35,697 nucleotides of DNA from a virus. The notes under the pieces were generated by a model that did not search any database, was not told the DNA's origin, and worked only from the letters and a program-made list of their open reading frames with translations. The position numbers and the translations under genes are program-made. This document shows positions 1 through 35,697 of the stretch, piece after piece (the first letter of the stretch is position 1; each line of letters starts with the position of its first letter). The stretch lies in the IMG/VR virus record IMGVR_UViG_3300006128_000006, positions 1-35,697 of that record. The stretch is one strand, 5' to 3'.

Positions 1-100
1 TGGCAAAGGGGAGTCCGGCGTTAGATCCACTGGTCATGCCTCTCAGCTTGCTCGTCTAGGTTCTAGTCGTGCTAAGAAACGTGCCTTAATTGTCGAAGAC
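1..100. repeat. Contig-end direct repeat (circular overlap), left copy
   Basis: The first 100 bases are identical to the last 100 (35598-35697). Joining them keeps the portal reading frame open, which gives a circular or circularly permuted unit of 35,597 bp. Because the repeat sits inside the portal gene, an assembly overlap is far more likely than a physical direct terminal repeat. Confidence 0.95.
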
Positions 101-451
101 AGTCTGGAAAAAGTAGCAACACTCTATCTTAAATTGATGCAAGCCTACGATGCCACGCACTTCAAAGACTCTGAAGGCACGCCCTTTATTGCGGAACAAT
201 TCACAAAAGATTTTGTTGTGAAAGTTGACGCACACAGCAATAGCCCAATCTTTACTGAAGACACAAAACAACTTGCATTTAACTTGTTTAAAGTGGGTGC
301 TATTGATAAGATGGGCTTGCTTGATTTGGTTGAACCACCAATGAAGCAATTGTTGAAAGAAGATTTGAAGAAGCGTGAGGAGAAAGAAGCTGCGATGCCT
401 AAACCGCAAGCACCTGCTCACAAACCGAAATCTGTTCCTAAGGCGGCGTGA
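2..451 (+). CDS. Portal protein, C-terminal part (continues from 34414-35697)
   Basis: This is the 3' portion of the portal gene split by the contig ends; the frame enters at base 2. Joined with the part starting at 34414, it encodes about 544 residues. The tail of the protein carries a typical portal C-terminal stretch (DAHSNSPIFTEDTKQLAF, then DKMGLLDLVEPP) followed by a Lys/Glu- and Pro/Lys-rich end. The portal forms the dodecameric ring at one capsid vertex through which terminase packages DNA and to which the tail adaptor binds. The stop codon overlaps the next start by one base (449-451). Confidence 0.93.
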   Translation, partial: GKGESGVRSTGHASQLARLGSSRAKKRALIVEDSLEKVATLYLKLMQAYDATHFKDSEGTPFIAEQFTKDFVVKVDAHSNSPIFTEDTKQLAFNLFKVGAIDKMGLLDLVEPPMKQLLKEDLKKREEKEAAMPKPQAPAHKPKSVPKAA

Positions 452-612
452 TGGCAACACAAGTCCAACCCAAAGCGGATCAACCAAGAGTTTCAACTGA
501 ATCGTTGAAAAGAGGTGACGCTTCACCTTCTGTGCAGTATCGTAATGTTGCACCAAAAGATTATTCTCGTAACTCCGCTTCAATGAGAAGTTATGGGCGC
601 AGTAAAAGGTAA
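451..612 (+). CDS. Small hypothetical basic protein (53 aa)
   Basis: The ATG shares one base with the portal stop, which is translationally coupled spacing, and the frame runs 53 codons to TAA. The product begins MATQVQPKADQPRVSTES and ends SMRSYGRSKR. It is rich in Ser, Arg, Lys and Gln, has no hydrophobic segment and no recognisable domain. Its place between portal and scaffold-like genes suggests a minor head-assembly or head-packaged role, which is inference only. Confidence 0.6.
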   Translation: MATQVQPKADQPRVSTESLKRGDASPSVQYRNVAPKDYSRNSASMRSYGRSKR

Positions 613-689
613 AGAATTCTCCGTTCAGGGAATCGGGTATGGCTGCTTTCCCGTTGAAATAAGTGGCCGCTGCTAAAGGAGTCATTAAC

Positions 690-731
690 ATGGCACGTAA
701 AGCTCGCAAAGGTCGTAAAGCTCGCAAGTAA
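690..731 (+). CDS. Candidate 13-residue hyperbasic micropeptide
   Basis: A strong Shine-Dalgarno (AAAGGAG, 675-681) lies 8 bases before an ATG that opens a 13-codon frame, MARKARKGRKARK, then TAA. Eight of the 13 residues are Lys or Arg, in a near repeat of ARKxRK. Because the ribosome site is better than those of many neighbours and nothing else follows it, translation is plausible. If made, it would bind nucleic acid non-specifically. Only RBS quality and composition support it. Confidence 0.45.
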   Translation: MARKARKGRKARK

Positions 732-732
732 T

Positions 733-755
733 TAATTGGGGAGTAATCCCCGTTA
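733..755 (+). other. Short hairpin downstream of the micropeptide
   Basis: GGGGA-GTAA-TCCCC forms a 5-bp GC stem closed by a GUAA (GNRA-type) tetraloop, directly after the micropeptide stop. No U-tract follows, so it is not a classical terminator. It may stabilise or process the head-operon mRNA. The rest of 613-870 holds no gene I can support. Confidence 0.4.
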
Positions 756-870
756 ATTGCGGCTAACACCGTTAAGTCCTGCCGAGGGTCGGGAAACTAA
801 AAAATAACTCCTCCCACTTGACTTTCATAGAATTAGTATTAACCTACACACATTCTGATAGGAAATAACT

Positions 871-1410
871 ATGGCAGTGCCACCCGACCAGTTGATGCAG
901 TTGATGAAAAGCCAAAAGGATGCCGCAACTCCTGGTGGAGTGCCTCCTGCTGACGCAGCCCCGATCACTATGTCAGACAGTGCGACACCTCCAATGGGTT
1001 CGCCTATGTCTACCCCAGAACCCAAGATGGGTAATCGTGAAGCCTCAATGATTAACATTGGTATGGCTACCGATTTGTTAGAACAAGCTCTTCCCGCACT
1101 TGGTAGTGAATCGCCAGAAGGTCAGAAGATTCTGAATGCCATTCGCACCATCTCCGGAATTATCGGTCCTCGCAAAGCGAGAACAAACGAATTGCAACAA
1201 TCAGAAATTTTACAGTTGCTGCAAAATCTGCCTCAAGCAGGTGGCTCATCTCCAGAAGCAAAAGTTATGGCGGGTGCGCCTTCAGTTCCCGGTATGTCAC
1301 CAACGGGTCAACCCACTCCACCACCTCCAGTTGCACCTCCCGGTGGAATGAAACCTCCTGGTGCTCCTGGTCTTCCCCCTCCCGGAGGCGGTTTGCCTCC
1401 TCCAATGTAA
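871..1410 (+). CDS. Pro-rich head-operon protein of unknown function (179 aa)
   Basis: The start is supported by AGGAAA 6 bases upstream. Residues 1-50 are Pro/Ala/Met-rich. A central region of about 55-110 (ASMINIGMATDLLEQALPAL, then IRTISGIIGPRK) is predicted helical. The C-terminal 50 residues are a low-complexity Pro/Gly tail (PPPPVAPPGG, LPPPGGG) with no defined fold. Genes of this type lie between portal and scaffold in marine and freshwater short-tailed phages. The role is unknown; a scaffold- or head-associated function is inferred from position. Confidence 0.75.
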   Translation: MAVPPDQLMQLMKSQKDAATPGGVPPADAAPITMSDSATPPMGSPMSTPEPKMGNREASMINIGMATDLLEQALPALGSESPEGQKILNAIRTISGIIGPRKARTNELQQSEILQLLQNLPQAGGSSPEAKVMAGAPSVPGMSPTGQPTPPPPVAPPGGMKPPGAPGLPPPGGGLPPPM

Positions 1411-1420
1411 AGGAATCAAA

Positions 1421-1606
1421 ATGGACTTATTTAAACCACGTGGTGCGTCTGCTCCCCGCAATCCAACAGACAACAACCAGAAAAACGGTCAAATTGTTAA
1501 CACACCCCGTTATTCACAATTTGGTGGTCTGACTTCAGCTCCTAAGGCTGGGTACAAAAACATGATGTCGATGTCCCGTCCTGGTGACACGAAGAAAGTT
1601 ATCTAA
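1421..1606 (+). CDS. Small hypothetical head-operon protein (61 aa)
   Basis: The ATG at 1421 has AAAGGAA 6 bases upstream and follows the previous stop by 10 bases. The frame is open further upstream, but this start fits the ribosome site and avoids overlapping the Pro-rich gene. The product (MDLFKPRGASAPRN..., ending PGDTKKVI) is basic and polar, with no domain recognised. It sits directly ahead of the scaffold-like gene in a tightly packed cistron series. Confidence 0.7.
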   Translation: MDLFKPRGASAPRNPTDNNQKNGQIVNTPRYSQFGGLTSAPKAGYKNMMSMSRPGDTKKVI

Positions 1607-1625
1607 AGCATTCTAGGGGATAAAT

Positions 1626-2159
1626 ATGAGTAGCTTAGAGAACATGGATCAAGCTCAGATTTACGAATTGGCGAAGTTGACCAAGACGCTATCTGAAAGT
1701 CCTGAAACCCGCAAAGAACTCTTACGAATGACGAAGAAGGTTAACCCTGAAATGGTTTTTCCTGAACTAGAGATCGAAGATTACACAAACCAAAAAATTA
1801 CCGCTGCTGAAGAAAAAGTTATAGCAATGGAAAATAAGTTGCGTGAGCGTGAGATTCGTGATCAGTTAGAGTCTAAGCGCAAGAAACTCAAAGAGACTTA
1901 TAACGTGGATGATAATGCTGTGAGCGAAATTGAAAAAATCATGCTCGATCAAGGCATCACCAATCACGATACAGCAGCACAACATTGGGAATGGATGAAG
2001 CAAGCTGCTGAACCCACGCCCACTGGCTACAACCCTAATGCAATGAACAAGTTTGACTTGTCAAAGTATTGGAAAAATCCGCAGCAAGCGGCTCGTAATG
2101 AGGCAGCTACTGCATTGCAGGAAATTCATAACATTGGTCGTAGACCAATTGGTATTTGA
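1626..2159 (+). CDS. Putative capsid scaffolding protein (177 aa)
   Basis: The gene immediately precedes the major capsid gene. The product is highly charged with a long helical/coiled-coil stretch (residues about 55-110, with KITAAEEKVIAMENKLRERE) and a polar C-terminus ending in a basic NIGRRPIGI. These traits and the position match tailed-phage scaffolding proteins, which template procapsid assembly and then leave. Its Shine-Dalgarno is AGGGGAT, the variant common in the leftward arm. Sequence alone does not prove scaffolding. Confidence 0.65.
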   Translation: MSSLENMDQAQIYELAKLTKTLSESPETRKELLRMTKKVNPEMVFPELEIEDYTNQKITAAEEKVIAMENKLREREIRDQLESKRKKLKETYNVDDNAVSEIEKIMLDQGITNHDTAAQHWEWMKQAAEPTPTGYNPNAMNKFDLSKYWKNPQQAARNEAATALQEIHNIGRRPIGI

Positions 2160-2215
2160 TTTCGGGGAAATTTGTTTGGCGGCTTTGTGCCGTTCTTTAA
2201 CTAAGGAGATTTAAT

Positions 2216-3226
2216 ATGCCTATCGGCGGCGGTATTCTCCCTCAGAGTGGCACAAGTCAATACAATGAATTGACTTACGTTACTCGTAGGGCATTTATTC
2301 CCAAGCTGGTTGTCCAGCTTTACAACTCAACCCCCCTTATGGCTGCTTTGATTGCCAACAGTCAGCAAGCATCAGGCGGTGTGAGCCAAGTAACTGTTCC
2401 TGTTCAGGGCGCACAGTTTGTAAACGCACAATGGTCTGACTACTCTGGTTCTTTCAACCAGCCTTCAGTCCAGCAAGGTGCTTTCAATGCTGAGTTCAAC
2501 CTCAAGCTGATGATTGCTCCAGTTCCATTCCTCGGTATGGAAGGTGCGGTTCAACAAGACTACGCTATTATTCCTCTGATCGAAGCTCGTATGAACGATG
2601 CGACCAACGTGATGATGGATGCAATGGCAACCGCCTTGTACACCAACTACACCAATACCCAACAATTCATCGGTTTGCCCGGTGCAATTGATGACGGTAC
2701 TAACCTGCAAACCTACGGTAACATCAACCGTTCGACCTACACCTGGTGGAAGTCGAAAGTTTATGCTGCTGGTAGCGTCAACCCAACCCGTCAAAACATT
2801 CTTCAGTACATTTCTGGTACTGTTAAGAACGGCGCAGAAGTTCCTACTTTCGGCGTTTGCGGTTTCGGTACTTGGACGCTCTTGGCTCAAGACTATGTTG
2901 GTCAAGAGCAATACGTTATCACCCCCGGTCATGGTTTCGATGGTGACAACAACGGTCCTCAAGCTGCATTCCGTGCATTGATGGTCGCTGGTGTGCCAAT
3001 TTATCCTGATCCATACTGTCCAGAAGGCACGGTATATTTCATCAACAGCAACTATCTGTCGCTCTACATTCACGAGCAAGGTTCGTTCGTGTTTACTGGC
3101 TTTGAATCGACTCTGCCTAACTGGCAAATCGGTTACGTCGGTGCGGTTCTGATGATTGCGGAATTGGTTTCGACCAAGCCCAAGTCGATGACCCGTGTGT
3201 CTGGCTATAACTCAATCGCTATCTAA
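2216..3226 (+). CDS. Major capsid protein (336 aa)
   Basis: This is the capsid shell subunit, presumably HK97-fold as in all tailed phages. It has a strong Shine-Dalgarno (AAGGAGAT). Typical elements are an N-arm with TRRAFIPKLVVQLYNSTPL, a central acidic/hydrophobic helix (IPLIEARMNDATNVMMDAMA, the spine-helix position) and a C-terminal GVPIYPDPYCPEG...YLSLYIHEQGSF section. Length fits the family, and there is no protease gene nearby and no obvious cleavable delta domain. Codon use is C-ending-rich compared with neighbours, as expected of the most abundant protein. Confidence 0.9.
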   Translation: MPIGGGILPQSGTSQYNELTYVTRRAFIPKLVVQLYNSTPLMAALIANSQQASGGVSQVTVPVQGAQFVNAQWSDYSGSFNQPSVQQGAFNAEFNLKLMIAPVPFLGMEGAVQQDYAIIPLIEARMNDATNVMMDAMATALYTNYTNTQQFIGLPGAIDDGTNLQTYGNINRSTYTWWKSKVYAAGSVNPTRQNILQYISGTVKNGAEVPTFGVCGFGTWTLLAQDYVGQEQYVITPGHGFDGDNNGPQAAFRALMVAGVPIYPDPYCPEGTVYFINSNYLSLYIHEQGSFVFTGFESTLPNWQIGYVGAVLMIAELVSTKPKSMTRVSGYNSIAI

Positions 3227-3238
3227 GGAGATATAGTC

Positions 3239-3592
3239 ATGTCACTTGGTTTAAACAAAATTGTTCTCGCTAATGCCAGTACTAACACTCCTGGTGCTTA
3301 TTGGCAGCTTACGACCTTAACTGGTAACAACAGCACAACTATTGTTCCAGCAGGTACGTATCTGTTGTTCCCAACGGCTAACGTAACCATCGAAGCAGTG
3401 TCGGCTTACAACACCAACACCGCTTGCGCTACGCCTTCAACCTGGTCAACCCTCATTGCCAATAATACTGGCGGTGTATTGATCTCTGACGGTGTTAACG
3501 TTCGTGCAAACGTTATCGTTGCTACTGCTACCACGATTACCTTGGCTACGGTCAACGGTGGTCAGGCAGTATCCGGCACTTACAACAGTTAA
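3239..3592 (+). CDS. Small capsid-associated structural protein (117 aa)
   Basis: It lies 12 bases after the capsid gene with a near-identical leader (AAGGAGATATAGTC), suggesting similarly high expression. The sequence is almost entirely beta-prone Thr/Asn/Val/Ala with few charged residues. These traits resemble decoration or head-stabilisation proteins, or small fibres. Function is inferred from position and composition. Confidence 0.65.
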   Translation: MSLGLNKIVLANASTNTPGAYWQLTTLTGNNSTTIVPAGTYLLFPTANVTIEAVSAYNTNTACATPSTWSTLIANNTGGVLISDGVNVRANVIVATATTITLATVNGGQAVSGTYNS

Positions 3593-3601
3593 GGAGCAAA
3601 C

Positions 3602-4063
3602 ATGGCTAATTACGATTCAGTCAGTCAATTCTATCTTGACAGTTTCGGTAATGGTCGTGTTGCTGTCGTAAAAGCCACCGCATTAAATACTACGGGTAAC
3701 GCAGTTGTTACTTTGCCTATTTTGAGTGGTGGTTTAACTAATGCAAATGCTGCTGTTGGTTCTGGTGCAATTATTGTTCGTCGGATCACCGTTCAAAATG
3801 CTACTGGTTCAGTCGCATCGGCAAACGTGTCAATCACAACGACTAATGATGGCAACATCTCCAACGCTGTAGTTGCAAACGTTGTACTGAGTAATTTGAC
3901 AGGTGGCGGTAAATACCAAGACCTAACAATTAACGGTGCTTACGGCGCAAATACTGCTGTTACTGGCTTTGTCACTCAAGCACTTTATGTCAACGTCAAC
4001 ACTGCTAGTGGAAACAGTAACACTGTTGATATTGCAGTTTATGGCGATGTAGTGAGCTTCTAA
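3602..4063 (+). CDS. Beta-rich structural protein, possible capsid decoration (153 aa)
   Basis: A strong AAGGAG ribosome site precedes the ATG. The product is Val/Asn/Thr/Gly-rich with alternating beta-strand character (GAIIVRRITVQNATGSVASA, NVVLSNLTGGG) and an N-terminal MANYDSVSQFYLDSFGNGR. It shares the style of the preceding 117-residue protein and probably forms part of the outer head. Low charge and absence of signal peptide or catalytic motif argue against an enzyme. Confidence 0.65.
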   Translation: MANYDSVSQFYLDSFGNGRVAVVKATALNTTGNAVVTLPILSGGLTNANAAVGSGAIIVRRITVQNATGSVASANVSITTTNDGNISNAVVANVVLSNLTGGGKYQDLTINGAYGANTAVTGFVTQALYVNVNTASGNSNTVDIAVYGDVVSF

Positions 4064-4396
4064 ATGTCTATTATCTACGTAACTAACAATTCTGACAAAA
4101 TCCTTAAAGATGGCTATTGCGGTCAGTTCTGGACTTTTAAGATTGGAGAAACTGTCGAGTTGCATGAAGATGCAGCCCGACATATCTTTGGTTACAAAGT
4201 AGAAGACAAAGAACCTTTTCTGGCAAGGCTCGGATGGATTAGGACTGCTAATGATTTGGAAGATGGATTAGAGCGTCTTTCAAAGTGGCAGTTTTCCTCT
4301 GAGCCTCCAAAAAAGAACCACGAATCCCCGGTGGTGGAAAGAGTACCTCTGCGAGCTGTAAAGCAAACAGAGGGAAAAGTCCGATCAGCAGCCTAA
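4064..4396 (+). CDS. Conserved head-tail region protein of unknown function (110 aa)
   Basis: The ATG directly abuts the previous stop. The N-terminal two thirds look like a small globular domain (IIYVTNNSDKILKDGYCGQFWTFK, EDAARHIFGYK); the last 40 residues are basic and disordered. Position between the capsid and adaptor genes suggests a head-completion or virion-associated protein. I recognise the layout but no named family. Confidence 0.6.
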   Translation: MSIIYVTNNSDKILKDGYCGQFWTFKIGETVELHEDAARHIFGYKVEDKEPFLARLGWIRTANDLEDGLERLSKWQFSSEPPKKNHESPVVERVPLRAVKQTEGKVRSAA

Positions 4397-4410
4397 GTTA
4401 TGGAACGTAA

Positions 4411-5292
4411 ATGTCGCAAAATCTCTCCGGGTACATCACGGAAGTCAGACGTTTGCTGCATGATGCCAATGCGAATTTTTACACGGATCAGCAGCTAACA
4501 GATTACATTAATTCCGCACGGGAACGTCTTGTGCGTGATACTGGCTGTCTGCGAACGATTCAGGTTATACAAACACCCCCTCCTCCAGCTACAACGATTG
4601 GTGGCGTAACCGCTACCGCACCAACACCTTGGTTAGCCAATACTTATTATGCTGCTGGAACATTTATATTCAGTAATATTTACACCTACCAGGTTACAAC
4701 GGCAGGAACAACAAGCAGTTCTGCGCCACCGTATCCATTAAGTTCTGGTAGCACATTTAACAATTATCCACCTAGCACTGAGTTCTTAAATGGTACTTGT
4801 GGTTTGACGTATGTAGGTAACGTTGAGCAGATACCTTTCTCAACCTTACCGCAAGGGCTACAAACTTTAGATATTCTTAACATCAACTTGTATTGGGGTA
4901 ATTCTCGTGTGCCATTGGACTATTTGTCCTGGTCAGACTTCAATGCAAGGCTAAGATTTTGGCAAAACTACATTGGTAGACCTTGTTGTTTCTCTGTATA
5001 TGGTCAAAATACGATTTATATCGGTCCTATTCCAGATCAAATCTATCAAATTGAGATGGATACCGTTATTTTGCCTTTACCTTTGAGTTTAAGTACGCCA
5101 ACGGTCAACGATACCATTCAATCGCCTTATACAAGCCCTGTACAGTTCTATGCAGCGTATTTGGCTAAGTTCTATGAGCAATCGTTTGGTGAATCTGAGA
5201 TTTACAAGCAACAATACACTGCACAAGCTCAATCTGTACTGAATTCGGTCTTCACACGAAGAATTCCATCTCCATATAGCAATATTTATTGA
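4411..5292 (+). CDS. Head-tail adaptor protein, P22 gp4-like (293 aa)
   Basis: The N-terminus (GYITEVRRLLHDANANFYTDQ, then QLTDYINSARERLVRDTG) is the helical signature of short-tail adaptor proteins of the P22 gp4/SU10 adaptor type, which bind beneath the portal ring and carry the nozzle. A Pro/Thr/Ser loop (50-120) and a C-terminal helical section (YAAYLAKFYEQSFGESEIYKQ) follow. At 293 residues it is longer than P22 gp4 (about 165), mainly because of the loop. The next gene, the nozzle candidate, supports the assignment. Confidence 0.75.
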   Translation: MSQNLSGYITEVRRLLHDANANFYTDQQLTDYINSARERLVRDTGCLRTIQVIQTPPPPATTIGGVTATAPTPWLANTYYAAGTFIFSNIYTYQVTTAGTTSSSAPPYPLSSGSTFNNYPPSTEFLNGTCGLTYVGNVEQIPFSTLPQGLQTLDILNINLYWGNSRVPLDYLSWSDFNARLRFWQNYIGRPCCFSVYGQNTIYIGPIPDQIYQIEMDTVILPLPLSLSTPTVNDTIQSPYTSPVQFYAAYLAKFYEQSFGESEIYKQQYTAQAQSVLNSVFTRRIPSPYSNIY

Positions 5293-5293
5293 T

Positions 5294-7282
5294 ATGGCAG
5301 CGGCAGAGCAGAAAAAATCGTATCAAGTAGTCAAAACCTTTAGGGGAATTGATACTCAAGCTAACCGCACAGCTATTAAAGAAGATGAGTTTTCTTGGTT
5401 AGAAAATGCTCAACCTATTGGTTACGCTAACCTAAAGATCATTCCTAACTACAATACTGTCACGATAGCCAATACTGCTGTTACGTGGGCAAATACTGCC
5501 ACGACTTTAACTTCTGGAAACGTTAAATTAAAAGATTATGTGATTGCATTCCAGGCAGATGGAAGCGCACAGTATTACAACGCTACAGATGGCACAAAGG
5601 GTGTTGTTGCTAGTGCAGGTACATTTAGTGGTGCAGGAGTACAAACCGCACAATGGAAGAACGACAGAATCTTAATTCTTGATCCATCTAAGGGTTATTT
5701 CTCTTGGGATGGCAATAATGTTGTCAATATTGGTTCTGTAGGCGTTATTGCGGTTACAAATGGCGGTTCTGGCTATGTCAGCCCAAGTGTCACAATTGGT
5801 GCGCCTGGTGCAAACGGTACACAAGCCAACGCTGTGGCAACCGTATTGTCTGGTGTGGTTGAAACTATCTCTTTGGTTGATGCGGGTTCTGGATATAACC
5901 CTGCAAGCCCACCTAGCGTCACAATTAATGATGCGTCAGGCACAGGTGCAACCGCTATTGCAGGTGTAGTGACATTTGCGACAGGTACAGCCTCTGCTGT
6001 GGTGGTCACAGGCGGTAAAGGATATACAAACGCTGCAAATACCGTTGTGTCGTTCTCAGGGGGTGGTGGTTCAGGTGCTGCTGGTACTGCCATCCTCGCT
6101 GGCGGTCAGGTAACGGAAATTGTAATTACGAATCCAGGTTCAGGTTACACAAATGCAGCCAATTTGGTGGTGACCGTCTCAGGTGGAGGTGGAACAGGTG
6201 CAGTACTTAAAGGAATTGTTAACTCTGATCCGAACGTTGGGATTGCGTCTTTTTCAGGGCGTGTGTGGATCGCTGCGGGTAGGACTATATATTACTCTGC
6301 TGCTAATTCCTACACTGATTTTACTTCTGTTTCTGCTGGCAGTTTTGTTTTAACAGATGAAACCCTACATGGAAACATACAGCAGATTTTATCTGCCAAT
6401 AACTTCCTGTATGTATTTGGCGATGATTCAATTAATGTTATCTCAAACGTTATTGTTAACAGCAATGGCGTTACGTTATTCACCAATACAAACGTATCGG
6501 CATCTGTAGGGTCAAAAAGACCGTATACGATCTTCCCGTATTTCCGTTCTGTGCTGTTTTTGAACGATTATGGCGTGTATGCACTCGTTGGTAGCACGAC
6601 AACCAAACTATCAGACCCTTTAGACGGTATTTTCCCTAATATCGACTTCACATACCCGATTTATGCAGGTCAAGTGCTGCTGAACAACATTTTGTGCGCT
6701 GCATTTAACTTTAGATACTATGATTCAGTATTTACGCAGTCATATCGCTATATTCAAGCTGTTTTCTTTGAAAAGAAGTGGTTTATCACTTCTCAAGGCG
6801 ACAATCTGACGTATATCACTTCTGTCCCGCTAAATGGTCGTATTACGCTGTTTGGTACGGATGGCACGACTTTATATCAGCTATATCAGAACGTATCGGG
6901 TTCCATCACCAGTAGGATTCAGACTGCTTTGTTGCCAATGGGTGACCCAATACGCACTAAGCAAGCTCTAAAAATCGGTATTGAAGCGACTGCTACGAAT
7001 GTAAGTTCGATCACGATGAGTGCAACGGTCGATTACGAGAATGGATCAAGCCCACCTTATACGCTGACTTCTCTAGTGGTTTGGCAGAACAATAATCTGC
7101 AAACGATACCGTGGGTGAATAACAGTAGTGTACAGATAGGCTGGGGTCAGATTGGCTACGCTTTGTACAAAACTGATGCGTCACAGTATGGAAAATATTT
7201 AGGCATTACAGTAACATCTACTAATCCTGCGTTTACTGTAAATGGATTCGAATTTGAACATGAATTGAGAGTGAGGTTCTAA
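5294..7282 (+). CDS. Tail nozzle/stabilisation protein with inserted Gly-rich repeats (662 aa)
   Basis: It follows the adaptor by one base. The N-terminus (KTFRGIDTQANRTAIKEDEF, then SWLENA) and repeated WD-like beta segments (ILILDPSKGYFSWDG, FLYVFGDDSINVIS, VLFLNDYGVYALVG) match the beta-propeller tail proteins of short-tailed phages (P22 gp10-like/nozzle), which seal the tail channel. Residues about 150-310 are four degenerate copies of a roughly 40-residue unit, xxVTNxGSGYxxxPxVTIxGxxGTGAxAxA. They are inserted between two propeller strands and probably form a protruding beta structure. Confidence 0.75.
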   Translation: MAAAEQKKSYQVVKTFRGIDTQANRTAIKEDEFSWLENAQPIGYANLKIIPNYNTVTIANTAVTWANTATTLTSGNVKLKDYVIAFQADGSAQYYNATDGTKGVVASAGTFSGAGVQTAQWKNDRILILDPSKGYFSWDGNNVVNIGSVGVIAVTNGGSGYVSPSVTIGAPGANGTQANAVATVLSGVVETISLVDAGSGYNPASPPSVTINDASGTGATAIAGVVTFATGTASAVVVTGGKGYTNAANTVVSFSGGGGSGAAGTAILAGGQVTEIVITNPGSGYTNAANLVVTVSGGGGTGAVLKGIVNSDPNVGIASFSGRVWIAAGRTIYYSAANSYTDFTSVSAGSFVLTDETLHGNIQQILSANNFLYVFGDDSINVISNVIVNSNGVTLFTNTNVSASVGSKRPYTIFPYFRSVLFLNDYGVYALVGSTTTKLSDPLDGIFPNIDFTYPIYAGQVLLNNILCAAFNFRYYDSVFTQSYRYIQAVFFEKKWFITSQGDNLTYITSVPLNGRITLFGTDGTTLYQLYQNVSGSITSRIQTALLPMGDPIRTKQALKIGIEATATNVSSITMSATVDYENGSSPPYTLTSLVVWQNNNLQTIPWVNNSSVQIGWGQIGYALYKTDASQYGKYLGITVTSTNPAFTVNGFEFEHELRVRF

Positions 7283-7800
7283 TGGCTGTCCCATATACCT
7301 TTGCAACTGCAACGACTGCGATTCCGTTATCGCAACTGGATTCCAATTTTGCGACAGCTATTACGATTGGTAACACGGCTGTGTACCTTGGGAACACCAC
7401 TACATCGTTTGGTAACGTAACCCTAACTAACGTAACTATATCTAGTGGTAACGTGTCATCGGGGGTTACGCTTACCAACCCAACTGTCACTAACTACGTA
7501 GAAACGCTCTATACAGCGACAGGAAACACGACTGTATCTCTGAGTAACGGTACGATACAAGAGATCACTACAAGCGGTTCTACAACGATTACGCTACCTT
7601 CTAGTGTGGCAGGAAAGAGCTACACCATTATTGTTAAGTACAACGCTGCTGATGCGTTGACATGGAGCAGTAGTTCAACATTGAAATGGGCGGGTGGTAC
7701 GACACCTACACCGACTTCTGCTACGGGTAAGATTGATATTTTCAACTTCTATCAAGATGGCACAAATACGTATGGTGCTGTTTATGGGCAGAATTTCTAA
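7282..7800 (+). CDS. Tail fibre/appendage protein (172 aa)
   Basis: It overlaps the nozzle stop by one base. The N-terminus (PYTFATATTAIPLSQLDSNF, then ATAITIGNTAVYLGNTTT) is the attachment segment common to phage fibres, followed by an Asn/Thr/Ser-rich repetitive stalk and a small C-terminal head (GKSYTIIVKYNAADALTW, ending YGAVYGQNF). It probably trimerises and attaches near the tail hub. Receptor specificity cannot be read. Confidence 0.7.
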   Translation: MAVPYTFATATTAIPLSQLDSNFATAITIGNTAVYLGNTTTSFGNVTLTNVTISSGNVSSGVTLTNPTVTNYVETLYTATGNTTVSLSNGTIQEITTSGSTTITLPSSVAGKSYTIIVKYNAADALTWSSSSTLKWAGGTTPTPTSATGKIDIFNFYQDGTNTYGAVYGQNF

Positions 7801-10187
7801 TGTTTAGTGCTGCTAAGATCGCTGCACCCTCTGCGGGTGGATATACGCTCTCGAAATCCTTACGGTTTCGTTCAAGTGCATCTGCTTATTTAAATAGGAC
7901 TCCTTCTGTAGCCAGTAATCTAACAACTTGGACATGGAGTCTTTGGATTAAGCGTGGCACGATTGGATTGTCATCAAGTATTTATTTTTCAGGTGTATCT
8001 TCTAATACATCTAACTATGCGTTTATTGGTTTTGAAAACGGTCAATTAAGATACTTTGATAGAATATCAGCAGGAACGCAAATCAATTTGCAAACTACTC
8101 AAATATTTGCTGATCCATCTGCTTGGTATCATATTGTTATTGCAACAGATACAACTCAGGCAACTGCATCAAATAGAGTTAAATTTTATGTAAACGGTGT
8201 TCAAGTTACAGCGTTTTCATCATCTACATATCCATCGCAAAATTACGCAACTTGGTACAACAACACTTATTTGACGCAGCTTGGTCGTGGTGAAAACGCA
8301 CCCGGCACACCATTTTATTTTGATGGTTATATGGCTGAAATCAATTTTATTGATGGACAGCAACTCACCCCATCATCATTCGGCTCATTCAATTCCGTAA
8401 CAGGCGTATGGCAACCTGCTAAATACACAGGTACATATGGTACTAACGGGTTCTATTTACCGTTTACAAATACAACTAGCACAACTACGCTAGGTTACGA
8501 CTCAAGCGGTAACGGTAATAACTGGACAACAAATAACATCTCGCTGACTGCGGGTAGCACATACGATTCAATGACGGATGTGCCGACTCTGACAAGTGCT
8601 ACGGTTGCTAATTATTCAGTAATGAATCCGTTAGATAAAGGTTCAAGCATTACTTTGCTAGATGGCAATTTGCAGCATTTAGGGAATAATTCTTCTGCTG
8701 GATGCGTTAGAGGAACATTTGTAATTCCATCAACCGGCAAATGGTATTGGGAAGTAACAAAAATATCGTCTACTCAGTTTGGTGCTGGTATATCAACAAA
8801 CACATCTTCCCTCAATAACTACGTTGGCGGGGATGCTTATGGGTGGGGTTATTATTCAGGTGACGGTCTTGTATACAACAATGGCACAACTATTCGTTCT
8901 GGTGCAACTCTAGCTGTTGGCGATATTCTTGGTGTAGCCTTTGATTCTGGCGCAGGTTCGTTATCGTTTTATAAAAACAATGTGCTTCAAGCAACGGCTA
9001 TTACAGGATTTACACCTGCCACAATAAATTATTTTGCATCATTAGGAACAAATAGTAGTGGCAACGGTAATGCTGCAATCAATTTCGGTCAACAACCCTT
9101 CACCTACACACCTCCAACTGGCTATGTAGCACTCAATGCGTACAATCTTCCGACGGGAACTATTCTTGCCGGAAATAAGTACATGGATGCTACGCTATGG
9201 ACAGGAGATGGTACAAGTCCACGTGCAATCACTAACGCTGCTGGATTTCAACCTGATTTAGTTTGGGTAAAACAACGTAGCGGTACAGCATGGAACGTAT
9301 GGATGGATTCCATTCGTGGTGGTGGTCAAATCCAATCTAATAATACTGATGCAGAATTGTCACAAGCATCAAACGTCGGTGGCTATGTTTCGTCTTATAA
9401 CAGTAATGGATTTACAGCAACAAAAGGTAGTGATGCTGGATTTTCTACTTATAATGGAAGTGGTCAAACTTATGTGGCTTGGCAATGGCAAGCAGGAAAA
9501 GGCACAACGTCTAGCAACACCAACGGATCAATTACATCGACTGTAAGCGTTAATGCTAGTGCTGGATTTTCAATTATTACATACACAGGTAATGGCGTAT
9601 CAGGTGCTACGGTTGGTCATGGACTTGGTGTTGCGCCTACGTTTTGGATAATTAAACGCAGAGATGGAACGGGGGCATGGAAAGCATTAAGCACTGTCAC
9701 AGGCTCAGTGTTAATGGGCGAATTAAACACCACAACAACATGGGCATCCCCCGGTTCTCCCATGACTACTGCGCCGACAAGTTCAGTAATTACTCTTGAC
9801 TCAAGTGGCGATAGAAACGGATCAGGTCAAACGTATGTTATTTATGCTTGGACTCCAATACCCGGATACTCTGCAATTACATACTTTACTGGCAACGGAA
9901 GCACTAGTGGTCCATTTGTATATTTAGGATTTAGACCAAAGTGGACTATTTCAAAAGATATAGATGGTGGTAGTAGTTGGGGTATGTTTGATTCTGTTAG
10001 AAATACATATAACGTAGAAAATTTAAGATTAGATGCAGACGCATCTAGTGCTGAATATACTGACGCTGTATATAACTATTTAAGTAATGGTTTACAACTT
10101 GTTTCAGCAGATTTAAATCAAAACAACCATAGGCATATTTTAATTTCATTTGCTGAAAACCCATTTAGATACGCTTTAGCGAGGTAA
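7800..10187 (+). CDS. Large receptor-binding/tail protein with LamG- and SPRY-like domains (795 aa)
   Basis: Residues about 18-185 resemble a LamG/concanavalin-A-like lectin sandwich (TWTWSLWIKRG, then WYHIVIATDTTQA, VKFYVNGVQV, FDGYMAEINFIDGQ). Residues about 300-430 resemble a SPRY-like beta sandwich (GKWYWEVTKIS, GDILGVAFDSGAGSLSFYKN). Residues 465-795 hold two repeats of a phage tail module (FQPDLVWVKQRSGTAWNVWM; GVAPTFWIIKRRDGTGAWKA) as in the DUF7483-type proteins of marine phages. Two carbohydrate-binding-like folds imply host-surface glycan recognition. It is the likeliest host-range determinant. Confidence 0.8.
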   Translation: MFSAAKIAAPSAGGYTLSKSLRFRSSASAYLNRTPSVASNLTTWTWSLWIKRGTIGLSSSIYFSGVSSNTSNYAFIGFENGQLRYFDRISAGTQINLQTTQIFADPSAWYHIVIATDTTQATASNRVKFYVNGVQVTAFSSSTYPSQNYATWYNNTYLTQLGRGENAPGTPFYFDGYMAEINFIDGQQLTPSSFGSFNSVTGVWQPAKYTGTYGTNGFYLPFTNTTSTTTLGYDSSGNGNNWTTNNISLTAGSTYDSMTDVPTLTSATVANYSVMNPLDKGSSITLLDGNLQHLGNNSSAGCVRGTFVIPSTGKWYWEVTKISSTQFGAGISTNTSSLNNYVGGDAYGWGYYSGDGLVYNNGTTIRSGATLAVGDILGVAFDSGAGSLSFYKNNVLQATAITGFTPATINYFASLGTNSSGNGNAAINFGQQPFTYTPPTGYVALNAYNLPTGTILAGNKYMDATLWTGDGTSPRAITNAAGFQPDLVWVKQRSGTAWNVWMDSIRGGGQIQSNNTDAELSQASNVGGYVSSYNSNGFTATKGSDAGFSTYNGSGQTYVAWQWQAGKGTTSSNTNGSITSTVSVNASAGFSIITYTGNGVSGATVGHGLGVAPTFWIIKRRDGTGAWKALSTVTGSVLMGELNTTTTWASPGSPMTTAPTSSVITLDSSGDRNGSGQTYVIYAWTPIPGYSAITYFTGNGSTSGPFVYLGFRPKWTISKDIDGGSSWGMFDSVRNTYNVENLRLDADASSAEYTDAVYNYLSNGLQLVSADLNQNNHRHILISFAENPFRYALAR

Positions 10188-10189
10188 TA

Positions 10190-10720
10190 ATGTTTGCAAT
10201 TATTCAAAACGGCGCAATCGCCTTACTTATACAGCCCGGAACAGCGTTTACTTGGGATGGTGTTGAGTATCCATCCAATTGGCTCAACCTCTCTACACCA
10301 CAAGCTAAGTCTGCTATTGGTCTAGTTGATGTTGTATATGCGCCCTACCCTAACGACACGTACTACTGGGTAACTGAGAACGCACCTGTCTATAACGCAC
10401 AGACGAATCAAGTTGATGTGACGTACACCACGACGCCTAAAGATTTGGCTACGCTCAAGACTAATTTAATCAACCAACTCAACCAGACAGCATGGACGCT
10501 TCTCAATCCATCTGACTGGATGGTGATTATGGCTACTGAGACAGGTACACAAGTTCCTGCTGCGTGGAATACATGGAGAGCAGAGATCAGGACGCAAGCT
10601 GCTAACCAAGCGACAGCAATCAATGCTTGCACGACAGTCGATGCACTTGCTGCACTTGCACCTGTAGTCTGGGCTAACGATCCTAATTATGTACCGCCTA
10701 CTCAGGAGGCTGCACAATGA
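10190..10720 (+). CDS. Tail-fibre-associated protein, possible fibre assembly factor (176 aa)
   Basis: The gene follows the receptor-binding gene by two bases with a GAGGT ribosome site. The N-terminal 60 residues are beta (MFAIIQNGAIALLIQPGTAF). Residues about 85-160 are helical and contain LNPSDWMVIMATETGTQVPA and WRAEIRTQAA, the pattern seen in small tail-fibre assembly/DUF4376-like proteins. A chaperone role for the neighbouring fibre is plausible but not proven. Confidence 0.65.
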   Translation: MFAIIQNGAIALLIQPGTAFTWDGVEYPSNWLNLSTPQAKSAIGLVDVVYAPYPNDTYYWVTENAPVYNAQTNQVDVTYTTTPKDLATLKTNLINQLNQTAWTLLNPSDWMVIMATETGTQVPAAWNTWRAEIRTQAANQATAINACTTVDALAALAPVVWANDPNYVPPTQEAAQ

Positions 10721-11043
10721 GTACAAACGCTTTTACCCAGTACGGTAACACCATAACGTTTACGGCTGCGACAAGTGCGCCTACACCTGTGCAAGTTACA
10801 TCTAATGTAAACGGAAACCAGTATCGGATTATCAATAGCGGTAACGTTGTCGTATTTCTTGGTTACGGTACAAGTGCAGCTAATGCTACAAGCAATGCGG
10901 TCGTTGTGACCAGTTCACAGGCTTCTTTGCCTTTGCTTCCCGGTACGGATGAGATTCTGACGTTTGTGCCTAACGCATACTTTACTGGCATTACGTCAAG
11001 CGGTACAGCAAGTATTTACATCACAAATGGCGATGGAATGTAA
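10717..11043 (+). CDS. Small beta-rich tail/structural protein (108 aa)
   Basis: The start overlaps the preceding stop (ATGA) behind a consensus AGGAGG ribosome site. The product is Thr/Ser/Val-rich with one jelly-roll-like stretch (VQVTSNVNGNQYRIINSGNV, ending YITNGDGM) and almost no charge. It probably decorates the virion or fibre. No catalytic motif is seen. Confidence 0.65.
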   Translation: MSTNAFTQYGNTITFTAATSAPTPVQVTSNVNGNQYRIINSGNVVVFLGYGTSAANATSNAVVVTSSQASLPLLPGTDEILTFVPNAYFTGITSSGTASIYITNGDGM

Positions 11044-11046
11044 ATT

Positions 11047-11784
11047 ATGTTAAAGACAGTAGCTATTACTCAAGGTGGCGGTGGTGGTGGTAACGGCACA
11101 GTTACCAACGTAGCTACTGGTACGGGTTTAACAGGTGGTCCGATTACGACTACCGGAACGATTGCGCTTGCTAACACCGCAGTCACAGCAGGAACATACG
11201 GCAACGCATCAACCGTTGCTCAAGTCACGATCAATGCTCAAGGTCAGGTTACTAACGCTGTCAACGTAGCAATCAGCATTGCTAACAGTGCGGTGACAGG
11301 TTTAGGTACGATGGCGACTCAGAACGCCAATGCAGTAACCATTACAGGCGGCACAGCGGATAACGTATCTATTGGTGCGACAACTCCTGCTAACGCTGTG
11401 TTTATACAAGCTACGGCTAACAATGGCTTGTATTCCAAAAGTACGTTTGGTGGAACATATACAGACGGTATCGTTGTTGATTACTCAACAGGTAATGGTC
11501 GCATCAGCGTAGGTGGTGGTGACGGATTAACTTTCTATAACGGTGGCGTAGCTAACACTTCATTAGGTAACGTTACGTCTGCGGGTGTATGGAATCTTGC
11601 TAATCTTGTTTCATCTAACGTAAGTATTACGGGTGGTTCGATCAACGTACAGACAACTAACCATACTGCTACAACATCATCTACCGCTACGTTTGCTACA
11701 TCTAGCCTTCCTCTTGTCCCTGCTGGATATATTCAGTTTGATTTGAATGGGACGGTCGTTAAGATTCCTTACTATGCGGTGTAA
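11047..11784 (+). CDS. Tail fibre protein (245 aa)
   Basis: A Gly-rich linker at residues 9-16 is followed by GTVTNVATGTGLTGGPITTT, a motif typical of trimeric phage fibre shafts, then repeated N/T/V-rich strands and a short C-terminal head (LPLVPAGYIQFDLNGTVVK). It lies in the fibre cluster. It is probably a short side fibre or a distal fibre segment; there is no chaperone-type autoproteolytic domain. Confidence 0.75.
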   Translation: MLKTVAITQGGGGGGNGTVTNVATGTGLTGGPITTTGTIALANTAVTAGTYGNASTVAQVTINAQGQVTNAVNVAISIANSAVTGLGTMATQNANAVTITGGTADNVSIGATTPANAVFIQATANNGLYSKSTFGGTYTDGIVVDYSTGNGRISVGGGDGLTFYNGGVANTSLGNVTSAGVWNLANLVSSNVSITGGSINVQTTNHTATTSSTATFATSSLPLVPAGYIQFDLNGTVVKIPYYAV

Positions 11785-11787
11785 TCA

Positions 11788-12021
11788 ATGGACTGGCAAC
11801 AATTTATCAACGTAGGATTAGCTGCTTTACTTTCTGTCATTGGTTGGTTCGCTCGACAGCTTTGGGAAGCAGTGCAAGATTTAAAAACTGACGTAAACAG
11901 TTTAGAGCTTCATGTTTCTGAAAATTACGTCAAGAAAGTTGATATTGCCGCTAGGTTTGACCGCATTGAGCAATTGCTAGACAAGGTTTATGACAAGCTA
12001 GATCAAAAGGCAGATAGATAA
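11788..12021 (+). CDS. Membrane-anchored coiled-coil protein (77 aa)
   Basis: A single hydrophobic helix (residues about 6-22, FINVGLAALLSVIGWFA) is followed by a charged coiled coil (25-75, ending DKLDQKADR). Small proteins of this design are common between the tail and lysis genes of tailed phages and are often annotated as holin-like or i-spanin-like. No cysteine or periplasmic partner proves that. The next gene begins within its stop codon. Confidence 0.6.
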   Translation: MDWQQFINVGLAALLSVIGWFARQLWEAVQDLKTDVNSLELHVSENYVKKVDIAARFDRIEQLLDKVYDKLDQKADR

Positions 12022-12365
12022 TGGATTATGCAGCGTTATCGACCGTAGAATTTGGTGACATCGACTCTTTAGGACAATTTCTCTTTGAAAATGGTCTACA
12101 ACACCAGGTTTTTCGGGATACGCTGTTTGCACAGGGCTATATCATCCCTGCATACGACTTAATGGACGCAAATCCTGATAATTTGGACGATTGGTTGCTC
12201 TCTCATCAGGACGAACATCAGGCTATTGCGAACCTTTTACAGCTTGATAATCCTGAGAATATGTTGGATGTAGATTGGAACGTAGAAGATGATTTTTATG
12301 ATTGGATCGCTTCTCACTTGTACATTCACGAACAAATTGCGTCTGCCTTGAACATTACAAGCTAG
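12021..12365 (+). CDS. Acidic hypothetical protein (114 aa)
   Basis: It overlaps the preceding stop by one base. The product is very acidic, with two similar halves (YDLMDANPDNLDDWLLSHQD, then EHQAIANLL; and DFYDWIASHLYIHEQIASAL), which suggests an internal duplication of a roughly 40-residue helical unit. Position just before the ejection-protein genes suggests a virion or assembly protein. No family recognised. Confidence 0.6.
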   Translation: MDYAALSTVEFGDIDSLGQFLFENGLQHQVFRDTLFAQGYIIPAYDLMDANPDNLDDWLLSHQDEHQAIANLLQLDNPENMLDVDWNVEDDFYDWIASHLYIHEQIASALNITS

Positions 12366-12412
12366 ATTAGAAAAAGTTTCCCCCGCCTCCAAAAAAAATG
12401 GGTTTTCGGTAA

Positions 12413-13825
12413 ATGGATGGATATAGTTTCGTTAGTAGTGGTGATGGCTCTGGATACTATGTCGATCCAAATGGCAACATTGTCACGGCTGCTGATTATC
12501 AAGCCCTGCAACAACAGCAACAACAACAGCAGCAACAGGCGGCATTGCAGCAACAATATGGCGCATCTGCTTGGACACAGGGCTATGCTCCTGCAACAGG
12601 GCAACCGTATCAGATCAATGATTACACAGGCACGCCAACCATTAACGTTGATGCTAACGGTAACGTAACGGCATGGCGTGGTGCTTCAGGTCAAATTTGG
12701 ACACCCGCAAGTTACAACAAGGCGGTAGCGACCGGACAGGTTGCTGAACCTAGTAATGCAAATCCAGTTGATATTGCTCCTCTACAGAATATTCAAACAC
12801 AAGGAATATTGCAAAGCGCACTTCAAGGTGCGTTATTTGTAGCGGGTGCGGCGTTAATGTCACCGGAGTTTGCAGGATTAACGTCTGCATTAAGTGGAGA
12901 AACGGTTACATCTGGATTAGCAACAGCAATAAATAGCTTTGCTGGATCATTAGGGTCATCGTTAGGGTTAGTAGGTCAAGACGCAGTTAATGCTGGAAAT
13001 GCGTTAATTCAAGCCGCAAACTCAGGTGCAGCAGGAGCATTGTCCAACAAAAATCCTTTGATTTCTGCTTTAAGTGCAGGAATAAGCCCTTTTGTAGGAT
13101 CAACTGCTTCTGATTTGTTACAAGGTGCTGGTGTTTCTTCAGACGTTGCAAAAATATTGGGAAGCACGGTTTCTAATGCAGCAAAGAATTTTGGTGGTTC
13201 TGTCGCATCTGGACAGACGGGCGCACAACAGGCACAAGCTGCTGAATTAGGTGCAATTGAAGGCGGCGTTTCATCTGGATTCCAAACTGCGGCAACTGAG
13301 GCAACAACGCCAGATTGGGTGACGCAATTGATGGAACAGGATATTGCGCCTACTGATACCAATTTAGCTATTCAACAAGCTCAAGATGCTCAGAACTTAA
13401 CAAAGGGTTTAACTAGCGCAGAATCTTTGGCGCAACAGTATCTAATTAACCCAGAACTTGCTAAATTATTGGGTATAGACGTTACGACATCTGAAACAGA
13501 AGCTCCTGCAACTGGTGCGCCTGGTCAAACTCGTGCGCCGACCACAACCACTCAGATTTCATCATCTGGTACAGGCGGTACTCGTGGCACAAGTGGTGGT
13601 GCAGGTGGCGGTAGTAGTGTTACTTTTGGCGGTGTGACTGAATATGGTCCAGGTGGGGTTAATACGACTGGATCACCGAGTACACAGGCATTAGCAAGCG
13701 CATTAAACGTAGGATCACCAAGTTCAGCAACAAGTGATGTACCTGATCCTTCAACGGGTGGGCAACAACAGAACGTATGGAATCAAGCATCATTAAGAGT
13801 TAAAGACGATACAGGGAGTTATTGA
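12413..13825 (+). CDS. Internal virion/ejection protein candidate 1, poly-Gln (470 aa)
   Basis: This is the first of four consecutive large genes before the lysis cassette, the place of ejection proteins in short-tailed phages (P22 gp7/gp20/gp16 analogues). It has an N-terminal YVDPNGNIVTAADYQ, a run of ten Gln (33-42), an Ala/Gly/Ser-rich hydrophobic middle (about 130-300; GALFVAGAALMSPEFAGL) able to insert in membrane, and a disordered Gly/Thr tail. No clear Shine-Dalgarno precedes it; an A8 tract and GGTTTTCGG do. Function is inferred from position and composition. Confidence 0.65.
   Translation: MDGYSFVSSGDGSGYYVDPNGNIVTAADYQALQQQQQQQQQQAALQQQYGASAWTQGYAPATGQPYQINDYTGTPTINVDANGNVTAWRGASGQIWTPASYNKAVATGQVAEPSNANPVDIAPLQNIQTQGILQSALQGALFVAGAALMSPEFAGLTSALSGETVTSGLATAINSFAGSLGSSLGLVGQDAVNAGNALIQAANSGAAGALSNKNPLISALSAGISPFVGSTASDLLQGAGVSSDVAKILGSTVSNAAKNFGGSVASGQTGAQQAQAAELGAIEGGVSSGFQTAATEATTPDWVTQLMEQDIAPTDTNLAIQQAQDAQNLTKGLTSAESLAQQYLINPELAKLLGIDVTTSETEAPATGAPGQTRAPTTTTQISSSGTGGTRGTSGGAGGGSSVTFGGVTEYGPGGVNTTGSPSTQALASALNVGSPSSATSDVPDPSTGGQQQNVWNQASLRVKDDTGSY
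12509..12538 (+). repeat. CAA/CAG microsatellite encoding ten glutamines
   Basis: Ten consecutive CAA or CAG codons, followed by Ala-Ala-Leu and three more Gln. Tracts of this kind vary in length by slippage, so copy number may differ among relatives. Confidence 0.85.
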
Positions 13826-15240
13826 TGAGTAAGTTATTAATGGAATCGCTCAAGCTAGACTTGCCAGGTTTGGCAGAGCTATTGCGCTCCAAAGGTCGTG
13901 GCAAAGACACGGTGCTTGCTCACATTACGCCTAAAGAAGCTGCTTTGCTCAAGAAAAGGGGTGGTAGAGGTAGTAGAAACCCTGATACAGGATTGCTTGA
14001 GTTTGATGATGGCGATACTGGATTTAGCGGTATGGAGACAGCATTTGAACAACCGAGTTCTGGTGGTGGTTTTGCTCAAAACACTCAAATTAGTAATGCG
14101 CTAGCAGATGCAGGAGGTGCTGGTGCAGGCGGAGGAGATGCGTCAACCGCATCACAAGCAGGTGATTTAGCTCTGTCTGGTTCATATTTCAATCAACCAA
14201 CAACTTCAACTGCTGCGCCATCTACGGGATTAGGAAGTCCGGCTGGTCTTACATTTCCTGGAGAATCTACGCAAAGCGGTGTTGCTTCATCTTCGGATAC
14301 CCCTACTCCACCTATTACAACTCCTGTTTCTACGGATAAGCCTGATGGCGGTAGCAGTGATTGGCTAAGTAAATTAACTAGCGCACTAGGTGGTGCTGCT
14401 GGTCTTGCTAAATTGGCTGGATTAGGTGGTGTGGCTGCTGCTGTAGGTAGTCAAGCACAAACGGCTGCTCAACAAGGACAACAAGCGGCACAACAAGTAG
14501 GTGCTATTGCTCCTCAAGTTCAAGCTCAGTCTCAAGCTGCACAACAGCAATTAGGCAATATTGCTCAAAACGCTCAATTGTATGGACAACAAGCAGCCAA
14601 TCAAGTTGGTGCGGTTATTCCTCAGTTGCAGCAAATTGGTCAGAACATTTCTGCTTACGGTCAGCCTCTAATTGATACTGGCACACAGCAAATGCAACAA
14701 GCATTAGGCGGTGCATTAACTCCTGCTAATCAACAGGCTTACAATGCGCTGAAAGCACAGGCTGAACAAGGTATTGCCTCTCGTGGCGGTGTTGGTGCAA
14801 TGCAAGCCGGGGTTGCAGAACAGAATGCGTTAGCTAACCTTGCTCAACAACAGTTCCAGGCAGGTCAACAGGCTTATCAGGCGGGTGCTGCTTATGGTGT
14901 CCAAGGTCAAAGCATGATGGCTCAAGCAGCTCAATTAGGATTGACGCAAGAGCAGATTCAGTTGGCTCAGAACAATCTTGCTAACCAAATTCAGATTGGA
15001 TCAGTTAATACTGCATTGGCTCAGAACGGTATTGCAGACGGATACACCGTACAAGGCATTCAGATGGGATTGCAAGCGGATCAACAATTGGCTGCTCAGA
15101 TGTCTAGCTTGTATCAGAGTTTGGCTCAGATTGCGTTTAACAACCCAACAACGCCTAAATATAGTCCGATAACGGGGCAACCGCTATATAACACTCAGAC
15201 AGGTCAACCTGCAACGCAATCAACAAGTATTTTTGGTTAA
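13825..15240 (+). CDS. Internal virion/ejection protein candidate 2, Gln/Ala-rich (471 aa)
   Basis: The ATG overlaps the previous stop as ATGA (13823-13828). After a basic N-terminus (SKGRGKDTVLAHITPKEAAL, residues about 23-42) comes a disordered Ser/Thr/Gly stretch. Residues about 190-430 are an Ala/Gln-rich helical region (QTAAQQGQQAAQQVGAIAPQ) with amphipathic GLGGVAAAVG. The C-terminus has PKYSPITGQPLYNTQTGQPA. Such Ala/Gln-rich helical proteins are packaged in the head and ejected to form the transenvelope channel. The start could be the in-frame TTG one codon upstream, but ATG is preferred. Confidence 0.65.
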   Translation: MSKLLMESLKLDLPGLAELLRSKGRGKDTVLAHITPKEAALLKKRGGRGSRNPDTGLLEFDDGDTGFSGMETAFEQPSSGGGFAQNTQISNALADAGGAGAGGGDASTASQAGDLALSGSYFNQPTTSTAAPSTGLGSPAGLTFPGESTQSGVASSSDTPTPPITTPVSTDKPDGGSSDWLSKLTSALGGAAGLAKLAGLGGVAAAVGSQAQTAAQQGQQAAQQVGAIAPQVQAQSQAAQQQLGNIAQNAQLYGQQAANQVGAVIPQLQQIGQNISAYGQPLIDTGTQQMQQALGGALTPANQQAYNALKAQAEQGIASRGGVGAMQAGVAEQNALANLAQQQFQAGQQAYQAGAAYGVQGQSMMAQAAQLGLTQEQIQLAQNNLANQIQIGSVNTALAQNGIADGYTVQGIQMGLQADQQLAAQMSSLYQSLAQIAFNNPTTPKYSPITGQPLYNTQTGQPATQSTSIFG

Positions 15241-15249
15241 GGAATAGAC

Positions 15250-16713
15250 ATGGTTGATACCGTTACAACTGCAAGTCCTGATACTTCAAACGATGAAGTA
15301 AGGATTGACTCTTTAATTAGTCAAATGAATCAAACGCCAAAAATGCGATTGACTCCTGAGGAAGCATTAAAGGCTGCTGCGGCAAATGCTGAGAACAAAG
15401 CAAAATTAGATGCTGAATTGGAGAAAATCAAATCTAGACGTATTGCTTCAGTTGATGAGCCGTACAAACAAAAAATACAAGAGACGGGAAGGCAACAAGA
15501 ACAAATTGCTAATCAGATGAAGGAAACTTATCATGTGCCGCAAGAAACGGTATCTGATTACGCACAGCTAGCAGGAATCGTTGGTGTTCTTGGTGTGATG
15601 CTTGGTAAGTCAGGAAAACAATCAGCAACAAATGTTCTTTCTGCTATTGACGGTACGCTAAAGGGCTATCAGCAAGGTCGTAAAGACATGATTGTTAATG
15701 GTCAAAAAGAATTTGAAATTAACATGAAGAGATTGCAAGCCGAGGCTGCTGCTGTGGCAGCAACGCTTGAATCTGCAACTAAATTACGTGCAGTTGACCT
15801 TGAACAAGCTAATCAAAAGTTTGCAGAACTGAAAGCCAGAGCTTATCAAGGTATTGCTGCGTCTGATTACGTTGCTAACAATAGTATGAAAACAATTGAA
15901 GTAAAAGCTCAATTGGATAATTTGGCATTACGATCACTAGAATATGTTAACAAGATAAAACAGCAAAACCTAGCAAATCAAGAAACGTGGATTGATAGCA
16001 AAACGAATCAAGCGTTTATTTACAATACAGCAACACACAAGACAACTGATCTGCAAGGCAACCCAATTGATCCGTCCGTTATGGGAACGGCTCGTAAGAT
16101 GGGTGCGGCACAAAGTAAAGCAGGTGGATTGGGTGAAGGTATGCCTAAAACCGCACAAGAAATTTCTCAAACGGTTAATCGTTATCAAACTATTAAAAAC
16201 CTTGAAGATTTGGATACATTGCTTAATGATCCAAAATACTCAAAATATATTACTCCGGCTACAAAACTTGAACCAGCCGTTTTGCAGCGTTTAGCTAAAG
16301 ATTTCCCTGAACTTGAATCTAAACTTGCTCGTATGCAAGCGGGTGAGTTCTTGATTGGTGGTAAAGCTCTTACTGGTCCTGAACAAGCAATTCTAGAGCC
16401 TATTTATGGTTGGAAAGGAATTACTGCTGACGCATTAAAAACAAGAGTTAGAGTTGCTAAACAAGATATGCAAAATCAACAAGCAATTTATGAGAACCTT
16501 TATCCTGGACTTACTGCTAAACGTCAAGTGTGGGATCAAGTGTATGAAAATTCTCGCAAACCAACTATTCCAGTTAACTCTGTTTTAGATTCAGGTTCAA
16601 GCGGCTCAACGCAAGCATCAAGTCAAGAAATAGAAGCGGCTCTTGCCTGGATTGCAGCAAATCCTAATGATCCTCGTGTTCCGGAAATTAAGAAAATATT
16701 AGGAGTCCAGTAA
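15250..16713 (+). CDS. Internal virion/ejection protein candidate 3, coiled coil (487 aa)
   Basis: AAGGAA precedes the ATG. Residues about 30-90 and 155-245 are charged coiled coil (KAKLDAELEKIKSRRIASVD; NMKRLQAEAAAVAATLESAT). Between them is a short hydrophobic segment (about 104-116, AQLAGIVGVLGVMLG) that could cross or insert in membrane. Middle size, coiled coils and a single hydrophobic patch match an ejection-channel subunit. No lytic transglycosylase motif is seen. Confidence 0.65.
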   Translation: MVDTVTTASPDTSNDEVRIDSLISQMNQTPKMRLTPEEALKAAAANAENKAKLDAELEKIKSRRIASVDEPYKQKIQETGRQQEQIANQMKETYHVPQETVSDYAQLAGIVGVLGVMLGKSGKQSATNVLSAIDGTLKGYQQGRKDMIVNGQKEFEINMKRLQAEAAAVAATLESATKLRAVDLEQANQKFAELKARAYQGIAASDYVANNSMKTIEVKAQLDNLALRSLEYVNKIKQQNLANQETWIDSKTNQAFIYNTATHKTTDLQGNPIDPSVMGTARKMGAAQSKAGGLGEGMPKTAQEISQTVNRYQTIKNLEDLDTLLNDPKYSKYITPATKLEPAVLQRLAKDFPELESKLARMQAGEFLIGGKALTGPEQAILEPIYGWKGITADALKTRVRVAKQDMQNQQAIYENLYPGLTAKRQVWDQVYENSRKPTIPVNSVLDSGSSGSTQASSQEIEAALAWIAANPNDPRVPEIKKILGVQ

Positions 16714-18572
16714 TGGCTGAGTTTGATCCTGATGCTTTTTTGAAGGGTTCAAATGCTGAACCTAAATCAAGTCAGTCTGGTGGATTTGATCCTGATGCTT
16801 TTTTGAAGGGCAAATCAAAACTGTATACACCAAGAGAACCAGAGGATGTGTCATCTGGCGATGTGGTTGGTTCTATTTTACGTGGCGTAGCAACTGGCGT
16901 TCCTGGTGGCTTGGGATCAATGGAAGGTTTTTTTACTCAAACCATACCTAAACTTGTCGGTGGAAAAGGAGCAGAAAGCACTGTTCTTCCTACATCGGAA
17001 GATTATGAAAGATATTTGCAATTGGGCGAAAAGGCTTTAGGCATGACTCCTGGAGTTAAGCCAGAAACGGACATTTATCGTAAAGGCGGTGAGCTTTTTG
17101 GTGAAGCATTAACTCCTGTTGGAACAATTATTGGTGCAGGTGTCAAAGCTACAAAACCTTTGAGAGAAGCTGCAAAAGGAAAAGAGTTACAGAAAGCGTT
17201 AAGCACATTTGGAGGAGATATTGAAAGTCTTGCCAAAACCGCATCTCAAAACATTCCTAAAGAAGCTGGAGAAGCTATCAATGCTCTGATTGAACGTAGC
17301 GGTCAACGCAGAGTTAATTTGACGCAAGCGGAAGTAAAAAGAGCGCAAGAAATTCAAGCCATACGTGAAGCAGATGCTGCTCGTTATGCTGATTTAGGTA
17401 AGCCATCGTCTACTGCCAAACTAGGCGATGAAATGCAGCGTAGATTGACGGGTACGGAATTTACTCGTGAAGCAGCTAGATCACAACGGGCAAAAGAAGA
17501 TGCTGCTAATTATTTCAAAGAAGCAGCCGAAAAGAATTGGGGAACATCACCTGAATTTGCTGACGTGATGATGAATCTCAGAGAAATGACAACATCTGGA
17601 AAATTTAATCCAGACGAAAGAAAACTTGCAATGCAAATGTATAAAGATTTGCAAACAACTAAAGACATTGAAGGTGTTGAAAAAGTATTTCGTAAATACA
17701 ACGAGGCAAGCAAAGGTTTGCCTAAAGAAGGTTATGACGCAGTTACGCAGCAATTTAGCGGAAGTATTGCTGATATGTTGTCCAAGGCTTTAAATAATTT
17801 TGCTCCTACAAGAAAAGCATTTAGAGAAACATATAAAGATTTGAGTACGCCATTAGATGCGTATGAAACATCTTTTGGTGCAAGAGGCGTTGCAAAAGAA
17901 AAAGACGTACCTGATAGATTGCAAATGATGCCAACTGATTATCCTGGTTATTACTTCCAGAATCGGGATACCGTTCGTGTTTTGCGTGAACAATTAGCGG
18001 GTGACGAAGCTGCTGTACGCAAGTTTGCTACCCAGCACGTTGTTAATGAGCTGCAAGGCAAAAACGCTCAACAAGCAAAACAATGGTTAGAAAAGAACGG
18101 TGAATGGGTAAATGACATTCCTGGTTTGAATGAACGTGTTCGTCGGTATGTGACAAACTTAGGTGAATCTGAAGCCAAAGTTGGATCATTAGATCAGCAA
18201 ATAAATCAAATCAAATCAAAACGTGCAGAAGTTGGTAAAAGAGCAGAAACAGAAAGAGAAGCAATAACAAAGTTATCTGATAAACAACAAGGGTTAGTAA
18301 ACACAAACTACAATTTTGTTAAAAATGCTACTGCTTCTGAAGTTCCTAGAACAGCTCAAAAAATGATTGATGATATGTATCAAGCAAAAATACTCAATGA
18401 AAATGAGTATTCATTGTGGACAAAAGAAATCAATAATATTAAGCAATTGGCAACAACAAAAGAAGAAGCCGCTAGAAAGATTAAATATTTAATTAGTGGC
18501 GCAATCACAGGCAGTGCTGCATTTGTTGGCGGCTCAACTGCTTACGGAGTTAGACGAGCAATGGGGTACTAA
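16713..18572 (+). CDS. Internal virion/DNA-ejection protein candidate 4 (619 aa)
   Basis: The N-terminus has FDPDAFLKG at residues 4-12 and again at 25-33, a motif repeated at the start of many phage internal-virion proteins. It continues with a Gly-rich amphipathic region (GDVVGSILRGVATGVPGGLG), a long charged helical body (about 160-590) and a hydrophobic C-terminal segment (LISGAITGSAAFVGGSTAYG). It overlaps the preceding stop by one base. It probably enters the cell envelope with the genome; no enzymatic domain was found. Confidence 0.7.
   Translation: MAEFDPDAFLKGSNAEPKSSQSGGFDPDAFLKGKSKLYTPREPEDVSSGDVVGSILRGVATGVPGGLGSMEGFFTQTIPKLVGGKGAESTVLPTSEDYERYLQLGEKALGMTPGVKPETDIYRKGGELFGEALTPVGTIIGAGVKATKPLREAAKGKELQKALSTFGGDIESLAKTASQNIPKEAGEAINALIERSGQRRVNLTQAEVKRAQEIQAIREADAARYADLGKPSSTAKLGDEMQRRLTGTEFTREAARSQRAKEDAANYFKEAAEKNWGTSPEFADVMMNLREMTTSGKFNPDERKLAMQMYKDLQTTKDIEGVEKVFRKYNEASKGLPKEGYDAVTQQFSGSIADMLSKALNNFAPTRKAFRETYKDLSTPLDAYETSFGARGVAKEKDVPDRLQMMPTDYPGYYFQNRDTVRVLREQLAGDEAAVRKFATQHVVNELQGKNAQQAKQWLEKNGEWVNDIPGLNERVRRYVTNLGESEAKVGSLDQQINQIKSKRAEVGKRAETEREAITKLSDKQQGLVNTNYNFVKNATASEVPRTAQKMIDDMYQAKILNENEYSLWTKEINNIKQLATTKEEAARKIKYLISGAITGSAAFVGGSTAYGVRRAMGY
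16722..16810 (+). repeat. Two exact 26-bp copies, 63 bp apart
   Basis: 16722-16747 and 16785-16810 are identical at all 26 bases (TTTGATCCTGATGCTTTTTT, then GAAGGG), encoding FDPDAFLKG twice. Identity at synonymous positions indicates a recent 63-bp (21-codon) duplication or homogenisation rather than convergent protein repeats. Confidence 0.9.
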
Positions 18573-18775
18573 TGAGCAAGAAAACAAAAGGCGTTAATCC
18601 AGCGTTGGAGAACGCTATTGCTAGGATGTTGCAGGATGTGATGGCTGATCCTACTGCTACGCTTGTAGATAAGTGTAGGGTATTGGATAGAGCGATTAAC
18701 GTAGAGAAGTTGAAGTTGAAAGTAACAGAGGATGAGTGGGGTTCAGGATTTGTTACCCCAGAAGATGACGAGTAA
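18572..18775 (+). CDS. Small conserved phage protein (67 aa)
   Basis: It overlaps the ejection gene stop by one base. The product (MSKKTKGVNPALENAIARML, then DPTATLVDKCRVLDRAIN and DEWGSGFVTPEDDE) is helical with an acidic C-terminus. I recognise this as a recurring small gene next to the lysis region in environmental short-tailed phages, without known function. Confidence 0.65.
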   Translation: MSKKTKGVNPALENAIARMLQDVMADPTATLVDKCRVLDRAINVEKLKLKVTEDEWGSGFVTPEDDE

Positions 18776-18776
18776 G

Positions 18777-18799
18777 GTTAAACTGTGTATTCGTTTAAC
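18777..18799 (+). promoter_or_regulatory. Hairpin ahead of the holin-like gene
   Basis: GTTAAAC and GTTTAAC (7 bp, perfect) enclose a 9-base loop. The stem ends one base before the AGGGGAT ribosome site of the gene at 18812. No T-tract follows, so it is more likely to affect translation or mRNA stability of the lysis genes than to terminate transcription. Confidence 0.5.
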
Positions 18800-18811
18800 T
18801 AGGGGATACAT

Positions 18812-19033
18812 ATGAACGTCATTGCTTTTGTTCGGATTGCATTGGATGTGGTGATGGGTCGGTTGCTTGTCATCTTGTCGTTGGGATTGTCATTCTTTCT
18901 AGCTTGCTGGGTGATGCACGATCCAGGTTGGGAGAGATTGGTCACTATGGCTTTTTTCTCAATATTCTCGTATCTTATTATTAACGTGAAAGAAAGGATT
19001 AAAAATGATCAAGGGTCACAAGCGTCCGAGTGA
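18812..19033 (+). CDS. Small two-TM membrane protein, holin-like (73 aa)
   Basis: The ATG has an AGGGGAT ribosome site and follows a hairpin. Two hydrophobic helices (about 16-34, GRLLVILSLGLSFFLACWV; about 43-58, LVTMAFFSIFSYLII) and a charged C-tail (KERIKNDQGSQASE) fit a small holin or antiholin. A second, better recognised holin candidate lies at 20138, so this could be a modulator. Confidence 0.55.
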   Translation: MNVIAFVRIALDVVMGRLLVILSLGLSFFLACWVMHDPGWERLVTMAFFSIFSYLIINVKERIKNDQGSQASE

Positions 19034-19223
19034 AGTTAACCAACAGATTGCTAAATCTGTTCGTCCACAATTGCCAAGAGACGGTTCTAGGGATGGCAAG
19101 AACACCCATGTAAGCGGTGAGCTTCCTGCTGGATACATTTCTGTCTGGAATTTTGGTGGGCAACGCAATACGAATTGGTCGCCAACGACTAAGCCTGAAA
19201 CCAAGCACAAGGTGTACAAATAA
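19005..19223 (+). CDS. Basic hypothetical protein (72 aa)
   Basis: It overlaps the membrane-protein gene by 29 bases in another frame; GAAAGGATT precedes the ATG. The product (MIKGHKRPSEVNQQIAKSVR, ending TKPETKHKVYK) is basic, hydrophilic, and has no transmembrane segment. Its stop overlaps the next start by one base, a coupled arrangement. Function unknown; it probably accompanies the following virion gene. Confidence 0.6.
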   Translation: MIKGHKRPSEVNQQIAKSVRPQLPRDGSRDGKNTHVSGELPAGYISVWNFGGQRNTNWSPTTKPETKHKVYK

Positions 19224-19981
19224 TGGCATCTCCATCTTCCTTCTCGATGACGCAGCACGGAAGGACTGAACCATTTGACTTACAAGTGGGTAGAGGTCAG
19301 ATTCCGTATCATCAAATAGTCAGCATCTACGGGTATCAAACTACCGTTGGCAATACGTTTATTCCTATTTGGGAAAACAATACTGTTTATACGTATCCTG
19401 CATCTGCTATTCCTATGCTGATGACAGGTACAGGTAGCGATACTGCAAAGGTAACAATCAATGGCTTGGATGCTAACTACAATCCGGTTGTTGAGACTGT
19501 TACGCTTAACGGTTCGACAGGCGTTGCAACTGCAAACAATTACTTTCGGGTAAATAGTCTTGTTGTGGTGTCTGGCAACCCAGCGGCTAACGTGACGTTA
19601 ACCAGCTCAGACGGTAACACGTCAAATACGTATGCAAAGATTGTGACTGGTGTTGGTAAGTCACAAAACTCTTGGTACACCGTACCGGCTAACACAACGT
19701 TCTACTTAACAAGGTCGCAAGTGTTCTCAACTGCACCTGCTATTTCTCAAAGTACGTATAACAGTTATCAGGTTGTGACTGTTAACAGTGCGGGTGTTCA
19801 GCAGATTCTTACTCGTAGACCTTTTACTGGGAACTTTGAAATTAGACGGGTTGTTCCATCTGTTTATGCAGCAGGAACGGACATCCAATGGCAAGTAAAT
19901 ACCAGCACAGGTAACACAACGATTGGTGTGTCTCTTGAGGGTTACTTGATTACTAACAGTGCTAACGCAAACGGGTATTGA
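19223..19981 (+). CDS. Virion structural protein of marine-phage type (252 aa)
   Basis: The N-terminus SMTQHGRTEPFDLQVGRGQI, then PYHQIVSIYGYQ, is a recurring signature of structural proteins in marine cyanophages and other environmental tailed phages. The rest is beta-rich and Asn/Thr/Val-heavy, ending in a compact domain (FEIRRVVPSVYAAGTDIQWQ). It could be a head fibre or decoration protein. Its place inside the lysis region is unusual for a virion gene but typical of this genome type. Confidence 0.65.
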   Translation: MASPSSFSMTQHGRTEPFDLQVGRGQIPYHQIVSIYGYQTTVGNTFIPIWENNTVYTYPASAIPMLMTGTGSDTAKVTINGLDANYNPVVETVTLNGSTGVATANNYFRVNSLVVVSGNPAANVTLTSSDGNTSNTYAKIVTGVGKSQNSWYTVPANTTFYLTRSQVFSTAPAISQSTYNSYQVVTVNSAGVQQILTRRPFTGNFEIRRVVPSVYAAGTDIQWQVNTSTGNTTIGVSLEGYLITNSANANGY

Positions 19982-19982
19982 T

Positions 19983-20135
19983 ATGACGATTAAAGAGAAA
20001 CTACAGGCTGATCTGGATGCTGCAAAGGCGCAAGTAGCTAGTCTTGAGCAACAGATTGCTAACCTGCCTTCAGAGATTGAAACCCTTGCTGTAGAGGCTT
20101 GGGATAAAGTTAGAGATTTCTTTAAGGCGATCTAA
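19983..20135 (+). CDS. Short coiled-coil protein (50 aa)
   Basis: The ATG lies two bases after the previous stop. The 50-residue product is a single charged helix with heptad spacing (MTIKEKLQADLDAAKAQVAS, then LEQQIANLPSEIETL) ending EAWDKVRDFFKAI. It has no hydrophobic membrane anchor, so it is not a spanin by itself. Tight placement between virion and holin genes and a clean frame support translation. Confidence 0.6.
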   Translation: MTIKEKLQADLDAAKAQVASLEQQIANLPSEIETLAVEAWDKVRDFFKAI

Positions 20136-20137
20136 TC

Positions 20138-20545
20138 ATGTTTCCTCTTGACGCAATCATTGGCGTTGGGATGAAACTGATTGATAAGTTTTTTCCCGAC
20201 CCTGAAGCTAAAGCAAAAGCGCAACTAGACTTGTTGCAAATGCAGCAGCAAGGAGAGCTTGCTCAATTGCAAGCGGATATGACGGAGGCGCAAGAGCTTA
20301 CCAAGCGTCAACAAGCGGATATGGCATCAGACTCTTGGTTATCCAAGAATATCCGTCCTATGACCCTTATAGCGATTCTTAGTGGCTATTTCACGTTTGC
20401 GCTTATGTCTGCGTTTGGTCACGACACCAATACCAAATACGTTGAGTTGCTAGGTCAATGGGGTATGTTGATTATGTCTTTCTATTTTGGCGGTAGAACG
20501 CTAGAAAAGATTATGAGTATGAAAAGCAAGGATGATAGCAAGTGA
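20138..20545 (+). CDS. Holin, GTA 3-TM family type (135 aa)
   Basis: An N-terminal hydrophobic/amphipathic segment (DAIIGVGMKLIDKFFPDPEA) is followed by a long Gln-rich helix. Then comes SDSWLSKNIRPMTLIAILSG, the hallmark of the three-TM holin family found in gene-transfer agents and many phages (PF11351-type). TM helices lie at about 74-92 and 103-120; FGGRTLEK closes the domain. The protein permeabilises the inner membrane at lysis and releases the muramidase encoded two genes later. Confidence 0.8.
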   Translation: MFPLDAIIGVGMKLIDKFFPDPEAKAKAQLDLLQMQQQGELAQLQADMTEAQELTKRQQADMASDSWLSKNIRPMTLIAILSGYFTFALMSAFGHDTNTKYVELLGQWGMLIMSFYFGGRTLEKIMSMKSKDDSK

Positions 20546-20754
20546 ACATAGCTGACAAGATCACAATGCTTTGTTGCGCTACTTTGTCGATGGTGATGGT
20601 GGCAACCGTTGCTGTCGTGTTGTTTGGATTGTTTGATCCACAGGTGGATAACAACGAGATATTTAAGATGATTACGCCAGCGTTCAATACGATTGTGGGT
20701 GCATTTGTTGGCACGATTGCTGGGATCAAAATAGGAAAAGATAATGCTGGCTAA
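20542..20754 (+). CDS. Two-TM membrane protein of the lysis cassette (70 aa)
   Basis: Uses GTG (GTGAACATA), overlapping the holin stop by four bases. Two hydrophobic helices (about 9-31 and 43-63, with IVGAFVGTIAGIKIG) and a short basic tail fit a second holin, antiholin or holin accessory protein. It overlaps the following muramidase gene by 11 bases, so the three are coupled. Two vicinal cysteines (11-12) in TM1 are unexplained. Confidence 0.6.
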   Translation: MNIADKITMLCCATLSMVMVATVAVVLFGLFDPQVDNNEIFKMITPAFNTIVGAFVGTIAGIKIGKDNAG

Positions 20755-21265
20755 TTGGGATAAGTCGTTTGATTACTTGATTGACTCAGAAGGTGGGTTT
20801 GTTAATGATCCTAATGATCCCGGTGGCATGACTAACCTTGGTATCACTAAGAAAGTTTGGGAAGCATGGATCGGACATGAAGTTGATGAAGCAGCCATGC
20901 GAGCATTAACGCATGATGACGTAAAGCCGTTATACAAAAAGGAATATTGGGATGCTGTCCGTGCTGATGAGCTACCTTCGGGGATTGATTATCTCTGTTT
21001 TGATTTTGCTGTTAATTCTGGGGTTAACAGAGCTATTGTCATACTTCAACAGTCTATTGATGTGATTGTTGACGGTCATTTAGGACCGATCACTATTTCC
21101 AAAGTAAACAAGATTTACCAAGAAAATCCTGAAAACTTGATAGAGAAGTACTCTGATAACAAAGAGACGTTTTACAAGTCTTTAAAGAATTTTCCGATAT
21201 ATGGCAAAGGCTGGCTGAACCGGGTAGATTTAGTTGAGCATCGTGCCAAAATGATGGCGGCTTAA
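20744..21265 (+). CDS. Endolysin, N-acetylmuramidase (glycoside hydrolase 108 family, 173 aa)
   Basis: Residues 15-35 (SEGGFVNDPNDPGGMTNLGI) contain the conserved Glu-Gly-Gly catalytic motif, with E16 the predicted general acid. The C-terminal region (about 95-173, IVILQQSIDVIVDGHLGPIT) is the peptidoglycan-binding half typical of the family. Length matches. It hydrolyses the glycan backbone of peptidoglycan after holin opening. No signal peptide, so it depends on the holin. AGGAAA precedes the ATG. Confidence 0.9.
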   Translation: MLANWDKSFDYLIDSEGGFVNDPNDPGGMTNLGITKKVWEAWIGHEVDEAAMRALTHDDVKPLYKKEYWDAVRADELPSGIDYLCFDFAVNSGVNRAIVILQQSIDVIVDGHLGPITISKVNKIYQENPENLIEKYSDNKETFYKSLKNFPIYGKGWLNRVDLVEHRAKMMAA

Positions 21266-21499
21266 ATGTCTAAGAATCCGAATCTTTCTGTGGGTCGTGG
21301 TGAGAAGCTCCCTGTTTCAAGAGGAGCTGGGCTAACTGCGAAAGGTCGGGCAAAAACAAATAGAGCAACTGGTAGCAAATTAAAAGCACCAACAAAAGAC
21401 CCCAAAAATCCACGTCATAAATCATTCTGCGCTCGATCTAAGAGTTGGAAAGGTGAGCGTGGTAAAGCTGCTCGTAGAAGATGGGGGTGTAGACGATGA
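21266..21499 (+). CDS. Basic small protein, DUF6321-like (77 aa)
   Basis: The ATG directly follows the endolysin stop. The product is very basic: GRGEKLPVSRGAGLTAKGRA, KAPTKDPKNPRHKSFCARSK, then SWKGERGKAARRRWGC. This is a widely shared phage/bacterial small domain (DUF6321 type as I recall it). The two cysteines and Arg/Lys load suggest nucleic-acid binding. Role unknown. Confidence 0.65.
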   Translation: MSKNPNLSVGRGEKLPVSRGAGLTAKGRAKTNRATGSKLKAPTKDPKNPRHKSFCARSKSWKGERGKAARRRWGCRR

Positions 21500-21756
21500 T
21501 GGACTCGCATATTCGTAGCTTAGTCAAAGGCATCACCTGGCGTATAACTGGTAGCCTAGATACCTTTTTTATTTCCTGGCTGATTACTCAAAAAGCAACC
21601 ATTGCATTTAGCATTACGGCTGTGGAGTTGCTCACCAAGATCACGTTGTACTGGGCGCATGAACGGGTTTGGCTGAAGGTGAAATGGGGAGTTTCCGAAT
21701 CCCCAATTGATACCCACACAGAACCAGTTCAGCCTGTTCAGCAAACAAAGTCGTAA
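21496..21756 (+). CDS. DUF2061 family small membrane protein (86 aa)
   Basis: The sequence LVKGITWRITGSLDTFFISW and VELLTKITLYWAHERVW match the DUF2061 pattern (R-G-T-x-D-T, then E-x-xK-xxLYYxHERxW), with two TM helices (18-31, 36-53). Cellular members are uncharacterised and often near sulfur-assimilation genes. Here it ends the rightward late arm. Its last 38 codons overlap the opposing methyltransferase gene. The start may be the first or second of two tandem ATGs (21496, 21499). Confidence 0.8.
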   Translation: MMDSHIRSLVKGITWRITGSLDTFFISWLITQKATIAFSITAVELLTKITLYWAHERVWLKVKWGVSESPIDTHTEPVQPVQQTKS

Positions 21757-22255
21757 ACATATCTATCGCAATCTTTGGTCTGTGAAGCATCGCTGGCACA
21801 TCCTGCCAGAGATAGTCATCAAAGAGCATGATCCCGTTCTCATTCAATAGTTGCCATGCCATGCAGCCATCTGTCATTACGTCTGGTGCTTGGTGAGAAC
21901 CGTCTATGTAAATGAAGTCGTATTTTTCGTCTTGAGAGATCAAGTTAGCCAAAGCAACACTTGATTTGCCTTTGTAGGCGGTAACAAGTTGACCTTGTTT
22001 GCGTACCCAGTCAACATTCTGCTTCCAACGTTCAAAGAGTAGCGTCAGAGTAAGGTTCTCATGCTCTTCTGAGCCTTCAAACGTATCCACACAGGTCATT
22101 TGACCGTTATCGTCCAGTAAATTCTCTAGCATCCAACAGGTAGCACGTCCTTCAAAGCAGCCAACTTCCAGGATGCGTTTGTTTGATGGCAATATCGTCT
22201 TGATATGCTCAAAGTTAGGAATGTTGTGTGAGAACCAGTCCTGAGAGAATTCCAT
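21641..22255 (-). CDS. Class I SAM-dependent methyltransferase (204 aa)
   Basis: Motif I is RILEVGCFEGRATCWML (27-43), an acidic residue follows strand 2 (CVDTFEG), and YDFIYIDGSHQAPDVMTDG (112-130) and MLFDDYLW supply later motifs of the Methyltransf_24-type fold. The enzyme probably O-methylates a sugar or small polar acceptor; no DNA-MTase catalytic motif (NPPY, PC) is present. It is the last gene of the leftward arm, downstream of a glycosyltransferase, suggesting a glycan-modification module. Its C-terminal 38 codons lie antisense to DUF2061. Confidence 0.8.
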   Translation of the reverse strand: MEFSQDWFSHNIPNFEHIKTILPSNKRILEVGCFEGRATCWMLENLLDDNGQMTCVDTFEGSEEHENLTLTLLFERWKQNVDWVRKQGQLVTAYKGKSSVALANLISQDEKYDFIYIDGSHQAPDVMTDGCMAWQLLNENGIMLFDDYLWQDVPAMLHRPKIAIDMFTTLFAEQAELVLCGYQLGIRKLPISPSAKPVHAPSTT

Positions 22256-22258
22256 ACT

Positions 22259-22687
22259 TCACCTTAGTTGTATATAACGGAAGTACTCTATGGGTACATC
22301 ATAGAAATACTCATTCTGTGCAACATACTTGTTTTTTACTTCAACCTTGTTGCAGTTTAGTATTCTTTCAGCTATACACATATACCCATAACGCAAATCA
22401 TCATTTAATGCGAACATTAATGTTGGCAGGTTGTTTTTTAACAACTTCTCTTTACGTTCAGCAATATGAATGGTCTTATACGGGCATTTAGAACCGCCCC
22501 AGGATCGCATTTCTACTTCTGCGTATGCAACGGGTATGCCTTCACGTTTAAGCAGCAGATCGGCTTTGTATTTCTCCCAGTCTTCAGCGAATACTTGCCA
22601 GTTGCGCCTGACCCAGAGCTTGACTGCCTCTCTGGTTTCAGGATCGCAAGCCTTATCAAGTTCAGCATCGAATTTCTTGCGTCTCAT
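22259..22687 (-). CDS. Possible PD-(D/E)XK-fold protein (142 aa)
   Basis: The start overlaps the glycosyltransferase stop by four bases. A helical N-terminus leads to KYKADLLLKREGIPVAYAEV (residues 39-58), then EMRSWG, and later TIHIAERKEKLL (72-83). The arrangement D43...E57-x-E59, then a basic helix, resembles a restriction-like nuclease core with Glu in place of the catalytic Lys. Then come strands LPTLMFALNDD and a helix. This could be a nuclease or an inactive fold variant; the deviation makes activity uncertain. Confidence 0.45.
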   Translation of the reverse strand: MRRKKFDAELDKACDPETREAVKLWVRRNWQVFAEDWEKYKADLLLKREGIPVAYAEVEMRSWGGSKCPYKTIHIAERKEKLLKNNLPTLMFALNDDLRYGYMCIAERILNCNKVEVKNKYVAQNEYFYDVPIEYFRYIQLR

Positions 22688-23424
22688 GGTGCGGGAATAA
22701 GCCTGCCTTCAAACATATACGTACCGATGTGAGCAAGGACTACCCAAGGTGCGGCATAGATATGACCGCCAATCGCTCTGTAAGCTGCACAAAAGCCATA
22801 ATCCTCTGACAATAGGCGTTCAGTCCCTGCTTCAATAGGTGTCGGGAAGTATTCAAATATTTTCTCTCTTCCCTGTAACGTATTGCCTAAGTCTGCCACG
22901 TCATTCATGTAGTATTTGACGTGATCCTGTAGCTTTTCAAACACTTCACGCTTAATCATCATAAAACCTGTACCACCATTCTGTATTTCAACAGGTTGAT
23001 CGACAGGAACGGTGACAGACGGTGCATAGTCCACCAGATTCACAACAAAGCTACCTGTGTGATATTTAAGCTGATCGTCAGGTACGCCATTAGCCATAGC
23101 TTGCTTAACGGTTGTCCAGTTGATCTCTTTCTTGGGATAGATACCGCACAGGACATCTTTATCCGTTTGCAGCATCGTCAGGACATCGTAAGGATTGAAT
23201 TTGATGTCAGCATCAATGAACATCATGTGCGTGGCATCAGACTTCATAAAGGCTTGAGCAAGGGCGTTCCTAGCACGAGGTATGAGGCTCTCATTGAACA
23301 TAAATGACATCAATACCTCATGTCCTTCCGATTGAAGGATAGAGGACACGTTTAGAAGGCTCTGAGCGTATGCCCCAGTACACATTCCACCGTACATCGG
23401 TGTAGCGATAAATAATTTACTCAT
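22684..23424 (-). CDS. Glycosyltransferase, GT-A fold (246 aa)
   Basis: The N-terminus LFIATPMYGGMCTGAYAQSL starts a nucleotide-diphospho-sugar fold. THMMFIDADIKFNPYDVLTM (65-84) holds the metal-binding DAD at 71-73. GGTGFMMIKREVFEKL (about 150-165) and LLSEDYGFCAAYRAIGGHIY supply the later acceptor/catalytic elements. Family resembles GT2-like/ANP1-MNN9-like enzymes. It probably adds sugar to a phage or host surface component; the acceptor is unknown. It overlaps the 54-residue upstream gene by eight bases. Confidence 0.8.
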   Translation of the reverse strand: MSKLFIATPMYGGMCTGAYAQSLLNVSSILQSEGHEVLMSFMFNESLIPRARNALAQAFMKSDATHMMFIDADIKFNPYDVLTMLQTDKDVLCGIYPKKEINWTTVKQAMANGVPDDQLKYHTGSFVVNLVDYAPSVTVPVDQPVEIQNGGTGFMMIKREVFEKLQDHVKYYMNDVADLGNTLQGREKIFEYFPTPIEAGTERLLSEDYGFCAAYRAIGGHIYAAPWVVLAHIGTYMFEGRLIPAP

Positions 23425-23581
23425 TTTCTAGTGCCTCTATCAGTTGTGAAAGGATAAATGAAACGTTCGTGAGCATACGTTCCTCTTGCGATTGGAGGTA
23501 TGCAACGAATTGAATGTAAGCCTGGAGTTCTTGCTGCGCTGCAATAGCTTCAGCGATAAGACGTTCTTTCTCTACTACCAT
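23417..23581 (-). CDS. Short coiled-coil protein (54 aa)
   Basis: ACAGGGGATC precedes the ATG at 23581. The frame of 54 codons (MVVEKERLIAEAIAAQQELQ, ending SQLIEALENE) overlaps the glycosyltransferase start by eight bases. It is a single amphipathic helix with acidic C-terminus and no cysteine or TM segment. Coding is supported by the strong ribosome site and coupling. Confidence 0.6.
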   Translation of the reverse strand: MVVEKERLIAEAIAAQQELQAYIQFVAYLQSQEERMLTNVSFILSQLIEALENE

Positions 23582-23653
23582 GATGATCCCCTGTAAGGTT
23601 GAGTAAGGTGGTGACTACCCTAGATACCAGGTCACCGCTGGCTCTCAACACCG

Positions 23654-24043
23654 CTAGGATTCGGTGGGGCTACCTTCCATTGCGGAAGGTGAAGCATTTT
23701 CTACAACTACGATACAACCGCCACCACCTTTCTTCACTAGCCCCCGTGTGATAGAAACTTGGTGGACTTGCCTGTCATTATCAAACAAACCCGCATCCTG
23801 TAAGGCATCAAGGATTGGTTTGATACAGTTATCAATGTCCATCAACCTAGCATCTCTTGGACGCAGCACAATATCAACTGTGACTGCACCACCCCCAAAA
23901 GATTCTAATTGCTGCGTTGCAACATACTCTTGTACTGCTTCTTTAAAGGCTCTACCTCTTTTGGACACAAACCGCCTATTACCACTAGCAATCCAGTAGT
24001 TGTTAATGCTGGGTGGGTAGGGTAAGTGCAGTATGTGTCTCAA
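23654..24043 (-). CDS. rusA: RusA-family Holliday junction resolvase (129 aa)
   Basis: The N-terminus HLPYPPSINNYWIAS (6-20) and LMDIDNCIKPILDALQDAGL, then FDNDRQV, are the RusA signature. D69, D71 and D90 correspond to the three catalytic Asp of E. coli RusA (D70, D72, D91), and K75 is conserved. It cleaves four-way junctions during recombination and before packaging. The start is TTG (24043) with GGAGGGGAG upstream, and no in-frame ATG lies near. It is the only branch-resolving enzyme seen here. Confidence 0.88.
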   Translation of the reverse strand: MRHILHLPYPPSINNYWIASGNRRFVSKRGRAFKEAVQEYVATQQLESFGGGAVTVDIVLRPRDARLMDIDNCIKPILDALQDAGLFDNDRQVHQVSITRGLVKKGGGGCIVVVENASPSAMEGSPTES

Positions 24044-24079
24044 AATGTCTCCCCTCCGTCAAGAAAAATCGGTTTTCGG

Positions 24080-24361
24080 CTAAAAAGGCACATCTGATTC
24101 GTCAATATTGACTTCACGAGGATAACTGGCTGCTTTTGCCTGTTTAGCAAATTCAGCTTGAGTGACCGATTCGTAAATCGAGACATATTGCTTACCGTTT
24201 TTAGCGGTGGACATATATGCTCGCATATTGAGTTTATCTCCTGCTTTATAGTCCTTTTGCAGGACGATATCGCCTTTGAAGTCAGGATCGGTTTCCTTGT
24301 TCTTTTCCTGTGACCAAAGGTAGCCACGTCCAGGTGGTACAACAAACGCATTTTCAGCCAT
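24080..24361 (-). CDS. Hypothetical protein, possible ssDNA-binding accessory (93 aa)
   Basis: ATG at 24361 has GGGAG 8 bases upstream and follows the RecT-like stop by one base; the frame is open further upstream but that start would overlap heavily. The sequence (VVPPGRGYLWSQEKNKETDP, DIVLQKDYKAGDKLNMRAYM, ending NIDESDVPF) is small, beta-rich, with an acidic C-terminal tip like that of ssDNA-binding proteins. The combination with RecT-like and RusA supports, but does not prove, a recombination role. Confidence 0.6.
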   Translation of the reverse strand: MAENAFVVPPGRGYLWSQEKNKETDPDFKGDIVLQKDYKAGDKLNMRAYMSTAKNGKQYVSIYESVTQAEFAKQAKAASYPREVNIDESDVPF

Positions 24362-24362
24362 T

Positions 24363-25214
24363 TTAGTTACTCCCGCAATTAGCAATAGCTTGGTTAATAA
24401 TCATTTTCTGTGCTACTGAGAATGTTTCCATATAGCCTTCGTTAGCACGAGCAAGAGCTTTGGCTTTTTCCCGCTTATCAGCAAAAGAATACTTGCTAGA
24501 ATTCCCAATGCGCTCACACATTTCAGCAAAAGCATAAATCCAAGCCTCCACATCCGAATAATAACCATAAGGTGCATCTATTCCTGGTACGAACATTGGA
24601 ATAGTAGGTTCTTTGACAACTTCAGCTTCAGAATCATCTCTAGGAGCGTCTAAAACGGCTTCTGAGACGATTTCTCCGTCTGGGGTAATACTTGGTATAG
24701 GATTAGGCTCAATCTTGCCTAAATGCTTGCTTTTAGGTGGTTCAAAATCAGCTACTTCTTCTGGTGAATAGAAGCCGGATACACTTCCTGGATATACGCT
24801 TCGTATGCCCTCAGAAATGCAGCGTGATCTAAGCATTGCTCGTGGAAACTTTTGCCATCCAGAGCCAGGCTTAACAAGTCCGATGTTTCTTGCTTGCTCA
24901 ATAGTCCAAGTAACGCTAAGTGATCCACCATTCGGGTGAGAAAAGATTCCTGTAACTTTTTCGTCGTCATAGTGTGTCCATTCAACTTTGCCACCCGCAG
25001 CTTGGAATCGAGCCATCATCGCATCTGCTTTGAGTGCAGGTCTACCTTGTATGACATGATAGTCTCGTGCAGCAGTAGCGAAATGATGTCCTTCAGCCTG
25101 TGCGACCATACCAAGGGCTAGCACCTGGTTAACATCTGTAATGCCAAATAGCTTAGATGCAGCAATTGCTTGAGCCATATTCTGCATTTCTTGGAAAGGT
25201 ACGATATTACTCAT
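24363..25214 (-). CDS. RecT-like single-strand annealing protein (283 aa)
   Basis: ATG at 25214 follows AAGGAG by 6 bases; a start nine codons earlier would lose this site. The N-terminal half has AIAASKLFGITDVNQVLALG, MVAQAEGHHFATAARDYHVI, QGRPALKADAMMARFQAAGG and KFPRAMLRSRCISEGIRSVY, matching phage RecT-like/single-strand annealing proteins of proteobacterial phages. The C-terminus is helical and more variable. It anneals complementary ssDNA generated by the exonuclease encoded three genes upstream, supporting recombination-dependent replication or repair. Confidence 0.75.
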   Translation of the reverse strand: MSNIVPFQEMQNMAQAIAASKLFGITDVNQVLALGMVAQAEGHHFATAARDYHVIQGRPALKADAMMARFQAAGGKVEWTHYDDEKVTGIFSHPNGGSLSVTWTIEQARNIGLVKPGSGWQKFPRAMLRSRCISEGIRSVYPGSVSGFYSPEEVADFEPPKSKHLGKIEPNPIPSITPDGEIVSEAVLDAPRDDSEAEVVKEPTIPMFVPGIDAPYGYYSDVEAWIYAFAEMCERIGNSSKYSFADKREKAKALARANEGYMETFSVAQKMIINQAIANCGSN

Positions 25215-25386
25215 TGTCTTCTCCTTTTTGAATGCGATCAATAAAATTGAGAGTTAAATGGGAAGCTGCGGCGATTGCTCCAATAAGTTCCATCGGTGAC
25301 AGTTTTCCATTGTCTATATATTCAAAATGCAAATCACAAATAGACTTAACACATTCTTGAAAATGATTAAGTTTTCTATCACTCAT
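25207..25386 (-). CDS. Small hypothetical helical protein (59 aa)
   Basis: The ATG at 25386 has GGGAGA 8 bases upstream and overlaps the previous gene by eight bases; upstream in-frame codons are less likely to be used. The product (MSDRKLNHFQECVKSICDLH, then LSPMELIGAIAAASHLTLNF) is helical with a hydrophobic middle but no true TM. It sits in the recombination operon; function unknown. Confidence 0.6.
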   Translation of the reverse strand: MSDRKLNHFQECVKSICDLHFEYIDNGKLSPMELIGAIAAASHLTLNFIDRIQKGEDNE

Positions 25387-25582
25387 GGTTTTTCTCCCGT
25401 TGAAAAAGCATTTCGTCAGCGACCTGATAAGCATATTCGGCTGCCAATTTATATGCCCCTCCGAAATGTTCTGAAGACAGAAATCCTTGCATGGCTGCTG
25501 CCGCAAAGTAATCCCGTAATGTCATACCTTCCTTCATGTCTTTATTGCTGCGCCATGTTGGAAAAGCTGGTGTTTCGTTCAT
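25379..25582 (-). CDS. Small conserved phage protein, MTLRDYFA type (67 aa)
   Basis: It contains GMTLRDYFAAAAMQGFLSSE, a motif of small proteins very common in proteobacterial phages. It has TAGGGG 6 bases before the ATG. Ala-rich helices follow; there is no TM helix. Function is unknown, though the family nearly always travels with early/recombination genes, as here. Confidence 0.75.
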   Translation of the reverse strand: MNETPAFPTWRSNKDMKEGMTLRDYFAAAAMQGFLSSEHFGGAYKLAAEYAYQVADEMLFQREKNHE

Positions 25583-25591
25583 AATTAACCC

Positions 25592-26491
25592 CTATTTAAT
25601 GAGAAATCTTCTACTACCTGGTTGTTCAACACAAAACTTTTCGTATAAGTCACCCATACTGGATTGAAAGAGTTTTGCATCGAATCTTTTGCTTGGTTTA
25701 GCTGATTTCCAACTCACCAATGTTGTGCCGTCTACAGACCGGATTTCAGAGTTATCAGACATATAGTTGCGTATTGCAACTTCTAATGCCTCCACCTGAT
25801 CTTCAGCCTCTTTAATGCGTTCTTTATACTGTTTCAGCAATAGGATTTGCTGCTCGATCTGCTGCGTTGCTGTAACCACGCCTTCTGTTGATTGCGGATA
25901 GAGCAATTTCGTCTGCTCAATCGTCTCTGGCTCTGGCGTAGTGTTTGCATGGACGTGTCCCCAGAAAACAGCCATTTGTCGAATGAGGTCGTCCTTTTGA
26001 TCCTGAGTAATTTCATACACAAAATATTTAAATTCTTGTCCACCGAAAAGTACAGCGAGACAGATTTTTTCGATGTTGTGTACAGCCGCTTCATGTACAA
26101 GTTGTGCATAGTCAGCCGCAGGTATCCTGCCTGTTTCAAAGTCGAATTTGTTGCGTACCGAGGCGTTGTAGTTTTTAGCTTCCACGAGCATCTGTCCATC
26201 AGCCGTGATTCCGTCAAAATGCGATCTAAACCAACTTTCTTTCGGGTGGGCAAGCGAGTAATCGGCATCTTTAATCTCCATTTTTAGTGCATTCTGAGCA
26301 AGATTGAGAATAACGGGCTGCATAACGTGTCCCATCTGTACGGCTTCAATGCCAGATAGGTCAGGAATCTCCATTTTGCCTTGCTTGGTAAGGACAACAT
26401 CTAATGCACGTCCATTAGCTACCTTACGAGAGTCACCAGACCACCAGGCACTATTGCGTACTTCCGGTAAGAAATCATTACGATCATTCAT
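25592..26491 (-). CDS. YqaJ/lambda-exonuclease-type PD-(D/E)XK nuclease (299 aa)
   Basis: HFDGITADGQMLVEAKNYNA (residues 91-110) contains the catalytic D93 and E104-x-K106 of the phage exonuclease/YqaJ group. GIEAVQMGHVMQPVILNL gives the upstream helix. Length of the nuclease core (about 190) plus a C-terminal coiled coil (about 210-245, EQQILLLKQYKERIKEAEDQ) is usual for YqaJ-like recombinases. With the RecT-like annealer it forms a Red-like exonuclease/annealing pair for double-strand break recombination. The start is GGGGGAC-led. Confidence 0.85.
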   Translation of the reverse strand: MNDRNDFLPEVRNSAWWSGDSRKVANGRALDVVLTKQGKMEIPDLSGIEAVQMGHVMQPVILNLAQNALKMEIKDADYSLAHPKESWFRSHFDGITADGQMLVEAKNYNASVRNKFDFETGRIPAADYAQLVHEAAVHNIEKICLAVLFGGQEFKYFVYEITQDQKDDLIRQMAVFWGHVHANTTPEPETIEQTKLLYPQSTEGVVTATQQIEQQILLLKQYKERIKEAEDQVEALEVAIRNYMSDNSEIRSVDGTTLVSWKSAKPSKRFDAKLFQSSMGDLYEKFCVEQPGSRRFLIK

Positions 26492-26691
26492 GCTTGTCCC
26501 CCAAATGGAATTTCGGAAAAGATAGATTCAAAGTAATTCGCTTGAGAGCCACACCCAGTATTTGATAACGTGCGTTCTATTTCCGCATAGACATTGCGAG
26601 AAGATGCAACACCCGTCACCAGGCTAACACCTGTAGGACGTTGACAGAGTGGTGCTTGATAATGCTTACAGTTGACACAGAATTTGGTCAT
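26488..26691 (-). CDS. Small zinc-binding-like protein (67 aa)
   Basis: C5-x-x-C8, C16 and C47 form a likely zinc site (FCVNCKHYQAPLCQRPTG). The stop overlaps the exonuclease start (ATGA). AGGGG precedes the ATG within a CTCAACTTAGGGG leader shared with other leftward genes. It is probably an early regulator or accessory protein; function unknown. Confidence 0.65.
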   Translation of the reverse strand: MTKFCVNCKHYQAPLCQRPTGVSLVTGVASSRNVYAEIERTLSNTGCGSQANYFESIFSEIPFGGQA

Positions 26692-26731
26692 TTATAGCCC
26701 CTAAGTTGAGTTGAGATGTACTACAGTTAAT

Positions 26732-26760
26732 AATATACAGCAATTAATTAAGTAATGCAA
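26732..26760 (-). promoter_or_regulatory. Putative sigma70 promoter for the recombination operon
   Basis: On the minus strand, TTGCAT (26760-26755) and TATATT (26737-26732) are separated by 17 bases. It would start transcription near 26725, about 35 bases before the 67-residue gene. It lies between 26762 (stop of the upstream gene) and the start at 26691, an intergenic position. Confidence 0.5.
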
Positions 26761-26761
26761 A

Positions 26762-27163
26762 TTATGTGTTTTTCTCCTTTAGTTTGGCTTCAATGTCAAA
26801 AGCAACGCCGATTTTGCTTTCTTCATTAAATTTAAGAATTTTTTTACGTTCATCATCCGTCAGACCTACCCATTCTCTAATTGGTTTTAGGCTTGCACAT
26901 ATCCCGCATAACGCACCAGAATCCGCCACAATACCATCACCACATCCACACAAGACAGGCTCATAATCCAACCCTAGTTCACGAGCGTTATCGGCTTTCT
27001 TGTCTAATGCTTGCTGTGTTTTATCTTGCTCAGGCTTGGCTAACTCTGCTTCAAGCCTTCTGATTAAGCTATCAGGGTCACAAGCCCCGTCAACCTTCCA
27101 GTCACCAGACTTGATTGCTGCATTTATCATGTCCAAGCATTGTTGTAATAGTTCACGGTTCAT
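26762..27163 (-). CDS. Hypothetical protein with zinc-knuckle-like cysteines (133 aa)
   Basis: Helical N-terminus, a variable linker, then C72-x-C74 and C86-x-x-C89 (LCGCGDGIVADSGALCGICA), a likely single zinc site, and a charged helical C-terminus. The start overlaps the preceding stop as ATGA with AGGGG upstream. Typical of small, fast-evolving phage early proteins; no function known. Confidence 0.65.
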   Translation of the reverse strand: MNRELLQQCLDMINAAIKSGDWKVDGACDPDSLIRRLEAELAKPEQDKTQQALDKKADNARELGLDYEPVLCGCGDGIVADSGALCGICASLKPIREWVGLTDDERKKILKFNEESKIGVAFDIEAKLKEKNT

Positions 27164-27435
27164 TCTTTACCCCTTGCTCTAATTGCGTGTACACAATGAC
27201 TAGCACCTTGAGCTATACGCAATAAATCATTATTACCTCGTGGTAAAAGTTTTGCTTCTTCTTGATATGCACAATTCATTTCTGCTTCACACAACTTCGC
27301 ACAAGCCTCACACTCATCCTGCCTGATTAGTTCTGCAAAGCGTTCAAGTTCTTCGTCATATGCACACCAAAAATCATATGGCTTTGACCAAGTAAGCCCC
27401 GCTTGTTCAGCGAGTTCTTTAATTCGTTCGTTCAT
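27160..27435 (-). CDS. Small conserved phage early protein (91 aa)
   Basis: The motif FAELIRQDECEACAKLCEAE resembles a short helical family (FAELIRxDExxACAKLCE) widespread in proteobacterial phages. It has TATAGGGG in its leader and overlaps the next gene by four bases. Cysteines at the helix may bind metal. Function unknown. Confidence 0.7.
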   Translation of the reverse strand: MNERIKELAEQAGLTWSKPYDFWCAYDEELERFAELIRQDECEACAKLCEAEMNCAYQEEAKLLPRGNNDLLRIAQGASHCVHAIRARGKE

Positions 27436-27452
27436 TTCTCACCCCTATAAAG

Positions 27453-28295
27453 TTAATCACCACAAAAACACGCTATACCATCCTCATCTTTATCAAATAA
27501 TGAAATTTGATCATTCGTAAACTGCAACATACTTGCATAATTAGGTCTATCCTTCCTAAACGTAGCACCATCGGGTCGGGACGCTAACGCTAACGCTTCC
27601 ATCCTTGCCCACCATATCGCCCTTTCTGGCTTTTCCGCTATCAAAGTCGCAACTTGGTTTAATGGCTTTAAAAAACACAAATCACAATTACCCGCTAGTG
27701 TTCTACCTTTATATGTTGGTAACTCAAGATTAAATTCTTGTTTATCCCAAAATTCTGCAATATCCGCTACCGTTACCCCTGCTGTATAAAGCGGTATCCT
27801 GCGTTTATCAGCAATCTTAGTTGCCCGTCTTGCTTCATCATATCTAAGCCCTATCCAAGAAGCGTTTTCCAGCTCCGACTTAGAGCAATCATCAAATAAT
27901 CCTGTTTGCTTCAAAAAACACGCCATTGTGCGTATCTTTAATTCACTCGTACAGAATCTAGTAACAGGGTTCGGTAAGTAATTACGTTTACGTATCAATG
28001 CTTCAAATGGTTCACCATTCCTTGATGCAGTTTCATACGTAACATTCTTATATCTTTGCAACGGGTCTTCATGGTCTTGGAATTCAACCCAGTTGATCTT
28101 TACATTCCAATTAACAGAACAATCATTAACAAACTTTAATGTAGCTTCTTCTTCTTTACCCTTATTAGCAAAGCAAACGATTGCATCTTCTGGCAAACCA
28201 TTGTTAGCTTGTAATACTTGATAGAGCATATATGCGGAAGTTCTACCACCACTAAAAGATATACAAGTTGGCTCTGTTATTAAATATGGATTCAT
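27453..28295 (-). CDS. PP-loop ATPase, PAPS-reductase/DndC-like superfamily (280 aa)
   Basis: SFSGGRTSAYMLYQVLQANN (13-32) holds the SGGxTS PP-loop (15-20), which binds ATP or an adenylylated nucleotide. CFANKGKEEEATLKFVNDCS follows as strand 2. RFCTSELK (113-120) and NCDLCFLKP (203-211) are cysteine sites characteristic of this phage and DndC-related branch. The Cys pattern (C115, C204, C207, plus C276/C278) suggests an iron-sulfur cluster. It may act in sulfur transfer to tRNA or DNA or in sulfate reduction; substrate is unknown. Confidence 0.75.
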   Translation of the reverse strand: MNPYLITEPTCISFSGGRTSAYMLYQVLQANNGLPEDAIVCFANKGKEEEATLKFVNDCSVNWNVKINWVEFQDHEDPLQRYKNVTYETASRNGEPFEALIRKRNYLPNPVTRFCTSELKIRTMACFLKQTGLFDDCSKSELENASWIGLRYDEARRATKIADKRRIPLYTAGVTVADIAEFWDKQEFNLELPTYKGRTLAGNCDLCFLKPLNQVATLIAEKPERAIWWARMEALALASRPDGATFRKDRPNYASMLQFTNDQISLFDKDEDGIACFCGD

Positions 28296-28312
28296 TCTCT
28301 ACACCTATATAT

Positions 28313-28510
28313 TTAGATAATAGTATCCCCAAGGGTGCTAAACTCGCTCCCTTGACCCATGTGCGTAGCACACCAGTCCTTCCTGAGATAATGTTCAATC
28401 GTTAATAGTCTTGTCGCACCATGTCCTATTAACTTGTGCAGTACCCATTTAAGTCTGCGAGGCGTGCGTACGGGTGCAGTACAGCCTATGTTCTCTCCCA
28501 AGCCATCCAT
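28313..28510 (-). CDS. Small hypothetical protein (65 aa)
   Basis: The ATG at 28510 has GAGAG 8 bases before it. The product (TPRRLKWVLHKLIGHGATRL, then HYLRKDWCATHMGQGSEF) is basic in the first half, with a Cys/His-containing middle. It does not match an ORF on the other strand and follows the structured RNA. Coding is plausible because of the ribosome site and the compact gene order. Confidence 0.5.
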   Translation of the reverse strand: MDGLGENIGCTAPVRTPRRLKWVLHKLIGHGATRLLTIEHYLRKDWCATHMGQGSEFSTLGDTII

Positions 28511-28555
28511 ATAAATGCTCTCTTATCGTATGGGGTACGGATGTGCGTAAAGAAT

Positions 28556-28658
28556 AAAAAAACCGCTATAGTAAGTGTCCGGTGATGGAATCCTTGCGGG
28601 ATCAACCCTTGCGGGTTCAGACACTTGCTATAACGGTTTAATTGTCCATCACGACAAC
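28556..28658 (-). ncRNA. Candidate structured small RNA with intrinsic terminator
   Basis: On the minus strand a 20-base arm (28639-28620) pairs with 28579-28560 over 20 positions with one G-U and one C-A mismatch. Inside are two small hairpins, AACCC-GCAA-GGGTT (GNRA tetraloop) and ATCC-CGCAA-GGAT. A third hairpin TTGTC-GTGATG-GACAA (28657-28642) precedes the stem. A run of seven T (28562-28556) follows, terminator-like. Overall it folds as a stem with a three-way junction. Nothing supports coding here. It could also be an oversized terminator for the genes at 28681-29017. Confidence 0.65.
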
Positions 28659-28664
28659 ATCCGC

Positions 28665-28694
28665 ACAATATCAAACTAAATCAATGCTTGTCAA
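28665..28694 (-). promoter_or_regulatory. Putative promoter of the structured RNA
   Basis: On the minus strand, a consensus TTGACA (28694-28689) inside the 3' end of the 57-codon gene and TATTGT (28670-28665) are 18 bases apart. The predicted start is near 28658, just before the first hairpin. The -10 box matches consensus at four of six positions only, so it is a candidate. Confidence 0.4.
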
Positions 28695-28854
28695 CTACCT
28701 TTTGTTCACTAGGCGGTTTAAATCCAAACTTAGCCCAGGTCTTGCGTATATCTGTCTTACTGGCAGGTACATATTCCCATTCGGGGTTTAACAAGCTAGC
28801 GTTATGTTGTTGCACTCTCTGTGCGTGCGCTATTTCTCTATCAAAATCATCCAT
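28681..28854 (-). CDS. Small hypothetical protein (57 aa)
   Basis: Leader TAAGGGGATAGAA before the ATG. The product starts MDDFDREIAHAQRVQQHNAS and includes LLNPEWEYVPASKTDIRKTW, then AKFGFKPPSEQKVVDKH. It is charged and has no TM segment. A clean leader and coupling to the upstream secreted peptide support translation. Confidence 0.65.
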   Translation of the reverse strand: MDDFDREIAHAQRVQQHNASLLNPEWEYVPASKTDIRKTWAKFGFKPPSEQKVVDKH

Positions 28855-28864
28855 TTCTATCCCC

Positions 28865-29017
28865 TTAATTACACGTAGTTACACAGTTTTGGTTATTCTC
28901 ACCAGTGCAGCACGTAATACATATGTGCACTTTACCATCTGATCCCATAAACGAATTACTGCTACAAGCCCAGGCAACACCAGATACAAACAACAAAGCA
29001 ATTAATAAGTACTTCAT
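28865..29017 (-). CDS. Secreted Cys-rich micropeptide (50 aa)
   Basis: The ATG at 29017 has TTAGGGG. The first 17 residues (MKYLLIALLFVSGVAWA) form a signal peptide with an AWA-C cleavage context; C18 could also suit a lipobox but the -3/-2 residues are poor. The mature part holds six Cys (18, 33, 36, 37, 45, 49), enough for three disulfides. No second TM. It would be exported to the periplasm early in infection. Similar signal-peptide-plus-CTTCC peptides occur in other phages, with unknown role. Confidence 0.75.
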   Translation of the reverse strand: MKYLLIALLFVSGVAWACSSNSFMGSDGKVHICITCCTGENNQNCVTTCN

Positions 29018-29087
29018 AACATACCCCTAAAAATAAGCCTTTATAGGCGTTGAAAAGAAAAGTAATAGCAATACATATACAACGGGT

Positions 29088-29126
29088 AAAAAAAGCCCCT
29101 AGAGCCGTTTTAATAGATTCTAGGGG
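29088..29126 (-). terminator. Rho-independent terminator (minus strand)
   Basis: CCCCTAGA (29126-29119 read on the minus strand) pairs perfectly with TCTAGGGG (29103-29096), enclosing 15 bases, and is followed after one base by seven T (29094-29088). It lies 7 bases after the 57-codon gene stop and separates the gp88 micro-gene block from the secreted-peptide block. A separate promoter for the next genes should lie in 29018-29087; only weak candidates are visible there. Confidence 0.85.
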
Positions 29127-29132
29127 TATTGC

Positions 29133-29306
29133 TTAGATATAACCTAAAAAGCCATCGTCATCCGATACTTTTATAGTCCAATACTTATCCCCCCAAGGGA
29201 TAGCCTCATATGTCCAATCATCATCGGATTGGAGCATAGCTGCCGTACTTTTAGCTTTATGCTCTGTTAAGAGAGACAGTGGTATAACTTTGTCATGTAA
29301 TCTCAT
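29133..29306 (-). CDS. Small hypothetical protein (57 aa)
   Basis: ATG at 29306, with leader CAACAAACTAAGGGGATAAC that is nearly the same as that of the 30347 gene. The product (MRLHDKVIPLSLLTEHKAKS, then QSDDDWTYEAIPWGDKYW, ending DDGFLGYI) is acidic with four aromatic residues in the middle and no TM. Closed by the terminator at 29088-29126. No family recognised. Confidence 0.65.
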   Translation of the reverse strand: MRLHDKVIPLSLLTEHKAKSTAAMLQSDDDWTYEAIPWGDKYWTIKVSDDDGFLGYI

Positions 29307-29315
29307 GTTATCCCC

Positions 29316-29411
29316 TTAGTTTGTTGCGACAATAAAAGACCATATAAAAATAATTGAGCATATTGCTAGTGATAGTGCCCAACCAAGCAATTCTTTGTAT
29401 TTGTTAGTCAT
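29316..29411 (-). CDS. Single-TM micropeptide (31 aa)
   Basis: ATG at 29411 with GAGAGGG 8 bases upstream. The 31 codons begin MTNKYKELLGWALSLAICSI and end FIVATN, so a basic head and one transmembrane helix (9-28). The stop overlaps the AGGGG of the next gene (29312-29316) by one base. Very short membrane proteins at the start of leftward early arms are frequent in phages but uncharacterised. Confidence 0.6.
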   Translation of the reverse strand: MTNKYKELLGWALSLAICSIIFIWSFIVATN

Positions 29412-29413
29412 AA

Positions 29414-29521
29414 TCAAACCCTCTCAATTGAGTATTTTTTACGTGTTAAACGAAATAGCAGCTTGACGTATTGCTCTGCTTGGATGAAATCATCGAAGTA
29501 TTGTTGACATACTTTGAACAT
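29414..29521 (-). CDS. Micropeptide, helical and basic (35 aa)
   Basis: ATG at 29521 with TAAGGGG 7 bases upstream. The product (MFKVCQQYFDDFIQAEQYVK, then LLFRLTRKKYSIERV) is an amphipathic helix with a basic end. It stops just before the TM micropeptide. It is coding only if the good ribosome site is used; no family recognised. Confidence 0.55.
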   Translation of the reverse strand: MFKVCQQYFDDFIQAEQYVKLLFRLTRKKYSIERV

Positions 29522-29535
29522 GATATTTCCCCTTA

Positions 29536-30180
29536 TCATGCTGCAAGCTTAATGCGAATTACTTTATGCATAGTCGCACCATGAGCAGGGTAGGCGATAA
29601 GCTTTACTTTCTTGTCATAGCAAGCCCTGCAACCAGAGCATTTACCCTCATTCTGATAAGCTTTGCACAATGTCATACCTTTCTTGACATCTTGGGCGGT
29701 CGGGATAATCACCGAACCATGCAAGCCTTTGATGTAATCGCCAGTAATGCTATCGCTAGAGAATCGAACCGATACATTCTTTAAAGCTTGCATTTGCTCA
29801 AGTACAAGCTTAAATTTGGGAAATTTGTGCATTCTGGTCGGCAACCAGTGACTAACCCAAGGTGTACGCTGCATTACTTCAAGAATCTTTTCTGCTAGCG
29901 GTAATGCATACATATCGCCAGAATCGAACCACCTAAAATAGCGATCATTCTGTAAAGCTTGAACCATATCATCAACCCAAGATAGTCTTTGCCAGTCTTT
30001 GGCATTCTCAATCCTGGGCGCTTTTACATTCGGATAACGATAATTCCCGTTAACTGCATAACAACCCTTGCAAGCATCAACTAATTCACCATTTTCAATG
30101 CTAGCAGGACAATGCGTACGTGCTAGTAGTGACCAAGAGCGAATCCCGTCAAGCTTTGAGGTAATAGATATACGAACCAT
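29536..30180 (-). CDS. Phage gp88-like protein (214 aa)
   Basis: Residues about 8-70 (SKLDGIRSWSLLARTHCPAS; CKGCYAVNGNYRYPNVKAPR), FRWFDSGDMY (82-91) and WVSHWLPTRMHKFPKF match the mycobacteriophage 'gene product 88' domain, as I recall it. Cys at 24, 37, 40 and a C-x-x-C-x-x-C (181-187) suggest metal or iron-sulfur binding. No enzymatic activity is established for the family. It is the first larger gene after the leftward promoter, so probably early. AGGGG in its leader is part of CTCAACATAGGGG. Confidence 0.7.
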   Translation of the reverse strand: MVRISITSKLDGIRSWSLLARTHCPASIENGELVDACKGCYAVNGNYRYPNVKAPRIENAKDWQRLSWVDDMVQALQNDRYFRWFDSGDMYALPLAEKILEVMQRTPWVSHWLPTRMHKFPKFKLVLEQMQALKNVSVRFSSDSITGDYIKGLHGSVIIPTAQDVKKGMTLCKAYQNEGKCSGCRACYDKKVKLIAYPAHGATMHKVIRIKLAA

Positions 30181-30208
30181 GATAAACCCCTATGTTGAGA
30201 TAAGAGAA

Positions 30209-30226
30209 CAGGGGGCGTCCCCCCTG
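30209..30226 (-). other. GC-rich hairpin between two early genes
   Basis: CAGGGGG-GACG-CCCCCTG, a perfect 7-bp stem (all GC but one pair), 8 bases after the 37-residue gene stop. No U-tract follows, so it is not a standard terminator. It may attenuate, or protect the 3' end of, the first early message. Confidence 0.55.
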
Positions 30227-30233
30227 GTGGTGA

Positions 30234-30347
30234 TTATTGCTTGATTGCGTCGATTGCTTTAAACAGTAGACTGCATATGGCCATGAATGCAAAAGCACAC
30301 CAGATCGGACTAAAAATCACTGCAAGCATTTTGATTAGTTCTAACAT
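30234..30347 (-). CDS. TM micropeptide, first leftward gene (37 aa)
   Basis: ATG at 30347, with CAACAAACTAGGGG leader, and about 48 bases from the predicted transcript start. The product (MLELIKMLAVIFSPIWCAFA, then FMAICSLLFKAIDAIKQ) is a single hydrophobic helix (about 7-29) with a basic tail. As the first gene behind the strongest promoter it should be highly expressed immediately after entry. No family recognised. Confidence 0.6.
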   Translation of the reverse strand: MLELIKMLAVIFSPIWCAFAFMAICSLLFKAIDAIKQ

Positions 30348-30371
30348 TGTAAGCCCCTAGTTTGTTGAGTT

Positions 30372-30394
30372 ATGCAGCTGTTGAGTGACTGCAT
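30372..30394. promoter_or_regulatory. Dyad at the early transcript start
   Basis: ATGCAG and CTGCAT (perfect 6-bp inverted repeat, 11-base spacer) lie just downstream of the leftward -10 box, at the predicted +1. It could be a repressor operator or a 5' hairpin of the early mRNA; the sequence does not decide. Confidence 0.4.
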
Positions 30395-30401
30395 GAATAG
30401 A

Positions 30402-30429
30402 ATTATACATCAATTAATCATGTTGTCAA
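30402..30429 (-). promoter_or_regulatory. Consensus sigma70 early promoter, leftward arm
   Basis: On the minus strand a perfect TTGACA (30429-30424) and perfect TATAAT (30407-30402) are 16 bases apart, with an A/T-rich spacer. Predicted start near 30395. It should fire at once with host RNA polymerase and drives the micropeptide and gp88 block. Confidence 0.85.
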
Positions 30430-30493
30430 ATACTTTCTTCATTGTATTTTTTAATCAATTCATCTAGGCGATAGCATTAATCTATTGAGTAAT

Positions 30494-30509
30494 TGTTTCA
30501 CGTGAAACA
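30494..30509. promoter_or_regulatory. parS centromere-like site (ParB-binding palindrome)
   Basis: TGTTTCACGTGAAACA is a perfect 16-bp palindrome identical to the bacterial chromosomal parS consensus (TGTTNCACGTGAAACA). ParB-CTPase clamps load at this sequence and slide to neighbouring DNA. No parB or parA gene exists in this genome, so any binding would be by host ParB. It sits in the divergent regulatory region about 65 bases from the early promoter -35 box. The sequence match is direct; the function is inferred. Confidence 0.9.
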
Positions 30510-30544
30510 CTATATACTTATATAACAGTAAGGAATACTTAGGA

Positions 30545-30767
30545 CTATATATTTATATAGATATAGATTTTATAAATAAACTATATACATCTATAGTAGT
30601 TGTCTATAAATATATATATCTATATTAGTGGTTATATATCCTATATATAAATCTATTAAGGGATTAAGGATTGTTACTAAAGTACGTAATGCCATACTAC
30701 TTCCTTACAACTACCTTACAAAGGGTATGGGTATAAGTATAAACCCTATATATATATATTATCTATT
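30545..30767. repeat. AT-rich iteron-like repeats CTATA(n)ATCTAT
   Basis: Five related units start with CTATA and end with ATCTAT or TAGATATAG: 30545-30566, 30581-30596, 30604-30626, 30641-30657 and 30746-30767. They differ in length of the TATA core. Simple low-complexity AT tract drift could give part of this, but the CTATA/ATCTAT ends recur. Such AT-rich direct repeats resemble a DNA-unwinding element or initiator-binding iterons. Confidence 0.55.
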
Positions 30768-30799
30768 CTTACACCAGAACCGATAGTCACCCTGGCAAT

Positions 30800-30838
30800 G
30801 GAATGGGTTTAGGGGGCTGTAGGGGGTAGCCCCATTCC
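30800..30838. other. G-rich hairpin region
   Basis: GGAATGGG (30800-30807) and CCCATTCC (30831-30838) form a perfect 8-bp stem. The loop strand carries two G5 runs (30812-30816, 30822-30826), and with the GGG in the stem there are three G-tracts, so a G-quadruplex would need a fourth strand. Followed by C6 and A9. Not a terminator on either strand (no downstream T-run). Confidence 0.5.
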
Positions 30839-30867
30839 TATATCCCCCCAAAAAAAAATCAGGTTTA

Positions 30868-30876
30868 TGCTATTAT
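30868..30876 (+). promoter_or_regulatory. Putative extended -10 promoter, rightward arm
   Basis: TGCTATTAT is an extended -10 (TGn plus TATTAT) 26 bases before the ATG at 30903 and preceded by an A9 tract (30850-30858) that could act as an UP-like element. No clear -35 hexamer is seen. AAAGGAG lies 5 bases before the ATG. Confidence 0.5.
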
Positions 30877-30902
30877 TTGCACAATTCATTAAAGGAGTAG
30901 AT

Positions 30903-31115
30903 ATGCTCACAGTAGAGAAAGGGTTAGATGTACCAAAGAGTATTATTAGGAACAAGTACCCATATAAGATTATGGAAGTAGGTGATTCATTCTTTGTACC
31001 TGACGGTAAGCTGAATCAGATATGCAATGGGAACTATCGGGTTGGTAAGCAATTGGGATGGAAGTTTGTTGCTCGTACTGAGAACAATGGAGTTAGAGTT
31101 TGGCGAACTGAGTAA
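30903..31115 (+). CDS. Small rightward early protein of unknown function (70 aa)
   Basis: The ATG at 30903 is chosen over an in-frame upstream start (30867) because AAAGGAG (30891-30897) is correctly spaced and the upstream start overlaps the promoter. PYKIMEVGDSFFVPDGKLNQ and LGWKFVARTENNGVRVWRTE show a compact globular protein with an MEVGDSFFVP motif that recurs in small phage proteins. First gene of the rightward arm; perhaps a DNA-binding regulator, but no motif proves it. Confidence 0.65.
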   Translation: MLTVEKGLDVPKSIIRNKYPYKIMEVGDSFFVPDGKLNQICNGNYRVGKQLGWKFVARTENNGVRVWRTE

Positions 31116-31144
31116 CAGTTTGTCTACCGAACGGGAGAGAGGTT

Positions 31145-31309
31145 ATGGAGGACAGAATAAATAGCTTGGTTGACAAGTTAATGCTTTGCCGTCTAGAAGA
31201 GGTGATGGATTTGCTTGAGGATGACCAGAACGAGGAAGTAGATGAAGCGGTCTATGAGGCTGCTAAGACCTTATACGTTTATTTTGGTGGGGAACTAGAT
31301 GAGTATTGA
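31145..31309 (+). CDS. Acidic helical protein (54 aa)
   Basis: ATG at 31145 after GAGAGG. Begins MEDRINSLVDKLMLCRLEEV and includes DDQNEEVDEAVYEAAKTLYV. Very acidic and helical. The next gene begins inside its last codons (31299), with 11 bases of overlap. No family recognised. Confidence 0.6.
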   Translation: MEDRINSLVDKLMLCRLEEVMDLLEDDQNEEVDEAVYEAAKTLYVYFGGELDEY

Positions 31310-31520
31310 AGCTAACGGACATGACATCACATATGTAGAGCCACCAGACCAGGTTCAGAAGAACAAGTATTTGGATTTGGTGTGGCAGATGTCTAAGGAA
31401 CAGATGTTTAAAGAGTTGATGCGAGTTCATGCGGAGTCTACTAGACTACTGACTGAGGCGCAGATAGAAATTGATACGTTGAGAATGACGATTGCCAAAC
31501 TTGATAAATCAATACAGTGA
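31299..31520 (+). CDS. Coiled-coil protein upstream of terminase (73 aa)
   Basis: The ATG overlaps the previous gene by 11 bases. The product (ANGHDITYVEPPDQVQKNKY; WQMSKEQMFKELMRVHAEST; RLLTEAQIEIDTLRMTIAKL) has a short disordered start, then a long helical coiled coil. It also overlaps the next gene. A small-terminase or regulatory role is possible from position only. Confidence 0.55.
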   Translation: MSIEANGHDITYVEPPDQVQKNKYLDLVWQMSKEQMFKELMRVHAESTRLLTEAQIEIDTLRMTIAKLDKSIQ

Positions 31521-31710
31521 ACAATTACTGGCAACAAGGAAAGACTTTAAGGCTCAGATGTATGCTGCCTGTCTTTGCAGAACCAAGGCTCAGAAACGCT
31601 CTCTAGCAGCCTATTGGAAAAAGACATACTCTGAGTTGCAGTACAAGGAATTAATCGCCTGTGCGAGAGATACAAAGGTCAGAAGTGCTATTGCTAACTG
31701 GGAACTATGA
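31492..31710 (+). CDS. Small helical protein overlapping TerL, small-terminase candidate (72 aa)
   Basis: The frame has no ATG at its beginning: TTG at 31492 or 31501 is the likely start, behind GAGAATGACG. The product (LLATRKDFKAQMYAACLCRT; YWKKTYSELQYKELIACARD; ending SAIANWEL) is basic and helical with three Cys. The stop overlaps the TerL ATG by four bases. Position fits a small terminase subunit but size is below the usual 100-200; the assignment is open. Confidence 0.5.
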   Translation: MPNLINQYSEQLLATRKDFKAQMYAACLCRTKAQKRSLAAYWKKTYSELQYKELIACARDTKVRSAIANWEL

Positions 31711-33485
31711 GTAACTTTAATCTTCAACAGTTTTATCACTTCTGCCGACAGCTCAAGATTGAAACCAAAGAGCATGGCTTAAAGAAGATGGATAAGCTAT
31801 TAGGTACTCAAACCTATGTCATGGGTGAGATTGCTAAAGGCTTAGAGGAAGACGTTCATTTCTTCACGATCCTCAAAGGGCGGCAACTTGGTATCACCAC
31901 CATCTCTCTTGCCCTCGATCTGTATTGGCACTTTGTTAACCCTGGTCTTCAGGGAACATTGACAACGGATACGGAAGAGAACAGAGATATGTTTCGCTCA
32001 ACCTTGGCGATGTACATGGATGGGTTACCCAAGGAATACAAGATTCCTCTGATTGCTCACAACCGTACTCAGATGAGTTTGAAGAACCGCAGTCGATTGT
32101 TTTATCAGGTGGCAGGAACTCGTTCAAAAGGAACACTAGGTCGTGGCAAAGCAATTACCTTTCTACATGGAACAGAAACAAGTTCTTGGGGTGATGAGGA
32201 AGGTCTTGCTTCCCTACTGGCTTCGCTTGCTGAAACCAACCCAATGCGAATGTACATCTTTGAATCTACTGCCCGTGGGTTCAATATGTTTCACGATATG
32301 TATACGACAGCTAAACGGGCTAGAACACAAAGAGCTATTTTTTGTGGCTGGTGGCGCAATGAGTTGTATTCACTAGACCCCAATGGACAAACCTACAAAG
32401 TCTACTGGGATGGCAAACTCACAGGTGAAGAGAAAGAGTGGGTGCGTGATATTAAGAAACTCTACAACGTAGAGATCAATTCTCGTCAAATCGCCTGGTG
32501 GCGTTGGAAACTTTTTGAAGGCATCAAGGACGATAGCCTCATGTATCAGGAATTTCCTCCCACTGAAGACTACGCCTTCGTAATGACAGGCACATCCTAC
32601 TTCTCTAACGCAAGGTGTACTGATGCTGCCAAAATCGCTAAAAAGACCACACCGGATTACTACCGCTATCTGTTTGGTGCAAACTTCCAAGACACCAATG
32701 TCCTCAAGTCCACCGAACGACTTGCGACCCTTAAGGTATGGGAAGAACCGATTGACACAGCCTACTACGTTATTGGGGCTGATCCTGCATACGGCTCTTC
32801 TGATTGGGCTGATCGTTTTTGCATTCAAGTCTACAGAGCTTATTCCGATGGACTCGAACAAGTCGCAGCATTCGCAACGTCGGAAATGAACACCTATCAG
32901 TTCGCATGGGTGATTGCTCACCTTGCTGGCGCATACAAGAACTCAACCCTTAACCTTGAAGTCAATGGTCCAGGTCAAGCCGTCATTAACGAGTTGCGTA
33001 ACCTCAAACGTCTTGCAGCGTCTATGGGCGGTCAAATGGGATCAGATTTGATGAACGTCTATGGCTCAATGACCAACTACATCTGGAGAAAGAACGACTC
33101 ATTAGGCGGGATGTCAGCCTCGATGGGTTGGCTCACCACCTCTGCGACCAAAGAGAGAATGCTCTCCTACATGAAAGACTACTTTGAGCGTGGCATGATG
33201 GACATCTTTGATATGGAAACCATTGAAGAGATGAAGACTGTTGTTCGTGATGGGGGCGCAATTGAAGCCTCTGGGCGCAACAAGGATGATCGAGTCATTG
33301 CGTCAGCCCTGGCTGCTGCTGCATACGCAGAACAAGTACAGCCTCAACTCATTGGCAGACGCATTTCTAAAGACATCAGCAAGAAGCAAGAGGAACTTAC
33401 CCCTGAAGAAGTGGCAATGGGTAAGAACGTATCAAACTATCTCAAGCAAATAGGTATTTACGGTGGCAATACCCGTCCTATCTAA
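31707..33485 (+). CDS. terL: Terminase large subunit (592 aa)
   Basis: ATPase: Walker A-like KGRQLGITT (57-65) and AITFLHGTETSSW (149-161) with the catalytic Glu at 157. Nuclease: IGADPAYGSSDWADR (356-370; D359), LNLEVNGPGQA (415-425; E418) and a C-terminal NKDDRVIASALA, the RNase-H-like metal-binding set. Length fits. It cuts concatemers and pumps DNA through the portal at 34414. It overlaps the previous gene by four and the next by 23 bases. Confidence 0.92.
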   Translation: MSNFNLQQFYHFCRQLKIETKEHGLKKMDKLLGTQTYVMGEIAKGLEEDVHFFTILKGRQLGITTISLALDLYWHFVNPGLQGTLTTDTEENRDMFRSTLAMYMDGLPKEYKIPLIAHNRTQMSLKNRSRLFYQVAGTRSKGTLGRGKAITFLHGTETSSWGDEEGLASLLASLAETNPMRMYIFESTARGFNMFHDMYTTAKRARTQRAIFCGWWRNELYSLDPNGQTYKVYWDGKLTGEEKEWVRDIKKLYNVEINSRQIAWWRWKLFEGIKDDSLMYQEFPPTEDYAFVMTGTSYFSNARCTDAAKIAKKTTPDYYRYLFGANFQDTNVLKSTERLATLKVWEEPIDTAYYVIGADPAYGSSDWADRFCIQVYRAYSDGLEQVAAFATSEMNTYQFAWVIAHLAGAYKNSTLNLEVNGPGQAVINELRNLKRLAASMGGQMGSDLMNVYGSMTNYIWRKNDSLGGMSASMGWLTTSATKERMLSYMKDYFERGMMDIFDMETIEEMKTVVRDGGAIEASGRNKDDRVIASALAAAAYAEQVQPQLIGRRISKDISKKQEELTPEEVAMGKNVSNYLKQIGIYGGNTRPI

Positions 33486-33867
33486 AGCCGAATTAGAGTT
33501 GATTATGGATCGGTTCGTTGCCGACCCGAACCGTGGTATCGGTATTAATATGTTTTGCGAACTCTGTGGTGTGCCTATATCCACATTTCGATTGATGTTC
33601 ATAGATAAAACCTACCCTATGAACGAAACCATGCAGCGCAGAGTCTCAAAAGGTTGGAATGCTTGGCGTAATGGCGAGGTCGCTATTATGAAAAACCAAG
33701 ACAACACCAAATTCTTGGAGTACCGTAAGGTTGCCAAACCAAGGATAGCTCGTGGCTATGGGCTAGAAGTTGTTGATAGCCAAATCAAATTGAAGATTGG
33801 AATTGTTAACCGTGCCGACTACGGGGAAACCCTAGTCGATCAATTAGGGGATAAAGTAAATGTCTAG
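33463..33867 (+). CDS. HTH-like protein, possible small terminase or packaging factor (134 aa)
   Basis: Starts at GTG inside the TerL 3' end (23-base overlap). Residues about 25-60 (GIGINMFCELCGVPISTFRL) look like a helix-turn-helix, followed by a basic helix (MQRRVSKGWNAWRNGEVAIM) and a beta-rich C-terminus (KPRIARGYGLEVVDSQIKLK). An HTH plus position beside TerL could mean small terminase function, competing with the 72-residue gene at 31492. An internal ATG start (33505) cannot be excluded. Confidence 0.6.
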   Translation: MAIPVLSKAELELIMDRFVADPNRGIGINMFCELCGVPISTFRLMFIDKTYPMNETMQRRVSKGWNAWRNGEVAIMKNQDNTKFLEYRKVAKPRIARGYGLEVVDSQIKLKIGIVNRADYGETLVDQLGDKVNV

Positions 33868-34417
33868 GATACTAAGGGATTACAAATGCCAGGAACATGG
33901 CTTTTTTGAAGGTTTTGAACCAATTTGTCCAGAGGGGTGTACCGATTATGTTCTCCAAGTTTTTCTCCAGGCTCCTGGGTTTAAGAGTGAAAAGTCTAAA
34001 GCTGCCGACAGACAACTTAAGCAGCTTGCCAGCGAATTCGGAATGTCTGACATCAAGTCCACCAAAGAAGGCGAGAACCAAAGCGGCTACCTCACCCGCA
34101 ACAACAAGTTCACCGAAAAAGAATACGCAGACGCAGAGAAGTACGCCACGCCCAAAAAGAGAGGCAGACCTCGCAAAGGCAAAGCCGCAGCCGAAACGCC
34201 GCAAGCCCCGCAAGAAGCCCGTGCTGGTGACGCAGCAATCTGGGGCGGTGGCTTCCAAGGGATGAATATGGCGCAAGTCTTAGCCGGAAAGTTCGCTCAA
34301 CCAGTCAGAGGTGAGTCTGTGGGCTTGACACCGAGGGATGCGGGGATCAATAATGGTCCTAGAATAGACCCTCGTGCAACCATGCAAGACCCTGACGGAC
34401 TAAAGATTAAGACATGA
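33860..34417 (+). CDS. Zinc-ribbon and AT-hook protein next to portal (185 aa)
   Basis: AGGGGAT precedes the ATG, which overlaps the previous stop. N-terminal C10, H13, C23 and C27 (YKCQEHGFFEGFEPICPEGC) look like a zinc ribbon. PKKRGRPRKGK (98-108) is a canonical AT-hook (RGRP core). The remainder is disordered. Its stop overlaps the portal start by four bases (ATGA). It could bind DNA during packaging or link head and genome; the family is recurrent in this phage type, with no known function. Confidence 0.65.
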   Translation: MSRILRDYKCQEHGFFEGFEPICPEGCTDYVLQVFLQAPGFKSEKSKAADRQLKQLASEFGMSDIKSTKEGENQSGYLTRNNKFTEKEYADAEKYATPKKRGRPRKGKAAAETPQAPQEARAGDAAIWGGGFQGMNMAQVLAGKFAQPVRGESVGLTPRDAGINNGPRIDPRATMQDPDGLKIKT

Positions 34418-35697
34418 GAATCCCACCAAACCATGACGAACGTGAAAATTTCTACCTGGAATTAGCACAAAAGTGCATGGTTTCAAGGGAGGAGCGTAAA
34501 GAGGACTACCGGGTTTTACGCTCTTACTACTTGTTTGGGGCAGGATCGGAAGAACCTCCTGCCTATTTCAACAAGATTCATCCGCACATTGACCAACTCA
34601 CCTCTTTTCTTTATTCCGCTGAAACCACACGGTTCTCTATCGCACTTGGTGCATCTGTACCTGTTGCCGAACAAAGAAAGACTCCAACACTGACAAGCGC
34701 ACTCAATGATGAGTGGCTAAATAGCAACGCAGACCAAGTTTTTTCTACTGCGCTTACTTGGTCTTTGGTGTATAACACTACGTTCATTAAATTGGTTCAG
34801 AACAACGGTATCCATCCGTACATGATTGAACCAGGTGCAATGGGTGTATTGCGTGAAGATACACCGTACACAGACAGACAAGAAGCAATCTGTCAGCGTT
34901 ACTACATCACCAAATCAGAATTGTATGCACGACTCTACTCACATCCCAAGCGTGAGAGTATTGTTGCTCGTGTGACAGGCGGTATACGCAACACAACCAA
35001 TGATGGTGCGAACGGCGGCGATGGTGTTGCCCGTGTCATCTTATCGGCAACCAATCCAACGATATACGGTAACGTCGAGTTGGACTTGTATGGCATGAAT
35101 CGCTATCAAGCCCGTGTTGCTGAAGAAACCATTGAGATGCAAGAACTATGGGTGTGGAACGATGAAACAATGGATTACCAAGTGGTCACCATTGCGTCAC
35201 CAGATGTCATCATCTATGACCGACCCGGTGCATCACTCTTCCTTAAAGGCGAATGCCCCTTTGTGCAGATTTGCCCCAACCCACAGTACGATTATTTCTG
35301 GGGACAATCTGAAGTACAAAAACTTATGCTCTTGCAAGGTTTGCGTAACAATCGCATGACTGAAGTGTTGGATATATTATCCAAGCAAGTATCGCCCCCT
35401 ACAGCATTGTCAGGCTTTACTGGCATCCTTGATGAAAAGAATTTTGCACTGAACAAAGCAGGTGGTTTGCTTGCGTCGGATATGCCTAACGCAAAAGTTG
35501 AGCGTCTTGCTCCCGAAATGCCAAGCAACTTGTTTGAGGTGTTGCATGAAATTGATGATATGTTTTCTGAGGTTTCTGGAATCAGTAACGTGTTATCTGG
35601 CAAAGGGGAGTCCGGCGTTAGATCCACTGGTCATGCCTCTCAGCTTGCTCGTCTAGGTTCTAGTCGTGCTAAGAAACGTGCCTTAATTGTCGAAGAC
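34414..35697 (+). CDS. Portal protein, N-terminal part (continues at 2-451)
   Basis: Starts ATGAGAATCCCACC, overlapping the previous stop, and is open to the contig end (428 codons); across the junction it continues at base 101 to 451, about 544 residues in all. Recognisable elements are YFNKIHPHIDQLTSFLYSAE, FIKLVQNNGIHPYMIEPGAM, a wing/stem segment (QEAICQRYYITKSELYARLY) and the conserved YDYFWGQSEVQKLMLLQGLR. Head vertex protein; couples terminase, capsid and adaptor. Confidence 0.93.
   Translation, partial: MRIPPNHDERENFYLELAQKCMVSREERKEDYRVLRSYYLFGAGSEEPPAYFNKIHPHIDQLTSFLYSAETTRFSIALGASVPVAEQRKTPTLTSALNDEWLNSNADQVFSTALTWSLVYNTTFIKLVQNNGIHPYMIEPGAMGVLREDTPYTDRQEAICQRYYITKSELYARLYSHPKRESIVARVTGGIRNTTNDGANGGDGVARVILSATNPTIYGNVELDLYGMNRYQARVAEETIEMQELWVWNDETMDYQVVTIASPDVIIYDRPGASLFLKGECPFVQICPNPQYDYFWGQSEVQKLMLLQGLRNNRMTEVLDILSKQVSPPTALSGFTGILDEKNFALNKAGGLLASDMPNAKVERLAPEMPSNLFEVLHEIDDMFSEVSGISNVLSGKGESGVRSTGHASQLARLGSSRAKKRALIVED
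35598..35697. repeat. Contig-end direct repeat (circular overlap), right copy
   Basis: Identical to bases 1-100; merge the two copies to obtain the 35,597-bp unit. It should not be counted as a duplicated sequence. Confidence 0.95.

Follow-up and report, generated by a model that had tools for sequence, protein, structure and literature searches.

Among the closest described counterparts of the element reported here, called RNA1, are lambda oop, P22 sar and similar phage antisense sRNAs, which are likewise short phage transcripts (RNA1 being a predicted one); lambda oop has its own promoter (PMC12197685). These sRNAs are antisense to a phage gene, whereas RNA1 is intergenic, is conserved in shape and not in sequence, and has its loop sequestered; at the locus examined in this study, RNA1 is not overlapped even by the nearest opposite-strand ORF (28688-28942). 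HK022 putRNA, a structured phage RNA of the early transcription unit, acts by shape and in cis, suppressing pausing and termination (PMC9378689), but RNA1 ends in a terminator, and no sequence or structural match between the two was seen. GOLLD and ROOL are structured RNAs of phages and prophages with unknown function, and the predicted structure of ROOL contains several pseudoknots (PMC12286853). These two are far larger than RNA1 (hundreds of nt) and often lie near tRNA islands, and neither was found by our Rfam search. In phi29 pRNA, loop-to-loop pairing is central to function. That pairing is intermolecular and serves a small packaging ATPase, whereas the complement of the RNA1 loop always lies within the same RNA and the phage examined here has a large terminase; the phi29 pRNA model (RF00044) gave no match to RNA1. 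Furthermore, RNA1 matched no family of Rfam 15 at the gathering threshold, the best sub-threshold scores falling far under the cut-off, and no paper naming it was found in the literature covered, which was largely open-access and did not include the main RF02932 paper. The RF02932 family (Betaproteobacteria-1), which we take to be a candidate structured RNA with no known function, is the neighbour of RNA1 in three phages and not RNA1 itself. Judged from its sequence, RNA1 is probably a structured phage small RNA of the oop kind, with its own promoter and terminator, but not antisense to a neighbouring gene.

The window, namely the whole stretch of 35,697 nucleotides analysed here (IMG/VR record IMGVR_UViG_3300006128_000006), represents a phage of about 36 kb that encodes the large terminase, a RecE-like exonuclease, a RecT-like annealing protein and a PAPS-reductase-like protein. 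RNA1 runs from 28658 to 28556 on the minus strand (103 nt) and is composed of a 5′ hairpin, a stem of ~22 bp enclosing two small hairpins, and seven U. It is flanked on the same strand by a small ORF of 57 amino acids (28854-28684) and by a 65-aa reading frame (28510-28316) that is probably no gene. The features of the locus are as follows.

28689 to 28694, minus strand: −35 box TTGACA (6/6), read from the sequence
28665 to 28670, minus strand: −10 box TATTGT (4/6), spaced 18 nt from the −35 box; like that of most homologues, it ends 12 nt ahead of the pseudoknot loop
28556 to 28658, minus strand: RNA1, structured RNA of 103 nt with a predicted +1 at 28658 and its 3′ end at the U-tract
28641 to 28658, minus strand: P1, 5′ hairpin GUUGUC-GUGAUG-GACAAU, from the fold; present in homologues with altered sequence
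28645 to 28652, minus strand: 5′ strand of the pseudoknot, GUGAUGGA, the 6-nt P1 loop plus 2 nt; exact complement of 28589-28582, covarying
28618 to 28639, minus strand: 5′ arm of P2, AAACCGUUAUAGCAAGUGUCUG, from the fold
28604 to 28618, minus strand: P3, hairpin GAACCC-GCAA-GGGUU with a GNRA loop, from the fold; widely varying in homologues
28589 to 28603, minus strand: P4, hairpin GAUCC-CGCAA-GGAUU, from the fold
28582 to 28589, minus strand: 3′ strand of the pseudoknot, UCCAUCAC, directly adjoining the P2 3′ arm, covarying
28560 to 28581, minus strand: 3′ arm of P2, CGGACACUUACUAUAGCGGUUU, from the fold; covariation at nearly all P2 positions
28556 to 28562, minus strand: U7 tract, an intrinsic terminator together with P2, read from the sequence
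28316 to 28540, minus strand: RNA2 of class alpha, about 225 nt, with covariation among 43 homologues; wrongly listed as a 65-aa ORF at 28313-28510

A sequence-only reading had delimited the element almost to the base, and what it described is there: an arm of 20 positions with one mismatch and one wobble (28559-28579 with 28620-28640, plus-strand reading), two inner hairpins of the minus strand sharing CGCAAGG, one of which is CCC-GCAA-GGG with a GNRA loop, a third hairpin preceding them (28658-28641), seven U after the stem (28562-28556), and a consensus −35 box 36 nt ahead of the first hairpin (TTGACA, 28694-28689). The reading had seen neither the 8-nt pseudoknot of the P1 loop nor the second structured RNA, RNA2, at about 28540-28316. 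RNA1 folds with −43.8 kcal/mol (z = −5.95), none of 200 shuffles being equally good, and z ranges from −6 to −7.6 across the RNA1 members tested; the first part of U7 is base-paired to the A residues in the 5′ arm of P2. The pairing of the P1 loop with UCCAUCAC is missed by such a fold because nested folds cannot show pseudoknots. A plus-strand reading was dropped for its poorer fold, the U run being on the minus strand, and an outer stem suggested by a wider fold (28535-28543/28658-28666) was not accepted as part of RNA1, since part of it lies ahead of the predicted +1 and one of the closest homologues (L107) has no such stem. ORFs of 62 and 65 amino acids across the locus were also rejected, given an in-frame stop in a homologue and the covariation.

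About a hundred contigs of uncultured phages carry this fold in dozens of different sequences, nearly always beside a second, larger structured RNA, which leads us to regard RNA1 as a real and apparently undescribed phage RNA. A first set of homologues came from IMG/VR, through two pattern scans together with a covariance model (R1) based on 16 members; many of the 81 matches of the first viral scan were chance terminator-like or coding sequences and were sorted by eye and with the covariance model. Loci are designated by L numbers: L107 and L001 are close to the window, the main group includes L019, L083 (GenBank MW202674), L085, L123 and others, further groups are L006/L150 and L010/L022/L169/L172, and L146, L132 and L170 are divergent. 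L110 was left out of the counts as doubtful, its complement lying within a hairpin loop in another topology. The P1 loop differs in sequence among these groups, and its complement is altered to match in each: GUGAUGGA/UCCAUCAC, UUGGUCGAC/GUCGACCAA, UUGGCGGA/UCCGCCAA, GUGACGA/UCGUCAC, GUAGAAA/UUUCUAC, UGGAACG/CGUUCCA, UGGCAG/CUGCCA and UUUGCGC/GCGCAAA. In the covariance-model alignment of 19 distinct RNA1 sequences, 95.2% of the cells pair and 23 pairs are changed on both sides; the cells changed on both sides number 73 versus 19.4 in shuffles (a count reached by none of 500), and with the partner slid by 1-3 columns the pairing drops to 43-48%. L006 and L150 count against the pseudoknot in this alignment only because it is one column off there.

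Since the sequence downstream of RNA1 is also conserved, loci can be selected blind to RNA1 itself. Three scans with core motifs of RNA2 gave such an unbiased set of 99 distinct loci, from which 89 distinct RNA1 sequences with a scored P2 stem and U run were taken, and the 45 nt before P2 were compared for an exact complement with the segment at most 2 nt from the P2 3′ arm. An exact complement of 6-10 nt was present in 74 of the 89 (83%), as opposed to about 6% with swapped 5′ arms and about 4% with shuffled arms, and the 74 comprise 43 different pseudoknot sequences. In the 71 sequences used for pair counts, P2 shows several pair types at most positions and the pseudoknot abuts P2 exactly in 67; the six core pairs in these counts are paired by selection, however, so that 74/89 is the fair figure for the pseudoknot. 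Relatedness, which the shuffle controls ignore, is only a small worry given the many different sequence pairs. The window itself has the hallmark of the family, a 5′ loop complement of at least 6 nt abutting the P2 3′ arm, with 8 nt and a gap of 0 (28652-28645 with 28589-28582). The remaining 15 of the 89 have no detectable exact pseudoknot at the usual place, and some have another inner layout. Among class-beta loci, L273, L278, L280, L282, L289 and L290, as well as L270, L275, L276, L284, L285 and L291, have an RNA1 counterpart that is laid out differently inside and shows no exact pseudoknot in that position.

Upstream of RNA1, perfect boxes of sigma-70 type are strongly enriched across the family: TATAAT occurs in 20 of 74 distinct upstream regions (27%, versus 2% in shuffles) and TTGACA in 14 (19%, versus 0.3%). 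In 60 of the 74, furthermore, the −10 box ends 11-15 nt ahead of the pseudoknot loop, and a start 7 nt past the −10 box would therefore fall on the first bases of P1. The window likewise has a predicted sigma-70-like promoter whose +1 would lie at P1. With the start so predicted, RNA1 would measure 88-142 nt, with a median of 117.

P2 with U7 has the make-up of an intrinsic terminator, namely a GC-bearing stem and then a U run, and a 20-bp stem followed by U7 is indeed the textbook form of one; RNA1 might then be an ordinary over-built terminator with extra structure arising by chance. Such a terminator needs no pseudoknot, yet 43 different pseudoknot sequences are kept at a fixed position, and the promoter is fixed at P1; in its simple form this explanation is already refuted by the covariation, and we give it hardly any credence. 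Absence of compensatory changes in the stem, named in the sequence-only reading as a refuting outcome, is strongly contradicted, as both the stem and the pseudoknot covary. The pseudoknot, the covarying stem, the promoter at the first base of the hairpin and the seven U thus point to a discrete small RNA rather than a plain terminator. We are highly confident in the structural claim drawn from sequence comparison, namely that RNA1 is a real, conserved and pseudoknotted RNA that has a terminator of its own and a predicted promoter fixed at the first base.

In nearly all members, RNA2 starts about 15-20 nt past the U tract of RNA1 and is roughly 225-350 nt long. The 43 RNA2 of class alpha align with 55 consensus pairs, 27 of which are changed on both sides, and the would-be 65-aa ORF has an in-frame TGA in the MW202674 homologue. 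Other classes are beta (L019, L152, L156), gamma (L006, L010, MW202753), delta (L107, L117, L123) and epsilon, the last being RF02932, which lies directly behind RNA1 in L172 (2566-2691), L169 and L091 with scores of 85.1, 85.1 and 79.5 bits against a gathering cut-off of 49.4. RNA2 of classes alpha to delta had no Rfam match, the class-alpha RNA2 of the window scoring below the 49.4 bits of RF02932. By eye, the 5′ domains of alpha to delta look alike.

The order of RNA1 and RNA2 is constant and their spacing near-constant in nearly all of the 99 RNA2 loci, and both RNAs are structured and share a strand. It is thus conceivable that they are parts of one longer RNA, serving for example in replication or packaging, with the U-tract of RNA1 read through or processed. 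RNA1 types and RNA2 classes combine freely, however: RNA1 with a GUGAUG loop precedes RNA2 alpha, beta, gamma and delta, RNA1 with a GUAGAA loop precedes alpha, beta, gamma and epsilon, and a single RNA2 class is found behind many RNA1 types. Furthermore, each occurs alone in a few phages (RNA2 in L179, L210 and L252, and RNA1 in L132 and L170), and we regard the single longer RNA as rather improbable.

The genomic setting is varied as well. In one phage group, RNA1 lies behind a Cro-like gene (PHROG 35 ‘transcriptional repressor’, 2e-12) and opposite a leftward operon, which in MW202674 includes the erf and ssb genes; in other phages it lies behind a DNA methyltransferase-like gene or ahead of a PAPS-reductase-like gene. 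A lysis-type gene precedes it in L093, and the RNA1 and RNA2 of L088 (2125-2260) are found among structural-looking rather than early genes (both named from sequence). The latter setting suggests that the RNA1-RNA2 unit can move, and the variety of settings shows it to be independent of any single gene.

The chief rival of a small RNA is a cis-acting leader, in which RNA1 would be a conditional terminator (attenuator) reached from the +1 that controls transcription into RNA2 and the following genes, while the pseudoknot would determine how strongly or when termination occurs. RNA2 does follow about 15-20 nt after the U-tract, with same-strand genes behind it and no obvious promoter of its own; the pseudoknot would close right before the last strand of P2 is made, and the layout resembles the early terminators behind cro. 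On the other hand, P2 is about 20 bp long with no readily visible antiterminator partner, the downstream genes differ among phages, RNA2 also occurs without RNA1 (L210, L179, L252), and sigma-70-like motifs follow RNA2 in some phages, though not above the shuffled background. On balance, we consider the attenuator unlikely but worth serious attention. The suggestion of the sequence-only reading that the element is a switch controlling the downstream genes is accordingly less likely, given the variable genes, the several genomic settings and a main stem without a visible alternative partner, whereas another of its suggestions, a phage small RNA, is well supported by the covarying stem and pseudoknot, the fixed-distance promoter, the terminator and the wide recurrence; a decoy, its third suggestion, is a possible role.

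We therefore lean, with some reservation, toward RNA1 as the product of a free-standing small-RNA gene, stable and acting in trans within a two-RNA cassette, a function that we infer. The free combination of types, the varied downstream genes and the occurrence of each RNA alone favour an independent RNA, whereas the constant order favours the cis-acting terminator or a joint function; indeed, RNA1 sits nearly always just upstream of RNA2 and is oriented toward the next genes like a leader, which counts against the small RNA, as do the −10 box of the window with only 4/6 matches and the 15 of 89 RNA1 sequences in which no exact pseudoknot was detected at its place. In the proposed mechanism, a sigma-70-like promoter would start transcription at the first base of P1, and P2 with U7 would end it some 103 nt further on. 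While the final strand is emerging, the loop of P1 would pair with the segment abutting P2, and the pseudoknot would stack end-to-end on P2, so that both ends of RNA1 would be tucked into helices. The finished RNA would be stable and act in trans by its shape more than its sequence, possibly as a scaffold or decoy whose partner would be a protein of the host or the phage, or RNA polymerase, and might work within the cassette together with RNA2. An architecture kept while the sequence is almost wholly changed indeed points to recognition by shape. The cassette could prove to be more than a structured phage small RNA: we tentatively raise the idea, which we doubt more than we believe, of a mobile phage module made wholly of RNA: a pseudoknotted small RNA conserved in shape would be joined by an ornate RNA, exchangeable among several, and the module would serve a purpose (host takeover, anti-defence or control of RNA polymerase) unlike that of any described phage RNA.

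If the transcript exists, RNA1 represents a structured phage RNA family that is seemingly common in environmental samples and almost missing from cultured phages; this scarcity may be the reason that it is apparently undescribed. A sequence search of 50,697 GenBank phage records found only MW202674 and MW202753, the latter via its RNA2; the RNA1 of MW202753 is unrelated in sequence and invisible to the covariance model, and was recognised by its architecture, namely TATAAT, a hairpin loop GACUGAUAACA, an 8-nt pseudoknot CUGAUAAC/GUUAUCAG, a long stem and a U run. Of RNA1 members with the commonest form of P2, a single scan of 84,980 genomes of bacteria and archaea revealed none, and other forms would have escaped it; its four matches have no pseudoknot and were dismissed as chance. 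Plasmids gave no RF02932-like DNA. The locus also adds several structured RNA classes in the form of RNA2 and places Betaproteobacteria-1, an RNA catalogued earlier, in a phage context, and the 43 natural loop/partner pairs make the design of compensatory mutants straightforward.

Two minor observations concern the annotation and surroundings of these loci. In GenBank, ‘hypothetical proteins’ (e.g., UOF80262.1 and UOF81610.1) that are probably not genes cover RNA1 and RNA2; the loci with such annotations are L083 (MW202674, record positions 4977-5300) and L175 (MW202753, locus 2347-2778). Between RNA2 and the next gene, close to promoter-like motifs (which, as mentioned, do not exceed the shuffled background), a palindrome TTAAGnnnnCTTAA is found in L083, L133, L180, L181, L185 and others, amounting to about a third of 36 alpha loci; it is possibly the operator of the Cro-like protein.
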